From NCBI RefSeq assembly GCF_016756595.1, contig NZ_AP023257.1, positions 1,623,501-1,687,500 on the forward strand: a stretch of 64,000 nt of DNA, given 5' to 3'. The stretch comes from Mesorhizobium sp. L-2-11 (GTDB lineage Bacteria > Pseudomonadota > Alphaproteobacteria > Rhizobiales > Rhizobiaceae). The position numbers were made by a program, and so were the translations under genes. This document shows positions 1 through 64,000 of the stretch, one piece after another. Below the pieces are notes generated by a model. The model did not search any database and was not told the DNA's origin. It saw only the letters and a list, made by a program, of their open reading frames with translations. Each line of letters begins with the position of its first letter. Position 1 is the first letter of the stretch.

Positions 1-803
1 GCGCCGATCGTCGTCGGGATCAAGGTGACGAACAGGGCGACGAGGACGGTCACCGAAATGGTGCCGCCCGAATAGGCGGCGAAACTCGGGATCGTTGCCG
101 TCGCCAGCACGAAGATCAGCGTCATGCCGACGAGCAGGATGTTGAGCGCGATCTCGTTGGGCGTCTTCTGGCGCGCAGCGCCTTCGACCAGCGAGATCAT
201 GCGGTCGAGGAACGTATGGCCGGAGGCAGCGGTGATGCGCACGCGGATCCAGTCGGACAGAACCTGGGTGCCGCCGGTCACCGCCGAACGGTCGCCGCCG
301 GATTCGCGGATCACCGGAGCCGATTCGCCGGTGATCGCCGCCTCGTTGACCGAAGCGACGCCTTCGATCACCTCGCCGTCCGACGGAATGATGTCGCCGG
401 CCTCGACGAGCACGACGTCGCCGACCTTCAGGCTGGTGCCGGGCACCAGCTTGAACCTGGTGCGGTCGTCGCCGCTCAACAGCTTGGCCTGGGTCTCGGT
501 GCGAGCCTTGCGCAGCGAATCGGCCTGCGCCTTGCCTCGGCCTTCGGCGACCGCTTCGGCGAAGTTGGCGAAAAGCACGGTGAACCACAGCCAGATGATG
601 ATCTGCAGCGAGAAGCCGAGATCGCCGCCGCCAGTGACGAGATCCTTGACGAACAGGACTGAGGTGAGCGCCGAGACGACGGCGACGACGAACATCACCG
701 GATTGCGCATCAAGGTGCGCGGGTTCAGTTTCCTGAAGGCGCCGTCGATGGCGGGCAGCAGGATGCGGGCATCCATGATGACAGCGGATTTGGACTGGCT
801 CAT
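1..803 (-). CDS. kdpB: KdpB, K+-transporting P-type ATPase subunit B (partial, C-terminal part outside window)
   Basis: Catalytic subunit of the high-affinity Kdp potassium pump in the inner membrane; it hydrolyses ATP to drive K+ uptake through KdpA. Only the first ~267 residues are inside the window: an N-terminal membrane segment pair, the A-domain with the AAITGESAP motif (the TGES dephosphorylation loop), and the next membrane helices ending at LIPTTIGA. The phosphorylation site DKTGT lies beyond base 1. The ATG at 803 overlaps the stop of the 68-residue gene upstream (ATGA), which indicates translational coupling. kdpC and any kdpDE would be further left, outside the window. Confidence 0.96.
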
Positions 804-1006
804 TTAGTGGCTCCAGTATCGATGTTGTTGACCGATCGATCGTAGGCCGAAAGAAGATGCGGCAGCCCGGAGGCCAGCAGCCAGATCACGATCATGACTG
901 CGGCAATGCCGAAGAACGTCGGCATGGTCGGGAAAGGCGGCGGGGTTGCCCCTTTCTGATCGGCTCGACGCCGAATCTTGCGACATATGGTTTCGAACCA
1001 GGACAT
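800..1006 (-). CDS. Small single-span membrane protein between kdpA and kdpB
   Basis: A 68-residue protein with a basic N-terminus (residues 1-20, rich in Arg and Lys) and one clear hydrophobic helix (about residues 29-48, [19 protein letters not shown]). It sits in the Kdp operon, 25 bp after kdpA, and its stop codon overlaps the kdpB start by 4 bases. I do not know a named family. The position and coupling suggest an accessory or assembly factor of the KdpFABC complex; that is inference. Confidence 0.75.
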
Positions 1007-1031
1007 GATTTTGATCCAAGGTAGCGACAGT

Positions 1032-2735
1032 TCAGAATGTCTGCCCGTGGATGCCAGCCAGGTGCTCGACGATCGGGCCGACTGCCAGCGCCGGGAAGAA
1101 GGTGAGGCCGCCGACGATCAGAATGACGCCGACCAGCAACCCGACGAACAGCGGCCCGTCGGTCGGGAAGGTGCCGGCGGAGGCCGGCACCGTCTTCTTG
1201 GCGACCAGCGAACCGGCGATCGCCAGAGCCGGGATGATGACCAGGAAGCGGCCCATCAGCATGCCGATGCCGAGCGTGATGTTGTACCAGGGCGTGTTGC
1301 CGGTCAGGCCGCCAAAGGCCGAGCCGTTGTTGGCGGCAGCCGAGGTGTAGGCATAGAGAACCTCGGAGAAGCCGTGCGGGCCGGCATTGGCCATCGAAGC
1401 GACGCCGGTCGGCAGCACCACCGCGATGGCGGTGAAGATCAGCATCGCCAGCGGCAGGCAGAGAATGGCGAGCATCGCCATCTTGACTTCCTTGGCCTCG
1501 ATCTTCTTGCCGAGATATTCGGGCGTGCGTCCGACCATCAGTCCGGCGATGAAGACGGCGATCACGATGTACATCAGGATGCCGTAGAGACCGGCGCCGA
1601 CCCCGCCGACAATGACCTCGCCGAGCTGCATGTTGATGATCGGGATCATGCCGCCAAGCGCTGTGAAGCTGTCATGCATGGCGTTGACGGCGCCGCAGGA
1701 CGCGGCGGTGGTGATCACCGCAAACAGCGCCGACAAGGCGATGCCGAAGCGGGTTTCCTTGCCTTCCATGTTGCCGCCGTCGATGCCCAGCGCATGCACC
1801 AGCGGATTGCCTGATGCTTCCGCCCAGTAGCAGACGGCGACGCCGGCGATGAACAGGATGCCCATCGCAGTCAAGATCGCCCAACCCTGGCGCTGGTCGC
1901 CGTTCATGCGACCGAAGACGTTGGTCAGCGCCGCACCGATGGCGAAGATCGAAACCATCTGGATCAGATTCGAGATCGCGTCGGGATTTTCGAAGGGATG
2001 CGCGGCATTGGCGTTGAAGAAGCCGCCGCCATTGGTGCCGAGCATCTTGATGGCGATCTGCGAGGCAACCGGTCCGACCGCGATCGTCTGCCGCGCGCCT
2101 TCCAGGGTTGTGGCTTCGAGATAGGCGCTGAGCGTCTGCGGTATGCCGAGATAGACATAGACCAGCGTCAGCACCATGCAGAGCGGCAACAGCAGGTAAA
2201 GGGTGCAGCGGGTCATATCGACCCAGAAATTGCCGATCGATTTGCCGGAAGCCTTGGTGAAGCCGCGGATCAGCGCGATTGCGATGGCGATGCCGGTCGC
2301 TGCGGACAGGAAGTTCTGCACGGTGAGGCCGGCCATCTGCACGAGATAGGACATCGTGCTTTCACCGCCGTAGTTCTGCCAGTTGGTGTTGGTCATGAAG
2401 CTGGCGGCGGTGTTGAAGGCGAGCCCGGGTTCGACGCCGCTCATGCCGGCCGGATTGTAAGGCAGGCTGCCTTGCAGCCGTTGCAGAGCGTAGAGCACCA
2501 CGAAGCCGGCGAGGTTGAAGAACAGCAAGGCCGCCGCATAGGTGGTCCAGTGCTGCTGCTCACGCTCGCTGGTTCCCGAAATGCGATAAAGGCCCCGCTC
2601 GACAGGAGCCAGGATCGGCGAGAGCAATGTGCGGTCGCCGCTGAAAACGCGATACATGTAGCCGCCGAGCGGCTTCACCAGCAAAACGACGATCCCGCAA
2701 TAGACGAGGATCTGCATCCATCCGCCAAAAGTCAT
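1032..2735 (-). CDS. kdpA: KdpA, K+-transporting ATPase channel-like subunit A
   Basis: Membrane subunit that binds and selects K+ in the KdpFABC complex; it belongs to the superfamily of K+ transporters with four pore loops. The protein is 567 residues, normal for the family, with about ten hydrophobic segments. Selectivity-filter regions are visible: [15 protein letters not shown] in the first half and [19 protein letters not shown] in the middle, followed by [13 protein letters not shown]. Start at 2735 ([14 protein letters not shown]) fits the family. It follows kdpF by 34 bp and precedes the small membrane-protein gene and kdpB, all on the minus strand. Confidence 0.97.
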
Positions 2736-2769
2736 TGAAATGGCCTTCCGTGCCTGCGCCAGTTGCCGT

Positions 2770-2859
2770 TTAGAAACGTTCTGGGCGAATGAGGGCGTAT
2801 GTCAGGTAGGCAAGAAGGAACAGGGTCACAGCGCCACCGAGAACATAGTCGACAAGCAT
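2770..2859 (-). CDS. kdpF: KdpF, 29-residue stabilising subunit of the Kdp ATPase
   Basis: This 29-residue protein starts [20 protein letters not shown] and ends ALIRPERF. One hydrophobic helix followed by the terminal pattern RPERF is the KdpF signature (the enterobacterial homologue ends KPERF). KdpF is a single-helix peptide that stabilises KdpABC in the membrane. A GGAGGGATC ribosome-binding site precedes the ATG at 2859. It is immediately upstream of kdpA, as in other kdpFABC operons, and is short enough to be missed by automatic annotation. Confidence 0.9.
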
Positions 2860-2875
2860 GTTGCGATCCCTCCGC

Positions 2876-2956
2876 CTAAAGACTGTCGCAGGCTTTGACG
2901 AAGCCGAAGAACAGGGCGAAAAACAAAAACCCTATCCCGAGAACGATGATGTCCAT
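2876..2956 (-). CDS. 26-residue membrane peptide at the head of the kdp operon
   Basis: The 26-codon frame starts at ATG 2956 after an AAGGAAC ribosome-binding site and encodes MDIIVLGIGFLFFALFFGF followed by VKACDSL. It has one hydrophobic helix and a short C-terminal tail with Cys and Asp. It is 16 bp upstream of the kdpF start, on the same strand. I recall similar short proteins (hydrophobic helix then a C-[ED]-x-L tail) ahead of kdpF in other proteobacteria, but cannot check that here. Role unknown; a second small subunit or leader peptide of Kdp is plausible. Confidence 0.7.
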   Translation of the reverse strand: MDIIVLGIGFLFFALFFGFVKACDSL

Positions 2957-3205
2957 CGGATTTGTTCCTTATTCTCGTTTTGCACTGGCTTGCCTGCAGC
3001 CGGCAGCGTTGAAGTCATGTGAAGACACTCTGTCGCGACGGTAATGGCGAGCGAGTTCTTCCCGACGGGATATGGATCCAAACCCCATAAAGGTTCGAGA
3101 CGTGGCGAAGAGGAAAGAAATAAAAATCCTATAAAGGATTTGCCGTCGCGGTTCTTAGCGCGGCGCTCAAAGACAAGTCGTGCACCGGCGCGAAGCCGCC
3201 GAAAA

Positions 3206-4705
3206 TCAGCGATTGCGCGTATAGATCACGGCATAGTCGTCCGCATAGGCCCGCTTCCAGCCCAGTTCATCGAGGAACGGAATGCGGTTGTCGTCCGGCG
3301 TCAGCAAGGCCCAGTCGATCGCATGCTTGTCGAGCTGGGCTTCGAGGACAGGCTTTCCACCGCTGCGTCCGGTCTCGGCATCTGTCTTCATGAAGCCGTT
3401 GAGAAAGAGCTGATCTGTCCGACCGTCGATGAACGTCTTGATGCCATGGAAAATCAGGCTGCCGCCGAAATTGTATGAATTCAGCACATTGCCTGACAGA
3501 TGATGGCTTTCGGCGAATGCGAGCGCGTCCCTGGCCGAAGTCTTCTGGCTCGGCGCGACCGGATAGGCGCTGGTGTGCATTGCGGTTGCCGCCAGCAGCA
3601 AAACCCCTGCCACGCCGCAGATCCGGTAAAATCGCTCTGCGAAAAACCGTTCCAGGCCGTCGCGTCTGCCGGACGCCCATTTTTCCAGGGAAAGTGCTGG
3701 ATATTGCTGCGCAATCTCGGCCGCAAGCACGATCGGCACCAGCAGGAAGAACAGGTACATGAAGCGCATATGGGTGAGATAAATATGCAAGGCGAAGATG
3801 ATGAACAGCGCCTTCGCCCAGCCAACACGAAGTCGCGACACAAGCAGCGCGAAAAAGAACACCAGGATACCGACTTCCTGGAACTGTTGATCCGAGGCGT
3901 CGAAGGGTTTCCACTCGACAATCAAGGGAACCGCTTCATTGCCATAGGCTACGGTGAAAGTGGCAAGGATGGCCTTGATGCCATAGGGATTGATCAGGCT
4001 GACCACCGGGCAAAGCAGTCCGAAGGATATCCATTTGCTAAGGAGTAGTGGGTTGGACAGGCGGATCCGCACAAGAACATCGAGGCCAGCGAAAGCCGCG
4101 ATGACGAAGCCGACGGTAAAGGTCGCGTGGAGATTGGCCCACAGGACAAGCAGGGCCAGCAGCCATAGAGGCGGTGCTTGCTCATCGCGCGCTGCGCGGA
4201 AAAGCATTGCGGTCCAGATCACGATGATGGGGAAGGTGAAGATGTGCGGACGCGCGGTGAAGATCGGGGAGATCAAGGCCACCGCGAGCAAGGCCAGTCC
4301 CACTGCCGCCGTCGGTCTCAACCAGGTGCTGAGATACCATGACAGCAACACGCCCGTCAGGGCGATGGTTGAGATGATCAGCACCGCCACGCCGTTCCAG
4401 CCACTTGCCGTGTAGGCGAGCGCAAGGAGGACCTGTCCAAGCCACTCCTTGGCGATCCACGGCTGGCCGGCGAACGTGTGAGAATAGCTGTCGACAACCG
4501 GGAAGGTACGATTTGCCAGCAGGTCGAGCCCGACCTTGACCTGCCACCAACTGTCGGGGTCCTGCAGGACGGCCTGGGCGTGGGCGGAAAGCGCGAATGC
4601 CACGACAGGCGCGACGAGCAGGCAGAACATCACCCTGGCCCGCTGCGCGCTGTTAACCGACGACGCGGTCGCAACGGTCGCTACGGTCGCCTGAATCCCG
4701 TTCAT
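3206..4705 (-). CDS. Polytopic membrane protein, GT-C glycosyltransferase-like
   Basis: A 499-residue protein with about ten to twelve hydrophobic segments and a soluble C-terminal part of roughly 110 residues (from about residue 390, after AYPVAP). An early periplasmic-loop stretch with LQDPDSWWQVKVG and the sequence SYSHTFAGQPWIAKEWLGQ resembles the first loop of GT-C type transferases and related membrane proteins, where Asp and Glu residues are catalytic. I cannot assign a substrate. It is followed on the same strand by nothing, and preceded by a methyltransferase and a polyprenyl-phosphate glycosyltransferase, which suggests that the three genes modify a cell-surface glycan or lipid. Confidence 0.75.
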   Translation of the reverse strand: MNGIQATVATVATASSVNSAQRARVMFCLLVAPVVAFALSAHAQAVLQDPDSWWQVKVGLDLLANRTFPVVDSYSHTFAGQPWIAKEWLGQVLLALAYTASGWNGVAVLIISTIALTGVLLSWYLSTWLRPTAAVGLALLAVALISPIFTARPHIFTFPIIVIWTAMLFRAARDEQAPPLWLLALLVLWANLHATFTVGFVIAAFAGLDVLVRIRLSNPLLLSKWISFGLLCPVVSLINPYGIKAILATFTVAYGNEAVPLIVEWKPFDASDQQFQEVGILVFFFALLVSRLRVGWAKALFIIFALHIYLTHMRFMYLFFLLVPIVLAAEIAQQYPALSLEKWASGRRDGLERFFAERFYRICGVAGVLLLAATAMHTSAYPVAPSQKTSARDALAFAESHHLSGNVLNSYNFGGSLIFHGIKTFIDGRTDQLFLNGFMKTDAETGRSGGKPVLEAQLDKHAIDWALLTPDDNRIPFLDELGWKRAYADDYAVIYTRNR

Positions 4706-4782
4706 ATCATAGCTCCAGGCCGCTCTGCGGCAGATCGATTGGCGGTTTCAGCTTGTCGCTCATCCAAGGGCAGGGCGTCCGC

Positions 4783-5484
4783 TCAAACGGCATGCTTGAC
4801 CGCATGCACAAAATATTGGGCTCCCATAGGCATCCTGGTCAGGAAGCGCTCCAAGGGCCGCAATCTTGCGAGCACGCGTGGGAAAAAGATCCGATAGACG
4901 ACATCGGATTTGGAGAAGCCGGCGGCAGCCATTCGCTTGCGCAGATCGCGGCTGCTGATCAGGATTGCGTTCTCGTCGAAAGCACAGTTTCGCACCGCGT
5001 GCGTCGTCAGCGGATTCCAGGGATTGTGCTCGAACAAGAAGAAACTGCCACCGCCGGTCAGCACTCTCTTGATCTCCCTGATCAGGCCGACATGGAGGTC
5101 TTCGGGGATGTGATGGAACACGCAGGCGGCGAAGGCGAGATCGAAACTCGCGTCGGCATAGGGGATCGTTTCGCCGTCGAAGTGCCGGAAATCGGCCTGG
5201 CCGGGAAAGCGCTTGCGGGCGATGTCGAGCGACTGCGAGGAAGGGTCGAGCAAGGTGATTTCGCTGTCGGGAAATGCGGCGCGCATGGGCCGCAGCGAAT
5301 TGCCGACGCCAGCGCCGAAGTCGAGTATCCGCCGCGGCTTGATATTGGAGCGAGCCAGCCGTGCTGCGACGTCATCGATCTTGTACTGCGCGAAAAAGTC
5401 AGGGGTTTCGCCGCTCAGCCTGATACTTGCGGCATGCTGCCGCTGATATTCCAGCGCGAACTGGTCAAATTCGGCCTGAAGCAC
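4783..5484 (-). CDS. Class I SAM-dependent methyltransferase
   Basis: A 233-residue methyltransferase with Rossmann motif I at ILDFGAGVGNSLRPM (about residues 73-87), the acidic residue of motif II in ITLLDPSSQSL, and the post-II region SFDLAFAACVFHHIPE typical of methyltransferase_11/25 families. It uses S-adenosylmethionine; the acceptor is unknown. Its start overlaps the end of the glycosyltransferase gene by 20 bases, so both are probably one transcript. Together with the downstream membrane protein it likely acts in glycan or lipid modification (inference from context). Confidence 0.85.
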   Translation of the reverse strand: MLQAEFDQFALEYQRQHAASIRLSGETPDFFAQYKIDDVAARLARSNIKPRRILDFGAGVGNSLRPMRAAFPDSEITLLDPSSQSLDIARKRFPGQADFRHFDGETIPYADASFDLAFAACVFHHIPEDLHVGLIREIKRVLTGGGSFFLFEHNPWNPLTTHAVRNCAFDENAILISSRDLRKRMAAAGFSKSDVVYRIFFPRVLARLRPLERFLTRMPMGAQYFVHAVKHAV

Positions 5485-6529
5485 GCGCGGCTCCCTTGGT
5501 CAGTTCCTCGGCCATTTCCTGAAGGCGATGGACCGGCAGTTTGCCGGCGGCAGGATCATGGGCAGCGATCTCGTTTATGAGGTAGAGCGGCCGCCGCTTG
5601 GTCTCCATATACATGCGCCCGAGATATTCCCCGAAAATCCCAAGCACCAGAAGCTGAACGCTGCCGAGGATCAGGACGATTGCGGCCAGGCTGGTCCAGC
5701 CTGGCAAGACGCTGCCGGCAATCCATGCGAACAGCGTGTAGCCCAGCGCAGCAAGACCGAGAAAGCCGAAGATCATGCCGAGATGCGAGGCGAACCGCAG
5801 CGGCACGATGGAGAAGCTGGTCATCGCATCCATCGCCAGAAGCACCATCTTCTTCAACGGGTAATGCGTGGTGCCGGCGAAGCGCTGGTGCCGCTCATAG
5901 GCAAAGGCCGCCTGCTTCAGGCCGATCCAGCTCACCATGCCGCGAATGAAGCGGTAACGCTCCGGCATCGCATTGAGATGATCGAGCGCGCGGCGGTTCA
6001 TCAGGCGGAAGTCCCCGGAATCGAGCGCTATGTCGACGTCGACCATCTTGCGCAGCAGACGGTAGAACAATGCGGCGGTTGCGCGCTTGAACCAGCCTTC
6101 GCCCTGCCGCTTCAGCCGCTGGCCATAGACGACGTCGAACCCCTCATCCATCTTTGCCATCATGGCTTTGAGCAGTTCCGGCGGGTCCTGGAGGTCGGCA
6201 TCGAGAATGAGAATGCGCTGGCCGCGGCAAAACTCCAGGCCGGCGCTGAGCGCAATCTGGTGGCCATAATTTCGGGCGAGGTCTATGCCGACGACGTGGC
6301 TGTCCTGTTTGGCAAGTTCGAAGATGGCCTCGCGGGTGCCGTCGGTGGCTCCGTCGATGACCAGCACGATCTCGTAGGAATGCCCGGCTTGCTCACGGCA
6401 AACGGCGGTGACGCGCCGGTAAAGTTCGGCGATCCCACCGATTTCATTGTAGCACGGCACGACAACCGACAGCGCGACGGCGCGTCGCGCAGCGATTTTC
6501 TCTGTATGCGCCAAAAGCCCAGCTCCCAT
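5465..6529 (-). CDS. Family 2 glycosyltransferase, polyprenyl-phosphate sugar synthase type (GtrB/ArnC/DPM1-like)
   Basis: A 354-residue protein. The N-terminal GT-A domain (residues 18-240) has the nucleotide-binding start VVVPCYNEIGGI, the metal-binding LILDADLQDPPE motif, and SGDFRLMNR. Two hydrophobic segments follow (about 235-305), the layout of GtrB/ArnC enzymes that move a sugar from UDP- or GDP-sugar to undecaprenyl phosphate on the cytoplasmic face. The adjacent GT-C-like membrane protein could then use the lipid-linked sugar on the periplasmic side (inference). First gene of a three-gene minus-strand cluster. An earlier in-frame alternative start is not needed. Confidence 0.9.
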   Translation of the reverse strand: MGAGLLAHTEKIAARRAVALSVVVPCYNEIGGIAELYRRVTAVCREQAGHSYEIVLVIDGATDGTREAIFELAKQDSHVVGIDLARNYGHQIALSAGLEFCRGQRILILDADLQDPPELLKAMMAKMDEGFDVVYGQRLKRQGEGWFKRATAALFYRLLRKMVDVDIALDSGDFRLMNRRALDHLNAMPERYRFIRGMVSWIGLKQAAFAYERHQRFAGTTHYPLKKMVLLAMDAMTSFSIVPLRFASHLGMIFGFLGLAALGYTLFAWIAGSVLPGWTSLAAIVLILGSVQLLVLGIFGEYLGRMYMETKRRPLYLINEIAAHDPAAGKLPVHRLQEMAEELTKGAARASGRI

Positions 6530-6682
6530 GGTAAGAATGGGAATAGGCCGAATTTCTTAGAAAATTGATAAGCCGCTCAGCATAGCCCGCACACAACGCC
6601 AGCCAGGCGAAGCGTGCGAGTGGCTGGCGCGTGCGTAGCCGACGCGGGGCGTCGAGGGCGGGCGCTCCGGCAAATCGGCTGC

Positions 6683-6865
6683 TCAGCCTTCGGCCTTGAA
6701 GTTCCTCGCTTCCTTCTCGACCTTGGCGCTGTCCTTGCCGTGCTTGCGCATCAGATCCTTCGCCTGGTTGGGCGAAACGTCGGTGGTCTCGGCCAGGCGC
6801 AGGGCCTCCTTGTCGTCCGGTTCGCGTTTCTTCCGATCGGCCATTGCGGTTCGTTTGTCAGCCAT
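6683..6865 (-). CDS. DUF3606-like small protein
   Basis: A 60-residue hydrophilic protein ending in a predicted helix-turn-helix like stretch (TTDVSPNQAKDLMRKHGKDSAKVEKEA). That segment matches the DUF3606 pattern of the neighbouring gene (ITPEQARTLIKRHGTDRKVL). The ATG at 6865 overlaps the preceding stop by one base (TGATG), so the two genes are coupled. Function unknown; these proteins are common as multiple copies in Mesorhizobium and Rhizobium. Confidence 0.75.
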   Translation of the reverse strand: MADKRTAMADRKKREPDDKEALRLAETTDVSPNQAKDLMRKHGKDSAKVEKEARNFKAEG

Positions 6866-7053
6866 CACGACGCCTTTATGCTCTCGGCGATTTCGTGCAG
6901 CACCTTGCGATCGGTGCCGTGGCGCTTAATCAAGGTGCGTGCCTGTTCGGGAGTAATGCCGGCTTCCTCGGCGAGATGCCTCACCTCATAGTCCTCGTCG
7001 CCGGCTACTTGTGAGCGATCGCGATTGTCGGTTTTGGTCTTGTCGTCTGGCAT
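6865..7053 (-). CDS. DUF3606 small protein
   Basis: A 62-residue protein beginning MPDDKTKTDNRDRSQVAG. It has the DUF3606 signature: a charged N-terminus, YEVRHLAEEAGITPEQARTL, then IKRHGTDR. The start at 7053 is chosen because GAGGAGAG lies 7 bases upstream; a longer frame from 7083 lacks a site. A third family member is at 11896-12084. Molecular role is unknown. Confidence 0.85.
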   Translation of the reverse strand: MPDDKTKTDNRDRSQVAGDEDYEVRHLAEEAGITPEQARTLIKRHGTDRKVLHEIAESIKAS

Positions 7054-7211
7054 GGCAGTTCTCTCCTCGTGGACCTGGAGCATAACGGCGGAGATTTCGT
7101 GAGGTTCCTTGATGCATGTCGCCCAAAGCTGCGCAGCGGTTTTGGGACAACGACATGCCTAAAGAAAAGAACCAAAGCGCGTCGCTTCGAGCTCTTCAGA
7201 CGTGACGCGCT

Positions 7212-7472
7212 TTAATGCTGGCCTTCGCGCACAAACACATGGGCTTCCTTGGCGGCGGCCGTGAATGCCCGCCGCGCACTGCCAACCGCACGCCGCTGCT
7301 CCATCGCATCCATCATGGCTTTCAAGGCGGCGCGATATTTCGGCCCGCGCTTTTCGTCTGGCCATCTGTCGACCAGCAGCGAGGCCGCCTGAACCGTCCT
7401 CGTCACAGAAAGCCGGCGCCCGGTCCGTTCGCTCTCGATCGTCACCGGGACGTCGAATTGTTCATCACGCAT
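7212..7472 (-). CDS. DUF982 domain protein
   Basis: An 86-residue protein, MRDEQFDVPVTIESERTGRR and onward, carrying the DUF982 features: a short beta-rich start, RTVQAASLLVDRWPDEKRGPKY with the conserved W and P, then a helix with AMMDAME. Start chosen at ATG 7472, which has AGGAG 8 bases upstream; GTG 7481 would overlap that site. DUF982 proteins are abundant in Mesorhizobium and have no known function. Confidence 0.85.
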   Translation of the reverse strand: MRDEQFDVPVTIESERTGRRLSVTRTVQAASLLVDRWPDEKRGPKYRAALKAMMDAMEQRRAVGSARRAFTAAAKEAHVFVREGQH

Positions 7473-7634
7473 TGTCGCCACTCCTTGACTCCAACGGCAG
7501 CAACGGCGCAGCGGATTATCTGTTCCGATAGCGAATGGCGCGATCCATCCCGATCACAATTCATGGTTACCGAGTGGCTTACGTCGCCGGTCTCATTTTT
7601 GACAGTTGTGCAAGCCAATTGCGGGTGACGCGCT

Positions 7635-7865
7635 TTAGTGGCACCGATGATCGAACACGACCCCCATGGTCCTACTAATTGCCGTCATGACGATAAGCTC
7701 GACCAGACGGTCGTCGCTGTCCGCACAAGCCGGGCCTGCCCGGCGTATGGCATCTATTGCGGCTCTGGTCGATATGGTGTCGCCGGCGCGGAATTTTGAA
7801 AGCGCAGATGAAACAAGTTCATGGGCCGGCAAGTCGACGACAGGCGCTCTCGAAACGACGTTCAT
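7635..7865 (-). CDS. Hypothetical small protein
   Basis: A 76-residue protein from ATG 7865 (MNVVSRAPVVDLPAHELVSS) with a GGAGG site 6 bases upstream; longer starts are possible to 7955 but have no such site. It is mainly helical by composition, with no signal peptide or membrane span. I do not recognise the family. It lies alone between the DUF982 and NYN-domain genes on the same strand. Confidence 0.55.
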   Translation of the reverse strand: MNVVSRAPVVDLPAHELVSSALSKFRAGDTISTRAAIDAIRRAGPACADSDDRLVELIVMTAISRTMGVVFDHRCH

Positions 7866-7997
7866 TGGCATCCTCCACCATGAAGCCTTTCCCACCAGAA
7901 TGATACGCCGAATGGCGGTTTTCGCCAGCGAAATTGTGGTCCGACCAGAGGCCAATCGGACACCAATCGGGCTGGGACAGCCAGCTTTTTGCGGGAC

Positions 7998-8759
7998 TCA
8001 GCGCGATGCTGCCGACTTCGATTTCTCTCGGCTCTTCGCAGCCGGCTTGAGCCTTATGCGCATCGCTCCACCCTCGGGATGATCGATCTCAAAGGCGTTG
8101 GTCTTGCGCACAAGATCGCTCAGCTTGCGAAAGCCGAAGGTCCTGGGATCGAAGTCCGATGCCAGATTGGCGAGCTGATTGCCGACAATCCCGAGCGGCA
8201 CCCAGCCGTCCTCGGTTCCCATCTGTGAAATGACCTTGGCGATGACCGGCGTCGCGGCGCTGGGCGGCTGCAAGGATTTCGTCGCTGCCGCATCTTGCGC
8301 GTTGGCTGACGCAGTCGGAAGCAGGTTTTCGGTGTATACGAAGCGGCGGCATGCCTGCCGGAAACTCTCCGGCGTCTTCTGCTCGCCAAATCCGTAAACG
8401 TCGATGCCGTGCTCCCTGATGCGAGCGGCAAGGCGGGTGAAATCGCTGTCGGACGACACCAGGCAGAAGCCTTCGAACCGCCCGCTGTGGAGTAGGTCCA
8501 TGGCGTCGATGACGAGCGTGATGTCGGATGCGTTCTTGCCGGTGGTGTAGGCGAATTGCTGCTGCGGGATGATCGCATGCTTCGACAGCACATCGGCCCA
8601 TGCCTTTGAGCGGGTGCTGGAGAAGTCGCCGTAGATGCGACGAACGCTTGCCTCGCCGATCTTTGCGATTTCCTCGAACAAGCCGTCGGCAATCTTGGCC
8701 GAAGTATTGTCCGCATCGATCAGCACTGCAAGCCGTGGAGAACGTGGTTCGGTTGGCAA
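7998..8759 (-). CDS. NYN-domain (PIN-like RNase fold) protein with C-terminal OST-HTH/LOTUS-like domain
   Basis: A 253-residue protein. Residues 8-150 form a NYN domain: LAVLIDADNTS gives the first acidic site, DITLVIDAMDLLHSG the second, and FCLVSSDSDFTRLAARIREHG the third, the conserved acidic cluster of LabA/YfcC-like ribonuclease folds. After an Ala/Pro-rich linker (about 160-180), residues 180-245 (MGTEDGWVPLGIVGNQLAN then FRKLSDLVRKTNAFEID) resemble the OST-HTH/LOTUS RNA-binding domain. The combination suggests RNA binding and possibly cleavage. The likely start is a TTG at 8759 with AGGGG upstream; there is no suitable ATG. Confidence 0.85.
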   Translation of the reverse strand: MPTEPRSPRLAVLIDADNTSAKIADGLFEEIAKIGEASVRRIYGDFSSTRSKAWADVLSKHAIIPQQQFAYTTGKNASDITLVIDAMDLLHSGRFEGFCLVSSDSDFTRLAARIREHGIDVYGFGEQKTPESFRQACRRFVYTENLLPTASANAQDAAATKSLQPPSAATPVIAKVISQMGTEDGWVPLGIVGNQLANLASDFDPRTFGFRKLSDLVRKTNAFEIDHPEGGAMRIRLKPAAKSREKSKSAASR

Positions 8760-8863
8760 GGTGAGCCCCTGGTTTGCTTTGCAGCAGACTACATACGGTG
8801 CAGCGGCGCCGAAACCTTTTTATCGAGACGCGACGGATGTCGTCATCGCGATACGGACGTCAT

Positions 8864-9217
8864 CTACTTCTCCCGATACAAGATCATGCCGGCGTGGTGC
8901 AGCACGCCGTCGATGAACGTTCCGTCAGCGGTAAAGCCGGTGTCGTCCCAGTAGTCGATGTGATTTCCCCGGATCTCATAGCGCCCCTGGTATGCGCTCT
9001 CACGGTTCCCGCGCGCTTCGTCATAGCGACCATTTGGAAGCAAGTTGTGGCGGATATAACCGTTCGCCGTGACCCACATCCCGACATAGGAGTGGCATGC
9101 CGAAGGTGGGGTAGCGGAATTTTGCGCGATATTCATCCGGGCGAGACCTTTCTGTGCGGATAAGCCGGCCACGCCGGCAACAAGCACGGCAGCGGCAAGT
9201 ATGGAAATTTGTTTCAT
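8864..9217 (-). CDS. Secreted Atu4866-like protein
   Basis: A 117-residue protein with an N-terminal signal peptide (hydrophobic residues 5-20, likely cut near AQKGLA). The mature part, from YVGMWVTANGYIRHNLLPNG through GRYEIRGNHIDYWDDTGFTA to HHAGMILYR, matches my memory of the Atu4866 family (a small beta-barrel protein from Agrobacterium of known structure but unknown function). Its stop is close to, and its start 4 bp from, the frameshifted SDR gene, so both may be transcribed together from the LysR-divergent promoter. Confidence 0.8.
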   Translation of the reverse strand: MKQISILAAAVLVAGVAGLSAQKGLARMNIAQNSATPPSACHSYVGMWVTANGYIRHNLLPNGRYDEARGNRESAYQGRYEIRGNHIDYWDDTGFTADGTFIDGVLHHAGMILYREK

Positions 9218-9221
9218 GGGA

Positions 9222-9946
9222 CTACTTGCTGGCTGTCGGCCGGATGACGATCTCGTTTACGTCGACATCGTCCGGCTGTTCGATGGCAAAGCGCACGGCA
9301 CGGCCGATCGCGTCGGGCTGCAGCGCAATGGCGCGATAGGTCTTCATCGCTTCCACCGCGACCGGATCGGTGATCGTGTCGGCGAGCTCGCTCTCGACCA
9401 CGCCGGGATGGATGCAGGTGACGCGGATGTTGTCGTGCTCCTGCCGCAAGCCATCGGAGATGGCGCGGACCGCGTATTTGGTTGCGCAATAGACCGCTGC
9501 TGTCGGCGACACCGAAAGCGCGCCGACGGAGGCGATGTTGACGACATGTCCGGAGCCGCGGGCCGTCATCTCCGGCAGCACCGCGGCGATGCCGTAGAGC
9601 ACACCCTTGATGTTGACGTCCACCATTCGGTCCCATTCATCGACCTTCATCGAGGCCATCAGCGACAACGGCATGACGCCGGCATTGTTGACGATCACGT
9701 CGACGCCTCCCCAGGCCTGGCGCGCCGCCTCGGCAAAGCCCGCGACATCGGCGCGGTCGGTCACGTCCAGGCGGCGCGTCATTGCCTCCCCGCCCTTTGC
9801 CCGGATCTCATCTGCGAGGGCGTTCAGCCATCGGTGCGGCGCGCACCCAGCATGAGCTTTGCTCCGGCGGCACCAAGCTCCATGCCGATGGCGGCGCCAA
9901 TGCCGCTCGAAGCCCCGGTGATGAGCACGACTTTGTTGATGGACAT
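9222..9946 (-). pseudogene. Short-chain dehydrogenase/reductase, frameshifted
   Basis: SDR family oxidoreductase (NAD(P)-dependent, Rossmann fold) whose reading frame is broken by one missing base. From ATG 9946 the first frame encodes [20 protein letters not shown] (cofactor-binding TGxxxGIG) and runs to LGARRTDG, then stops. The other frame continues with LNALADEIRAKGGEAM, then VNNAGVMPL, IASVGALSV and the catalytic YCATKYAVR, ending at 9222. Restoring one base near 9829-9832 would give a normal 242-residue protein. It is divergently placed from a LysR regulator, the usual pairing. Either a recent pseudogene or a sequencing error. Confidence 0.85.
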
Positions 9947-10067
9947 TTTTTGTCTCCGACTGGTTGATCTTGCGAGCCGCCATGCAGCGGTTGCCAGGAA
10001 GATGGATCTGTTTCACTGTTGCGATAAGACGACCATTCGTTCACAGCGTCGAAAGCACAGCTAACCA

Positions 10068-10958
10068 ATGCAGCCTGATCTCAATGCCCTTGCCGTCTTC
10101 GCCCTCGTCGCCGAGGAGCGGAGCTTTCGCGCGGCTGCGGACCGAATGGGCGTCACCCGCTCGGCGGTGAGCCAGACGATGAAGCGGCTGGAAGAGACGC
10201 TCGGTATAGCGCTCGTCCAGCGCACGACGCGAAGCGTCAGCCTGACCGAGGCTGGCGAACGCCTCTATGCCGAGATAGCGCCCGCCATTGCCGACATGCG
10301 CGCCGCAATGGAGAGCACCAGGGACCTGCGCGGGCGTCCGCGCGGGCAGTTGCGGCTCGCCGTCTCGTCGATCGCCGAGCGCTTTCTTTCAGGGCCGTTC
10401 CTGGCGACCTTTGCCGAAGCCAATCGCGAGGTTCAGATCGACATCACGGTGACCGACGAGGAATTCGATATCGTCGCCGAGGGATACGATGCCGGCGTCA
10501 GGCTCGGCGAGGTGATCGAGCAGGACATGATCGCGGTGGCTGTCGCCGGTGACGAACGGCAGCTGGCCGTCTGCGCGCCGGCCTATCGCGATCGGTTTGG
10601 CGAGCCTTCGCATCCGAAGGAACTCGCTGAACATCGCTGCATTGGCTGGCGCCGCGCCCCGAAGGTCGCGCCCTATCGTTGGGAATTCGCCGAGGACGGC
10701 AAGGAGTTCAGCGTCGCGGTGGCGCCCGAGATCACGACCAACGACATGGCGTTGATGATAAAGCTCGCCATTGCCGGCGCCGGCATCACTTTCGGCATGG
10801 AGGAAAGCTTTCGCCCGTGGATCGGTCGGGGCGAACTGGTGCCGGTTCTCGTCGACTATTGCCCGCGCTTTGCCGGCTTTTACCTGTATTATCCGAGCCG
10901 TCGCAACGTCGCGCCGAAGCTGCGCGCCCTTGTCGAACACCTGCGGCGTCCTGGCTAG
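10068..10958 (+). CDS. LysR-family transcriptional regulator
   Basis: A 296-residue LysR regulator: winged helix-turn-helix at residues 3-62 (LNALAVFALVAEERSFRAAA, then MGVTRSAVSQTMKRLEETLG and LVQRTTRSVSLTEAGERL) and a periplasmic-binding-like effector domain at about 88-290. It is divergent from the SDR gene (121 bp between starts), so it probably controls that gene and itself. The subgroup resembles the regulators of quinone- or aldehyde-responsive SDRs, but the effector cannot be read from sequence. Confidence 0.92.
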   Translation: MQPDLNALAVFALVAEERSFRAAADRMGVTRSAVSQTMKRLEETLGIALVQRTTRSVSLTEAGERLYAEIAPAIADMRAAMESTRDLRGRPRGQLRLAVSSIAERFLSGPFLATFAEANREVQIDITVTDEEFDIVAEGYDAGVRLGEVIEQDMIAVAVAGDERQLAVCAPAYRDRFGEPSHPKELAEHRCIGWRRAPKVAPYRWEFAEDGKEFSVAVAPEITTNDMALMIKLAIAGAGITFGMEESFRPWIGRGELVPVLVDYCPRFAGFYLYYPSRRNVAPKLRALVEHLRRPG

Positions 10959-11189
10959 CGTTTTCAACTCCTGGCACCCATCTTCCCCCTGAGACGGGAA
11001 TCCAGATCAAACTCGCTGTGCGTACCGGCATCTCGATATTGCAATTATATTAGTGTGAGCGCATGTTTTGATCAGCCGGCGCAAGCCGGTTAGGCCCGGC
11101 GGCCAGCCGGTCACCCCCAACAGGCTGCCGGGCCGCCCGCAACGGCTTGGGAGGACATGACATGCCGAAAATCTCGGAAGGAGGACGAG

Positions 11190-11645
11190 ATGAGACCGGT
11201 TAAGTCATTTGCATTTGCTGCTGTGCTGCTTCTTTCATCTGCATTGACTGCGGCCGCCCAGTCGGCTCGCGAGGACATCGAAGCGGCGCTGCCGAAATTC
11301 ATGGACGCCTTCAACAGCGGAAACGCGGCGGCGGTGGGTCAATTGTATACCGAGGACGCTGCCTTGCTGCCGCCCGACGGCAAGCGCGTCGATGGCCGCA
11401 AGGGCGTGGAAGAATTCTGGCAGAGCGCGATCAAAGGCGGGATGAAGAATCTCACCCTGAAGGCGCTGGAAGTGGAAGAGAGCGCGAACCTCGCATACGA
11501 AGTTGGCGCATTTACGCTCGATGTGCCGAGCAAAGACGGCCCCCTCTCCACCCTTGCGGGCAAGTACATTGTCGTCTGGAAAAAGGGCGACGACGGGACA
11601 TGGCGCCTGCATCGGGACATCTGGAATTTAGGTGCGGCCCAATAG
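11190..11645 (+). CDS. Secreted SnoaL/DUF4440-type (NTF2-fold) protein
   Basis: A 151-residue protein with a signal peptide (MRPVKSFAFAAVLLLSSALT, cleavage near AAAQS) and an NTF2-like cone domain: REDIEAALPKFMDAFNSGNA, VGQLYTEDAALLPPDG, and a terminal IVVWKKGDDGTWRLHRDIWN. Such domains form hydrophobic pockets and serve as enzymes or binding proteins; no function can be assigned. Start 11190 is preceded by GGAGG; a longer frame from 11157 has no better site. Confidence 0.85.
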   Translation: MRPVKSFAFAAVLLLSSALTAAAQSAREDIEAALPKFMDAFNSGNAAAVGQLYTEDAALLPPDGKRVDGRKGVEEFWQSAIKGGMKNLTLKALEVEESANLAYEVGAFTLDVPSKDGPLSTLAGKYIVVWKKGDDGTWRLHRDIWNLGAAQ

Positions 11646-11789
11646 GGATTGAAATCCAGGCCCCATTGACCGGCTTGGCGAAAGCTGCGGCGGGTTTTTT
11701 GCGTTGGAACAAAGGCTTAGAAAGTTCGGCTTCCGCGGCATTATTTCCTGTGCAGACATGCTGCGAGATCGGCTCGTCCCTCCGATCAG

Positions 11790-11829
11790 CCCGCGTCCTC
11801 TTCCCCTCCACGGGGCGCGGGCTTTCTTT
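11790..11829 (+). terminator. Likely rho-independent terminator after the NTF2-fold gene
   Basis: CCCGCG pairs with CGCGGG around an inner CCCC/GGGG pair, followed by CTTTCTTT. It lies 145 bp after the stop at 11645, between convergent genes, and could serve both. Confidence 0.45.
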
Positions 11830-11895
11830 GCCTATCGTACGGAATAGCCAACGACCAACCCGCGATCGGCGGCCCCAGGTCTGAGAGTTTGGTCA

Positions 11896-12084
11896 TCATT
11901 GTGCCGGCAATGCCTTCGCGGCAGCGGTCAGGGTTGCCCGATCGGTGCCGTGCTTGCGGATCAGCTCGCGCACCTGCTCCGGCGTGATGTTGTTCTGCAG
12001 AGCGAAATAATTCACTTCATAATCATCGCTCGCCGATATCTTGTTGCGGTCGCGAAAGTCGCGTTTGCCTTTGTCGTCTGCCAT
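11896..12084 (-). CDS. DUF3606 small protein
   Basis: A 62-residue protein with the DUF3606 pattern: MADDKGKRDFRDRNKISASD, YEVNYFALQNNITPEQVREL, IRKHGTDRATL. It is a paralogue of the proteins at 6683-7053. It is divergent from the DNA ligase gene (69 bp between starts); small DUF3606 genes often occur near such ligases in rhizobia as far as I recall, but the link is not established. Confidence 0.85.
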   Translation of the reverse strand: MADDKGKRDFRDRNKISASDDYEVNYFALQNNITPEQVRELIRKHGTDRATLTAAAKALPAQ

Positions 12085-12153
12085 ATCGCACGTCCTTTAG
12101 GATTCTCTAATATTGGCTATGGCTAATATACGGAGATGACCTAGACTGGTTCC

Positions 12154-13050
12154 ATGCGTAGGCGGGCAGATGCCGGCACCGGCCGGCTAGAGTTCATTCC
12201 CCCGATGGAGCCCAGGCTGGTGGCCATGCCGCCCGAGGGTGACGACTGGATTCACGAGATCAAGCTGGACGGCTACCGCGCCCAGATCATTGTCAACGGC
12301 CTCGAGGATATCCGCGTCTATGCCGAAACCGGTAAGGACTGGACGCGTAAATATCTGGGCATCGTCGAAGCTGCGGGTGAGCTTGAGGTCAAGAACGCCA
12401 TCATCGACGGCGAGGCGGTCGTCACCGACAAGGCCGGCATGCCCGACTTCAACGCGCTCCAGAACGCCGTCGACAACAATCCCTACGGCATGTACCTGTG
12501 CGCATTCGACATTCTGCACCTCGACGGCGATGATCTGCGCGACATCGGCTGCAAGGCGCGCCGTGAAATTCTCAGCGGTATCATCAAGCCGCACAGCCGG
12601 ATTCGGTTCAGCGAGGCCCTGCCTGGTGACGCGCAGTCGCTCTTCCACCTCGTCGAGGAGGTCGAGCTTGAGGGCATTGTCTCGAAGCGCGCCGACAGCA
12701 GATATCGCAGCGGCCTGACCTCGGACTGGCTGACGACCAAGAGCTTCACGGTCGATGAATTCGAACTGTTGGGCGTCGAGCGCCAGCCCGGCGAGGCAGC
12801 CTTCGCCCTTTTGGCGCAGCCCGGCACCGGGAAATATGTCGGTTCCGCCCTGATCAGCCTGGGCCGCGACATGAAGGAGCGGCTGTTGAAGCGGGTTCGG
12901 GAGCACGCCGGGCCGCCGCCAGAGGCAATGGAGAAGCGGCCGGGGACGCAATGGCTCAGGCCCGGGGTGAAGCTGCGCATCAAGCATCTTCGCGGCGACC
13001 ACAGCCAGATACGCAATGCGTCACTGATGGGTTTCGCTGACGACCAGTAG
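12154..13050 (+). CDS. ATP-dependent DNA ligase (LigC / LigD ligase-domain type)
   Basis: A 298-residue stand-alone ATP-dependent ligase that seals nicks in DNA through a lysine-AMP intermediate. Motif I is EIKLDGYRAQI with the adenylated Lys at about residue 37. Motif III is YLCAFDILHLDGDDLRD, motif IV is ELEGIVSKRADS, motif V is WLTTKSF (the second Lys of the usual WLKxK is kept). Residues about 200-298 form the OB-fold domain. It lacks the polymerase and phosphoesterase domains of full LigD, and no ku gene is next to it. A role in repair during stationary phase or non-homologous end joining is known for relatives; here it is inference. Confidence 0.92.
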   Translation: MRRRADAGTGRLEFIPPMEPRLVAMPPEGDDWIHEIKLDGYRAQIIVNGLEDIRVYAETGKDWTRKYLGIVEAAGELEVKNAIIDGEAVVTDKAGMPDFNALQNAVDNNPYGMYLCAFDILHLDGDDLRDIGCKARREILSGIIKPHSRIRFSEALPGDAQSLFHLVEEVELEGIVSKRADSRYRSGLTSDWLTTKSFTVDEFELLGVERQPGEAAFALLAQPGTGKYVGSALISLGRDMKERLLKRVREHAGPPPEAMEKRPGTQWLRPGVKLRIKHLRGDHSQIRNASLMGFADDQ

Positions 13051-13308
13051 CGTCCTCTGGGCATCGGCTTAGCCGCTCGACCGCCTGGGTGATCGCCAGG
13101 CAATGCACGCGGCACTACCGGGGCATGAAGATGCCGGCGACACAGTGGCAAACCGGAGATGGTCTGCCGCGTGATGCACTTGCATGGCAAGGAAGACCTG
13201 CCGCGTGGCTCGCTGCAATATTTAGTAGAAATACTAAGAAAGTGGGCCTTGCTTTGTTTTGCGCCGATGTCCTATCTGCTTCAACTACTTTTAGTCTGAG
13301 GGGCGGGT

Positions 13309-13725
13309 ATGAAACAGAGTCAGGATGGCAATCGGCGATCATCCGCAGGCAGCGCGTTGGCGATCGGGCTTTTGATATCGAGCATATCTCTGGCAGGGTG
13401 CACTACAGTTTCCACTGGCGGTGCGGATGGATGGCTTATGAAGCGAAATGCTGACGCGGTTTCCGACGCAATGGCTAAGAAAGGCATGATGCCCGCAACG
13501 GTCGACTGCCGGTTCGATAGCACTGATTTGGACAAAGAGGCCTTTGGATTAAAATTTACGTGGAAACCTGCCCCATCAGACTTTTTCTGGCTATGGCACG
13601 TCGGCTATCCCGATTACGTTGCGACGAAGGAAGCTAGATCACGCGCACTCGGCCTTCATCGCGTGTTTTCGAAAAGGGTTCGTGATCCGGCAACGGGTCA
13701 AGTAGTGTCGATCTGGACGAGTTGA
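13309..13725 (+). CDS. Small lipoprotein, unknown function
   Basis: A 138-residue protein with a type II signal: GSALAIGLLISSISLAGC, lipobox LAGC with the lipidated Cys at about residue 31. The mature part has one more Cys (VDCRFD) and a Trp-rich segment (FTWKPAPSDFFWLWHVGYPDY). I do not recognise the family. It is a single gene between the ligase and a frameshifted secreted protein. Confidence 0.75.
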   Translation: MKQSQDGNRRSSAGSALAIGLLISSISLAGCTTVSTGGADGWLMKRNADAVSDAMAKKGMMPATVDCRFDSTDLDKEAFGLKFTWKPAPSDFFWLWHVGYPDYVATKEARSRALGLHRVFSKRVRDPATGQVVSIWTS

Positions 13726-13914
13726 TCCTCTCAGCGGCGTACGGATCTGTGCGGGGGGCGCTCAGCAATGGGAGTGCCCACCGCGATCTGCATTATGCGA
13801 CGATTGAGCCGCTACGGACATGCCCGGCTGGGCGGCAACCAGGCCGCGAATCGGCCGCAATGCCCCGGTTCAACTAGCTGCTGAGGCTCATGATATCCCT
13901 GAGGTGCGTGAAGT

Positions 13915-14593
13915 ATGAAGTATCCGTTGTCTCTGGGCATTGTGCTTTTTTCGATACCTTTATCGGCATCGGAGATCATCCTTGAGCAGGTCACATTGCG
14001 CCGCGGGATGGAAGGCGACACCAGGCAGTCGGGAGCCTTGGACGATCCGAAAACCTACAGCAAAAACAAGGTGTACCGTGAGGAAAAGGAACTCGCAGCG
14101 CAAGCTGGCATCAAGATAGACCAATTCCTGGATGATTACTATGCGAAAGGATTTCGGAAAGAATCTGGAGCCAACAAAGCAGTGCACTACCTGATATTCT
14201 ACAATTCAATCTCGGCGCCGCAGTGCAAGATACTACCAAGAGAATAGAAAGATTTCGAGCAAAGCAGTCGAGTATCTTGTCGAAGTTTTTAAGCTGAACA
14301 GCTACGGGCACACCAAACGTGCCGACGGTCACGTTCAGCTTCATTTTCTGGGGGACGTCCAATCGAGAAAGACTGTCGTCGACATCGAGGTCGGTTGCGG
14401 CGAGGTGCGCGGCGTGACCGATGGATTGGCCTGGCCGTTCCAGCAGAAAATCCTGTTTAGAAAGTTGCAGGATTATTCCAACAAGCCTGGCCTCTACGAC
14501 AAGATCAGCTTCGAGTTCTCCAGGTCCTACAGCTTTGCTTCGGAATTCGACCGGAATGGACACAAGATAACGCTGCCGAATTTTCTTAGGTAA
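13915..14593 (+). pseudogene. Secreted protein of unknown function, frameshifted
   Basis: The first frame starts at 13915 with a signal peptide (MKYPLSLGIVLFSIPLSASE) and runs to 14247. A second frame continues without Met through ENRKISSKAVEYLVEVFKLN, LHFLGDVQSRKTVVDIEVG, DGLAWPFQQKILFRKLQDY to FDRNGHKITLPNFLR, ending 14593. Removing one base in the GCGCCGC stretch near 14217 joins them as one protein of about 225 residues. No family recognised. The coding character of the second half supports one broken gene, or a sequencing error. Confidence 0.65.
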
Positions 14594-14817
14594 GCTTCCT
14601 CGAACGACCTTGCTCGCTTCCCGGCTGAAGCATCTGATCTGAGCCGTGCCCGACTTTCCTTTCAGCCGCCGCCGAGACTCGAAGATTTTTTTACGGCGAC
14701 AGTGCACCTTTTGTCTTCTTCTGTTCCCGCATTCCAGATCGTGCCCGCGGCCTCACGGTGGCGCGGCCTATCGATGGGTACACCGGAACCAGAGCTTGGC
14801 GATTCGGTTAACTGGAT

Positions 14818-14982
14818 ATGCCAAACAAAATCAAAGACCCGCCACCGAAGCCCGCCCCGAAGAAGACACCTGTCCGTCGTCCTGACAAGGAAGCGTCGCC
14901 GGAGCCTGAACATGTGGACCCGCCGCCACGAGACGTGCGCGAGGCTCCGGCACCAAATCCACACGGCGATAGGAAGTCCTGA
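14818..14982 (+). CDS. Proline-rich small protein (tentative)
   Basis: A 54-residue frame starting MPNKIKDPPPKPAPKKTPVR and ending NPHGDRKS. It is rich in Pro, Lys and charged residues and looks disordered. There is no strong ribosome-binding site, and no family is recognised. It is listed because the composition is not what a random GC-rich frame gives and the surrounding 700 bp has no other gene on this strand. Confidence 0.35.
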   Translation: MPNKIKDPPPKPAPKKTPVRRPDKEASPEPEHVDPPPRDVREAPAPNPHGDRKS

Positions 14983-15066
14983 CCGCCGCGGTGGTGCCCG
15001 AACACGTGGGAGAGCATCACATCGAGCCCTTGAGACTGGTTCGAGGTGCAGCCGCCCGATATCTAT

Positions 15067-15300
15067 CTACGCGGCGCGTCGTTGAGCGAGGTGGAAACCC
15101 GAACGGGCTCGACGGGGCTCGACGACGGTCACGATGCTGTGGTGGTGATCGCAGTACACACGGTCAGGCGAAGTTGGCCCAGCACAAAAGCGGTGACCGC
15201 CGGGTACTGACCGATCTTCGCGAACCGGGAAGCGGCATTGATAGGGGCCTAGCTTCATGAGGGGGACGTCACTCGTAGTTAGTCTGGCATTTTCAGGCAT
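15067..15300 (-). CDS. GcrA-like zinc-binding mini-protein
   Basis: A 77-residue frame from ATG 15300 (MPENARLTTSDVPLMKLGPY). It contains QCRFPV, then GGHRFCAGP, then YCDHHHSIV, the Cys/His pattern of the C-terminal part of GcrA, the alphaproteobacterial cell-cycle regulator (C-x-[WF]-P ... FCG ... YCxxH). The N-terminal helix-turn-helix of GcrA is absent. AGAAAGAC precedes the start. It may be a short paralogue or a remnant; activity as a regulator is not supported. Confidence 0.5.
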   Translation of the reverse strand: MPENARLTTSDVPLMKLGPYQCRFPVREDRSVPGGHRFCAGPTSPDRVYCDHHHSIVTVVEPRRARSGFHLAQRRAA

Positions 15301-15674
15301 GATGTCTTTCTGGTTCCTAAAGGTTGGCCGTCGCCATGATCCAATAGTCTGATTTCCACTGTGGAGGGCAGCGACTGCGTCGGGCGAATTTATCTCGCTT
15401 GGCTGGCTATGGAACACCATGTGGTGTCGGGAACTGCTTCAAGCAATTGCTTGCGGCTAGAAGCCACACCGCTGCTGATGGGGGCGCGAAGCAGGCATGT
15501 GCCGGTTGACCCGCCGGGGCAGGCGGAAGCGTCATTCCGGCTGGTTCGAGAATGCGGCAGGCTGTCGCGGATCGGCCCCGCGCAAAGCGCCAACCGAAGG
15601 GGCAACGAAAGGTGCAAGTAAATTCGACGATGATTGATATTTCTAAGCTAAAACAACCTTTTAGCAAGGGAGTC
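15301..15674. other. No gene recognised
   Basis: This 374-bp interval between the GcrA-like gene and tRNA-Ser has only short frames with no family resemblance, no ribosome-binding site and no clear repeat. It probably includes the promoter of the GcrA-like gene. Confidence 0.5.
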
Positions 15675-15764
15675 TGGCGGAGAGAGCGGGATTCGAACCC
15701 GCGTTACGGTTTCCCGTAAACACACTTTCCAGGCGTGCGCCTTCAACCACTCGGCCACCTCTCC
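15675..15764 (-). tRNA. tRNA-Ser (GGA)
   Basis: Complete 90-nt cloverleaf on the minus strand: acceptor GGAGAGG pairs with the terminal CTCTCC, the anticodon loop is CTGGAAA (anticodon GGA, reading UCC and UCU), there is a long variable arm (TACGG/CCGTA), T-arm GGTTCGAATCC, and an encoded CCA. It is class II as expected for Ser. It stands alone and probably is the housekeeping copy; a different-sequence isoacceptor lies at 63171-63262. Confidence 0.97.
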
Positions 15765-16166
15765 GTCATTTCGCCGCGGCCGGTTTCGCCGCGCGGGTTG
15801 GGGAGATGCCGTCTCCCTCGGGAAAATTCCGGTCCGGAACTCCGCACCGCAGGCGCCGTCAACCAGCGGACACCTTTTCTCCGCACCTGAGCCGTCAAAG
15901 CAACAGGCGCGGGGCTCATCTAGTCGATCCGGTGCCGAATGCCAAGACGCTCTATTCGCTTTGTCGGACAGGGATGCTCTGTCCATGCCACCAGCGCTGC
16001 TTGGCAAGCCGATCGCCGCGATCGGCGTCGTCTTGGCCGACCGACGCCTCAGCGGCGAAAACCGGCGGCGCAGGTTCAACTTCGCGTGTCGCGATTGCGG
16101 ATATAGCGCGCAGATCCTATTTATCAGGCCGATACAGATTTCTGATTCCGGGGAGGAAAGGTCTGC
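15765..16166. other. No gene recognised
   Basis: 402 bp between tRNA-Ser and the small membrane protein gene. It should hold the tRNA promoter (minus strand). A GGACAG/CTGTCC hairpin lies near 15964-15983. No coding frame is convincing. Confidence 0.45.
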
Positions 16167-16484
16167 ATGTTCCGCTTTCTTTTCCGTCTTGCCGCAATGG
16201 TTGCGCTTGCGGTTTCGGTGATCATGGCGGTGATCGACGCGACCCGCTCGGTGGCCGCCTCCGTGCTGGTCATGACCCCGCTCAACACAAGCTGGCTCGC
16301 CGTCTCGCCGGATACGCGAAGCGCCTTCGAAAGCTTCGTCCGCGAAAAGCTTGGTCCGCTGCTGTGGGACGGCGCCATCGCCTGGGTGCTCAACCAGCCC
16401 GGTTTCGCCGTGTTCGCGGTGGTTGCCTTCATTCTCTACTTGATCGGCTACAGGCGGGAGCGGCCGACCAGGCGGTTCGCCTAG
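16167..16484 (+). CDS. Small two-span membrane protein, conserved-hypothetical type
   Basis: A 105-residue protein with hydrophobic segments at about residues 3-25 ([20 protein letters not shown]) and 78-95 ([17 protein letters not shown]), and a short basic tail. The central part has [16 protein letters not shown] and [17 protein letters not shown] recall similar proteins in Rhizobiales without assigned role. GGGGAGGAAAGG precedes the start. It is 73 bp upstream of msrA and may share its transcript. Confidence 0.75.
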
Positions 16485-16557
16485 ACTTGATGATTTGTTG
16501 TCGTTTGGTGTTCCCAAACAAAGACAAGCTCCAAACAAAAAGAAAAGGAGACTGCAC

Positions 16558-17220
16558 ATGTTTCTCAGCGACATGCTGAACAAGAAGCTCAACCTGCCGA
16601 AGCCTGCCGAGGCGCTGCCGGGTCGCGCCAGCCCTATCCCGACGGCATCCAATCACTTTGTCTCGAAGCGGCCGCTGAAGGGGCCCTATCCCGAGGGCCT
16701 GGAGAAGGCGATGTTCGGGCTGGGCTGTTTTTGGGGCGCGGAACGCCTGTTCTGGCAGGTCGAGGGCGTGTGGGTCACGGCCGTCGGCTATGCCGGTGGC
16801 GTCACCCCCAATCCGACCTACCAGGAAACCTGCACCGGTTTGACCGGCCATGCCGAAGTCGTGCTGGTCGTCTACGACCCGAAGATCGTGTCCTATGCAC
16901 AGCTTCTGAAGCTGTTCTGGGAAAGCCACGACCCGACACAGGGCATGCGCCAGGGCAACGACGTCGGCACCACCTACCGCTCGACGATCTACACCTTCGG
17001 TGATGCGCAATATCAGGCGGCGATCGCCTCGCGCGACGCCTACGAGGCCTCGTTGCGCGGCGCCGGGCGCGGCAAGATCACCACCGAGATCGCGCCGGCG
17101 CCGGAATTCTACTTCGCCGAGGAAGACCACCAGCAATATCTGGCGAAGAATCCCTACGGCTATTGCAATCTGCAGGGCACCGGCGTCGCCTGCGCCATCC
17201 CGGCGGCCGCCTCCGTTTGA
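16558..17220 (+). CDS. msrA: MsrA, peptide-methionine (S)-S-oxide reductase
   Basis: A 220-residue enzyme that reduces the S-epimer of methionine sulfoxide in proteins and free Met, a repair step after oxidative damage. The catalytic Cys lies in [14 protein letters not shown] (about residue 56). Other family motifs: [55 protein letters not shown]. The C-terminal NLQGTGVAC offers a recycling Cys. Start at 16558 ([10 protein letters not shown]) has AAAAGGAG upstream; the frame is open to 16495 but without a site. Confidence 0.96.
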
Positions 17221-17248
17221 GGCCTTTGGCGAGACGATGATCCGTGGC

Positions 17249-17272
17249 GCCGGGATGCGGCGCCCGGCTTTT
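17249..17272 (+). terminator. Rho-independent terminator of msrA
   Basis: GCCGGG and CCCGGC flank an 8-base loop and are followed directly by TTTT. It lies 28 bp after the msrA stop. Confidence 0.7.
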
Positions 17273-17281
17273 CCAAAGGGT

Positions 17282-17390
17282 CAAAATTCCGCGTGAATTT
17301 TGCTTCGGGCCGTGCCAGATTGGCCCGAAGCGGGAGGAAGACACTCCTGTCTGATGTCGCCTGCCTGCCGGAGAATCGGACAGGCAGGCG
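17282..17390 (+). promoter_or_regulatory. Three consecutive hairpins in the leader of the BMP transporter gene
   Basis: Three strong inverted repeats in a row: CAAAATTC/GAATTTTG (17282-17302, 5-base loop), GCTTCGGGCC/GGCCCGAAGC (17302-17331, 10-bp perfect stem) and CGCCTGCCTG with CAGGCAGGCG (17359-17390) extended inside by CCG/CGG. None has a T-tract. The block lies 38-147 bp before the start of the substrate-binding protein. It could be a dispersed palindromic repeat or a structured leader RNA; no known riboswitch core is visible. Confidence 0.5.
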
Positions 17391-17428
17391 GTGCATAACG
17401 GAAAAATAACCGACAGGGTGTGGATCAC

Positions 17429-18418
17429 ATGAAACGTATCGTTCTCGGCCTCCTGGCCGCAACTGCGATGGTTCTTCCGGCCTTCGCTGCGGACATTCAG
17501 CCAGCACTTCTCTTTGATCTCGGCGGCAAGTTCGACAAGTCGTTCAACGAAGCGTCCTACAACGGCGCCGAAAAGTTCAAGGCCGAAACCGGCATCGCCT
17601 ATGTGGAATTCGAGGTCTCGAACGCGACCCAGCGCGAGCAGGCGCTGCGCCGTTTCGCCGAGGATGGCCGCAATCCGATCGCCATGGCGGGCTTCTCCTG
17701 GGCGGATGCGCTGGAGAAGATCGCCGTCGAGTTTCCCGAGACAAAATTCGCCATCATCGACATGGTCGTCGACAAGCCCAATGTCCGCTCCGTCGTCTAC
17801 AAGGAGCAGGAAGGCTCCTATCTCGTCGGGGTGATGGCGGCGATGGCCTCGAAGACCAAAAAGGTCGGTTTCATCGGCGGCATGGACATTCCGCTGATCC
17901 GCCGATTCGGCTGCGGCTATGTCGGCGGCGCCAAAGCGGCTGGCGCTACCGAGGTTATCCAGAACATGACCGGCGACACGCCGGCGGCCTGGAACGATCC
18001 GGCCAAGGGCGGCGAGATCGCCAAGACGCAGATCGACCAGGGCGCCGACGTGATCTACGCAGCGGCAGGCGGCACCGGTGTCGGCGTGCTGCAGGCGGCT
18101 GCCGACGCCGGCAAGCTCGGCATCGGCGTCGATTCTAACCAGAACGGCCTGCAGCCCGGCAAGGTGCTGACTTCGATGGTCAAGCGCGTCGATGTTGCCG
18201 TCTACAACACTTTCATGGACGCCAAGAACGACAAGTTCACCGCCGGCATCAACGATCTCGGTCTTAAGGAAGGCGGCGTCGACTACGCCATGGACGAAAA
18301 CAACAAGGCGCTTGTCGACGACGCGATGAAGGCGGCGGTCGAAAAGGCCAAGGCCGACATCATCGCCGGTACCATCAAGGTGCATGATTACATGTCGGAC
18401 AATTCCTGCCCTTACTGA
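17429..18418 (+). CDS. BMP-family ABC transporter substrate-binding protein (nucleoside uptake)
   Basis: A 329-residue periplasmic binding protein with a signal peptide (MKRIVLGLLAATAMVLPAFA, cleavage before ADIQPA). Family features: LLFDLGGKFDKSFNEASYNG, FAGFSWADAL region, GSYLVGVMAAMASKTKKVGFIGGMD, and VIYAAAGGTGVGVLQAA. BMP/Med family proteins capture nucleosides (purine nucleosides in Treponema and Bacillus relatives). It is 437 bp ahead of the ATPase and permease genes, with a terminator and the opposite-strand slyX gene in between. Start ATG 17429 preferred over GTG 17420. Confidence 0.93.
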   Translation: MKRIVLGLLAATAMVLPAFAADIQPALLFDLGGKFDKSFNEASYNGAEKFKAETGIAYVEFEVSNATQREQALRRFAEDGRNPIAMAGFSWADALEKIAVEFPETKFAIIDMVVDKPNVRSVVYKEQEGSYLVGVMAAMASKTKKVGFIGGMDIPLIRRFGCGYVGGAKAAGATEVIQNMTGDTPAAWNDPAKGGEIAKTQIDQGADVIYAAAGGTGVGVLQAAADAGKLGIGVDSNQNGLQPGKVLTSMVKRVDVAVYNTFMDAKNDKFTAGINDLGLKEGGVDYAMDENNKALVDDAMKAAVEKAKADIIAGTIKVHDYMSDNSCPY

Positions 18419-18443
18419 TCGCGAGATTGCCGATCTGCTCGAC

Positions 18444-18473
18444 GCCGCCGGGTGACAACCCGGCGGCTTTTTT
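18444..18473 (+). terminator. Rho-independent terminator after the binding-protein gene
   Basis: A perfect 10-bp stem GCCGCCGGGT/ACCCGGCGGC with a 4-base loop (GACA) followed by six T residues. It can separate the highly expressed binding protein from the rest of the transporter operon and may also end slyX transcription. Confidence 0.85.
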
Positions 18474-18483
18474 ATCCGCAAGC

Positions 18484-18693
18484 TCACCAATGCGGCGGTT
18501 TGGCCACCGGCACGTCGGGTGTAGCCTGTTCCTCCAGCGCCAGGAAGCGGTCGGCCAGCGCATCGAGCTTGCACTGCATGCGCTCGATCACCTTCCACTG
18601 CTCGGCGATCTGGCCGGACAGTTCCTCGATGGTCTTCTCCTGCTCGGCAGCGCGGATTTCCAGCGTCGTCAACCGGTCGTCGGGCATGGTCAT
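18484..18693 (-). CDS. slyX: SlyX family protein
   Basis: A 69-residue coiled-coil protein: DDRLTTLEIRAAEQEKTIEE, QIAEQWKVIERMQCKLDALA, and the family-typical end AKPPHW (SlyX proteins end in PPHY/PPHW). Start at 18693 with GAGG upstream. SlyX function is unknown. It is encoded antiparallel inside the nucleoside-transporter locus, between the binding protein and the ATPase. Confidence 0.88.
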   Translation of the reverse strand: MTMPDDRLTTLEIRAAEQEKTIEELSGQIAEQWKVIERMQCKLDALADRFLALEEQATPDVPVAKPPHW

Positions 18694-18855
18694 TTGAAAT
18701 CCTCGATCAGGCGATTGTGCAGGCTGCGGCCACGTTCGAAATTGACAAGCGCGCGGGGATTTGTCGAGAGTGAATGCCGCTCCGGCAATTGGCACAGACG
18801 GGGCGTCATGCTAGGCGTTTTGACCAAGCGATAAAAATACGATGGGAAAGGCTGC

Positions 18856-20388
18856 ATGGCGCAAGCCGCAATCGAGCTGATCGGCATCAACAAGAGTTTT
18901 GGCGCCGTCCGCGCCAATCGCGACATCAATCTGGAAATCGCGCGCGGCACCATCCACGGCATTGTCGGCGAGAACGGCGCCGGCAAGTCGACGCTGATGT
19001 CAATTCTTTATGGGTTCTATCAGGCCGACAGCGGCGAGATCCGCGTCGGCGGCCAGCCGGCATCGATCAAATCGCCCAACGACGCCATCTCGCTCGGCAT
19101 CGGCATGGTGCATCAGCATTTCATGCTGGTCGACAATTTCACGGTGCTGGAAAACGTCATTCTCGGCGCCGAAAGCGATGCGCTGCTGAAGAAGAGCATC
19201 GCCAAGGCACGGTCCGAGCTGGAACGGCTCGAGCGCGAATATGGGCTGGAGGTCGATCCCGATGCGATCATCGAGGAGTTGCCGGTCGGCCTGCAGCAGC
19301 GTGTCGAAATCCTCAAGGCGCTGTATCGCGGCGCCGAGATCCTGATCCTCGACGAGCCGACGGGCGTGCTGACGCCCGCAGAGGCCGACCATCTGTTCCG
19401 CATCCTCAGGCAATTGAAGGAGCAGGGCAAAACGATCGTGCTGATCACCCACAAGCTGCGTGAGATCATGGCGATCACCGACACGGTCTCGGTCATGCGC
19501 CAGGGCACTATGGTGGCGACCAGACAGACGACGAAGACCACGGTCGGAGAATTGGCCGAGCTGATGGTCGGGCGGCGCGTTCTGCTCAGGGTCGAAAAGG
19601 GCGAGGCGGAAGCCGGCGAGGTCAAGCTTGCGGTGAAGAGCCTGACGGTGAAGGATTCGCGTGGCGTCACCATGGTCGACGACGTCTCCTTCGACGTGCG
19701 CGCCGGCGAGATCGTCGGCATCGCCGGCGTCGCCGGCAACGGGCAATCCGAAATGCTTGAGGCGATTTCCGGCATCAGGCGCGCGGTCTCGGGCTCGGTC
19801 ATGCTCGACGGCAAGCCGATCGATCTGACCGGCGCCGCCGATCCCGGCGAACTGCGCGACCGCGGCCTCGCCCATGTCCCGGAAGACCGTCATCATGTCG
19901 GGCTGGTGCTGGCCTTCGAGGAGAACGAGAATTCGATCCTCGGCTATCACAACGATCCGCGCTATGTGAAAGGGCCGTTCCTCGACATCGACGCGATCCG
20001 CGACGACGCCAGGGACAAGATCACCAAATACGACATCCGCCCGGCGGACTGCCGGCTCAAGACCGCCAATTTCTCCGGCGGCAACCAGCAGAAGATCGTG
20101 CTGGCGCGGGAAATGGAACAGGACCCGGGCGTGCTGATCGTCGGCCAGCCGACGCGCGGCGTCGACGTCGGCGCCATCGAATTCATCCACAAGCGGCTCA
20201 TCGCCATGCGCGACCAGGGCAAGGCGGTGCTGGTGGTGTCGGTCGAGCTCGACGAGATCCGCTCGCTCTCCGACCGCATCCTGGTGATGTTTGCCGGCCG
20301 AATCGTCGGCGAGCGCGGCCCGGAGGCGAGCGAAGGCGAGCTTGGACTGCTGATGGCCGGCGTCGAGCATCGGGAGGCGGCGGAATGA
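18856..20388 (+). CDS. Nucleoside ABC transporter ATP-binding protein (two ABC domains)
   Basis: A 510-residue ATPase with two ABC domains, the layout of sugar/nucleoside importers (MglA/RbsA/YufO type). Domain 1 has Walker A VGENGAGKST (about residue 39) and Walker B EILILDEPTGVLTPAE with a degenerate signature PVGLQQR. Domain 2 has a degenerate Walker A (GVAGNGQSEM) but a good signature FSGGNQQKIVLARE. It drives import through the two permeases downstream; its stop overlaps the first permease start by 4 bases. Confidence 0.95.
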   Translation: MAQAAIELIGINKSFGAVRANRDINLEIARGTIHGIVGENGAGKSTLMSILYGFYQADSGEIRVGGQPASIKSPNDAISLGIGMVHQHFMLVDNFTVLENVILGAESDALLKKSIAKARSELERLEREYGLEVDPDAIIEELPVGLQQRVEILKALYRGAEILILDEPTGVLTPAEADHLFRILRQLKEQGKTIVLITHKLREIMAITDTVSVMRQGTMVATRQTTKTTVGELAELMVGRRVLLRVEKGEAEAGEVKLAVKSLTVKDSRGVTMVDDVSFDVRAGEIVGIAGVAGNGQSEMLEAISGIRRAVSGSVMLDGKPIDLTGAADPGELRDRGLAHVPEDRHHVGLVLAFEENENSILGYHNDPRYVKGPFLDIDAIRDDARDKITKYDIRPADCRLKTANFSGGNQQKIVLAREMEQDPGVLIVGQPTRGVDVGAIEFIHKRLIAMRDQGKAVLVVSVELDEIRSLSDRILVMFAGRIVGERGPEASEGELGLLMAGVEHREAAE

Positions 20389-21524
20389 GCACGCCCTACG
20401 CCAAGCTGCCGGCCTGGGCCGATTACGGGCTGATCCCGGTGATCAATCTCGCCGTTGCCTTCGTCGTCGCCGGCCTCGTCGTGCTACTGGTTGGCGAAAA
20501 TCCGTTCCGCGCGGCCGTCGTTCTGGTCGAGGGCGCATTCGGCCGTGGGCAAGGCATTGCGTTCACGCTGTTCTACGCCACCACCTTCATCTTCAGCGGG
20601 CTGTCGGTGGCGGTTGCGGCGCATTGCGGCCTGTTCAACATCGGTGGCGAGGGCCAGGGCTATATCGCCGGTCTCGGCATCGGCTTCGTCTGCCTGACCT
20701 TCGACAGCGTGCTGCCATGGTGGCTCACCTTTCCGCTGGCGATCATCGCCGCTGCGGCGATGGGGGCGCTGTGGGCGCTGATCCCGGCCTATCTGCAGGC
20801 CAGGCGCGGCTCGCATATCGTCATCACCACCATCATGTTCAATTTCATCGCCGCCAGCGTTATGGTCTACGCACTGGTCGGATTCTTGAAGCCGGCCAAT
20901 TCGATGGCGCCGCAGACACGCTCCTTCCTCGACGGCGCGCAACTGCCGAAGCTCAACTGGGTCATCGAATTGTTCGGCGCCAAGATCCGCTCGGCGCCGT
21001 TCAACATCAGCTTCCTGCTGGCGCTGGCCATGGCGTTTCTGGTCTGGGTGCTGATCTGGCGCACCAGGCTCGGCTACGAGATGCGCACCTACGGCCACAG
21101 TTCGAAAGCAGCGCGCTATGCCGGCATTTCGGAAACCCGCATCATCATCGTCGCGATGATGATTTCGGGCGCGCTGGCCGGCATGATGGCGCTCAACCCG
21201 ACGATGGGCGACCAGCACAATGTCGCGCTCGAATTCGTTTCGGGCGCTGGTTTCGTCGGCATCGCCGTAGCGCTGATGGGGCGCCTGCACCCGGTCGGCA
21301 TTGTGCTCGCCGCAATATTGTTCGGCATGCTCTACCAGGGCGGCGCCGAGCTCGCCTTCGAGATGCCGGCGATCAGCCGTGACATGATCGTCATCATCCA
21401 GGGTCTGGTCATCCTGTTCGCCGGCGCGCTCGAGCATATGTTCCGGCCCTATGTCCAGGCGCTGTTCGCCTCGCTCAGCCCGAGATCCGTCGGCATCGAA
21501 GCGATCAAGGGGAAGGGTGCCTGA
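20385..21524 (+). CDS. Nucleoside ABC transporter permease 1 (BPD_transp_2 family)
   Basis: A 379-residue inner-membrane permease with about nine to ten hydrophobic helices. Typical features: FSGLSVAVAAHCGLFNIGGEGQ near residue 75 (the family NIGGEGQ motif), and LGYEMRTYGHSSKAARYAGI in the cytoplasmic coupling region. Belongs to the branched-chain amino acid/ribose/nucleoside permease family. Overlaps the ATPase gene and is followed 1 bp later by the second permease. Confidence 0.94.
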   Translation: MSTPYAKLPAWADYGLIPVINLAVAFVVAGLVVLLVGENPFRAAVVLVEGAFGRGQGIAFTLFYATTFIFSGLSVAVAAHCGLFNIGGEGQGYIAGLGIGFVCLTFDSVLPWWLTFPLAIIAAAAMGALWALIPAYLQARRGSHIVITTIMFNFIAASVMVYALVGFLKPANSMAPQTRSFLDGAQLPKLNWVIELFGAKIRSAPFNISFLLALAMAFLVWVLIWRTRLGYEMRTYGHSSKAARYAGISETRIIIVAMMISGALAGMMALNPTMGDQHNVALEFVSGAGFVGIAVALMGRLHPVGIVLAAILFGMLYQGGAELAFEMPAISRDMIVIIQGLVILFAGALEHMFRPYVQALFASLSPRSVGIEAIKGKGA

Positions 21525-21525
21525 G

Positions 21526-22497
21526 ATGGATCTGTTCAACGCCATCATCCAGGTTCTGGACTCGACCATCCGCCTGTCGGTGCCCCTGCTGCTCGCCTGC
21601 CTTGCCGGCCTCTATTCGGAGCGGGCCGGCATTTTCGACATCGGGCTCGAGGGCAAGATGCTGGTCGGCGCCTTCGCCGGCGCCGCCTCCGCCTCCGTCT
21701 TCCATTCCGCCTATATCGGCCTCGGCATGGCCATCCTCATCTCGGTCGCTTTCGCGCTGGTCCACGGCTTTGCCTCGATCACCCATCGCGGCAACCAGAT
21801 CGTCTCCGGCGTGGCGATCAATTTCATCGCCGCCGGATCGACGATCATGCTAGGCCAGGCCTGGTTCCAGCAAGGTGGACGCACGCCGGCTCTTGCCTCG
21901 GACGAGCGGTTCGGGGCGATCATCTGGCCCGGAGCGGACGCGCTCAGGGGCGTGCCGATCCTCGGACCGATCTATTCGGAACTCATCTCCGGCCATTCCG
22001 TGCTGGTCTATGTCGCGTTCCTCGCCGTGCCGTTCACCTGGTGGGTGCTGTTCCGCACCCGCTTCGGCTTGCGCATGCGCGCGGTCGGCGAGAACCCGGC
22101 TGCGGTCGACACCGCCGGCATCTCGGTCGCCTGGCTGCGCTACCGGGCGCTGATCTGCACCGGCGTGCTCACCGGCATTGCCGGCGCCTATCTGTCGATG
22201 GTGCAGAATGGCGGCTTCGTCAAGGACATGACCGCCGGCAAGGGCTACATCGCCCTGGCCGCGCTGATCTTCGCCAAATGGAAGCCGGTCAACGCCATGT
22301 TCGCCTGCCTGTTGTTCGGCTTCCTCGACGCGCTGTCGATCCGCCTGCAGGGCACGCCGCTGCCGCTGATCGGCAAGGTGCCGGTGCAGCTCATGCAGGC
22401 GCTGCCCTATATCCTCACCGTCATCCTGCTCGCCGGCTTCATCGGCAGGGCGATCCCGCCACGCGCCGGCGGCGTGCCCTATGTCAAGGAACGCTGA
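21526..22497 (+). CDS. Nucleoside ABC transporter permease 2 (BPD_transp_2 family)
   Basis: A 323-residue permease with nine or so helices. FDIGLEGKMLVGAFAG is the FNIGxEG-type motif, and FGLRMRAVGENPAAVDTAGI the coupling region. Partner of the preceding permease. Start at 21526 (MDLFNAII) two bases after the previous stop; a frame open upstream overlaps the other permease and is unlikely. Ends the transporter operon before a palindromic repeat block. Confidence 0.94.
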   Translation: MDLFNAIIQVLDSTIRLSVPLLLACLAGLYSERAGIFDIGLEGKMLVGAFAGAASASVFHSAYIGLGMAILISVAFALVHGFASITHRGNQIVSGVAINFIAAGSTIMLGQAWFQQGGRTPALASDERFGAIIWPGADALRGVPILGPIYSELISGHSVLVYVAFLAVPFTWWVLFRTRFGLRMRAVGENPAAVDTAGISVAWLRYRALICTGVLTGIAGAYLSMVQNGGFVKDMTAGKGYIALAALIFAKWKPVNAMFACLLFGFLDALSIRLQGTPLPLIGKVPVQLMQALPYILTVILLAGFIGRAIPPRAGGVPYVKER

Positions 22498-22542
22498 GCA
22501 TGGTTCCAGGGCGATCGCTTCAGCTTCATCTTCCGGGCGTTG

Positions 22543-22723
22543 GCGCTGCCCCTCACCTGCCTGCCGGCATCCTCTCCCCGTATAGGGACGGGGAGAGGGG
22601 GCGCTGTCATCGACGGTTTCGCCAAGCACCAGCGTTACAGGAAGGGCGCCAACGTTGCGGCAAGCCCTTTCTCCCCGTCACTCTACGGGGAGAATTGCCC
22701 GGCAGGGCAATGAGGGGCGGCGC
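22543..22723. repeat. RIME-like composite palindromic repeat, copy 1
   Basis: A 181-bp block made of two palindromic halves: CTCTCCCCGTATAGGGACGG with its complement, and TCTCCCCGTCACTCTACGGG. Its ends read GCGCTGCCCCTCA and TGAGGGGCGGCGCC. The same block in inverse orientation, also 181 bp, is at 55636-55816. These are rhizobial intergenic mosaic-type repeats. It lies between the permease gene and cdd and makes up most of that 315-bp gap. Confidence 0.8.
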
Positions 22724-22812
22724 CAACTTCGGTAAGCATCGCTCTCCACCGCAAGTTGGAAACCGTCACTCGTCTGAAGCGATTGCCCTGGCCCGCGTGT
22801 GGAAGAAAAACA

Positions 22813-23205
22813 GTGTCGCATGATCTGTTCGAAGCGGCCAAGGCCGCCATGGCCAAGGCCTATGCGCCCTATTCGAAATTCCCGGTCGGGGCGGCACTGC
22901 GCACCGAGGACGGCCGCGTCTTTTCCGGCGCCAACGTCGAGGTAGCGTCCTATCCGGAAGGCTGGTGCGCCGAAACCACGGCGCTCGGCCACTTCATCAT
23001 GGCCGGCGGCGGCAGGATAACGGAGATCGCTGTCATCGCAGAGCGCATGGCGAAATGCTCGCCCTGCGGCGGCTGCCGGCAGCGGCTGGCCGAATTCTGC
23101 CGGCCGGAAACCAAACTCTATCTCTGCGACAATGCCGGCGTGGTCGAAACCGTGACCATGGGCGAGATGCTGCCCTACGGCTTTCAGGGCGACATGTTGA
23201 AATGA
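22813..23205 (+). CDS. cdd: Cytidine deaminase
   Basis: A 130-residue zinc-dependent deaminase converting cytidine and deoxycytidine to uridine forms. Substrate loop FSGANVEVASYPEGWCAETTAL contains the zinc Cys and catalytic Glu (C-A-E), and SPCGGCRQRLAEF gives the PCxxC zinc pair. The likely start is GTG 22813 with GGAAG upstream; the frame extends to ATG 22756 but without a site. The stop overlaps an 18-codon frame that leads to punA. Confidence 0.94.
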   Translation: MSHDLFEAAKAAMAKAYAPYSKFPVGAALRTEDGRVFSGANVEVASYPEGWCAETTALGHFIMAGGGRITEIAVIAERMAKCSPCGGCRQRLAEFCRPETKLYLCDNAGVVETVTMGEMLPYGFQGDMLK

Positions 23206-23258
23206 AGAACTTGGTTGAAATGAAGAGCTTGGTTGAAATGAAGAGCTGGTCGAAATGA
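23202..23258 (+). CDS. 18-residue mini-frame linking cdd to punA (tandem repeat)
   Basis: The frame MKNLVEMKSLVEMKSWSK starts at an ATG overlapping the cdd stop (ATGA) and ends at a TGA overlapping the punA ATG. It is made of an imperfect 18-bp tandem repeat (TTGAAATGAAGAACTTGG unit, about 3.3 copies); the third unit is one base shorter, which puts punA in another frame. It may act as a translational relay; a stable peptide is doubtful. Confidence 0.4.
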   Translation: MKNLVEMKSLVEMKSWSK

Positions 23259-24073
23259 AGGAAGCGCTTGATCGTCTCGTCGAAAGGCTGGACGGGCTGG
23301 CGCCCGCCACCGGGCTGGTGCTGGGTTCGGGTCTTGGCGGGCTTGTCGACCAGGTCGAGGACGCTGTTCGCATTTCCTATGCCGAATTGCCGGGCTTTCC
23401 AAGAAGCGGCGTCAGCGGCCACGCCGGCGAGGTGGTGGCGGGGCGTTTTGCCGGCACGCCGGTGCTGATACTGTCCGGCCGCGCGCATTATTACGAGCAT
23501 GGCAACGCGGCGGCGATGCGGCCGGCGCTGGAAGTGCTCGCCGGCCTCGGCATCTCGCAACTGATCCTCACCAATGCCGCGGGCTCGGTCGATCCGGACA
23601 TGGGGCCGGGCTCGATAATGCTGATCACCGACCATATCAATTTCTCGGGCTCCAACCCGCTGATCGGCGAGCCGAGCGACCGCCGCTTCGTCGGCCTGAC
23701 CGAAGCCTATGATGCCGGCCTTCGCTCAGCCATCGAGACGGCCGCGAAGGCGACGGACACCGCGCTGCACAAGGGCGTCTATATGTGGTTTTCCGGGCCG
23801 TGCTTCGAGACGCCCGCCGAGATCCGCATGGCGCGCGTCATGGGCGCCAATGCCGTTGGCATGTCGACCGTGCCGGAGGTCATTCTCGCCCGCTTCCTCG
23901 GCCTGCGCGTCGCCGCCTGCTCGATCATCACCAATCTCGCCGCAGGGATGACCGGGGCGGAGCTTTCGCACCAGGAGACCAAGGACATGGCGCCGATTGG
24001 CGGCGCGCGGCTGGCGACAATCCTCCAGCGTGTGTTCCAGGACGGGTTGCCGGAGCGTAAGGTCCTGGCCTGA
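23255..24073 (+). CDS. punA: Purine-nucleoside phosphorylase
   Basis: A 272-residue trimeric-type PNP that splits purine nucleosides to base and (deoxy)ribose-1-phosphate. Family motifs: LVLGSGLGGLVDQV, FPRSGVSGHAGEVVAG, LSGRAHYYEHG (phosphate binding), LILTNAAGSVDPDMGPGS, YMWFSGPCFETPAEIR, and GANAVGMSTVPEVI (base and ribose binding). It is coupled to deoA, whose ATG overlaps the stop (TGATG). Confidence 0.95.
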   Translation: MKEALDRLVERLDGLAPATGLVLGSGLGGLVDQVEDAVRISYAELPGFPRSGVSGHAGEVVAGRFAGTPVLILSGRAHYYEHGNAAAMRPALEVLAGLGISQLILTNAAGSVDPDMGPGSIMLITDHINFSGSNPLIGEPSDRRFVGLTEAYDAGLRSAIETAAKATDTALHKGVYMWFSGPCFETPAEIRMARVMGANAVGMSTVPEVILARFLGLRVAACSIITNLAAGMTGAELSHQETKDMAPIGGARLATILQRVFQDGLPERKVLA

Positions 24074-25392
24074 TGCTTCCCCAGGAAATCATCCGCAGCA
24101 AGCGCGACGGCCACAAGCTGTCGACGCAGGAGATCGCCAGCTTCATTGAAGGCGTCACCGCCGGCACCGTCTCGGACGGGCAGGTCGGGGCGTTCGCCAT
24201 GGCGGTGTTCTTCAACGGCATGAGCCGCGACGAGGCGGTGGCGCTGACGCTGGCGATGCGCGATTCCGGCGATGTACTCGACTGGTCGGACCTGCCGGGC
24301 CCGGTCACCGACAAGCATTCGACAGGCGGCGTCGGCGACAATGTCTCGCTGTTGGTGGCGCCGATCGTCGCTGCCTGCGGCGCATATGTGCCGATGATTT
24401 CCGGCCGCGGCCTCGGCCATACCGGCGGCACGCTCGACAAGATGGATGCCATATCGGGCTATATCAGCCAGCCGGACGTGGCGGGGTTCCGCAAGGCGGT
24501 GCTCGAAGCCGGCTGCGCCATCATCGGCCAGACCGCCGATCTCGCGCCCGCCGACCGCCGGCTCTATGCGATCCGCGACGTGACGGGAACCGTCGAATCG
24601 GTGCCGCTGATCACCGCCTCGATCCTGTCGAAGAAACTGGCCGCCGGCCTGCAGTCGCTGGTGCTCGACGTAAAGGTCGGCAACGGCGCCTTCATGGAAA
24701 AGTCGCGTGACGCTACGACACTGGCGAACAGCCTGGTCGAAGTCGCCAATGGCGCCGGACTGAAGACCTCAGCACTGGTCACCGGCATGAACGAGCCGCT
24801 GGCGTCGGCAGCCGGCAACGCGGTCGAGGTGCGCAATGCCGTCGATTTTCTCACCGGCCGTTTCCGTGACCGGCGGCTGGAGGATGTGACGCTGGCTTTG
24901 GCCGCAGACATGCTGCAGTCGGCCGGGCTGGTGTCATCCAACCAGGATGGCTTGCGGCGCGCCGCCGAGACGCTTGCCGGCGGCGGCGCCGCCGCCGTCT
25001 TCGCGCGGATGGTGGCGGCGCTCGGCGGTCCGACCGACTTCATAGAGAGCCCGGAAAAATACCTGCCGAGGGCGGCGACCGAGTTTGCGGTCAAGGCGAC
25101 CGAATACGGTTTTGTCACCGGCATCGCCACCCGCGACATCGGGCTCGCCGTCGTCGGGCTTGGCGGCGGGCGCATACGGCCGGACGACAGGATCGATCAT
25201 GCGGTTGGCATCACCCGGCTGCTGCCTGTCGGCGCCGAGGTGCGGGCCGGTGAGGCGCTGGCGCTGGTCCATGCCCGCAATGCGGGGGATGCCGAGGCGG
25301 CCGCCGCCGCCGTGCTTTCGGCCTATGCGATCGGCGCTTCGAAGCCGCCCGCGGAAAAAACCGTCATCCGGCGTATTTTGCCGCGCGGCTGA
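24073..25392 (+). CDS. deoA: Thymidine phosphorylase
   Basis: A 439-residue pyrimidine-nucleoside phosphorylase (thymidine plus phosphate to thymine and deoxyribose-1-phosphate). The family signature SGRGLGHTGGTLDKMDAISGY is at about residues 111-131; DKHSTGGVGDNVSLLVAPI is the phosphate-binding glycine loop. The size agrees with DeoA. Last gene of the cdd-punA-deoA group that follows the nucleoside importer. Confidence 0.95.
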   Translation: MLPQEIIRSKRDGHKLSTQEIASFIEGVTAGTVSDGQVGAFAMAVFFNGMSRDEAVALTLAMRDSGDVLDWSDLPGPVTDKHSTGGVGDNVSLLVAPIVAACGAYVPMISGRGLGHTGGTLDKMDAISGYISQPDVAGFRKAVLEAGCAIIGQTADLAPADRRLYAIRDVTGTVESVPLITASILSKKLAAGLQSLVLDVKVGNGAFMEKSRDATTLANSLVEVANGAGLKTSALVTGMNEPLASAAGNAVEVRNAVDFLTGRFRDRRLEDVTLALAADMLQSAGLVSSNQDGLRRAAETLAGGGAAAVFARMVAALGGPTDFIESPEKYLPRAATEFAVKATEYGFVTGIATRDIGLAVVGLGGGRIRPDDRIDHAVGITRLLPVGAEVRAGEALALVHARNAGDAEAAAAAVLSAYAIGASKPPAEKTVIRRILPRG

Positions 25393-25403
25393 TCCTTTTT
25401 AGC

Positions 25404-25439
25404 GGACCAAAACCGGTTTCCACTTTTTCGGGATCATGG
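25404..25439. repeat. Common rhizobial intergenic element (AAAACCGGTTTCCAC type)
   Basis: The sequence GGACCAAAACCGGTTTCCAC, then TTTTTCGGGATCATG, is a short element I recall as widely dispersed in Mesorhizobium and relatives. It contains the ACCGGT palindrome. It lies between deoA and the convergent protease gene. Confidence 0.6.
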
Positions 25440-25440
25440 T

Positions 25441-25992
25441 TCACTGGACGAGCAGCAGCGCGCCGTTCTCGACTTGGTATTTTTCCAGCCGCTGGAGAAA
25501 GCTCAGGCCAATCAAATTGGTGCGCAGCGCCTTGTCGTCGAGCACGACCGCCTGGACACCGTCGAGCGTGATCTTGCCTATCTGCAGCCGATCGACGGTC
25601 ACCAGGGCAGCCTTGATCGCGCCGTTGGCAGTGTTGACCTGGTGCTTGAAGTCCGACGCGTTCAGCGAAATGCCGATCCTGCGTGCCGTCGAACCGTTGA
25701 TGGCGACCAGCGTCGCGCCGGTGTCGATCATGCCGTCGACCGTTCGACCGTTGAGCTTGAACGCCGACCTGAAGTGCCCGCGCGCGTCCGCCGCGATCAC
25801 GACCTTGCGGCCGAGCGGCTGCGCTGGTCTGTCGGGAACCGCAGCCAGGTTCAGGTCCGTTTCGATCGCCGGCCTGGTCCCGACCGCCGATTTCAGCAGG
25901 CCTTCGAACATCTGCGGATTCGACTGGTAGAGCATCGGGAACGACGCCGATGCTACGGCGAGCACGCCAAGGATGAGAAGATTGCGCAGCAT
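25441..25992 (-). CDS. Retropepsin-like aspartic protease, membrane-anchored (TIGR02281 type)
   Basis: A 183-residue protein with an N-terminal membrane anchor (MLRNLLILGVLAVASASF) and a clan AA aspartic protease domain at about residues 70-180. The catalytic motif is GMIDTGATLVAINGSTARRI (D-T-G), and the second conserved block is NLIGLSFLQRLEKYQVENGAL. Such bacterial retropepsins are periplasmic; substrates are unknown. Start at 25992 chosen; the frame is open to 26016. The IS66 element sits 49 bp upstream of it. Confidence 0.88.
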   Translation of the reverse strand: MLRNLLILGVLAVASASFPMLYQSNPQMFEGLLKSAVGTRPAIETDLNLAAVPDRPAQPLGRKVVIAADARGHFRSAFKLNGRTVDGMIDTGATLVAINGSTARRIGISLNASDFKHQVNTANGAIKAALVTVDRLQIGKITLDGVQAVVLDDKALRTNLIGLSFLQRLEKYQVENGALLLVQ

Positions 25993-26104
25993 GGACCCGC
26001 CTTCGTGAAGGTCCATGCTTATCGCGACATGGTGTTTGCCGCTTTAACGTAAGCGCGTAGGCGTCCCCACGTAGCGTGCAGGCGGTTGATCGCTCATTTT
26101 CAGC

Positions 26105-26512
26105 ATGAATCATGCGGAGAATCCTATGAGCGACAGTATGAGCCATCATCGAACATTCGAGATTTTGACGGCGGAGCCTGTGCCGTCCCGACGCAAGCCG
26201 CGCCATCGGTCGGACGAAGAGAAGGCACGGCTTGTCGCCGAAGCGTTCTCGCCAGGGGGCAATGTCTCGGCGGTTGCGCGTTCCGAGGGGCTGGACCCCT
26301 CGCAGCTCTATGCGTGGCGCCGCAAGGCGCTTTCGTCGGGCATGGTTGCGCCACTGACGGAGGGAGCGAGCAAGCCGGCGAAGTTCACGCGCTTTGAAGC
26401 GGTGGGCAGCGACACGGTGGAAATCGTCATTGGCGACGCAGTGGTGCGCGCCGGCGGCGATGTCGATCCCGATCGCCTGGCGAGGATCATCCGCGCGGTT
26501 CGTAAGGCATGA
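26105..26512 (+). CDS. tnpA: IS66 accessory protein TnpA
   Basis: A 135-residue IS66 orf1 product with an N-terminal helix-turn-helix of the IS3/Tn8 type: RHRSDEEKARLVAEAFSPGG, VSAVARSEGLDPSQLYAWRR. The more likely start may be ATG 26126 (MSDSMSHH). Needed for transposition together with TnpB and TnpC in studied members. The stop overlaps the tnpB start by 4 bases. Confidence 0.92.
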   Translation: MNHAENPMSDSMSHHRTFEILTAEPVPSRRKPRHRSDEEKARLVAEAFSPGGNVSAVARSEGLDPSQLYAWRRKALSSGMVAPLTEGASKPAKFTRFEAVGSDTVEIVIGDAVVRAGGDVDPDRLARIIRAVRKA

Positions 26513-26853
26513 TCGCTTCCGGTGTGGTGGTTTACGTGTCGTGCCAGCCGGTCGACTTCCGCAAGGGCGCGGCATCTTTGATGGCGCTGGTCAGGGATGG
26601 CGGCCTGGACCCATTCTCGGGGGCACTTCACGTATTCCGTTCGAAGCGTGCGGACCGGGTTCGCATCGTGTGGTGGGACGGCAGCGGGGTTTGTCTTTAT
26701 TCGAAGACTCTGGAAGATCACAGCTTCTGCTGGCCGGGGATATCGGCCGCGCGCATGCGTCTCGACCACGCCCAGTTGATGGCGCTTCTGGCCGGACTGG
26801 ACTGGAAAAAGATTCGTCCGGCCAGGGTCAGGCGGCCGTTATCGACGGGCTGA
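26509..26853 (+). CDS. tnpB: IS66 accessory protein TnpB
   Basis: A 114-residue IS66 orf2 protein (PF05717). Its conserved core is YVSCQPVDFRKGAASLMALV, DPFSGALHVFRSKRADRVRI, and WWDGSGVCLYSKTLE. Its biochemical role is not defined. Overlaps tnpA by 4 bases (ATGA). Confidence 0.95.
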   Translation: MIASGVVVYVSCQPVDFRKGAASLMALVRDGGLDPFSGALHVFRSKRADRVRIVWWDGSGVCLYSKTLEDHSFCWPGISAARMRLDHAQLMALLAGLDWKKIRPARVRRPLSTG

Positions 26854-26920
26854 AACCGGCCTGCGGCAAGATGAATCATGCGGCTGGAACGGTTGGGAAA
26901 GCGGCTGTTTTTGTGCTCTG

Positions 26921-28570
26921 TTGCTTGCCATGGTTCTACCGGGTCTTGCCCTTCCCGACGACGTTGATGCGCTGAAGGCGATGATCCTTTCCATGGCTCG
27001 CGAGCAGGCTGCAAGCGAGGCCCGGATCGCAGTCGCCGACGCTCGGATCGCAGCATCTGAGGCGGAGGTCGCCCGGCTGAAAGCTGTCGAGAAAAGCGCC
27101 AGCGAGCGGATCGCCAATCTCACGTCAATCCTGAAAGTTTTACAGCGCACGCAACATGGCACGCGTTCCGAGCGGCTACGCCTGGCCATCGACGACGAGC
27201 AGGCCTCCTTTGCCTTCGAAGAGGTCGAGACCGGCCTTTCGGAAATCCGGAGCGAACTCGACCGCGCGGTCGGGAACAAGCCGAAGCGCGCCCCGCGTCC
27301 GCGCAAGGGCTTTGCTGCCCACCTCGAACGCATCGAGGAGGTCGTCGAGCCGGAAATCCCGGCCGACTGCGAGGGGCTTGAAAAGGTTCTGATCGGCGAG
27401 GATCGATCCGAGCGGCTGGACGTCGTGCCGCCGAAGTTCCAGGTCATCGTCACGCGCCGTCCCAAATACGCCTTCCGGGGCCGTGACGGCGTGGTCCAGG
27501 CTCTGGCGCCGGCGCACATCATCGAAAGCGGGCTGCCGACGGAGCGGCTGCTCGCCTATATCGCCGTCTCCAAATACGCCGACGGCCTCCCGCTTTATCG
27601 GCAGGAGGCGATCTATCTGCGCGACGGCGTCGAGATCAGCCGGTCGTTGATGGCGCAGTGGATGGGGCATCTGGGCTTCGAGCTGCAGATGCTTGCTGAT
27701 TACATACTGGAGCGCATCAAGGAGGGCGAAAGGGTCTTCGCCGACGAGACGACCTTGCCCACCCTTGCCCCTGGTTCCGGGAAAACCACGAAAGCCTGGT
27801 TGTGGGCCTACGCACGGGATGACCGACCCTATGGCGGAACCAGTCCGCCAATGGTTGCCTATCGTTTTGAAGACAGCAGAGGTGCGGATTGCGTGGCGCG
27901 CCACCTCGCCGGATTCAGCGGTATCCTGCAAGTGGATGGCTACTCGGCCTATACCAACCTGGTCAAGGCACGGGCCAAAGCCGGCAGCAATGAAACAATC
28001 CGGCTCGCCGGGTGCTGGGCTCACCTGCGGCGCAAATTCTACGACCTGCACATCAGCGGGGTCTCGCAGGCCGCGACGGATTCGATCATCGCCATGACCG
28101 AATTGTGGAAGGTCGAGGACGAGGTCCGCGGCAAGGATGCCGGAAGCCGCGCCGCGCTACGTCAGGAAAAGTCCGTGGCCATTGTCGCGAGCCTCTTCGA
28201 TCTATGGGAAGCGGAACTGGGCAAGGTCTCCGGAAAATCCAAGACCGCCGAGGCGATCCGCTACGCGCTCACCCGGCGGGAGGCGCTGGAACGCTTTCTG
28301 ATGGACGGTCGCATCGAAATCGACTCCAATATCGTCGAGCGTGCAATCAGGCCCCAGACGATCACGCGAAAGAATAGTCTATTCGCCGGCAGCCACGGCG
28401 GTGGACGAACCTGGGCGACGGTAGCCACCTTGCTGCAAACCTGCAAAATGAACAGCGTCGATCCGCTCGACTGGCTCTCGCAGACCTTGACCCGCATCGC
28501 TCAAGGCTGGCCGGCATCCGAAATCGAAATGCTCATGCCTTGGAACTTTAGGCCTGACGTTATCGGCTGA
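26921..28570 (+). CDS. tnpC: IS66 transposase TnpC
   Basis: A 549-residue DDE transposase. Parts in order: an N-terminal coiled coil (residues 20-75, repeats of ARIAVADARIAASEAEVA), a Zn-finger-like region without clear Cys, the DDE core with VFADETTLPTL (first Asp), ILQVDGYSAYTNL (second Asp), and IEIDSNIVERAIRP (Glu), and the C-terminal IS66_C tail (LLQTCKMNSVDPLDWL). No frameshift or stop is seen, so the element may be active. The true start could be slightly downstream of 26921. Confidence 0.95.
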   Translation: MLAMVLPGLALPDDVDALKAMILSMAREQAASEARIAVADARIAASEAEVARLKAVEKSASERIANLTSILKVLQRTQHGTRSERLRLAIDDEQASFAFEEVETGLSEIRSELDRAVGNKPKRAPRPRKGFAAHLERIEEVVEPEIPADCEGLEKVLIGEDRSERLDVVPPKFQVIVTRRPKYAFRGRDGVVQALAPAHIIESGLPTERLLAYIAVSKYADGLPLYRQEAIYLRDGVEISRSLMAQWMGHLGFELQMLADYILERIKEGERVFADETTLPTLAPGSGKTTKAWLWAYARDDRPYGGTSPPMVAYRFEDSRGADCVARHLAGFSGILQVDGYSAYTNLVKARAKAGSNETIRLAGCWAHLRRKFYDLHISGVSQAATDSIIAMTELWKVEDEVRGKDAGSRAALRQEKSVAIVASLFDLWEAELGKVSGKSKTAEAIRYALTRREALERFLMDGRIEIDSNIVERAIRPQTITRKNSLFAGSHGGGRTWATVATLLQTCKMNSVDPLDWLSQTLTRIAQGWPASEIEMLMPWNFRPDVIG

Positions 28571-28637
28571 CCGCTTACGCTTTAACAGACGCGGAAAGCG
28601 GTCGTTTGCGTAAACGATCGGTAAACGAGCGGCACGG

Positions 28638-29267
28638 TCATTTGGTCCCGTACATGCGGTCGCCAGCATCGCCGAGGCCGGGCATGATGTAGCCCTTCTC
28701 GTTGAGTTGGCGGTCGATGGAAGCAGTGAAGACCGGGACATCGGGATGCGCCTTTATGAAGCGCTCGAGGCCTTCTGGCGCCGCCAACAGGCAGAGGAAG
28801 CGGATGTTGGTGGCGCCGCGCCCTTTCAGCTTGTCGATAGCCGCAATCGCCGAATTGGCGGTCGCCAGCATCGGATCGACGACGATCACCAACCGATCGG
28901 CGAGATCGCTCGGCGCCTTGAAGAAATATTCGACCGCTTCCAGGGTTTCGTGGTCGCGGTAGAGACCGATATGGGCGACGCGCGCCGCCGGCACCAGGTC
29001 GAGCAGGCCTTCGAGCAGGCCGTTGCCGGCGCGCAGCACTGAGGCGAAGACCAGCTTCTTGCCCTCCAGCGTCGGCGCTTCCATCGTCTCGATTGGCGTT
29101 TCGATCGTCGTCGTCGTCAGTTCGAGGTTGCGTGTGACCTCGTAACCGAGCAGCAGCGAGATCTCGCGCAACAGCCGCCGGAAGCCGGCCGTCGAGGTTT
29201 CCTTCTTGCGCATGATGGTCAGCTTGTGCTGGACAAGCGGGTGGTCGACGACGGTGACGCCCTGCAT
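28638..29267 (-). CDS. upp: Uracil phosphoribosyltransferase
   Basis: A 209-residue enzyme making UMP from uracil and PRPP. Motifs: [38 protein letters not shown], the PRPP site [19 protein letters not shown], and the uracil-binding C-terminus [20 protein letters not shown]. It follows add on the same strand; the gap contains heptanucleotide arrays. Functionally it completes pyrimidine salvage after the importer, Cdd and DeoA encoded to the left. Confidence 0.96.
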
Positions 29268-29292
29268 GGTGGTCTCCTGGCTGCGCAGTTAG

Positions 29293-29341
29293 TGAATGGT
29301 GAATGGTGAATAGTGAATAGGGAATAGCGAATAGTGAATAG
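29293..29341 (+). repeat. Tandem heptanucleotide array (TGAATGG/TGAATAG), 7 copies
   Basis: Seven adjacent 7-mers: TGAATGG twice, TGAATAG twice, then GGAATAG, CGAATAG and TGAATAG. It forms the left arm of an inverted pair with the array at 29404-29473. It lies between the upp start and the add stop. Confidence 0.9.
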
Positions 29342-29403
29342 GTTGGCGAGTTCCTGATTCAGCGGAAACTTGCGGTTGACGGGCCGAAGTGCCGGGCGCA
29401 CCA

Positions 29404-29473
29404 CCATTCACCATTCACCATTCACCATTCACCATTCACCATTCACCATTCACCATTCACCATTCACCATTCA
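29404..29473 (+). repeat. Tandem heptanucleotide array (CCATTCA), 10 perfect copies
   Basis: Ten perfect CCATTCA units on the plus strand (TGAATGG on the minus strand). The last unit overlaps the add stop codon (TGA at 29471-29473). Complementary to the 29293-29341 array, with a 62-bp spacer, so the upp-add transcript can form a long hairpin. Confidence 0.95.
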
Positions 29474-30445
29474 CCGGCTCTTGGCGTCGAGCCGGCCCAG
29501 CAGCATTGCCTTGGTCTTCCTGTCGACGAAGGCGGCGTCGATAGCGGTTCTGGTGACGGCGGCGAGCGCCTTGTCGTTCATCGAAAAATGCTCGGCGGCA
29601 ATGTCGTATTCGCGCTTCAGCGACGTCCGGAAATAGGGCGGATCGTCGGAGTTGAGCGTCACCTTGCAGCCCGCCGCCTGCAGTGCCGGAAAAGGGTGTC
29701 CGGCGAAACTGTCGAAGACCTTCAGCGCGATGTTGGAACTCGGACAGCATTCGAGCACGATGCCTTCGTCGGCGATGCGCCGAACAAGGTCGGGGTTCTC
29801 GATGGCGCGCACGCCATGGCCGATGCGGGCGGGGCGGATGTGGTCGAGTGCGGCCTTGACGCTCTCCCAGCCCATCAGTTCGCCGGCATGGACGGTGATG
29901 CCAAGGCCGGCCTCGCGGGCGATTTCGAAGGCCCTGACATAGTCCTCCAGATCGCCGATCCGCTCGTCGCCGGCGACGCCGAAGCCGGTGACCAGCGGAT
30001 GCCCGCAACGTGCGGCGAAGCGGGCCGCCTGCTCGATCGATTCGACGCCGGCATTGCGCACGCCGGTGACGATCATGCGGCCCTCGATGCCGGTCTTGGC
30101 CCTGGCACGCGCCATGCCTTCGCCGAGCGCGTCCGTATAGGCCCTGGGCGACAGGCCGGCCTTCCCGGCGTGGTCCGGCGAGGTGAAGATCTCGGAATAG
30201 ATGGCGCCGTCGCGGGCGAGGCTGGTCAGATAATGATCGGCCAGCCGCGCATAGTCCTCTTCCGTGCGGAACAGGTCGGAGGAGAAGTCATAAGCGGCGA
30301 GGAAGGAGGTGAAATCGTGCCAGACGAAAGAGCCGTCCTGAATGTAGGGCGAGGTGTCCTTGCCGTATTTCTGCGCCTGGCGGATGACGAGTTCGGGCGC
30401 CGCTGCCCCTTCGATATGGCAGTGCAGTTCCGCTTTCAAAGGCAT
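29471..30445 (-). CDS. add: Adenosine deaminase
   Basis: A 324-residue zinc amidohydrolase converting adenosine to inosine. Start MPLKAELHCHIEGAAAP has the zinc HxH motif (HCH) and the family's E-G. TVHAGELMGWESVKAALDH holds the zinc His and catalytic Glu, RIGHGVRAIEN a further His, and VTLNSDDPPYFRTSL the catalytic Asp pair. Its product feeds PunA. Operon with upp on the minus strand; stop codon lies in the heptanucleotide array. Confidence 0.95.
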   Translation of the reverse strand: MPLKAELHCHIEGAAAPELVIRQAQKYGKDTSPYIQDGSFVWHDFTSFLAAYDFSSDLFRTEEDYARLADHYLTSLARDGAIYSEIFTSPDHAGKAGLSPRAYTDALGEGMARARAKTGIEGRMIVTGVRNAGVESIEQAARFAARCGHPLVTGFGVAGDERIGDLEDYVRAFEIAREAGLGITVHAGELMGWESVKAALDHIRPARIGHGVRAIENPDLVRRIADEGIVLECCPSSNIALKVFDSFAGHPFPALQAAGCKVTLNSDDPPYFRTSLKREYDIAAEHFSMNDKALAAVTRTAIDAAFVDRKTKAMLLGRLDAKSR

Positions 30446-30593
30446 GCAATCATCCCGTCAGGTCAGTCCGGGACGTTGAGCCAAAAGCATGACTCCACGA
30501 CCGGGAAGCGCGGCCGAACACCGCGCCTTAAACAATAGCGTTGGCATCATCGATCGGCTATGGTCCCGCCGGTTTTATGGCGGATCAAAAATA

Positions 30594-31370
30594 ATGTCGG
30601 TTGAGAGAACCACGGCCGTTGGCGGCATGGAAACCTCCTATGGTTTCAAGCGCGTAGGGGCAGGCGAGAAGCAGTCCCTGGTCAACGACGTTTTCCACAA
30701 GGTGGCGAACCGCTACGATCTGATGAACGACCTGATGTCGGGCGGCCTGCACCGGCTGTGGAAGGACGCCATGGTCACATGGCTCAATCCACCAAAACGA
30801 CCGGGCTGGAGCGTTCTCGACGTTGCCGGCGGCACTGGTGACATCGCCTTCCGCATCATCGAGGCGAGCGGCAGGAACGCCCATGCCACGGTTCTCGACA
30901 TCAACGGCTCGATGCTCGCCGTCGGCCGTGACCGGGCCGAGAAAAAGGGCCTGAAGGACAACACTGATTTCGTCGAGGCCAATGCCGAGGAGTTGCCTTT
31001 CGCTGATGCCAGTTTCGACGCCTACACGATCGCGTTCGGCATTCGCAACGTGCCGCGCATCGATGTGGCGCTTGCCGAAGCCTATCGCGTGCTGAAGCCC
31101 GGCGGGCGTTTTCTCTGCCTCGAATTTTCCGAGGTCGACATGCCGCTGCTCGACAAGGTCTACGAGGCGTGGTCGTTCAACGCCATCCCCAGGATTGGCA
31201 AGGCGGTGACCGGCGAAGGCGAGCCCTATTCCTATCTGGTCGAATCGATCCGCAAATTTCCCAATCAGCAGAATTTTGCGGCGATGATTTCCCGCGCCGG
31301 TTTTGACCGCGTGTCTTTTCGCAATTATGCCGGCGGCATAGCTGCGCTTCATTCGGGCTGGAAGCTTTGA
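30594..31370 (+). CDS. ubiE: UbiE, demethylubiquinone/demethylmenaquinone C-methyltransferase
   Basis: A 258-residue SAM-dependent C-methyltransferase of ubiquinone synthesis. UbiE signatures: [38 protein letters not shown], motif [16 protein letters not shown], and the ubiE pattern [15 protein letters not shown], ending with [16 protein letters not shown]. Start at 30594 ([11 protein letters not shown]) chosen; the frame is open to 30489. Followed by ubiB 70 bp later. Confidence 0.96.
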
Positions 31371-31440
31371 GGCTGGCCGGTATTTTTTATACGCGACGTG
31401 CCCTTCGCCGGTTTAAGAAACCGGCAGGACAAGCGCGGTC

Positions 31441-33015
31441 ATGAGCAGTGTCGGCGCTGGTCTCAGGCTCGTGCGGGCCGGCTGGGTGCTGGTCCGCGAA
31501 GGCGTCGTGGCGGCGTTGCCGGGCGATGAGCTCTTCGGCCTGCCGAAATTCGGCTGGCGGGTGGCACGGCTGTTCACCCGCCGCCGCGCGCTTGCCTATG
31601 AGCGTGGCGATCGGCTGGCCAAGGCGGTCGTCCGGCTCGGCCCATCCTATGTCAAGCTCGGCCAGTTCCTGGCGACCCGGCCCGATGTCGTCGGCAACGA
31701 CATAGCGCTCGATCTCGCCATGCTGCAGGACAAGATGCAGACCTTTCCGCAGGCCGAGGCGATTGCGGCGATAGAGGCCTCGCTCGGGCGCAAGGTCGGC
31801 GAGCTCTACGCCAGTTTCGGCGAGGCGGTCGCCGCGGCCTCGATCGCTCAGGTCCATTTCGCCGAAACCCTTGAGAACGGCGTTGGTTCGAAGGTGGCGG
31901 TGAAGGTCATCCGGCCGGGCGTGCGGCGCCGTTTCTTTCGCGATCTCGAAAGCTATTTCCTCGCCGCCCGTCTCCAGGAAAGATACATCCCGTCGTCGCG
32001 CCGGCTGCGGCCGGTCGAGGTGACCCAAACGCTGGCGCAGACCACCAAGATCGAGATGGATTTGAGGCTCGAGGCGGCAGCGCTTTCGGAGCTCGGCGAA
32101 AACACCAGGGACGATCCCGGCTTTCGCGTGCCAAAGGTCGATTGGGAACGCACCGGCCGTGACGTGCTGACCATGGAATGGGTCGACGGCGTCAAGTTGA
32201 ACGACATTGCCGGCCTCACTGCCGCCGGCCACGATCTGAAGGCGATCGCCGCCAATCTGGTCCAGTCGTTCCTGCGCCATACGCTGCGCGACGGTTTCTT
32301 CCACGCCGACATGCATCCGGGAAACCTGTTCGTCGAGCCCGACGGCACCATCGTCGCTGTCGATCTCGGCATTGCCGGCCGGCTCGGCAAGAAGGAGCGC
32401 CGTTTTCTCGCCGAAATCCTCTACGGCTTCATCACCCGTGACTATCTGCGCGTCGCCGAAGTGCATTTCGAGGCCGGCTACGTGCCGCGCCAGCATAACG
32501 TCGCAGCATTCGCCCAGGCGATCCGCGCCATCGGCGAGCCGATCCACGGCCAGCCGGCCGAGACCATCTCGATGGCCAAGCTCTTGGCGCTGCTGTTCGA
32601 GGTAACCGACCTCTTCGACATGGCGACGCGGTCCGAACTGGTGCTGCTGCAAAAGACCATGGTGGTGGTCGAGGGCGTTGCCCGCACGCTCGACCCGGCC
32701 TTCAACATGTGGAAGACGTCAGAATCGGTGGTCGGCGGCTGGATATCGGGCAATCTCGGCCCGCGTGCCCTGCTGGCCGACGCACGCGACGGCGCCGGCG
32801 CGCTGCTGGCACTGGCCCGCCAGGCGCCGGACCTCGCCGCCCGCACCGAGCGGCTGTCGCGCGAGATCGACCTGATGGCCGAGCACGGGCTGCGCTTCGA
32901 CGAGGCGACCGCACATGCGATCGGCAAGGCCGAGGCGCGCCACACCCGGTCAGGCAGGCTGGCGCTGTGGGTAATCGCGCTGACGCTGGTCTATATCGCT
33001 TGGAAGCTGCTCTGA
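31441..33015 (+). CDS. ubiB: UbiB, atypical ABC1/ADCK-family kinase required for ubiquinone synthesis
   Basis: A 524-residue UbiB homologue. The KxGQ motif is in SYVKLGQFLATRPDV (about residues 72-86), the nucleotide-binding region has the Ala-rich AAASIAQVHFAETL, the catalytic-loop equivalent is FFHADMHPGNLFVEPDG and the metal motif VDLGIAGRLG. The C-terminal LALWVIALTLVYIAWKLL is a membrane anchor. UbiB proteins are ATPases that help the Ubi complex work on lipid substrates. Forms a unit with ubiE. Confidence 0.95.
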   Translation: MSSVGAGLRLVRAGWVLVREGVVAALPGDELFGLPKFGWRVARLFTRRRALAYERGDRLAKAVVRLGPSYVKLGQFLATRPDVVGNDIALDLAMLQDKMQTFPQAEAIAAIEASLGRKVGELYASFGEAVAAASIAQVHFAETLENGVGSKVAVKVIRPGVRRRFFRDLESYFLAARLQERYIPSSRRLRPVEVTQTLAQTTKIEMDLRLEAAALSELGENTRDDPGFRVPKVDWERTGRDVLTMEWVDGVKLNDIAGLTAAGHDLKAIAANLVQSFLRHTLRDGFFHADMHPGNLFVEPDGTIVAVDLGIAGRLGKKERRFLAEILYGFITRDYLRVAEVHFEAGYVPRQHNVAAFAQAIRAIGEPIHGQPAETISMAKLLALLFEVTDLFDMATRSELVLLQKTMVVVEGVARTLDPAFNMWKTSESVVGGWISGNLGPRALLADARDGAGALLALARQAPDLAARTERLSREIDLMAEHGLRFDEATAHAIGKAEARHTRSGRLALWVIALTLVYIAWKLL

Positions 33016-33022
33016 CTGCAGG

Positions 33023-33071
33023 CAATGACAGCAGTGCTGTCATTGCAGTCATGCCCTGGCGTCGCTATATT
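33023..33071 (+). promoter_or_regulatory. Promoter and candidate operator of the FitA/VapC locus
   Basis: A perfect palindrome with 11-base arms (CAATGACAGCA, one central base, TGCTGTCATTG; 33023-33045). A promoter follows: -35 TTGCAG (33043-33048), 17-bp spacer, -10 TATATT (33066-33071), then AGGAGG before the ATG at 33089. The palindrome overlaps the -35 box, as expected for autorepression by ribbon-helix-helix antitoxins; it could also terminate ubiB transcripts, but no T-tract follows. Confidence 0.65.
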
Positions 33072-33088
33072 GGTAGCAGGAGGGCGAT

Positions 33089-33298
33089 ATGGCCAGGATT
33101 ACTGTCCGCAATGTCGATGAGAGCGTCATGCAGCGACTGCGTGAGCGTGGCGCCGCACGTGGGGTTTCGATGGAGCAGGAGGCGCGGGACGTGCTCGCCG
33201 CATCCGTTGGGCTGCCGACCACCAAAGGTTTCGACTGGTCGGGTATAACAGCCGAGGACGAAGCCGAGTTCAGACCGAAGGCACGGGGGCAAGGGTAA
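33089..33298 (+). CDS. FitA-like ribbon-helix-helix antitoxin, first copy
   Basis: A 69-residue protein with the FitA/VapB ribbon-helix-helix N-terminus: MARITVRNVDESVMQRLRER, GAARGVSMEQEARDVLAAS. The C-terminal region (FDWSGITAEDEAEFRPKARG) differs from that of the next gene. No toxin follows it directly; a second antitoxin gene starts 2 bp after its stop. It may be the regulator of the locus or an orphan antitoxin left after loss of its toxin. Confidence 0.85.
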   Translation: MARITVRNVDESVMQRLRERGAARGVSMEQEARDVLAASVGLPTTKGFDWSGITAEDEAEFRPKARGQG

Positions 33299-33300
33299 CT

Positions 33301-33555
33301 ATGGGCACCCTGACCATTCGCAATCTTGACGACGATCTGAAGCAAAAGCTGCGCGAGCGGGCTGCCAGACATGGCGTGTCAATGGAGCAGGAAGCAAGAA
33401 GTCTGTTGCTGAAGGATGTAGCGGCCGCCAAAGAACGTGAGGGGGATGTCGTTACGGTGGAGGAAATCCTCGAATTCGGCCGACGACTGCAACGAGCGGA
33501 CTTCGATCAGAAGAAATTCACGGATGACCTCTGGTCTTTCATCGAGGAGGAATGA
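33301..33555 (+). CDS. FitA-like ribbon-helix-helix antitoxin, second copy
   Basis: An 84-residue antitoxin: MGTLTIRNLDDDLKQKLRER, AARHGVSMEQEARSLLLKD, then an acidic C-terminal toxin-binding tail (LEFGRRLQRADFDQKKFTDD and WSFIEEE). Its stop overlaps the toxin start by 4 bases, so this copy is the cognate antitoxin of the PIN protein. Strong similarity to the first copy in residues 4-32 indicates a duplicated domain. Confidence 0.9.
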   Translation: MGTLTIRNLDDDLKQKLRERAARHGVSMEQEARSLLLKDVAAAKEREGDVVTVEEILEFGRRLQRADFDQKKFTDDLWSFIEEE

Positions 33556-33959
33556 CCGTGGTGGTCGATACCTCAGCGATCGTGGCCATCCTGAACCAGG
33601 AGCCCGATGCTCTCGCGATCGCCCAGCGCCTCGCCGGAAAACAGCAGATACTTATGAGCGCCGCGACTCTGATGGAATGCGGCACAGTAATTGTCCGACG
33701 CTATGGCGCGGCTGGCACGGCCGAGTTGACGGGCCTCCTCGCCAGACTGAGAGTCACGATCGTCGCGCTCTCCGCCGAACATGCGCAGGTCGGAATTGAA
33801 GCCTATGCGCTCTATGGCCGAGGTACTGGCCATCGTGCCAACCTCAATATGGGCGACTGTTTCGCCTACGCTCTGGCCAAGACCCGAAACCTGCCGCTGC
33901 TTTTCAAGGGCGACGATTTCATCCATACCGACATCGAACCGGCGCTGAAGCCGGCATGA
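33552..33959 (+). CDS. VapC/FitB-type PIN-domain toxin
   Basis: A 135-residue PIN ribonuclease: MTVVVDTSAIVAILNQEPDA has the first catalytic Asp, LMECGTVIVRRYG the conserved Glu, and LNMGDCFAYALAKTRNLPLL the second Asp, with FKGDDFIHTDI the fourth acidic site. Such toxins cleave tRNA or rRNA when free of antitoxin. The module lies between ubiB and coaBC, in an otherwise core-gene neighbourhood. Confidence 0.93.
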   Translation: MTVVVDTSAIVAILNQEPDALAIAQRLAGKQQILMSAATLMECGTVIVRRYGAAGTAELTGLLARLRVTIVALSAEHAQVGIEAYALYGRGTGHRANLNMGDCFAYALAKTRNLPLLFKGDDFIHTDIEPALKPA

Positions 33960-33984
33960 CATCGGACAAGAACTGGTCTTGGGC

Positions 33985-35202
33985 ATGATCCTCTCCGGCA
34001 AGCGCATCCTGCTCATCATCGGCGGTGGTATCGCCGCCTACAAGGCGCTCGACCTGATCCGCCGGCTGCGCGAGCGCGGCGCCGCCGTGCGTGTCGTCAT
34101 GACCGCTGCGGCGCAGGAGTTCGTAACCACGCTGTCGGTCGGGGCGCTGTCGGCCGACCACGTCTTCACCGATTTGTTCGACCGCTATGACGAACACGAT
34201 GTCGGCCACATCCGCCTGTCGCGCGAGGCCGACCTTGTCGTCGTGGCGCCGGCCACCGCCGACCTGATGGCGAAGCTCGCCAATGGCCACGCCAGCGACC
34301 TTGCCTCCACCGTGCTCGTTGCCACCGACAAGCCGGTGTTGATGGCGCCAGCCATGAACCCGAAAATGTGGTCGCATCCGGCGACCCGGCGCAATTTCGC
34401 GACGTTGCAGAAGGACGGCGTCGCATTCGTCGGCCCGGCAAAGGGTGAGATGGCCGAGAGCAACGAGGCGGGCGAAGGCCGCATGGCCGAGCCGCTGGAG
34501 ATCGTTGCTGCGATCGAGGCGCTGCTCGATATCGGGCCGAAGCCGCTGGCGGGCAGAAAGATCATCGTCACCTCCGGGCCGACGCATGAGCCGATCGACC
34601 CGGTGCGCTACATCGCCAACCGTTCGTCCGGCAAGCAGGGCCATGCCATCGCGGCGGCGCTGGCAAGGCTGGGCGCCGATGTGCGCCTCGTCTCCGGTCC
34701 GGTCGGCATTGCCGATCCGGCTGGTGTCACCACGCTGCATGTTGAAACCGCGAACGAGATGAAGGACGCTGTCGAACAGCTTCTGCCGGCAGATGCGGCC
34801 GTGTTTGTCGCTGCTGTTGCCGATTGGCGCAGCGAGACATCGGCCGGCGAGAAGATCAAGAAGATTGCAGGCGAGGGGCCGCCGGCGCTGCAGATGGTCG
34901 AAAACCCTGACATTCTTGCCGGTATCGGTCACCACCGGAAGCGGCCCAGCCTGGTCGTCGGCTTCGCCGCTGAAACGCAGGATCTCGTCCGCAACGCCGA
35001 AGCCAAGCTCAGGAAAAAGGGCGTCGATTTCATCGTCGCCAACGATGTGTCCCACGAAAGCGGGGTGATGGGCGGTGATCGCAACCGGGTGCGGATCGTC
35101 TCGAAGGCCGGTGTCGACGAATGGCCCGAGATGAGCAAGGACGAGGTGGCGACTCGGCTCGCCGCCTTGATCGCCGAACGGCTGAAGACGATCATCGTCT
35201 AG
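33985..35202 (+). CDS. coaBC: CoaBC, phosphopantothenoylcysteine decarboxylase / phosphopantothenate-cysteine ligase
   Basis: A 405-residue bifunctional coenzyme A enzyme. The N-terminal flavin-dependent decarboxylase (1-180) has LLIIGGGIAAYKALDLIRRL, HIRLSREADLVVVAPATADL with the catalytic His and the APAMNPKMW motif (PASANT/PXMNXXMW). The C-terminal CoaB ligase (190-405) has IIVTSGPTHEPIDPVRYIAN and RSSGKQGHAIAAALARLGAD. Start ATG 33985; a TTG at 33979 is less likely. Ends 2 bp before a palindromic repeat. Confidence 0.96.
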   Translation: MILSGKRILLIIGGGIAAYKALDLIRRLRERGAAVRVVMTAAAQEFVTTLSVGALSADHVFTDLFDRYDEHDVGHIRLSREADLVVVAPATADLMAKLANGHASDLASTVLVATDKPVLMAPAMNPKMWSHPATRRNFATLQKDGVAFVGPAKGEMAESNEAGEGRMAEPLEIVAAIEALLDIGPKPLAGRKIIVTSGPTHEPIDPVRYIANRSSGKQGHAIAAALARLGADVRLVSGPVGIADPAGVTTLHVETANEMKDAVEQLLPADAAVFVAAVADWRSETSAGEKIKKIAGEGPPALQMVENPDILAGIGHHRKRPSLVVGFAAETQDLVRNAEAKLRKKGVDFIVANDVSHESGVMGGDRNRVRIVSKAGVDEWPEMSKDEVATRLAALIAERLKTIIV

Positions 35203-35203
35203 T

Positions 35204-35428
35204 CAATCTCCCCCCTTGTGGGGGAGATGCCAAGTTTTGGCAGAGGGCCAGGCCAGAGGGGGCGCTGTCCCGCCGACGTTTCGAAAGATCGTGTTCCGCA
35301 GCGGCGCTCGAAATAACAGGATCCCAGGAATCGGCGCTGTCTCGTATGGGTAGGTTAAGCCCACGTTTGGCGATCCTTCACGCCCCCTCTGCCCTGCCGG
35401 GCATCTCCCCCACAAGGGGGGAGATTGG
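35204..35428. repeat. RIME-like palindromic repeat pair (second type)
   Basis: Outer arms CAATCTCCCCCCTTGTGGGG and its complement (near 35404-35428) enclose inner GAGGGGGCGCTGTC and CGCCCCCTCTGCC segments. It fills the gap between coaBC and the MFS gene, and its right arm is translated as the C-terminal tail of the MFS protein. Confidence 0.75.
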
Positions 35429-36859
35429 CAGCTCCGCCGGCCGTGGGGCTGCCGGCCCCGGGATCCTCAGCGCGGCAAGGCATCCCAGAACCCCGAGCGG
35501 CACGAAGGCGAGGAACAGCCAGGTGGCGACGTTGGCCGCCGCCTCGCGGTTCAGGCCTTCGGAAAAACCGCTGGCGTTGGCGACGATGCCGGTCAACGCG
35601 GCACCGACCGCATAGCCGATGCGCTGCATGGTCGGCACGGCGGCGGAGGCGATCGTCTGCTCGCCGTCGCTGGCCGATGCGACGATCACCCGTGTGACGA
35701 AGGGCCAAGCAATGCCGAAGCCGCCGCCCTGCAGCAAGGCGCAAAACAGGATCAGCGGAATCGAACCCGCCGGCACGGCATAGGCGAAACCGGTGATGCC
35801 CGTCGCAATCATCAGCGCGCCGCCGGTGATGATCAGTCTTTCCCGCTCCGCCGGCGCATTGGCGACGAGGATCGACAGGATCGACCAGGCAATCGATTCG
35901 GCGGCGATGATATAGCCGGTGGTCAGGATCGGAATGCCGTGCAGGCTGGTCAGAAGCAGCGGCCCGTAGACGGCGAAGGAACAGGTCGCCACCGAAAACG
36001 CGGCGACCATGGTCATGCCAGCACCAACCGGCGAGCGCAATGAGAACAGCCGCGACGGGAACAGCCGCGAGCCCGGCAGCAGCGCGTCGAGGCGAATGAA
36101 CAGCGCAAGTCCGATCAGGCCGAGGATGAGCAGCAGGGAGGAGCGCAGCACGGCAATGTCGACACCGGCCGTGGCGATCAGCACGACGCTGACGGCAAGG
36201 CAGCCGAGCGCGGCAAAGGGGAAGGGCGGCGCGGTTCCAGTGATCGCCTGCGGCCGGGTCGCCTCGGGCGCGTCGAGCACGATGAAGCTCGCCAATGCCA
36301 TGGCGGTGCCGCCGAGCGTGAAGATACCGAAAGCCCAGCGCCAGGAGGACAACTCGGTCATCAACGCACCGAGCACCGGCCCGCTGAACGCGGCGACGCC
36401 CCAGATCGCCGACATGACGCCGAAAAGCTGTGGCCAGATGGCGCGTGGAAACAGCCGCTCGACCGAGACGAAGGCCAGCGACACCAGCGCGCCGCCGCCA
36501 AGCCCTTCGATCAGACGCCCGGTCAGGAACAGCGGCATGGACGGCGCGGTGGCGCAGACCAGGGCGCCGGCGGCATAGAGCAGGGCGGCGACCATCATGT
36601 TGCTGCGTAGGGCGACATAGCTCACCAGCCGTCCGGCGCCGGCACCGGCGACGATGGCGCCGAGCTCGTAGATCGCCAGCGACCAGCCGACCAGCTGAAC
36701 GCCGGCGAGTTCGCCGACCATCGCCGGCATCACCGTCGCCACCATGGTTTCGTTGGTGGCGTGCAGCAGGATGCCGAGGCTGATGAAGCAGAAGCGCGCT
36801 AGATCGCCACTCGCCCACAGTGCCCGCCAGTCGACCCTGTTTGTGCTGGTTTCGATCAC
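35378..36859 (-). CDS. MFS transporter (14-TM drug efflux type)
   Basis: A 493-residue membrane protein with about fourteen hydrophobic helices; start MIETSTNRVDWRALWASGDL. MFS motifs: LVGWSLAIYELGAIVAGAGAG, GRLIEGLGGGALVSLAFV (motif A/C-like), IWGVAAFSGPVLGALMTE (antiporter motif GPxxGG variant). Likely a proton-driven exporter of unknown substrate. The last ~20 residues (SPLVGEMPGRAEGA) are encoded by the palindromic repeat, so the native C-terminus was probably shorter. Confidence 0.88.
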   Translation of the reverse strand: MIETSTNRVDWRALWASGDLARFCFISLGILLHATNETMVATVMPAMVGELAGVQLVGWSLAIYELGAIVAGAGAGRLVSYVALRSNMMVAALLYAAGALVCATAPSMPLFLTGRLIEGLGGGALVSLAFVSVERLFPRAIWPQLFGVMSAIWGVAAFSGPVLGALMTELSSWRWAFGIFTLGGTAMALASFIVLDAPEATRPQAITGTAPPFPFAALGCLAVSVVLIATAGVDIAVLRSSLLLILGLIGLALFIRLDALLPGSRLFPSRLFSLRSPVGAGMTMVAAFSVATCSFAVYGPLLLTSLHGIPILTTGYIIAAESIAWSILSILVANAPAERERLIITGGALMIATGITGFAYAVPAGSIPLILFCALLQGGGFGIAWPFVTRVIVASASDGEQTIASAAVPTMQRIGYAVGAALTGIVANASGFSEGLNREAAANVATWLFLAFVPLGVLGCLAALRIPGPAAPRPAELPISPLVGEMPGRAEGA

Positions 36860-37443
36860 CCCGCCCTCCCAAACTTCTTATACGCCGATTCAAAAAATGG
36901 TGGAGCGCTCTTCGTCTCCAACAGGCACGCGGCGCTTCGGGGACGGGTTGTAGAACCTCAACCGCAGTTGAGCTCAAGCGGTTTTTGCGGTGCTTCGATG
37001 CGATGAACGCGGGACCAGAGGGATCGCGCATCCCGGCGCCACTATCAATCCGTTGTGCTGCGCAACTGGAACTAGCTCCCGCGGATAGCGATGTTGGTTC
37101 CCCTCACTGAAACGATTTAGCGGCGCCTATGTGCTAGTTAATTGTTGCCAGCTTCTGCAACTTATTATATTAGTTACAGCGAATATTACCATGCTTCGGT
37201 CGTACTGGAGCACGACAATGAGCGCTACCTATTTGCGCAAGCAAAATATCGCGGCGGTTCTATGCGCCGCAGAGGGACCTTCACCCGAAAGAGTCTTGGG
37301 AGGCCCGGCGGCATAACCCGCTGCTGGCGGCCTCATAACTTCCACATCTCCCACAGCATAATCGATCGAGCCGGATCGAGGGCTCGCTCTGCGCCCTCAT
37401 GCTGCCGACCAGTGCCAGAGATGGCCTGCGCAGCACCCCTCTA
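36860..37443. other. Intergenic region, no gene recognised
   Basis: 584 bp upstream of the MFS gene up to IS630 copy 1. Short frames exist (for example 37142-37444) but show no family, and the stretch 37120-37210 is AT-richer than its surroundings, which may mark a promoter or foreign DNA. No further repeat is clear. Confidence 0.4.
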
Positions 37444-37456
37444 GAGCGGGATGAGA

Positions 37457-38098
37457 TTACCTGCGGTCATAGCCTGAGTTTGCGAAGTAATTTGAGCACT
37501 CGAGCGGTGTGACGCGGTTGAGAATCTGGCCGATGGCGTTGCAGACCGTTTCAACGGTGCGCTTTGCGGCCTTTCGCAGCCAGTGCTTGAGCTTGGCGAA
37601 GAGCTGTTCGATCGGATTGAGGTCAGGCGAGTATTTCGGCAGGAAGAAGAGCCTCGCGCCGGCCTTTCGGATGGCGCGACGCACGGCCTTGCCTTTGTGG
37701 CTGCCGAGATTGTCCATCACAACGATGTCGCCCGGCTGGAGAGTGGGCACGAGAACCTTCTCGACATAGAGGAGGAACCTCTCGCCGTTGATCGGCCCGT
37801 CGATGAGCCAGGGCGCTTCGACGCGATCATGACGCAGCGCAGCCAGAAAGGTCATTGTCTTCCAGTGGCCATTGGGAACTTTGGCCTTGATCCGCTGTCC
37901 GACCGGTGCCCAACCCCTGAGCGGGGCCATGTTGGTCTTGGTCCAGGTCTCGTCGATGAACACCAGGCGGGCGGGGTCGATCCGGTCCTGATACAGAACC
38001 CATTGCCTCCGTCGGCGCGCAACATCGGGACGATCTTGCTCGGCGGCGATCAGCGTCTTTTTTTGTGAGACAGCTTCTCGGCGTGCACGAACTCCCAC
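37457..38098 (-). CDS. IS630 transposase, catalytic part (orfB)
   Basis: A 213-residue frame with the DDE catalytic core: [20 protein letters not shown] (first Asp), [20 protein letters not shown] (second Asp), [20 protein letters not shown] (Glu). It is read by a -1 frameshift from orfA on the A7 run (T7 on the plus strand at 38058-38064), giving a fusion of about 330 residues; independent start at 38098 is doubtful. Confidence 0.93.
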
Positions 38099-38427
38099 AC
38101 CGAGCGGTAGTCAACCTTCAGGCCACGCTCGCCAAGTTCGGCCACAAGCCCGCGCAAGGTGAAGTCCTTCTCCCGGCAGCGCTCGACAAGCCAGTCGCGC
38201 CACGCTCCCGATATCTTCTTCGGCTTGTAGCCGCCCACTTGGCGGGGCGCCACGCTCCCCGTCTGTTCCACCCGCTTCAGCCACTCGATCGCCGCGCTGT
38301 AGCTGACGCCAAATCGAGCAGCCGCCGCGCGCCGCGAAAGCCCTTCAACCTTGACCGCCGCAACAACCCGTTCGCGCAGGTCCATTGAATATCCAACCAT
38401 CAATGCTGGCCTCCTGCCCAGCAGCAA
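38050..38427 (-). CDS. IS630 transposase, DNA-binding part (orfA)
   Basis: A 125-residue frame with two helix-turn-helix regions: [40 protein letters not shown] and a second winged domain [20 protein letters not shown]. It ends shortly after the slippery A7 run. The start may be ATG 38394 ([12 protein letters not shown]) or the following Met. Confidence 0.9.
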
Positions 38428-38514
38428 GGTTGAATCAGATCATCGCTGATTTGGGAATCCCACGACTCCCATAAATCTCATCCCGCTCTAGCTCTGGCAA
38501 ATTCGGAGGAAAAC

Positions 38515-38844
38515 ATGATTGTTGGACATAGTGTTTTAAAGCTGGCCGCGGCTGCGGCTTTCATGGGTGGGACACTGTTGCTTGGAACAGGCGGAGCGCT
38601 GGCGCAGAACAACTGTCCTGGCGTGTCGGCGCAGCAGTGCACAGACTTCTGCGGCGCCGCTGGTGTGGCTACTTGCGAGAAGACGGGGTCGGTTCCGGAC
38701 TGCCAATGCAATGAGGACACGAAGGATGTGAATGGCAATGCGTTCGGCACGGCAACGCAGGACACTGCTGAAGGCAAGGGCAATATCGGCAACAAGACCG
38801 AGACGGGTTGCGAGGGTAATCAAGGTCAATGCAAGCAGCAGTAA
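38515..38844 (+). CDS. Small secreted Cys-rich protein
   Basis: A 109-residue protein with a signal peptide (hydrophobic AAAAAFMGGTLLLGTGGALA, cleavage after ALA). The mature ~78 residues have eight Cys: NCPGVSAQQCTDFCGA, TCEKTGSVPDCQCNED and TGCEGNQGQC, an even number suited to disulfides. GGAGG lies upstream of the ATG. The next genes encode a MacAB-type exporter. A secreted peptide, perhaps toxin-like, is possible but no family is recognised. Confidence 0.75.
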   Translation: MIVGHSVLKLAAAAAFMGGTLLLGTGGALAQNNCPGVSAQQCTDFCGAAGVATCEKTGSVPDCQCNEDTKDVNGNAFGTATQDTAEGKGNIGNKTETGCEGNQGQCKQQ

Positions 38845-38887
38845 TATCCGAAAATTCGAGTTTTCGTTTATGTGGTTGGCTGTTCAT

Positions 38888-38915
38888 GAATTTATTCTAT
38901 AGGTGGAATAAATTC
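38888..38915. promoter_or_regulatory. AT-rich inverted repeat ahead of macA
   Basis: GAATTTATTC and GAATAAATTC are perfect 10-bp arms around an 8-base centre, 43 bp after the stop of the Cys-rich protein and 72 bp before the macA start. It may be an operator; it lacks a T-tract for termination. Confidence 0.45.
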
Positions 38916-38986
38916 CTCTACTGCCAAAGCACAGATTAGAGCTGGGAGGGGTCTACTTCTCCTTCCGGCTCGGAGGTGGTCAGAAC

Positions 38987-40442
38987 ATGATGCGCAGCGT
39001 TCTGTTCGTTACGGTAATCCTCGGCGCCGCGGTGACGCCAGGGAGTTCGATGGGACCGTCGCCATCGGCGACTTCCGGCCAGGTATTGTCGGCCTTCAAT
39101 AACCTCTCAGCTCTCCTCAAGCCGTCCTCGATCCGGCCCGATACCCCCGCCTATCGCTCGCAAGCCGTGGAGCGCGGCGATATCATCACAACAGTTCAGG
39201 CGGCTGGCACGCTGAACGCATTGGTTATGGTGGAAGTCGGTTCTCAGCTCTCGGGTCGGGTGAAGCAACTCTATGTCGACTTCAACTCCAAGGTTACCAA
39301 GGGCCAGGTCATCGCCCGGGTTGAGCCGGAGATTTATGAGGCGAGAGTAGCGCAAACCCTTGCCGAACGGGAGATGGCCCAAACGCAGGTTTCCGTACAG
39401 CGGGCCCAGATCGAGCGGGCCAGGGCAGAGTTAGAGACCGCCGAGGCGAGATATGATTCTGCCGCAGCACAGACTGCACGCGCCGAAATCGCGCTCGATG
39501 GTGCGGCGCAGGAGGTGAACCGCAAACGCTCGCTGGCTAAGCAAAAGATCATCGCGGTAGGTGAGTGGGAGCGGGACAACACTGCGCATAATTCTGCCAA
39601 GGCGCAGGCGACTGCGGCCCAGGCGGAGGAACTGTCGCAATCGGCAGCCGTTCGAGCCGCCAAAGCGACACTCAACATGGCCGAAGCGGAGCTCGCCAAC
39701 ACGCTTGCCCAGGTGAAGCAGAAGGAAGCGGTGCTTCAGCAGGCTCAAATCGATCTTGACCGCACCTATGTACGCGCGCCGGTCACCGGCACAGTGGTCA
39801 ATCGCGCCGTCAGTGGCGGTCAGACCCTGGCGGCTAGCCTGCAGACACCGATCCTGTTCACCATAGCTCAGGATCTGACTGAGATGCAGGTGGAGGCCTC
39901 GGTGGTCGAAGCCGATATTAGCCGTTTTGCGCTTGGCCAGCCGGTTACCTTCACCGCCGATGCCTATCCCGACCGAATTTTCACCGGCACGGTGAAGCAG
40001 ATACGCAAGGCACCGCATGGTCGTTCAAAATGTCGTCACATACATAGTGGTGGTCGGTACGAAAAATTCCGATGAGCTGCTGTTGCCCGGCATGACCGCC
40101 AATCTGAGCGTGGTGGTGGCAAGGCGACAGGGCGTCTTGAAAGTGCCTAATGCGGCCCTGCGTTTCCGGCCGCCGAGTGATATCCGGGAGGAGGCGCGTT
40201 CAACCGCGCCGGCCATTGCCGAAACGGGCGTAGAGCCAGGGAGCCCGGGCGAGGTCTTTGTAGTTGGGCCAGACCACGAGCCGAAGCGGGTTTCGCTCCG
40301 GCTTGGAATCACCGACGGTCGTGCAACGGAGGTACTGGCAGGCGACCTGACCGAGGGGCAGCAGGTCATTACAGGGCTTGCCACTGCTCCGCGTCGGGAC
40401 GATGACACGTCTTCCGTCCTGGTCAAGTTCCGGTTGCGGTGA
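38987..40442 (+). pseudogene. MacA-like periplasmic adaptor (HlyD family), frameshifted
   Basis: Membrane-fusion adaptor for a MacB-type ABC exporter. N-terminal signal/anchor, lipoyl-like domain (GSQLSGRVKQLYVDFNSKVT, KGQVIARVEP), a long alpha-hairpin (about residues 115-245) and QIDLDRTYVRAPVTGTVVNR. The first frame stops at 40075 after FTGTVKQIRKAP. The second frame (VVQNVVTYIVVVGTKNSDEL, LLPGMTANLSVVVAR) ends at 40442. Deleting one base at about 40018 restores a protein of ~484 residues. The exporter may be inactive, or this is a sequencing error. Confidence 0.88.
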
Positions 40443-40449
40443 GGCATCC

Positions 40450-41193
40450 ATGGCCCTGATCGAAGTCGACCGGCTGCGCCATTGCTACCGCGTTGGCGGA
40501 GGGCCGGTGTGGGCGCTCGAAGGGGTGAGCATGACGATTCAACGAGGCGAATTCGTCGCGGTGATCGGACCTTCTGGGTCAGGCAAGTCTACCTTCATGA
40601 ACATTCTGGGCTGCCTCGACAGGCCCAGCGAAGGCCGCTATCGGCTGAACGGGGTTTACGTCGGCGGACTCCATCACGATGAGCTCGCTGCGATCCGCAA
40701 TCGCAACATCGGTTTCGTGTTTCAGTCGTTCAATCTGCTGCCGCGGGCCAGCGCACTAGAAAATGTGGAACTGCCGCTTGTCTATCGCCGCATGTGGGCT
40801 GGAGAGCGGCGGCGCGCAGCCCTGGCGATGCTGGCCAGGGTAGGGCTCGCCGATCGGGCCAGACATACTCCTGCCGAACTCTCGGGCGGACAACAGCAGC
40901 GCGTTGCCATTGCCCGTGCTCTGGTGACGGAGCCTTTGCTTCTGCTCGCCGATGAACCCACTGGTGCGCTCGACAGCCAGACCGGGCTGGAGATCATGGC
41001 AATTCTCCGCCGCCTCAATGGAGAGGGCCTGACTATTGTGCTGGTCACCCACGAGGCGGAGATAGCTGCCCATGCCGATCGCATTGTCGCCTTTCGAGAC
41101 GGTCGCGTCGTGTCCGACACCCCTGTCGTGCAACAGACCCGATCTCTGGGTAACGCTCGCCATCTATCGCTGGCTTACAACAATGTCCGGTAG
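40450..41193 (+). CDS. MacB-like ABC exporter, ATP-binding protein
   Basis: A 247-residue ATPase of the MacB/LolD (MJ0796) group: Walker A VIGPSGSGKSTFMNILGCLD, Q-loop FVFQSFNLLPRASALENVEL, signature LSGGQQQRVAIARAL, Walker B LLLADEPTGALDSQ, and H-loop VLVTHEAEIAAHAD. In enterobacterial MacB this domain is fused to the permease; here they are separate genes overlapping by 11 bases. Start 40450 just after the adaptor. Confidence 0.94.
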   Translation: MALIEVDRLRHCYRVGGGPVWALEGVSMTIQRGEFVAVIGPSGSGKSTFMNILGCLDRPSEGRYRLNGVYVGGLHHDELAAIRNRNIGFVFQSFNLLPRASALENVELPLVYRRMWAGERRRAALAMLARVGLADRARHTPAELSGGQQQRVAIARALVTEPLLLLADEPTGALDSQTGLEIMAILRRLNGEGLTIVLVTHEAEIAAHADRIVAFRDGRVVSDTPVVQQTRSLGNARHLSLAYNNVR

Positions 41194-42409
41194 CACAAGA
41201 ACGGCCTTGCGATCATTACGCTCCCATCATCTGCGCAGCGCGCTCACCATGTTGGGCATCATCATCGGCGTGGCCGCTGTCGTGGTGATGATCGCGATCG
41301 GGGTTGGTGCGCGCGAACGCATCGCAACCCAGATCCGCAGCCTTGGCGCCAACCTCATCAGCATCAGTCCGGGCAGTGCGAAGATGGGCAGTGTCCGGCT
41401 TGGGGCCGGTGGCGCGCCACGGCTGAGCGAAGAGGACGCGGCGGCGATCGGAATGGAAATCTCTGGCGTCGTGGTGGCGGCGCCACTCCTCCACGCCCGC
41501 GAGCAGTTCACGATCGGTTCCAGCAATTGGCAAGGCGTGGTGCGCGGCGTGACGCCGGAATATTTCTCGGCGCGCGAATGGCGCGTTATCGCCGGGCAGG
41601 AGATTACCCCGGAGGACAACAAGCGCGTCGCCAATGTGGTGCTCCTCGGAACGACGATGCGGGAGAAATTGTTCGGAAAAGCCGATCCGGTAGGCGCCGC
41701 GATTCGCATCCGCGACGTGCCGTTCACGGTGATTGGACTGCTGGAGCGGAAGGGTCAGAGCGTATGGGGCGATGATCAGGACGATGTGGCACTTGTGCCG
41801 CTAAAGACGGTGCGACGTCAGTTCATAGGCACGAGCCGCGCCAATCCGACCTTCGTACACAGCATCACCGTCAAGTTCGCCGATTGGGTCTCGGCCGAGG
41901 ACACGATGGCAGCTATCCGCGACCTGTTGTGGCAGCGCCATCGGTTGCGGACGGGTCAGGAAGACAGCTTTATGGTGAGCAACCTCGCCGAATCTGCGAA
42001 TGTCGAGGGTTCGACCACGCGCGTGGTGTCGCTGCTGCTTTCGGCGGTGGCCTCAATTTCGCTGGTGGTGGGCGGGATCGGCATCATGAACATCATGCTG
42101 GTGACGGTGACGGAGCGGGTCCGCGAGATCGGACTGCGGCTTGCGGTCGGCGCGCGACGGCGAGATATCCTTGGCCAGTTTCTCGTTGAGGCAGTAACGC
42201 TTGCCTTGCTCGGGGGTATTCTAGGTGCCGCTATTGGCATTGCTGCGGCAATCGCCGTTGGCTCTATCGCCCAATGGCCGGTGATCATCGACCTCAGCGC
42301 CGTCCTGCTGGCTGTCGGCTTTGCCGCGGCGGTAGGCGTCTTCTTCGGCTACTATCCCGCCCGCAAGGCCGCAAGGCTACAGCCAATCGAAGCGCTGCGC
42401 ACAGAATGA
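41183..42409 (+). CDS. MacB-like ABC exporter, permease (FtsX-type)
   Basis: A 408-residue permease: the first helix at TMLGIIIGVAAVVVMIAIG, a large periplasmic MacB_PCD domain (about 45-270), and three C-terminal helices (VVSLLLSAVASISLVVGGIG, LLGGILGAAIGIAAAIAVG, and VLLAVGFAAAVGVFFGYYPA). RVREIGLRLAVGARRRDI is the FtsX coupling region. Start 41183 lies inside the end of the ATPase gene. MacB exporters use TolC and move peptides or drugs from the periplasm. Confidence 0.94.
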   Translation: MSGSTRTALRSLRSHHLRSALTMLGIIIGVAAVVVMIAIGVGARERIATQIRSLGANLISISPGSAKMGSVRLGAGGAPRLSEEDAAAIGMEISGVVVAAPLLHAREQFTIGSSNWQGVVRGVTPEYFSAREWRVIAGQEITPEDNKRVANVVLLGTTMREKLFGKADPVGAAIRIRDVPFTVIGLLERKGQSVWGDDQDDVALVPLKTVRRQFIGTSRANPTFVHSITVKFADWVSAEDTMAAIRDLLWQRHRLRTGQEDSFMVSNLAESANVEGSTTRVVSLLLSAVASISLVVGGIGIMNIMLVTVTERVREIGLRLAVGARRRDILGQFLVEAVTLALLGGILGAAIGIAAAIAVGSIAQWPVIIDLSAVLLAVGFAAAVGVFFGYYPARKAARLQPIEALRTE

Positions 42410-42567
42410 TCAGCACGGATAGTTGAATCCTCTGCGTCCCCACAAAATCGAGCGAGTTTGGCGGCACTGCGCGTTAACCGGTCAATTTCGAACCGCAAAG
42501 GTCCCCACAAAAATCATGCGGCGCGGAACAGTCCTTCCGCGCCGCATGCAGAGTTACGCTATGGCGC

Positions 42568-43041
42568 TTATTTGAAAGAGTGGATCAGCTCCAATGAGGT
42601 GACGGCGACGGCCAGGTTGACGCCGGTCTGCGCCTGTACGTTGAGAGGCTGCAGCGAGAAGGCGCTGTTCAAGCCGCCGACCAGAAGGTTGGCGCCGCCG
42701 CCGGTTACCAGGCTGGCCTCGGCGTTGACGCCATAGTAGCTGCCGGCAAGATCGCCGGCACCACGGTCGCGGGTGGCCGCCAGAACCGCCCATATCAATT
42801 CGCCCTGGTGAGTCCTGCCGACGTCGACGCCGAGCTTGGAAATGACCCCGGTATAGGCTTCGGGGGGGCCGCCATGATGAGGGCGAAAGGTGCAGGCCAC
42901 GCCTTTGTTGGATGTGACGATATAGCCGGTGCCGCCGTCGATGGTGCAGTCGAGCACACCGAGCTGCAGCCTGCCCGCGCTGGCAGGGGTGGCGAGAACC
43001 GTAGCGGCGAGGGCGGCGGCACAGGCGAGTTTCTTTATCAT
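42568..43041 (-). CDS. DUF992 secreted protein
   Basis: A 157-residue protein with a signal peptide (MIKKLACAAALAATVLATPASA). The mature part has RLQLGVLDCTIDGGTGYIVTS, GVACTFRPHHGG, and VGRTHQGELIWAVLAAT, the DUF992 pattern with two conserved Cys. Periplasmic, unknown function, common in Rhizobiales. Confidence 0.88.
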   Translation of the reverse strand: MIKKLACAAALAATVLATPASAGRLQLGVLDCTIDGGTGYIVTSNKGVACTFRPHHGGPPEAYTGVISKLGVDVGRTHQGELIWAVLAATRDRGAGDLAGSYYGVNAEASLVTGGGANLLVGGLNSAFSLQPLNVQAQTGVNLAVAVTSLELIHSFK

Positions 43042-43206
43042 GGGAGGGGTCCTTTTCGCGAACAGCCTTGAACAACGGCTAAGTGTCCCGAGCGTTCCGC
43101 CGAGAACTTGGCGCGATCAAGGCGGGCGTCAATGCACAGTCGTTGAAGGTTTCGAAGGCATGCCAAACGGCAGGCCCGCCATATCAGGCCGAAAAGCCGC
43201 CGCCGG

Positions 43207-44055
43207 TCAGGCGGCGCTGGTGCGTGCCAGGCCGTCCTTGGCCGGCTGGTAGGTGGGGCTGAGGCGCACGGCCTCGCGATAAGATTTTGCCGCCTTGGCC
43301 TTGTCACCGCGCCGCTCGTAGATCAGCGCCTGGTTGGACCAGGCCTCGGCATTCTTGCCGTCGAGCTTGATCGCCATGTTGATGTCGGCGAAGGCATTGT
43401 CCTCGTCGTTCGTCGCGAGATAGGAGAGGCCGCGGCCATTGTAGGGATCGGCGGCATCCGGCGCCAGCGAGATGGCGGTCGAGAAATCCTCGATGGCGAA
43501 AGCGTGCTGGCCCTGGCTCTGATAGATCAGGCCGCGATTGTGATAGGCGCGCGCATCTGTCGTGTCGAGCTGGATGGCCTTCTGGAAGTCGTTGAACGCT
43601 TCCTGGATCCGGTTGGCTTTGCGGTAGAGATTGCCGCGGCCGATATAGGCTGCGTCATAATCGGGATTGATCTGGATCGAGCGGTTGTAGTCGGCAAGGG
43701 CGGCCGCCTGGTCGCCGAGGAAGCGCTGGATGAGAGCGCGGTTCGAATAGGCTTGGTAGAAATTCGGATTGAGCTGGATGGCGGTGTTGAAGTCCTTGAG
43801 CGCCGCCTGATACTGGCCGCCGCGGCCATAGGCCGAGCCGCGCACATTGTAAGCTTCCGGGTCCTGAGGACTGCGCTGGATGACGGCCGATAGCGAGGAG
43901 ATGTTCTCGGCCGACCCTTGCGCCCTGTCGATGTTGGTGAATTCGCCGGTCGGGGCTGCTGTCTGGCAGCTGGCGAGCGCCAGTCCGGAAAGCAAGGTTG
44001 CCGTCAGGGCGAAGCCGCGCATTGCGGTTCTGCGCTCCACGCTAATTGCGTTCAT
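43207..44055 (-). CDS. TPR-repeat lipoprotein (NlpI-like)
   Basis: A 282-residue protein with a type II signal peptide (FALTATLLSGLALASC, lipobox LASC) and about six tetratricopeptide repeats from residue 60 to 275, for example YNVRGSAYGRGGQYQAALKD, YSNRALIQRFLGDQAAALAD and YNGRGLSYLATNDEDNAFAD. TPR lipoproteins scaffold envelope complexes; the partner is unknown. Start may be 44055 or the internal Met at 44022. Confidence 0.9.
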   Translation of the reverse strand: MNAISVERRTAMRGFALTATLLSGLALASCQTAAPTGEFTNIDRAQGSAENISSLSAVIQRSPQDPEAYNVRGSAYGRGGQYQAALKDFNTAIQLNPNFYQAYSNRALIQRFLGDQAAALADYNRSIQINPDYDAAYIGRGNLYRKANRIQEAFNDFQKAIQLDTTDARAYHNRGLIYQSQGQHAFAIEDFSTAISLAPDAADPYNGRGLSYLATNDEDNAFADINMAIKLDGKNAEAWSNQALIYERRGDKAKAAKSYREAVRLSPTYQPAKDGLARTSAA

Positions 44056-44208
44056 GTCTGCTCTGTCCTCACTGCCCGCCCGCGCCGTCAGGTCTGGTCC
44101 GTCTCCGAACCGGCCCTCTGCGAACTGGTCGAATTCAAAACAAAAAGGTGGCGGCGATTACACATCGCGCCACCCTTGGTATCCTTCGAAAAGGACGAAA
44201 AATTGACG

Positions 44209-44481
44209 TCAGAACCGCGGCGGACGCGGAGCGCCAGCGCCAGCAGCACCAGCCGCCACCGGGCGCGGCGTCATCGGCAGCAGGCCTTCGCGCTGAGCGC
44301 GCTTGCGGGCCAGCTTGCGGGCGCGGCGAACGGCTTCCGCCTTTTCGCGGGCGCGCTTTTCGGAAGGCTTCTCATAATGTCCGCGCATCTTCATTTCGCG
44401 GAAGATGCCTTCGCGCTGCATCTTTTTCTTGAGCGCGCGAAGCGCCTGATCAACATTGTTGTCGCGGACGAGTACCTGCAC
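44209..44481 (-). CDS. rpsU: 30S ribosomal protein S21
   Basis: A 90-residue S21 starting from GTG 44481: [40 protein letters not shown], then a basic Arg/Lys/Ala-rich tail and APRPPRF end. S21 helps 30S subunits with initiation. The start fits homologues ([10 protein letters not shown]); the frame is open upstream to 44520 but those residues are not conserved. Confidence 0.93.
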
Positions 44482-44889
44482 GTGCAATCCTGTCTTTCGG
44501 GTTTTGTTAACAACAGGCAAGTGGCCAAAGTCGCTTGCCTCCGCGGCGGTCTACACCACGAATTGTGGCGGCTGATAGCAGAATCATGCCGCTCTGTCCA
44601 CTGCCGAAACGAAAAACCCGCCTCAGCGGCGGGTCGTCGGCGCAAATCACACCATGCGCAAACCAATAGCATAACTGCCGTCACAAAGCAAGGAATTACG
44701 ACCTCCGGTAGCATATTCGCCTGCTCGGGCGGGCTCCCCGCGCCGATGAGAGATCGTTGGCGTTTTCTCCGCCACCGATAAATTTCCTGCTGCCCAATCC
44801 GGCAGAACGCTCAGCCCAGCTCTATCAACGAAGGAACCAACCTCGTTCCCCAATGGTTGTTGCGGCGAAACAAGCACAGGGGAAAGCCG
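44482..44889. other. Intergenic region between divergent rpsU and DUF892 genes
   Basis: 408 bp without a convincing gene; should contain both promoters. A CCCGCC/GGCGGG hairpin is near 44619-44634. Confidence 0.5.
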
Positions 44890-45399
44890 ATGTCAGGCAC
44901 CCGTGAATGGCTCGTCCAATGGCTCAAGGATGCGCATGCGATGGAGGAGCAGGCCGAAACCATGCTGAACGGCCAGCTCAATCGGCTGGAGAGTTATCCC
45001 GAGCTCAGCGAGCGCATCAGGCTGCACCTCGATGAGACGAAGGGACACGCCGCGCGCCTCGGAACCTGCCTGGAAAGACTGGGCGAAGATACATCGGCGC
45101 TGAAGGACGCCGGCGGCAAGCTGCTGGCGATGGCGCAGTCCCTGAGCGGCGTCTTCGCCGACGACGAGGTGATGAAAGGCTCACTGGCGAGCTATACCTT
45201 CGAGCACATGGAGATCGCCTCCTACACGATCCTCATAGCAACCGCCGAGTCCCTCGGCGAAACGGAGATCGCCCGGGCCTGCGAACAAAATCTGCGTGAA
45301 GAGGAGGCGATGGCCGAGTGGCTGAAAAACAAGCTGCCCGCGACTACGGGGCAGTTCCTGGCTCGCTCGGCGTCGGACAGCGACAATGCCAAGCGGTGA
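44890..45399 (+). CDS. DUF892 (YciE/YciF-type) ferritin-like protein
   Basis: A 169-residue all-helical protein: LVQWLKDAHAMEEQAETMLN, YPELSERIRLHLDETKGHAA, then YTFEHMEIASYTILIATAES and AEWLKNKLP. The Glu and His pattern (E-x-x-A, EHxE) is ferritin-like. YciF-type proteins are linked to stress responses. Start at 44890 with AGGGGAAA upstream. The stop overlaps the next gene by 14 bases. Confidence 0.88.
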   Translation: MSGTREWLVQWLKDAHAMEEQAETMLNGQLNRLESYPELSERIRLHLDETKGHAARLGTCLERLGEDTSALKDAGGKLLAMAQSLSGVFADDEVMKGSLASYTFEHMEIASYTILIATAESLGETEIARACEQNLREEEAMAEWLKNKLPATTGQFLARSASDSDNAKR

Positions 45400-45829
45400 C
45401 GACAGCAGGCCGGCGAGCAACGTGAAGCGACCTTCGGTCTGGCGGGCTTACAGCTATGCATGGATTACCCTCGGCTTCTTCATCATTTCGCTTGTCGGCC
45501 ACTGGGTTTTCGGCTGGTTCGCCTATCTCGACGAGCAGCGAGCGCTTGGCCAACCGCCCGAGTTCGGGGGCTATCTGATCGAGATGAGCCGCGACACGCT
45601 CGAGAACTGGCAGTCGGAATTCCTGCAACTGCTCTGGCAGGTCGGTGGCCTGGCGTTCCTGCTCTTCGTCGGCTCGCCGCAATCGAAGGAGAGTACCGAC
45701 CGGATGGAGGCCAAGATCGACGCGCTTCTCAGGCTTGTCGATCCAGAGAAGGGCAAGGAGGCGATACGCGAGCTGGACTTGCAGTATGAAGGCCACCTCA
45801 CCGACGAGCCGCACGCCCACCGGAACTGA
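45386..45829 (+). CDS. DUF6766-like membrane protein
   Basis: A 147-residue protein with two membrane spans (about residues 25-47 YAWITLGFFIISLVGHWVFG and 86-101 LLWQVGGLAFLLFVG) and a charged C-terminus. The sequence AYLDEQRALGQPPEFGGYL between the spans and SPQSKESTDRMEAKID after the second resemble DUF6766 proteins as I recall them. Translationally overlapped with the DUF892 gene. Function unknown. Confidence 0.75.
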   Translation: MPSGDDSRPASNVKRPSVWRAYSYAWITLGFFIISLVGHWVFGWFAYLDEQRALGQPPEFGGYLIEMSRDTLENWQSEFLQLLWQVGGLAFLLFVGSPQSKESTDRMEAKIDALLRLVDPEKGKEAIRELDLQYEGHLTDEPHAHRN

Positions 45830-45908
45830 TCTGGGGGCTGGAAACGGGCCCGGAGCCGATCACCGCTCCGGGCTGTGCGATGTTCCTCCACAGACGCAAA
45901 CCAGACCG

Positions 45909-46298
45909 CTATGATGCTGTGGCCACGTGAAGCCGCTCGAAATCTTCGAAGAACTCGCCGTAGTCGCAGGTTATTTCCTCGTCCGCCGCTATGTCGCGGA
46001 TCGCGGTTGCCCCGCCATACCGAGAAAAGTCCGTGTTCGGCCTTTCGGAATGGTTCATGAAGCGGCCATTGTCGACTTCATAGACCATGAATCCCGGCCG
46101 GTCCGGGCTTGGATAGGCATATCTGTCGAGCAATTCCCTGAGGTGCGGCGGCGCCGTTTCATATTTTTCCAGCGGGATCATCCGGTCGAAATCCGGATCG
46201 AGCCGCCAGATCGACGCTCCCTTGCTGATCGGCTCGGCGGCGAACACGCCGACGCCCTCGATTGTGCTCGCAGCGATGTAGGTCCTGATCAGCAGCAT
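45909..46298 (-). CDS. Small SET-domain protein
   Basis: A 129-residue SET-fold protein: IEGVGVFAAEPISKGASIW, GRFMNHSERPNTDFS (the NHS core motif), then EITCDYGEFFEDFE (the Y of the active site). Bacterial SET proteins methylate lysine in proteins or are inactive relatives. It lacks pre-SET and post-SET zinc domains. Target unknown. Confidence 0.88.
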   Translation of the reverse strand: MLLIRTYIAASTIEGVGVFAAEPISKGASIWRLDPDFDRMIPLEKYETAPPHLRELLDRYAYPSPDRPGFMVYEVDNGRFMNHSERPNTDFSRYGGATAIRDIAADEEITCDYGEFFEDFERLHVATAS

Positions 46299-46381
46299 GT
46301 TTTAGGTCCGTCTTCGAACAGAAGTGTCCGAAGAAATCGCCAAATCGCACTGGAAAGCAAGTCCGCCTTTGCGACATTGCC

Positions 46382-47140
46382 TCACGTCCGATTGATCGAG
46401 ACCCCGCCATCGGCAAACAGCGCGGTTCCGGTGGTGAAGCTCGACGCATCCGAAGCCAGGTAGAGCGCCGAGCGGGCGATCTCCTCGGGCTCGGCGACGC
46501 GCTTCAAGGCATGCAGGTTTTCGACGAACGCACGCGATTCAGGTGTCTTGAACGTTGCCGAAGGCGTGTCGGTGCCGCCCGGCAGCAGCGCGTTGACCCG
46601 TACGCCGCTAGCGCCGTATTCGGCGGCAAGCACCTGCGTCAATCCGATCAGCCCGGCCTTGCTTGCGGCATAGCTGGCCATGCCGGGCATGCCGACGGTA
46701 TGGCCGACAAAGGTAGAGGTGAAAATCAGCGAACCGCCGCCGCGATTAATCATGGCCGGCACCTGATATTTCGCGCCGAGGAAGGCGCTGGTCAGATTGG
46801 TGTCGAGCGTCTCTCGCCAGCCCTCCAGCGACAGCTCCGAAATCGGACCCATCTTGCCGACCGAGCCGGCGTTGTTGAAGGCGATATCCAGCCCGCCGAA
46901 TTTCTTGACCGCTATGTCGACAAGAGCTTTGGCATAGGCCTCGTCGCGAACGTCGCCGGGAAGCGCAATGGCCGTGCCGTCGGCCGCCTCGATTTCGGCG
47001 ACGAGGGCGTCAAGCTCCGCCTGGCGGCGGGCAGCGACGACCAGCTTGGCGCCTTGCTCGGCAAAGAGTTTTGCGGTGGCGCGGCCGATGCCGGAGCTGG
47101 CACCGGTGACGATGGCGACCTTGTTGGCGAGTGTGAGCAT
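46382..47140 (-). CDS. SDR-family oxidoreductase
   Basis: A 252-residue classical SDR: cofactor site [32 protein letters not shown], catalytic [10 protein letters not shown] and [12 protein letters not shown]. The C-terminus [15 protein letters not shown] is typical. Start at 47140 ([11 protein letters not shown]); upstream residues to 47206 are unlikely. NADP is suggested by AARRQAEL at the end of the second strand. Divergent from soxB, substrate unknown. Confidence 0.92.
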
Positions 47141-47403
47141 TTTTGGCGTCCTTTTCTTCGCGCCAGCATTGCCGGCAATCGGCTGCTTGGTCGCAGATCG
47201 AGGCAAAGCGAGCCACCCGATACCTGCGAAGGCGTCCGGGATGCGTCGTTGGCTCGTTGCTTCGACAGGTCTTTTTGGCCGTGGCGCAAAACGGCAAGCG
47301 CCGTCGCAAACAGCGCAAGGCTGGCAGCGCGGTTTCGCTAGTGATACACCTCGCGTGCCGGGGCTCGATTGGATGTCCGGCCGCTATTTGCGAGGCTGGA
47401 ACG

Positions 47404-48657
47404 TTGAAGAAATACTCGGTATTCGCCATCGCCCGCGAGGCCATGCGCGGCCACAAGGGCTGGGAGGAACAGTGGTCCTCGCCAGAGCCGAAGAAGGAGT
47501 ACGACGTCATTATCGTCGGCGCCGGCGGCCATGGCCTGGCCACCGCCTACTATCTCGCCACGGTGCACGGCATCACCAATGTCGCGGTGCTGGAAAAGGG
47601 CTGGCTCGGCGGCGGCAATACCGGCCGCAACACCACCATCATCCGCTCCAACTATCTCTGTGACGAGAGCGCCGGCATCTACGACCACGCGCTAAAGTTG
47701 TGGGACGGGCTCAGCCAGGAGCTCAACTACAACGTCATGTATTCGCCGCGCGGCGTCATGATGCTGGCCCACAATGTCCACGACATCCAGGTGCTGAAAC
47801 GCCACGTCCATGCCAACCGGCTGAACGGCATCGACAATGAATGGCTGACGCCGGAAGCCGCCAAGCAATTCTGCCCGCCGCTCAACATTTCGCGCGATGC
47901 CCGCTATCCGGTGATGGGGGCGACCCTGCAGCGTCGCGGCGGCACCGCCCGTCACGATGCGGTCGCCTGGGGCTATGCGCGCGGTGCTTCGGCGCGCGGC
48001 GTCCACATCATCCAGAACTGCGAAGTCACCGGGGTCAAGCGGGCGCCGAACGGTGCGGTCACCGGCGTCGAGACGACGCGCGGCTTCATCGGCGCCAGCA
48101 AGGTCGGCGTCGTTGCCGCCGGCCATTCGTCGGTCATCATGGACATGGCCGGGGTGCGCATGCCGCTGGAAAGCTACCCGCTGCAGGCGCTGGTTTCCGA
48201 GCCGGTCAAGCCGGTCTTCCCCTGCGTGGTGATGTCGAACACGGTGCACGCCTATATCTCGCAGTCCGACAAGGGCGAGCTGGTCATCGGCGCCGGCACC
48301 GACCAGTATATCTCCTATTCGCAGACCGGCGGCCTGCACATCCTGCAGCACACGCTCGACGCCATCTGCGAGATGTTCCCGATGTTCACGCGCATGAAGA
48401 TGCTGCGCTCGTGGGGCGGCATCGTCGACGTGACGCCCGACCGCTCGCCGATCCTGGCCAAGACGCCGGTGCCCGGCCTCTATGTCAATTGCGGCTGGGG
48501 CACCGGCGGCTTCAAGGCGACGCCGGGCTCGGGCCATGTCTTTGCCCATACCATCGCCAGGGACGATCCGCATCCGATCAACGCGCCCTTCACCATCGAG
48601 CGCTTCCGCACCGGTCGTCTCATTGACGAAGCGGCGGCGGCAGCGGTGGCGCACTGA
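47404..48657 (+). CDS. soxB: Sarcosine oxidase beta subunit
   Basis: A 417-residue flavoprotein subunit of heterotetrameric sarcosine oxidase, which oxidatively demethylates sarcosine to glycine and passes the methyl to tetrahydrofolate. FAD site [19 protein letters not shown], and [14 protein letters not shown] with the His (about residue 184) equivalent to the covalent-FMN His of characterised enzymes. [15 protein letters not shown] is at the C-terminus. The start is probably TTG 47404, giving [17 protein letters not shown], which fits homologues; no ATG is available. Confidence 0.95.
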
Positions 48658-48748
48658 TGATGGCTCCCTCCGTGACGTTGGGTCAGTGGCTTTGCGATCA
48701 ACCGGCCGGCGCCTGCGTTGTTGGCCACGGCGAATTGTAGGAACAACC

Positions 48749-49045
48749 ATGCTTCTCATCCGCTGCCCCTATTGCGAGGAAGAGCGTCCGGAACTCGAAT
48801 TCCGCAACGCCGGCGAGGCACATATCGCGCGTTCGGCGGACATGGCCGCAACAAGCGATGACGACTTCGAAAAGTTCTTCTTCATCCGCTCGAATCCCAA
48901 AGGCATCATCTATGAGCGTTGGCGGCACATGCATGGCTGCGCGCGGTTCTTCAATGCCGTGCGTGACACCGTCAGCGACAGGTTCCTGATGACCTACAAG
49001 GCCGGCGAGCCGAAGCCGGCGAAGCTGCCGGGAGCCTCCGAATGA
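48749..49045 (+). CDS. soxD: Sarcosine oxidase delta subunit
   Basis: A 98-residue subunit: MLLIRCPYCEEERPELEF gives the CxxC of the zinc site, followed by AHIARS and YERWRHMHGCARFFNAVRD with the remaining ligands. It holds a structural zinc ion in solved enzymes. AGGAA precedes the ATG. Overlaps soxA by 4 bases. Confidence 0.95.
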   Translation: MLLIRCPYCEEERPELEFRNAGEAHIARSADMAATSDDDFEKFFFIRSNPKGIIYERWRHMHGCARFFNAVRDTVSDRFLMTYKAGEPKPAKLPGASE

Positions 49046-52027
49046 TCGCGACGTTTCGCATTCCCGGCGCCGGGCGCCTCAAGCAGGCAGAGACCGCTCG
49101 GTTCAGCTTCGACGGCCAGACCTATGCCGGCGTCGAGGGCGAAACGCTGGCCTCGGCGTTGCTCGCCAACGGTGTCCATCTGGTCGGCCGTTCGTTCAAA
49201 TATCACCGGCCGCGCGGCTTCCTGTCCGCCGGGGCGGAAGAGCCCAACGCGCTGGTCGAGATCAAGCGCGACTCCGCCAGGCGGACACCCAATGTCCGCG
49301 CCACCGTGCAGGAGCTCTATGACGGGCTGACGGCACAGTCGCAGAACCGCTGGCCGTCGCTCGCCTTCGACGTCAGCGCGCTCGGCGACGTCGCCTCGCC
49401 GCTGCTTTCGGCCGGCTTTTACTACAAGACCTTCATGTGGCCGAAGTCCGCCTGGAAAAACTTTTACGAGCCCAGGATCAGGGCTGCGGCAGGGCTCGGC
49501 GTCGCCCCCGACCAGCCGGATCCCGACCACTATTCGGCGCGCTTCGCCCATTGCGACGTGCTGGTGCTGGGCGGCGGTGCTGCCGGCATCGCCGCGGCAC
49601 TTGCCGCGGCCGAAGCCGGCGTGCGCGTCATCCTTGCCGACGAGCAGGTGGATTTCGGCGGCAGCCTGCGCTTCGAAAGCGGCGCCAGGATCGACGGCCA
49701 GGATGGTTTTGCCTGGGCGCAAAGGGCAGTCGCGACGCTCAAGGCCATGGACAATGTCCGCGTGCTGTCGCGCACCACGGCCTTTGGCTATTACGCACAG
49801 AATTTCGTCGGGCTGGTCGAGCGCGTCAGCGACCATCTGCGGAACCCCGGCCGCGAGCTGCCGCGCGAGCGGTTGTGGCAGGTTCGCGCCAAACGTGTGG
49901 TGCTGGCGACCGGCGCGATCGAGCGGCACATGGTGTTTGCCGACAACGACCGGCCTGGCATCATGCTGGCGTCGGCGGCGCGCACCTATCTCAACCATTA
50001 TGGCGTCGCCGTCGGCAGGAATGTCGGCGTCTATACGGCCAATGATTCCGCCTATGCGGCGGCGATCGACTTGAAGAAGGCCGGTGTCGGCGTGGCGGCG
50101 ATAGTCGACCTGCGCGACAACCCGACCGGGGCGCTGATCGATGAGGCGAGGGCGCTTGGCATCGAGGTCAATTTCGGCCGCGCGGTGATCCGCGCCGGCG
50201 GCAAATTGCGGGTCTCATCGATGACCGTGCAGCCGAAGAATGGCGGCGGCGAGCGCACCATCCCGGTCGACGCGATCCTGATGTCGGCCGGCTGGACACC
50301 GTCGGTGCATCTGTTCTCGCAATCCCGCGGCAAGGTTGTCTTCAATGATGAGACAAAGCGTTTCGTGCCCGGCACCTACGCGCAGGATTGCGTCTCGGTC
50401 GGCGCCTGCAACGGTACGGACGGGCTGTCGGCGACGATTGACGAAGCCTATGCGGCGGGCGCCAAAGCGGCGAAGGATGCGGGCATCAACGTCGCCAAGG
50501 CAATTAAGCCGACGGTCGACGCCAGCGAGAGCTGGTCGCGCGGCATGCTGGGTGCGGCGCCCGGCGCCGGGCCGGACACGACGGTAAAAGCCTTCGTCGA
50601 CTTCCAGAACGACGTCACCGCCAAGGACATCCGCCAGGCGGTGCATGAAGGCATGCGCTCGATCGAGCACGTCAAGCGCTTCACCACCAACGGCATGGCC
50701 ACCGACCAGGGCAAGACCTCGAACATGCACGGCTTGGCGATCGCCGCCGAGACGCTGGGCAAGCCGATCCCGCAAGTCGGCCTGACGACGTTCCGGGCGC
50801 CTTACACACCGGTGACATTCGGCTCGATTGTTGGCCATGCGCGCGGAAAACTCTTCGACCCGACCCGCAAGACGGCGATCCATCCGTGGGCGGAGGCTCA
50901 AGGCGCTGTGTTCGAGGATGTCGGCCAATGGAAGCGCGCCTGGTATTTTCCAAAGGCAGGCGAGGACATGCACGCCGCGGTCGATCGCGAGTGTGTGACG
51001 GTGCGCAAGACGGCCGGCCTGTTCGACGCCTCGACGCTGGGCAAGATCGAGGTGGTCGGGCCGGATGCGGCGAAGTTCATGGAACTGCTGTACACCAATC
51101 CGTGGGAGAAACTGGAGCCCGGCCGCTGCCGCTATGGCATCATGCTGCGCGAGGATGGTTTCATCTATGACGACGGTGTCGTTGGCAGGCTTGCAGCCGA
51201 CCGCTTTCATGTGACGACGACGACGGGCGGTGCGCCGCGCGTCATGAACCATATGGAGGATTACCTCCAGACCGAGTTTCCGCATCTCAACGTCTGGCTG
51301 ACCTCGACCACCGAACAGTGGGCGGTGATCGCCGTGCAGGGGCCGAAGTCGCGGGACATCATCGCGCCGCTGGTCGAGGGCATCGACATGTCGGACGGGG
51401 CGCTGCCGCATATGTCGGTGCGCGAAGGCAAGATCTGCGGGGTGCCGACACGGCTGTTCCGCATGTCGTTCACCGGCGAACGCGGCTTCGAGGTCAACGT
51501 GCCGGCCGATTACGGCCAGGCCGTCTGGGAAGCGCTGTGGAGCGAGGGCCAGAAGCACGGCGCCTGCGCCTATGGCACCGAGGCGATGCACGTGCTGCGT
51601 GCCGAAAAGGGTTACATCATCGTCGGCCAGGACACCGACGGCACGGTGACGCCCGGCGATGCCGGGCTCGACTGGGCGGTCGGCAAGAAGAAGACCGATT
51701 TCGTCGGCATCAGGGGCATGGCTCGGCCCGACCTGGTCGCCAAGGGCCGCAAGCAGCTTGTCGGCCTGAAGACCAAAGACCCAAAAGTGGTGCTGGAAGA
51801 AGGCGCGCAGATCGTCGGCGATCCGAAGCAGGCGATCCCGATGACCATGATCGGCCATGTCACCTCGAGCTACTGGTCGCAAAATTGCGGCCGCTCGATC
51901 GCGCTCGCGCTGGTTGCCGGCGGCCGGGACCGGATGGGTGAGACGCTCTACGTGCCGATGCCCAATGCGACGATCGAGGTGGAGGTCACAGGCATGGTGT
52001 TCTTCGACGACAAGGGGGAGCGCCTCA

Positions 52028-52035
<8 letters not shown>
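49042..52035 (+). CDS. soxA: Sarcosine oxidase alpha subunit
   Basis: A 997-residue subunit. The N-terminal region (about 20-100) resembles a 2Fe-2S ferredoxin-like domain without the cluster Cys. The NAD-binding Rossmann domain is at VLVLGGGAAGIAAALAAAEA (about 171-190). The C-terminal half (about 605-990) is a glycine-cleavage T-protein fold that binds tetrahydrofolate. Acts with SoxB, D and G in the cytoplasm to turn sarcosine, O2 and folate into glycine, H2O2 and methylene-folate. Operon order soxBDAG is standard. Confidence 0.96.
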
Positions 52036-52889
<854 letters not shown>

Positions 52890-52972
52890 CATCCATCAGG
52901 CTCCGGCGAGCCGGGTCGCCGGCCACGAGAGCGGGCGGTCAGGGTTCCTGTCGCCGCTTTTGGTTTCGAACC

Positions 52973-53218
52973 TCAGAATGTGCTGGGCACGATCCACGGG
53001 TCGATGTCGATGCCGAGCCGCGGGCCCTTGCTTTCTGTCGAGCCCTGGTGGGTGGCCGCGCCTGCCTTCTCGACCGATCCGGTCGCGCCGCAATCGAGCT
53101 TGATGCTGGTGTCGGCGCAGGCCGCGGCCGGCGCCTGTTTGCCGAGTTGGCCCTGGTCGGCGAAGGCAGCGCCCGAGAAAGCAAGCAGTGCCGCGAGGGT
53201 GAGGATTGTCTTTTTCAT
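52973..53218 (-). CDS. Small periplasmic protein, unknown function
   Basis: An 81-residue protein with a signal peptide (MKKTILTLAALLAFSGAAFA, cleavage before DQGQ). The mature ~60 residues have two Cys (ACADTSIKLDC) that could pair, and end GIDIDPWIVPSTF. Family not recognised. Its upstream region has two copies of a 14-bp palindromic motif at 53250-53263 and 53309-53322. Confidence 0.75.
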   Translation of the reverse strand: MKKTILTLAALLAFSGAAFADQGQLGKQAPAAACADTSIKLDCGATGSVEKAGAATHQGSTESKGPRLGIDIDPWIVPSTF

Positions 53219-53249
53219 TGTCTGTCTCCGGGCTGGATGGCTGAAAAGT

Positions 53250-53322
53250 TTTTGTACATGTACGACATAACGTACATATACGGCTGGCGAACGTGAAGTT
53301 CAAGTCGGAATTGTACATGTAC
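53250..53322. promoter_or_regulatory. Two TTGTACATGTACGA operator-like sites
   Basis: Identical 14-mers at 53250-53263 and 53309-53322, each containing the palindrome GTACATGTAC, and a related ACGTACATATACG between them. They precede the small periplasmic protein gene. The nearby TetR gene has a similar ATATACGCTGTACGGA in its own upstream region (near 54127-54142), so this TetR may bind here. Confidence 0.55.
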
Positions 53323-53447
53323 GAAATTTTTTGACGGCGCGTGGCGCTGCGCCTTCGTCCTGGAAATGAGGAAATGGAGGGATGCTTCGGCTAATCTCGA
53401 ACATTCGCACTGATTGCCATCAGCTGTCCGAAACCGAACAAAATCCT

Positions 53448-54092
53448 TCAGCAGTTGACCGGCATCTCGGTCAACGGCGGCACGTCCTGCGTGGCCAGCG
53501 CGGCAAGCGTGAAATCGGACATCCGCTTGACGAACGCCTGCTGGTCGCCGAACGGGTAGAAGGGAAAGGTGATCAGCAGCGAGATCGTGCCGTGGCCGAC
53601 CGCCCACAGCATGGTGGCGATGGCGTGCGGATCGCCGTTCAGCTTGCCGGCGGCAACGCAGGCCTCGACCCTATTGATCAGCACTTTCATCAACGGGTTG
53701 CCCTCCCGCATGTCGGCGAAGGACTTGCCTTCCGGGGGCTTGACTTTTTCGGTCATGAATATCGTGCGATACTCGTTGGGGTTGCCAAGGCCGAAGGCCG
53801 CGTATTCGGACATCACCACCTGCAGCGCCTCGATCGGATCGTCGGCCGGGTGATCCTCGATACGCTTTGCCAGAGTTTTGAACGCGTCCTCGGCCAACGC
53901 GAACAAGATGTCCTGCTTGTCGGCAAAATAGGAATACACCGACATCGGCGCATAGCCGACACGCTTGGCAAGCTTGCGGATGGTGAGGCCTTCATAGCCT
54001 TCTTCCTGGACTAGCTTGTGCGCAGCGTCGACAAGTTCGGAGCGCAGTTCGGCCTTTTGTTTCTCGCGGCGTGTCTGGACGCTAAGCGGCAA
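53448..54092 (-). CDS. TetR-family regulator with WHG-type C-terminal domain
   Basis: A 214-residue regulator. Helix-turn-helix at about residues 17-62: LVDAAHKLVQEEGYEGLTIR, KLAKRVGYAPMSVYSYFADK. The ligand domain ends with MLWAVGHGTISLLITFP, the WHG-domain pattern. It likely controls itself and either the small secreted gene downstream or the MaoC/SDR pair upstream; all read leftwards. Confidence 0.9.
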   Translation of the reverse strand: MPLSVQTRREKQKAELRSELVDAAHKLVQEEGYEGLTIRKLAKRVGYAPMSVYSYFADKQDILFALAEDAFKTLAKRIEDHPADDPIEALQVVMSEYAAFGLGNPNEYRTIFMTEKVKPPEGKSFADMREGNPLMKVLINRVEACVAAGKLNGDPHAIATMLWAVGHGTISLLITFPFYPFGDQQAFVKRMSDFTLAALATQDVPPLTEMPVNC

Positions 54093-54183
54093 TTTTCGCC
54101 TGCCTTCTGTTAGTGGCTGGCTAAACTATATACGCTGTACGGAATCGGACAAGGCGTGGTCACACCGAGGTTCGTTGAGCCGT

Positions 54184-54705
54184 TCAAGCCGCTTCTGGCT
54201 GGCGTTCGATCAATGTCAGCGTCAGCCAGCGCGCGGTCAGCGCCGGCTTTTTCGAGCCCTCGATCTCGATCGTCACGTCATGCGCGGTCTGCACCCAGCC
54301 CGACGGCCTGACCTTGACGTCGGCGAGCACGAAACGGGTGCGGATGCGCGCGCCGGTCTTCACCGGCGCCAGGAAGCGCAGCGAATCAAAACCATGGTTG
54401 ACGCCCATCTTGCTGTTTTCGAGCGGCGGCATGGTCTCGAAGGTCATCGCCGACAGAAGCGAAAGCGACAGAAAACCATGCGCGATGGTGCCGCCGAACG
54501 GCGTCTCGCGCTTGGCGCGCTCCGGGTCGCAATGGATGAACTGGTGGTCGTCGGTGGCATCGGCGAACTGGTCGATCATGCGCTGCGAGACCACCCGCCA
54601 CGGCGACACGCCGACCTCCTTGCCGATGCTGGCCAGAAGCACATCGAGACTGATCGGTTCCACGCTGTCCTCCATTTCAACCGTCCGGAACGCGAGCGGC
54701 TTCAT
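54184..54705 (-). CDS. MaoC-like (R)-specific enoyl-CoA hydratase
   Basis: A 173-residue hot-dog fold hydratase: MIDQFADATDDHQFIHCDPE carries the catalytic Asp-His pattern (D-x(4)-H), and PFGGTIAHGFLSLSLLSAM is the MaoC signature. Acts on enoyl-CoA or related thioesters. The ATG at 54705 overlaps the SDR stop (ATGA) and follows AAGGA; the Met at 54675 is an alternative giving 163 residues. Coupled with the SDR, which suggests one acyl-CoA pathway. Confidence 0.9.
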   Translation of the reverse strand: MKPLAFRTVEMEDSVEPISLDVLLASIGKEVGVSPWRVVSQRMIDQFADATDDHQFIHCDPERAKRETPFGGTIAHGFLSLSLLSAMTFETMPPLENSKMGVNHGFDSLRFLAPVKTGARIRTRFVLADVKVRPSGWVQTAHDVTIEIEGSKKPALTARWLTLTLIERQPEAA

Positions 54706-55517
54706 TCCTTGAACAGTGCCAGCCCATGCTGCACCGACTGCCCGCCATCGATCGGCAGGATGGCGCCGGTGACATAGCTGCCGGCACGGCTGCACAAATA
54801 GAGCGTTGCGCCGGCAATGTCATCCGGCGCGCCGATGCGACGAAGCGGAACATGGCCGCCGACATGTTTTGCCTGGTCCTCGGTCGCCGTGGCGAAGGCG
54901 GTCATCCGGCTCTGGAAGGGACCGGGGGCGAAGGCGTTGACGGTGATGCGGCGGGCGGCGAACTCGATCGCCAAAATGCGTGTCAGATGATGAACAGCAG
55001 CCTTCGAGGCAGAGTAGGAGTAGGCGTCGTCGGCGAGTGGCTGCGTGCCCATCACCGAACCCAGGTTGATCACTCGGGCCGGATCGGCATCACTGGCGGC
55101 GGCGTCGAGCAGCGGCAGAAGCTCGCGGGTCAGCTGGAAGACGGCAGTGACGTTGACGCCGAACACCTTGGCCCAGGCATGGTAGGGAAAACTTTCCAGC
55201 GGCGCGCCCCAGGAGACGCCCGCATTGTTGACCAGGATATTCAGCCGCTCGGTCCGCGCCTTGACCTCGTCGACCAGCGCTGCGATGCCAGCCTCGCTGG
55301 AGACATCCCCGGCAAAGCCCTGGGCCCGGCCGGAGCCGCCGAGGCCGTTCAGTTCGCCGGCAACCCTGATGCAATCCTCGCCCTTGCGCGAGGCGATCAT
55401 CACAGTGGCGCCGGCTCTGACCAAAGCGGTCGCCGCCATGCGGCCGATGCCGGTCGCAGCCCCGGTCACCAGCGCGGTTTTGCCGGCCACCGAAAACAGC
55501 TCGTCCAGATAACTCAT
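54702..55517 (-). CDS. SDR-family oxidoreductase
   Basis: A 271-residue SDR: TALVTGAATGIGRMAATALV (cofactor), LNILVNNAGVSWGAPLES, VINLGSVMGTQPLADDAYSY and YSASKAAVHHLTRILAIEFA (catalytic Tyr-Lys). Start at 55517 with GAGGAA upstream. Paired with the MaoC gene by a 4-base overlap. May reduce a 3-ketoacyl or similar substrate; specificity not visible. Confidence 0.92.
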   Translation of the reverse strand: MSYLDELFSVAGKTALVTGAATGIGRMAATALVRAGATVMIASRKGEDCIRVAGELNGLGGSGRAQGFAGDVSSEAGIAALVDEVKARTERLNILVNNAGVSWGAPLESFPYHAWAKVFGVNVTAVFQLTRELLPLLDAAASDADPARVINLGSVMGTQPLADDAYSYSASKAAVHHLTRILAIEFAARRITVNAFAPGPFQSRMTAFATATEDQAKHVGGHVPLRRIGAPDDIAGATLYLCSRAGSYVTGAILPIDGGQSVQHGLALFKE

Positions 55518-55635
55518 CGCAATTCCTCTGCGCATCCTTGCCTCGCCCAGCAAAAGGCTGCCATGGTCAGGGCCGCAAATTTCTTCAGGCAAATGATAGT
55601 GCCCAATTTGTATTGGAGATCAACTTGTTGAAGTC

Positions 55636-55816
55636 GGCGCCGCCCCTCATCGCCCTGCCGGGCACTTCTCCCCGTATAGTGACGGGGAGAAGGAACTGGC
55701 CTCAACGCCGGCGCCCTTCTTGCGACGCCGGTGATTGGCAAAACCGGTGACGAGAGCGCCCCTCTCCCCGTCCCTATACGGGGAGAGGATGCCGGCAGGC
55801 AGGTGAGGGGCAGCGC
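55636..55816. repeat. RIME-like composite palindromic repeat, copy 2 (inverted relative to 22543-22723)
   Basis: A 181-bp block with GGCGCCGCCCCTCATCGCCC at its left end and GCAGGTGAGGGGCAGCGC at its right end. It contains TTCTCCCCGTATAGTGACGG and CTCTCCCCGTCCCTATACGG. It is the reverse orientation of the block at 22543-22723 and of the same length. It fills most of the gap between the SDR gene and IS630 copy 2. Confidence 0.8.
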
Positions 55817-55907
55817 AAACGCTCGGAACGAGCGGCCACTGGTCTAGAGCGGGATGAGATTTATGGGAGTCGTGGGATTCCCAAATCAGCGATGATCTGA
55901 TTCAACC

Positions 55908-56285
55908 TTGCTGCTGGGCAGGAGGCCAGCATTGATGGTTGGATATTCAATGGACCTGCGCGAACGGGTTGTTGCGGCGGTCAAGGTTGAAGGGCTTTCG
56001 CGGCGCGCGGCGGCTGCTCGATTTGGCGTCAGCTACAGCGCGGCGATCGAGTGGCTGAAGCGGGTGGAACAGACGGGGAGCGTGGCGCCCCGCCAAGTGG
56101 GCGGCTACAAGCCGAAGAAGATATCGGGAGCGTGGCGCGACTGGCTTGTCGAGCGCTGCCGGGAGAAGGACTTCACCTTGCGCGGGCTTGTGGCCGAACT
56201 TGGCGAGCGTGGCCTGAAGGTTGACTACCGCTCGGTGTGGGAGTTCGTGCACGCCGAGAAGCTGTCTCACAAAAAAAGACGCTGA
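55908..56285 (+). CDS. IS630 transposase, DNA-binding part (orfA)
   Basis: Same 125-residue protein as in copy 1, with the helix-turn-helix [20 protein letters not shown]. It ends just after an A7 slippery run at 56271-56277, where ribosomes can slip by -1 into the catalytic frame. Start at 55908 is in frame; [12 protein letters not shown] beginning at about 55935 is more likely. Confidence 0.9.
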
Positions 56286-56878
56286 TCGCCGCCGAGCAAG
56301 ATCGTCCCGATGTTGCGCGCCGACGGAGGCAATGGGTTCTGTATCAGGACCGGATCGACCCCGCCCGCCTGGTGTTCATCGACGAGACCTGGACCAAGAC
56401 CAACATGGCCCCGCTCAGGGGTTGGGCACCGGTCGGACAGCGGATCAAGGCCAAAGTTCCCAATGGCCACTGGAAGACAATGACCTTTCTGGCTGCGCTG
56501 CGTCATGATCGCGTCGAAGCGCCCTGGCTCATCGACGGGCCGATCAACGGCGAGAGGTTCCTCCTCTATGTCGAGAAGGTTCTCGTGCCCACTCTCCAGC
56601 CGGGCGACATCGTTGTGATGGACAATCTCGGCAGCCACAAAGGCAAGGCCGTGCGTCGCGCCATCCGAAAGGCCGGCGCGAGGCTCTTCTTCCTGCCGAA
56701 ATACTCGCCTGACCTCAATCCGATCGAACAGCTCTTCGCCAAGCTCAAGCACTGGCTGCGAAAGGCCGCAAAGCGCACCGTTGAAACGGTCTGCAACGCC
56801 ATCGGCCAGATTCTCAACCGCGTCACACCGCTCGAGTGCTCAAATTACTTCGCAAACTCAGGCTATGACCGCAGGTAA
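56237..56878 (+). CDS. IS630 transposase, catalytic part (orfB)
   Basis: Same 213-residue DDE frame as in copy 1: [18 protein letters not shown] and [11 protein letters not shown]. The productive protein is expected to be the orfA-orfB fusion joined at [14 protein letters not shown] through the A7 run. Confidence 0.93.
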
Positions 56879-56992
56879 TCTCATCCCGCTCTAAAGCGGA
56901 AACGATTGTCCTGCCGGTGTGCGCTGCGGTTTCTACGCCTGAGGAATCCGTATACTTTCTGCTTACTTCGATCGCGGGGCGAGAAGGCCGAA

Positions 56993-57184
56993 ATGACGCT
57001 CAAACTCGAATATGATCCGGAAGCCAATGCAGCCTACATACGTTTCTCCTCGGAGGCGATCCAGGAAAGCGGGGAAGTTTCCGCAGGCATAGTCCTCGAC
57101 TATGATGCTGAAGGTCACGTCGTCGGGATGGAGGTGCTGGATGCCCGAGAACACCTTCCCGCCGCGATACTGAAGGCGGCCTGA
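56993..57184 (+). CDS. DUF2283 protein
   Basis: A 63-residue protein: MTLKLEYDPEANAAYIRFSS, VLDYDAEGHVVGMEVLDARE. This is the DUF2283 pattern (YDPEADALYI... VDYDEDGRVVGIEIL). Unknown function; sometimes partners of toxin genes, but no toxin is adjacent. Start 56993 chosen; upstream TATACT near 56953 may be its -10. Confidence 0.88.
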   Translation: MTLKLEYDPEANAAYIRFSSEAIQESGEVSAGIVLDYDAEGHVVGMEVLDAREHLPAAILKAA

Positions 57185-57190
57185 CCCGAA

Positions 57191-60100
57191 CTACTCAGCC
57201 GGCTCGATATTGGTGTAGGCGGCTTGCTCGAGTTCGCGCTTCAACCGTGATGCCTCTTCCACCTTCGGCGTGACGAAGCGGCCGAGCAGGAGATAGGCGA
57301 CCGGCGTCAGGAACAGCGTTGAGACGGTGGCCAGCCCCAGACCGCCGACGATCACCCAGCCGAGCGCGATGCGCGCCTCGGCGCCGGCGCCGCTCGCCAG
57401 CACCAGCGGCAGGCCGCCGAGCACGGTGCAGATCATCGTCATCATCACCGGCCGCAGCCGGATGGTGGAAGCCTGCTCGATCGCCTCGCGCACGCCGAGC
57501 CCGCGGTCGCGCAACTGATTGGCGAACTCGACGATCGGGATGCCGTTCTTGGCCATGACGCCGACCAGCAGGACCAGGCCGATCTGGCTGTAGGCGTTGA
57601 GGCTGGTGCCGGTGAGCAAAAGGGCAAAGACCGCGCAGGCAAGGCCGAGCGGCACCGTTGCCATGATGATGATGGCGCTGACGAAGCTCTCGAACTGGGC
57701 AGCAAGCACCAAAAGGATGATGACCAACGAGAAACCGAAAATGGTGATCATGGCGCTGTTGGTTTCGCCCAGCGTCGCCGCTTCCGCCAAGGGGACGATG
57801 CGGCTTCCCGGCGGCAGAAGCGGCGTGGCGATTGCCTCTGCGCGGGTGAGCGCCTGGCCGAGCGCGAAATCACCGCTGAGATTGGAGGTGATCGCCACCG
57901 ACGGCTGCTGCTGCTCGCGGGTCAGCGAGGGCGGCACGGCGCGCTCGGTCAAAGTGGCGATGGTCGACATCGGCACGAAGCGGCCGTCGGTCGTCTTCAG
58001 GAAAATGTTCTCCAGGTCGGTCGGATCGTTGATCGGGCTGGTCGTCGAGACGAGCTTCACCCCGTAACTGCGGTCGGCGATGTAGACGTCGACGACATCA
58101 TTGCCGTCGAGCATGGCCTGGAAGGTATCGGCAAGCCCGGTGATGTCGATGCCGAGGTCGGACGCGCGTTCGCGGTCGATGGCCACGGAAAGCTGGGGCT
58201 GGGTCGGGTCGACGGAGAGCCGGGGCGACTGGAAGCGGGGATCTTTGTGCATCTCGGCGATGATCTTCACCGCAGCGTCGCCGAGCGCCGCACGGTCGTT
58301 GCCGACCAGCGCAAACTGCAGGCCGCTGCCGGCGCCGCGAATGCCGAGGCTGTTGGGCTGCATCGGAAAGACGCGCACGCTCGGGACCTGCCGGGTGAGC
58401 CGGCTGATGTCGGCCATGATCTGCTGCTGGCTGCGCGTGCGCTCGTCCCATGGCGCCAGCGTCATCACCATGAAGCCGGCATTGTAGGCGCCGTTGCGGC
58501 CGGCACTCTCGAACGTGTTGCGGATTTCGCCGGAATCGCGAAGCGGCTGGATCAGTTTCTCGATCTTCTGCATCTGCTGCGTCGTGTAGTCGAGGCTGAC
58601 GCCCTGCGGTGCGTCGACGCGCATCAGCACGACGGCACGGTCCTCGGTCGGCGTCAGTTCCTGGCGGATCGTGCCGAACAGCGCGAAAGCGGTGGCTGCA
58701 AACAGCAGCGCGACCAGAAGCACGATCCACGGGGCGTCGAGGCAGATGCGCAGACAGCGCCGGTAAAGCGTGTTCAGCGCGCCGCCGATGCGGGCGCCGA
58801 AGCCGCTGCCTGCCTGGTGGTGAAGCGGCGCGACAGACAGCATGCGGGAGGCAAGCATCGGACAAAGCGTCAGTGCCACGACGGCGGACAGAAGCACCGA
58901 TATAGCGAGAACGAAGCCAAATTCGCGGAACAGGCCGCCGGTCTGGCCGGGCAGGAAGGAGATCGGCACAAAGACGGCGACCAGCGTCAGCGTCGTGGCG
59001 ATGACCGCAAAAAATACTTCCTGGGCGCCAAGAACGGCTGCGGCGCGTGGCCCCATGCCTTCGTTGCGTCGTCGCACGATGTTTTCCAAAACGACGATCG
59101 CGTCGTCGACGACCAGGCCGGTCGCCAGCACCAGGGCGAGCAGCGTCAATATGTTGACCGAGAATCCGGCGAGATAGATGGCGGCGATGGTCCCGATCAT
59201 GGCGACCGGCATTGCAAGCCCGGGAATGAGCGTCGCGCGCCAGTCGAGGAGAAACACGAAAATGACGATCAGCACGATGGAGACGGACAGGCCAAGTGCG
59301 ATCTCGACCTCATGCACCGCGCCGTTGACGAAGACCGCATCGTCGCTGGTGACCTTGATCGACATGCCCTGAGGCAGATCCGCCTGCAGCGCGGCGACAG
59401 CGGCCCTGACGCCGGTCGAAATATCCAGCGTGTTCGATTCCGCCTGGCGGATGATGCCGAGACCGATGCCGGTCTTGCCGTTCGAACGCAATGTGGTTTG
59501 GCCGATATCGGGGCCGAGCGTGACGGTGGCGACGTCGCGGATGCGGGTCGTGCCGCCGATGATGATGTTTTCGAACTCCTCCGGCGTGGTCACGTCCGCC
59601 GTCGGACGCACGATCAGATCCTGGTCGGCCGTGGTGATCGAGCCGGCCGGCGAATCGAAAGCGACCGAGGCCAGCGCGGTCCTCAGATCGGCGACGGTGA
59701 AGCCCAGGCTGGCGAGCTTGTTCTGGTCGACATCGATGCGAAATATCTTGTCGCGGTCGCCATAGACCTGGACGTCGGCTACGCCAGGCACGGCGGCAAG
59801 CTCGTCCTCGATCTGGTCCTGGACCAGCACCGTCATGTCCTGCACCGACATGGTGTCTGAAGTGACAGCCAGCCGCATCACCGGGTCGGAATTGGCATCG
59901 GCTTTGACGATGCGAGGCGCATCCGCCGTATCCGGCATCTGGTCGGCGACGCGGCCAACGCCATCGCGCACGTCGGAGGCGGCGACGTCGAGGTCGACGC
60001 CGTCGTTGAACTCGATGGTGACGCGGCTTGTGCCGAAGGACGAGGTGGACGAGATCGACTTCACCCCGGAGACGCGGGCGACCGCGCCCTCGATCACGTC

Positions 60101-60322
60101 GGTCAATTCACGGTCGACGGTCTCGGCCGCAGCGCCTTCAAAAATCGTGTTGACGGTGACGACGGCGCGATCGACGTCCGGCAGTTCGCGGACTTCGACA
60201 CCGTAGAAGGCAGCAAGGCCGGCGACCGCGATCAGCGTGTTCAAGACCAGGGCCATCACCGGCCTGCGGATGAACAGCGCGGTAAAACCTGTGTCGCTGG
60301 CTGCGTTGTTGGTTGCGGTCAT
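57191..60322 (-). CDS. RND-family efflux permease (AcrB/MexB-like)
   Basis: A 1,043-residue inner-membrane pump with twelve predicted helices and two large periplasmic loops (about residues 45-340 and 560-870). First helix VMALVLNTLIAVAGLAAFYG; TM4 motif GLVVDDAIVVLENIVRR with the proton-relay Asp residues; GQTGGLFREFGFVLAISVLLSAVVALTLCPMLASR is present in parts. RND motif LTPTEDRAVVLMR follows TM7. The ATG overlaps the adaptor stop (TGATG). It exports drugs or other compounds with the adjacent adaptor and an outer-membrane channel not seen here. Confidence 0.95.
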   Translation of the reverse strand: MTATNNAASDTGFTALFIRRPVMALVLNTLIAVAGLAAFYGVEVRELPDVDRAVVTVNTIFEGAAAETVDRELTDVIEGAVARVSGVKSISSTSSFGTSRVTIEFNDGVDLDVAASDVRDGVGRVADQMPDTADAPRIVKADANSDPVMRLAVTSDTMSVQDMTVLVQDQIEDELAAVPGVADVQVYGDRDKIFRIDVDQNKLASLGFTVADLRTALASVAFDSPAGSITTADQDLIVRPTADVTTPEEFENIIIGGTTRIRDVATVTLGPDIGQTTLRSNGKTGIGLGIIRQAESNTLDISTGVRAAVAALQADLPQGMSIKVTSDDAVFVNGAVHEVEIALGLSVSIVLIVIFVFLLDWRATLIPGLAMPVAMIGTIAAIYLAGFSVNILTLLALVLATGLVVDDAIVVLENIVRRRNEGMGPRAAAVLGAQEVFFAVIATTLTLVAVFVPISFLPGQTGGLFREFGFVLAISVLLSAVVALTLCPMLASRMLSVAPLHHQAGSGFGARIGGALNTLYRRCLRICLDAPWIVLLVALLFAATAFALFGTIRQELTPTEDRAVVLMRVDAPQGVSLDYTTQQMQKIEKLIQPLRDSGEIRNTFESAGRNGAYNAGFMVMTLAPWDERTRSQQQIMADISRLTRQVPSVRVFPMQPNSLGIRGAGSGLQFALVGNDRAALGDAAVKIIAEMHKDPRFQSPRLSVDPTQPQLSVAIDRERASDLGIDITGLADTFQAMLDGNDVVDVYIADRSYGVKLVSTTSPINDPTDLENIFLKTTDGRFVPMSTIATLTERAVPPSLTREQQQPSVAITSNLSGDFALGQALTRAEAIATPLLPPGSRIVPLAEAATLGETNSAMITIFGFSLVIILLVLAAQFESFVSAIIIMATVPLGLACAVFALLLTGTSLNAYSQIGLVLLVGVMAKNGIPIVEFANQLRDRGLGVREAIEQASTIRLRPVMMTMICTVLGGLPLVLASGAGAEARIALGWVIVGGLGLATVSTLFLTPVAYLLLGRFVTPKVEEASRLKRELEQAAYTNIEPAE

Positions 60323-61476
60323 CAGCCGTCGGCGTCCGCGGCGCGCAGTTGTTCGCCGGCGATGGCGACCTCGCCGCCTTCGCTGACGCTCTGGGTGCCT
60401 TGGGTCACAACCATGTCGCCGCTGACGATCGGGGCGTCGACCAGCACGGTCTCGGTGTTGCGCTGGATGATGCGCACCGCAACCCGCTTGGCCTTGCCAT
60501 CCACGATGGTCCAGATATAGGCGCCGTCCGAACCCCATTGTATCGCCAGCGGACTGACCGCCGGATAGCTGTCGCCGGGGAACTTCATGGTGATCTGGAA
60601 GGACATGCCGGCACGCAGCGAATCGGCCGGATTGGCGATCTTTGCCTTGACCAGAAGGGTACGGCTGGCTTCATCGATGCGGTTGTCGATGGCGGAAACC
60701 GTGCCGGAATAGGCCTTGTTGGGGTTGGCAATCGGCGTCGCCGACAATTGCGCGCCGATCTTGACGGCGGCGGCGAAGCGCTCCGGCACCCAGAATTCGA
60801 CCAGTATGCTGGAGCGGTCGTCGAGGGTGGCGACCGCCGACTGGCTGGTCACATAGTTGCCGGCCGATATCGGCAGGATGCCGACGACGCCGGCGATTGG
60901 CGCGACGATCGAGCGGCGCTGCAAGGCCAGTTCCGCATCGCGAAGCGCCAGCCTGGCATTGGCCAGCACCACTTCGGCATCGGCAACGGCGACCGCCGTC
61001 GCAGCGTTGGAAGCCCGCAGCGATTTGACCCGGTCGAGCTTGGCCTGCGCGTCCTGCAAGGCGACCTTGGCGCGGTCCAGTGCGATCACCTCGGTGTCGG
61101 AATCGAGGGTGGCGATCACCTGCCCCTTTTCGACATGAGCGCCGGACTCGACCAGAAATTCGACGAGGCGGCCGGAACTGTAGGGGTTGACCGTCACCGA
61201 GGCGTTGGCGCGGCCGGTGCCGATCGCCTGCAGGCGATCGTTGATGACGGCCGCGGCCGCCGGCAATGCGACAACAGTCGCCAGGCGGCCGGCGCCGTTG
61301 CCTGCTTGCCCGGCCTTGTCGACGGCGCCTGTCGCTGTCGGAGACGTCGCGGCATCAGCCCAGTCGATGCCCCAGCGCGCCAGCACATCCGTCGCCCCTG
61401 GAAAAAAGCGAACCCAGGCGGCCGCTGCCGCGACGAGGATCACCAGCGAAAAAACGATCTGTTTCCAGGCGGCCAT
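60322..61476 (-). CDS. RND efflux periplasmic adaptor (HlyD/MFP family)
   Basis: A 384-residue adaptor with an N-terminal signal anchor (KQIVFSLVILVAAAAAW), lipoyl halves at GRLVEFLVESGAHVEKGQVI and RSIVAPIAGVVGILPISAGN, an alpha-hairpin between them, then beta-barrel and membrane-proximal domains. Start at ATG 61476, with GGAG upstream; 61494 is also open. Operon with the RND permease by 1-base overlap. Confidence 0.93.
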   Translation of the reverse strand: MAAWKQIVFSLVILVAAAAAWVRFFPGATDVLARWGIDWADAATSPTATGAVDKAGQAGNGAGRLATVVALPAAAAVINDRLQAIGTGRANASVTVNPYSSGRLVEFLVESGAHVEKGQVIATLDSDTEVIALDRAKVALQDAQAKLDRVKSLRASNAATAVAVADAEVVLANARLALRDAELALQRRSIVAPIAGVVGILPISAGNYVTSQSAVATLDDRSSILVEFWVPERFAAAVKIGAQLSATPIANPNKAYSGTVSAIDNRIDEASRTLLVKAKIANPADSLRAGMSFQITMKFPGDSYPAVSPLAIQWGSDGAYIWTIVDGKAKRVAVRIIQRNTETVLVDAPIVSGDMVVTQGTQSVSEGGEVAIAGEQLRAADADG

Positions 61477-61781
61477 CGGCACTCCGGTTGGCAAAGATAC
61501 CGTCTACGATTCCCGGTCAAGTAGACGCGACAGCACCCTCCGACACAGGGGATGACCCGTCGATATCAAAGCTTTATGGCAATTCTCCCGCTCGCTTGCA
61601 CATTAAATCGGTGTAACGTTGACAAGGGCTGGGCTCGGCTGCCTCACCGGGCCCTTTGTCGCGGGGCAGGCACTAAATCACCCCTATGCGTCGTCTTTTT
61701 CAATCGCTCCCTCAATATCATGCCGACGGCGCGGCAGATCGTCCGCAGTCCGATCCCGTCTGCCTGCCCGCGCAGATTTTT
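61477..61781. other. Intergenic region, no gene recognised
   Basis: 305 bp between the adaptor start and the end of the CBS-domain gene. It should contain the RND operon promoter. Short frames here have no family resemblance. Confidence 0.5.
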
Positions 61782-62210
61782 TTACGTCGCGTGCGCGCCG
61801 CCGGGAACGACGACGCCGGCCATGGCGATGCCGGCGTTTGCCGGATCTTCCTTCAGCGCCGCGTCTGCGAGCGAAACGACGCCCACCAGGCGCTTGTCGC
61901 GATTGAGGACAGGCAAACGCCTGACCTGGATATCACCCATGTTCTGGACGACATCGTCGATATCTTCGTCCTCGAAGCAGTATTTGACATCCTTGGTCAT
62001 CACGTCGCGGACCGTCGCATTGCCGTCTTTGCCTTCGGCGACCGCACGCACGACGATGTCACGGTCGGTGATCGTTCCGACAAGTCGGTCGTTTTCTCCG
62101 ACGGGCAGGAATCCGACATCGTCAACCGCCATGCGTTTCGCGATCTTCTGCAAGGACTCGCCAGGACTGGCGAGATGAACGTTGGGGGTCATTATCTCAG
62201 CGACTTTCAT
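61782..62210 (-). CDS. Tandem CBS-domain protein
   Basis: A 142-residue protein made of two CBS motifs: MKVAEIMTPNVHLASPGESL, MAVDDVGFLPVGENDRLVGT, ITDRDIVVRAVAEGKD, then VRDVMTKDVKYCFEDEDIDD and RRLPVLNRDKRLVGVVSLAD. The pair forms a Bateman module that binds adenine nucleotides. Stand-alone forms are common in rhizobia and often stress-linked. Confidence 0.92.
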   Translation of the reverse strand: MKVAEIMTPNVHLASPGESLQKIAKRMAVDDVGFLPVGENDRLVGTITDRDIVVRAVAEGKDGNATVRDVMTKDVKYCFEDEDIDDVVQNMGDIQVRRLPVLNRDKRLVGVVSLADAALKEDPANAGIAMAGVVVPGGAHAT

Positions 62211-62370
62211 GGTGAATCTCCCTGTTTGCGCCCAGAACGGCGGTCGTCGAGCGATATGGGTCTGGAGGACTTGTTGAGAGTTCAGGCCTGTCGCGCTGCG
62301 ACGATCGCTCGCGGTCCCATTCCTCGCTGAAGGAACTAACAGCCGGGCCGAATGGTTCCAGCCGCGATTC

Positions 62371-62400
62371 TTGAATTTTCCCGTTTTGTTCCCATATAGA
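62371..62400 (+). promoter_or_regulatory. Candidate promoter of the RNase P RNA / tRNA array
   Basis: TTGAAT (62371-62376) and TATAGA (62395-62400) with an 18-bp spacer, in an AT-richer stretch just ahead of the structured RNA region. No gene starts here on the plus strand, so the promoter would serve the RNA array. Confidence 0.45.
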
Positions 62401-62406
62401 CTGGCG

Positions 62407-62479
62407 GGATCGGAGACGGTTCAGCCGCATGGGGTCGGTTAACTCGTGGCCCTGAGCGGCGAGAACCTTCGATCCACCA
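62407..62479 (+). ncRNA. Leader segment with tRNA-like ends (tentative)
   Basis: GGATCGG (62407-62413) pairs over 7 bp with TCGATCC (62469-62475), followed by ACCA; total 73 nt, tRNA size. Inside, GGGGTC pairs with GGCCCT and CGG with CCG, but there is no T-arm (TTCGA) and no standard anticodon arm. It may be a degenerate tRNA, a tRNA-like leader cleaved by RNase P, or chance. Confidence 0.3.
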
Positions 62480-62787
62480 ACAGAGACCAGATCTCCGGGC
62501 TGCCGCGCACTAAGCGACTGATGTCGTGGAGCGAGGAAAGTCCGGGCTTCGCCGACACACCCCAGCAGGTAATGCCTGCCCGCCGCGAGGCGAGCCACGG
62601 CAACAGAGACGAGCCATCCCCGCCGGGATGGGTGAAACGGGCGACAGGGTGGGGGAAGCAACCGCAAGAAGTGCCCCTGTGACCTGTGTCGGGGAGGGCC
62701 GTGGTGGCGGGCAAGGAGGCGCCTGGCGACAGGCGTCCAAGAGGAATGGCAGCCCTCGACAGAACCCGGCTTAAGGTGGCGAGAACC
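62480..62787 (+). ncRNA. rnpB: RNase P RNA, compact and divergent
   Basis: Catalytic RNA that removes tRNA 5' leaders. Conserved blocks in order: GAGGAAAGTCCGGGCT (62533-62548, P4 5' side), CAACAGAGA (62601-62609), GGTGAAACGGG (62631-62641), AGAGGAATGGCAG, and GACAGAACCCGGCTTA (62758-62773, P4 3' side). P2 is an 8-bp pairing, GGGCTGCC 62497-62504 with GGCAGCCC 62748-62755. Other helices: P8 GCAGG/CCTGC (62565-62579), P9 CGCC-GCGA-GGCG (62581-62592), P12 CCATCCC/GGGATGG (62614-62631), P18 CGCCTG-GCGA-CAGGCG (62720-62735). The P13/P14 region seems missing. Ends are approximate. Confidence 0.88.
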
Positions 62788-62812
62788 GGCAGACGCGTAC
62801 GGCTCGGAGAGC

Positions 62813-62889
62813 CGGAGTGTAGCGTAGCCTGGCAGCGCACCTCGTTTGGGACGAGGGGGCCGCAGGTTCGAATCCTGCCACTCCGACCA
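62813..62889 (+). tRNA. tRNA-Pro (UGG)
   Basis: 77-nt cloverleaf: acceptor CGGAGTG/CACTCCG, anticodon loop TTTGGGA (anticodon TGG), T-arm GGTTCGAATCC, encoded ACCA. First tRNA of the array; 25 nt after the RNase P RNA end. A CGGCTC/GAGCCG hairpin directly overlaps its 5' side. Confidence 0.97.
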
Positions 62890-62952
62890 TCCGGCATTCG
62901 CGATCGTTGCGAACGCGGCGCGAAGCTGGAAAAGCACTTGCGGACCTGGCAG

Positions 62953-63037
62953 GCGGACGTGGCGGAACCGGTAGACGCAGCCGGCTTAAACCCGGCGGGC
63001 ATTCCCGTCGCGAGTTCGAATCTCGCCGTCCGCACCA
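62953..63037 (+). tRNA. tRNA-Leu (UAA)
   Basis: 85-nt class II tRNA: acceptor GCGGACG/CGTCCGC, anticodon stem GCCGG/CCGGC with loop CTTAAAC (anticodon TAA), long variable arm, T-arm GAGTTCGAATCTC, encoded CCA. Confidence 0.97.
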
Positions 63038-63077
63038 AAATTGGGGCCGCACCAATCGGGCTGCACCAATCGACTAT

Positions 63078-63169
63078 GGAGGGGTGGCAGAGCCCGGCTG
63101 AATACGCCCGCCTCGAAAGCGGGTAGGCCTGCAAGGGCCTCGGGGGTTCAAATCCCTCCCCCTCCGCCA
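63078..63169 (+). tRNA. tRNA-Ser (CGA)
   Basis: 92-nt class II tRNA: acceptor GGAGGGG/CCCCTCC, anticodon stem CCCGC/GCGGG with loop CTCGAAA (anticodon CGA), variable arm GGCCTGCAAGGGCC, T-arm GGGTTCAAATCCC, encoded GCCA. One base separates it from the next tRNA. Confidence 0.97.
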
Positions 63170-63170
63170 G

Positions 63171-63262
63171 GGACAGGTGGCCGAGCGGCTGAAGGCGCCC
63201 GCCTGGAAAGTGGGTAGACGGCGCAAACCGTCTCGCGGGTTCGAATCCTGCCCTGTCCGCCA
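63171..63262 (+). tRNA. tRNA-Ser (GGA), array copy
   Basis: 92-nt class II tRNA: acceptor GGACAGG/CCTGTCC, anticodon loop CTGGAAA (GGA), variable arm GACGGCGCAAACCGTC, encoded GCCA. Same anticodon as the solitary gene at 15675-15764, but clearly different in acceptor, D-arm and variable arm, so not a simple duplicate. Confidence 0.97.
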
Positions 63263-63279
63263 GTCGTGCAAGTTTTCGG

Positions 63280-63345
63280 GGCTCGTCCAAAGGCAGGACG
63301 TCTGATTTCGGTTCGGAGACCAAGGTTTCGCTGTAACCCGAGCCA
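63280..63345 (+). pseudogene. Degenerate tRNA-like sequence (Arg-UCG-like)
   Basis: 66 nt with a 6-bp acceptor GGCTCG/CGAGCC, D-stem-like GTCC/GGAC, an anticodon arm TCTGA/TCGGA with loop TTTCGGT (anticodon TCG), and a weak T-arm GGTT/AACC with loop TCGCTGT. CCA is not encoded (AAGG follows) and the T-loop lacks TTCGA. Probably a decaying tRNA in the array. Confidence 0.35.
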
Positions 63346-63367
63346 AGGTTCTAACTCCGGATGTTTC

Positions 63368-63452
63368 GGAGGGGTGGCCGAGCGGTTAATGGCAGCAGTC
63401 TGTAAAACTGCTCTCTTTGAGTTCGTAGGTTCGAATCCTACTCCCTCCACCA
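63368..63452 (+). tRNA. tRNA-Tyr (GUA)
   Basis: 85-nt class II tRNA: acceptor GGAGGGG with TCCCTCC (one G-T pair), anticodon stem GCAGT/ACTGC with loop CTGTAAA (anticodon GTA), variable arm, T-arm AGGTTCGAATCCT, encoded ACCA. Confidence 0.97.
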
Positions 63453-63506
63453 ATCCTTGAAGCTTCGTGTCGGTGGTTGGTTCGCTACCTCCCTGGGCAC
63501 CAGGTC

Positions 63507-63593
63507 GCGGCCGTGGCGGAAATGGTAGACGCACCGCACTCAAGATGCGGCGCCGCCCGTGGCGTGCCGGTTCAATTCCGGCCGGCCGCACCA
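63507..63593 (+). tRNA. tRNA-Leu (CAA)
   Basis: 87-nt class II tRNA: acceptor GCGGCCG/CGGCCGC, anticodon stem CCGCA/TGCGG with loop CTCAAGA (anticodon CAA), long variable arm, T-arm CCGGTTCAATTCCGG, encoded ACCA. Confidence 0.97.
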
Positions 63594-63616
63594 GATCAGT
63601 CGGTATGAAGCGTCAA

Positions 63617-63690
63617 GGCGCCGTGGGAGAACGGCTATCCGGCGGACTGCAACTCCGTGTATGCCGGTTCGAGTCCGGCTGGCGCCTCCA
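63617..63690 (+). tRNA. tRNA-Cys (GCA)
   Basis: 74-nt class I tRNA: acceptor GGCGCCG with TGGCGCC, anticodon stem GCGGA/TCCGT with loop CTGCAAC (anticodon GCA), T-arm CCGGTTCGAGTCCGG, encoded TCCA. Confidence 0.96.
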
Positions 63691-63744
63691 AATTATCCAC
63701 AGTTGATCAACGGCTGGCAAAAGGAAGAGTGAAACTGACAAAAT

Positions 63745-63836
63745 GGAAGAGTGGCCGAGCGGCTGAAGGCGGCGGCTTGCTAAGCCGTTATGCGGGGACA
63801 CCCGCATCGAGGGTTCGAATCCCTCCTCTTCCGCCA
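63745..63836 (+). tRNA. tRNA-Ser (GCU)
   Basis: 92-nt class II tRNA: acceptor GGAAGAG/CTCTTCC, anticodon stem GCGGC/GCCGT with loop TTGCTAA (anticodon GCT), long variable arm GCGGGGACACCCGC, T-arm GGGTTCGAATCCC, encoded GCCA. Last tRNA within the window. Confidence 0.97.
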
Positions 63837-63985
63837 ATCGCACAGGCTCTGGATAACCGAAAGCGAGCATTGCTGTCGTAATCCCATTGCTGCAGCCAGC
63901 AAGGCTCGACCTGATTGAAATCCGGGCAACGCAGCACGATGCCAAGCCGGCAATGGAATTTACAGGTCATTTCACCAAAAGGTGC

Positions 63986-63991
63986 TTGACA
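63986..63991 (+). promoter_or_regulatory. -35 box of a transcription unit beyond the window
   Basis: TTGACA, preceded by a G/C-poor stretch, lies 9 bases from the right edge; its -10 would be outside. It suggests that a new RNA or gene follows the tRNA array. Confidence 0.35.
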
Positions 63992-64000
63992 CGAAACCGA

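Follow-up and report, generated by a model that had tools for sequence, protein, structure and literature searches.

The locus considered here raises the question of why a genome with a housekeeping rnpB should carry a second RNase P RNA at the head of a tRNA array, and whether this second RNA still works. It lies in a stretch of 64,000 nt from Mesorhizobium sp. L-2-11 (NZ_AP023257.1, positions 1,623,501–1,687,500), which is referred to as the window and whose coordinates are used throughout. In the reading that we regard as probable, a foreign block consisting of a compact RNase P RNA and up to eight tRNAs was acquired by a Mesorhizobium ancestor and, weakly selected, is still adding RNase P activity.

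The identity of the RNA was established by a match to the Rfam model RF00010 over 62487–62783 on the + strand (model positions 1–367, 125 bits, E = 7.5e-38), the gathering score of this model being 100 bits. A hand-drawn structure with helices P1, P2, P3b, P4–P9, P12, P15, P16 and P18 was then applied to nine copies of the RNA, and the pairs kept in each copy were counted. The main features are as follows:

62487–62774, + strand: compact type A RNase P RNA, without P13/P14 and the P1 3′ strand (RF00010, structure count, alignment with eight relatives)
62497–62504, + strand: P2 5′ strand (8/8 pairs with 62748–62755)
62538–62546, + strand: P4 5′ strand with bulged U, conserved region I (8/8 pairs with 62765–62772)
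62553–62559, + strand: P6 5′ strand, type A pseudoknot (7/7 pairs with 62685–62691 in 9/9 copies)
62685–62691, + strand: P6 3′ strand, in loop 17 (structure count)
62748–62755, + strand: P2 3′ strand (structure count)
62765–62772, + strand: P4 3′ strand, conserved region V (structure count)

The P6 pseudoknot with P15–P17 is the hallmark of type A. In the window copy, all pairs are kept in P2, P3b, P4, P5, P6, P7, P8, P9, P12, P15 (4/4), P16 (4/4) and P18. The J11/12 and J12/11 motif (ACAGA, GGUGAAA), which serves the tRNA T arm, is present, and in loop 15, whose GGU serves the tRNA 3′ CCA, the GUGGU of the window copy aligns to CGGGU of the model. The RF00010 alignment of the window copy skips 43 model positions after GGUGAAA, i.e., at the place of P13/P14. 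The original prediction, which had described RNase P RNA blocks with a perfect 8-bp P2 in a divergent, compact RNA with no visible P13/P14, is therefore upheld by the score, the P2 count and this gap. P13 and P14 are usual in bacterial type A RNase P RNA but not obligatory. Bacteria without P13, P14 and P18 are called “not uncommon” in a passage of PMC8172020.

In contrast to these helices, P1 is damaged in the window copy, where it forms only 5/12 pairs because about 20 nt, including the P1 3′ strand, are missing after 62774 (the CTTA of conserved region V) in the alignment with the other copies; P1 forms 12/12 pairs in six copies, 10 in G019 and 9 in G159. P1 lies outside the catalytic core, and the window copy may therefore be weakened rather than dead. 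The structure as drawn pairs 97.5% of cells, versus 32–49% for slid versions, and the window holds a single match to the size pattern, versus 0/100 shuffles with one. Covariation is weak: 2 of the 81 pairs changed on both sides, which was reached by 30/500 shuffles and is too thin to prove the structure.

The compact RNA is accessory to a full-length housekeeping rnpB, found with RF00010 in the same genome (398 nt, 312 bits) 1.3 Mb away. A housekeeping gene of about 400 nt located elsewhere had been anticipated; the core expected for it, TCCGGACTCC, proved wrong, since the host gene reads TCCGGGCTCC (alignment row ALPHA_L001). By blastn, the compact gene is present in only 9 of the 146 genomes of the genus Mesorhizobium; four more matches in the genus span only 34–39 bases, one of which is known to sit in an ordinary rnpB. 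The compact RNA is thus neither the sole rnpB of this genome nor the sole rnpB throughout its close relatives, in agreement with the accessory role first suggested. Wider searches gave a similar picture. A second, compact RF00010 match was obtained only in the genome itself and G019 among 41 genomes (its own and 40 relatives), and the family sample of 394 genomes gave one match, the genome itself. When named genomes were scanned with a sequence pattern, Mesorhizobium wenxiniae WYCCWR 10195 (L071) was among the matches listed (80 of at least 119 stretches). In a sample of 249 Pseudomonadota genomes that are at least 95% complete, two matches were seen in the genome itself and in G1295, the second match of the latter being below the cut-off (33.6 bits), so that a second match over the cut-off was found only in the genome itself. 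G867 and G556, which came from another search, have two full-length copies over the cut-off each; their assemblies comprise 80 and 510 contigs, and contamination, at 3 and 6%, may be the source of the double copies. One RF00010 match each was found in G658 and G1020.

A further model, R1, was run over 397 genomes of the order and 385 of the class, where it also matches ordinary rnpB. Among the matches listed, spans of about 140–150 nt were obtained in the genome itself and in G1096, G1266, G1189 and G977, and shorter spans in G639 and G578. In the four genomes G1096, G1266, G1189 and G977 (L297–L300), which are alphaproteobacteria of about 0.9 Mb, the sole compact-model match is a P13/P14-less RNase P RNA; the reduction therefore arose or moved more than once. 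Separately, the compact rnpB on a contig filed under Rhodobacteraceae (L111, PARX01000056.1) looks by eye like that of Methylophilaceae, and the contig is perhaps mis-binned.

Behind the compact RNA, ARAGORN reads eight tRNAs on the + strand between 62813 and 63836 (1024 bases), which confirms the co-oriented genes noticed earlier. All of them were obtained with both an Rfam search and ARAGORN:

62813–62889, + strand: tRNA-Pro(TGG)
62953–63037, + strand: tRNA-Leu(TAA), with C38
63078–63169, + strand: tRNA-Ser(CGA)
63171–63262, + strand: tRNA-Ser(GGA)
63368–63452, + strand: tRNA-Tyr(GTA)
63507–63593, + strand: tRNA-Leu(CAA), with G37
63617–63690, + strand: tRNA-Cys(GCA), with C38
63745–63836, + strand: tRNA-Ser(GCT)

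The minimum tRNA number usual for tRNA array units is higher than eight. A search for other copies beside tRNA arrays, proposed at the outset, showed that tRNAs of the same set stand behind the compact RNA in 9/9 copies; the array comprises eight tRNAs in three genomes, three in another three, and six, five and two in one genome each, and some of the relatives' arrays may be cut by contig ends. Each of the eight array anticodons occurs once more in the genome (56 tRNAs read). The identities between array and host copies are 0.86 for Pro, 0.78 for Leu-TAA, 0.82 for Ser-CGA, 0.85 for Ser-GGA, 0.73 for Tyr, 0.74 for Leu-CAA, 0.72 for Cys and 0.74 for Ser-GCT, the array Pro being 0.91 identical to the host Pro-CGG. 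With only 72–86% identity to host tRNAs of the same anticodon, the array tRNAs, and therefore the block, look foreign.

The array is directly upstream of an rRNA operon, and a gene for a CBS-domain protein precedes the compact RNA:

61782–62210, − strand: CBS-domain protein (PF00571), inside the stretch absent at four empty sites
63837–64000, + strand: stretch leading into the rRNA operon (2.5 kb just past the window are masked and presumably hold 16S, then 23S and 5S)

In the stretch used for the operon downstream of the array (L003, genome C1 1676501–1696500), the masked part covers 11001–13500 and is followed by 23S at 13851–16670 (2714.7 bits) and 5S at 16945–17059. G075 has 23S-like DNA in the same order, and the contigs of draft relatives stop no more than about 1.5 kb past the compact RNA, as expected at a repeated operon. 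Nine further rRNA operons were inspected, one in G075 and eight in seven genomes that lack the compact RNA; no tRNAs were seen upstream of them, where 2.5–5 kb next to 16S are masked.

Ten fetched genomes with HlyD and without the RNA, five of these in one or two contigs, served as a sample for empty sites. In four of the ten (G150, G139, G044 and G086), and thus in four of the five with one or two contigs, HlyD directly abuts post-operon DNA; approximately 9.5 kb with the CBS gene, the RNA, the tRNAs and the operon are therefore an insertion relative to them. A simple empty site is not seen in G106, the fifth of the one-or-two-contig genomes, or in the drafts G123 and G158, where HlyD is followed by different DNA, and the contigs of G070 and G124 end before the site. 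In G072, the CBS gene is followed by an operon leader that matches G019 at 94% over 70 bases, without RNA or tRNAs before the contig end. A 48-base direct repeat flanking the stretch was considered as an integration site and rejected as a dispersed repeat, since G072 has a copy next to its CBS gene as well. The original prediction had envisaged a mobile array. However, all nine genomes with the compact RNA share the same neighbours, and no mobility gene was found among nine neighbouring reading frames scanned, two of which are artefacts of the masked stretch and two without match. On an HlyD tree of 24 of the 98 genomes with HlyD, the presence of the compact RNA is patchy, since some genomes inside the clade lack it and G075, which has it, falls outside, so that a single gain is not proven.

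Whether the RNA is still under selection was judged from its upstream region and its divergence. A promoter-like element ends 88 bases before the start of the RNA match:

62371–62399, + strand: promoter-like TTGAAT – 17 nt – ATATAG (read from the sequence)

This element was not flagged by a consensus promoter scan. It is kept in eight aligned genomes as TTGAA(T/G) and A(T/A)ATA(A/G) with the same spacing. Among six genomes, the mean divergence of the compact RNA is 0.045 with 0.8% gaps, compared with 0.104 for the leader, 0.096 and 0.105 for the spacers, 0.084 for the intergenic stretch between CBS and promoter, 0.107 for CBS third positions, 0.049 for the whole CBS gene, and 0.017 and 0.020 for the first two tRNAs. 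In these six copies, the compact RNA changes 0.4–0.5 times as fast as the non-coding flanks and the third positions of CBS, a constraint which is overstated because the set leaves out three copies with core lesions (G159 being absent from the 8-genome alignment).

These data bear on the alternative that the compact RNA is a decaying relic, inactive in every strain and a bystander of a tRNA array delivered by a phage or plasmid, so that only the tRNAs, or nothing, matter. Lesions of the kind expected for a relic are found in several relatives, with P4 damaged in G159, G053 and G075: one base of P4 is lost in G159; three bases before P4 are lost in G053, which also has GGTCAAA in place of the GGUGAAA motif; CTT of P4 is lost in G075; G161 has three extra bases in P2; and the loop-15 GGU is changed in G156. 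By contrast, strains of the G118, G116 and G019 type have copies that look intact. Between G000 and G019, the compact RNA is 95.1% identical and the host rnpB 99.5%, i.e., there is approximately ten times more difference in the compact RNA, and its patchy presence would also suit a relic. The loss of P1 in the window copy and of core letters in three relatives suggests that the compact RNA is dispensable today, and in some relatives it looks to be wearing away. However, inactivity in every strain is at odds with the lowered rate and few gaps of the six copies, with the promoter-like site kept in eight genomes, and with P5, P6, P9 and P15, which are fully paired in 9/9 copies. We regard a relic as rather unlikely.

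Two related alternatives give the linkage between the RNA and the tRNAs, seen in every copy, a larger meaning. According to one, a transferable tRNA package with a dedicated compact RNase P RNA came from a phage or plasmid, was biased toward UNN codons and partly freed from A36-A37-A38, and was later captured beside the rRNA operon; we offer this only tentatively and consider it rather doubtful. According to the other, which is improbable, the RNA would be a specialised ribozyme dedicated to the array pre-tRNAs, and would have come from a large phage or plasmid in a package serving anti-defence or codon supply. The array is enriched in readers of UNN codons (6/8 versus 9/47 other tRNAs, Fisher p = 0.003) and in class II tRNAs with a long variable arm (6/8 versus 10/47, p = 0.005), both properties having been chosen after seeing the data. 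The A36-A37-A38 motif is needed by MiaA. It is kept in all nine host tRNAs reading UNN codons, whereas C38 is found in the array Leu-TAA of 8/8 genomes and in the array Cys of 5/5 genomes; G37 occurs in the array Leu-CAA of the genome itself, and three other genomes lack it. Moreover, Ser-CGA followed by Ser-GGA also occurs in Caulobacter jumbo phages with 71–73% DNA identity. Against a dedicated ribozyme, the T-arm recognition letters look ordinary, and the biases were examined only after the fact.

A phage source was sought and rejected. No blastn match to the compact RNA was obtained in 50,697 phage records, and of the 147 records matched by the array, Caulobacter and Rhizobium phages included, none was matched over at least 80% of the array length. 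Two results also speak against a dedicated ribozyme. RF00010 found no match in 11 of 12 whole phage records, with filters that can lose weak matches; the twelfth, the doubtful record of Microcystis phage MaAM05 (MW495066.1), has an rnpB (115284–115683, 251.8 bits) and is probably bacterial, with fabI, engB and glyS nearby. Two compact-RNA patterns gave 0 and 1 viral contig, the latter not being confirmed. No relative of the CBS protein was found in viral contigs. GAGGAAAGTCCGGGCTTC occurs in 13 viral contigs, of which 11 carry a complete rnpB of standard size and L028 a cut one; L030 has no RF00010 match over the cut-off. Among viral contigs, it was also observed that L026 (G549:C1:51723-52066; IMG/VR 3300049217_000071, 268 kb) carries an RNase P RNA of standard size (344 nt, 308 bits) among phage-type genes (HNH endonuclease, endonuclease VII, RNA ligase and tail fibre); this RNA is possibly phage-encoded. 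A similar RNase P RNA of standard size in L024 lies about 4 kb from Cys and Ser tRNAs.

Plasmids gave no close counterpart either. Among the matches listed, the locus matched 282 plasmid records over at most 12% of its length, and the array alone matched 68 records over at most 9%. A betaproteobacterial rnpB query gave 34 plasmid records, six of which were opened; in the stretches concerned, five lack tRNA genes and the sixth has a single tRNA-Met. The opened records were set aside, since their genes suggest pieces of chromosome or large replicons and, in one case, a prophage-like plasmid with host genes; the exception is L283, which carries no annotation.

The origin of the compact RNA was approached through alignments and trees. 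In the alignments made, its identity to sequences outside its group does not exceed 0.67. In a first tree, its long branch falls between the RNAs of alphaproteobacteria and those of betaproteobacteria. A second, which leaves out the rows BETA_L033, BETA_L055, OTHER_L279 and OTHER_L024 of the first, groups it with P13/P14-less RNAs of betaproteobacteria and of the 0.9 Mb alphaproteobacteria (support 100, long branches). A value of 0.79 for compact–host identity from a global alignment was set aside as gap-rich. An internal duplication of the host rnpB with P13/P14 lost after copying is highly improbable: although the identity of the compact RNA to the host gene (0.63–0.66) is as high as that to the best betaproteobacterial compact RNAs (0.63–0.65), the second tree groups it with the P13/P14-less RNAs, the words ACAGAGACGAG and GGTGAAACG are shared with the betaproteobacterial group and not with the host, and the adjoining tRNAs look foreign. 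The compact RNA, like them, looks foreign and acquired.

The reading that we prefer, an acquired block still adding RNase P activity under weak selection, would work as follows. The foreign block would have entered the ancestor of some Mesorhizobium strains, presumably in this direction of transfer, and settled directly upstream of the rRNA operon. The RNA and the tRNAs would be co-transcribed from the putative sigma-70-like promoter before the RNA. The compact RNA would pair with the host RnpA protein and, as a predicted ribozyme, may cut the 5′ leaders of both array and host pre-tRNAs, and the block would supply duplicates of isoacceptors that the host already has. Selection on the compact RNA would be weak because the full-length housekeeping rnpB is present; partial conservation, the varying tRNA number and the loss of core letters or P1 in some strains would reflect this. 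Such a block would not be the “self-sufficient” module originally envisaged, since the protein subunit and the other maturation enzymes would still be those of the host.

Several known systems share parts of this arrangement. The compact, P13/P14-less rnpB of Nitrosomonadales, Thiobacillus and Methylophilaceae belongs to the same size class and has the two words in common with the Mesorhizobium RNA. However, it scores 234–254 bits with RF00010 (seven scored), versus 125–134 for the Mesorhizobium compact RNA, and, unlike in Mesorhizobium, no tRNA gene lies within up to 8 kb of it (9 loci scanned); there, it is presumably the housekeeping gene. The tRNA clusters of Caulobacter and Brevundimonas jumbo phages are dense and co-oriented like the Mesorhizobium array, and phiCbK and CcrBL9 have the Ser-CGA, Ser-GGA order, but the whole records of these phages have no RF00010 match. 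Mycobacterial tRNA arrays are far larger than that of Mesorhizobium. According to the parts of PMC9569102 consulted, large mycobacterial tRNA clusters are tied to phage-borne transfer and often stand beside an HNH gene and GOLLD RNA. These units thus resemble the Mesorhizobium block as horizontally moved tRNA clusters with a large non-coding RNA, whereas the companion RNA described there is GOLLD rather than RNase P RNA. A term search of the available text of two papers on mycobacterial arrays (PMC12803027, PMC5966550) found no mention of RNase P.

Extra RNase P RNAs beside the regular one are described, in the same parts of PMC9569102, for Mycobacterium austroafricanum and M. sp. YC-RL4; one has an altered specificity domain, conserved residues are kept, their function is given as unknown, and a horizontal origin is suggested. 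Like the Mesorhizobium RNA, these are additional, in one case altered, and suspected to be horizontally acquired. In contrast, two copies lie around an endonuclease gene, and those passages describe no link to a tRNA array or rRNA operon. No description of an RNase P RNA linked to a tRNA array was found in open-licence literature, as judged from titles and the abstract starts of the best matches, or in the portions of PMC6582537, PMC2996960 and PMC2245857 that were available. Loss of P13/P14 is thus already known, and a second, altered RNase P RNA of suspected horizontal origin has been reported, whereas these searches gave no published case of one linked to a tRNA array.

What is new is an RNase P RNA–tRNA block directly upstream of an rRNA operon, with empty sites in relatives. 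The bold idea that the tRNAs form a transferable supply package equipped with a processing ribozyme rests on the linkage. Nine genomes with linked, foreign-looking RNase P RNA and tRNAs offer a natural test of whether tRNA clusters gain from having a matching processing enzyme, and of how a type A RNase P RNA evolves where the host already has a functional one; they also point to the rRNA operon as a settling place of such a tRNA cluster.
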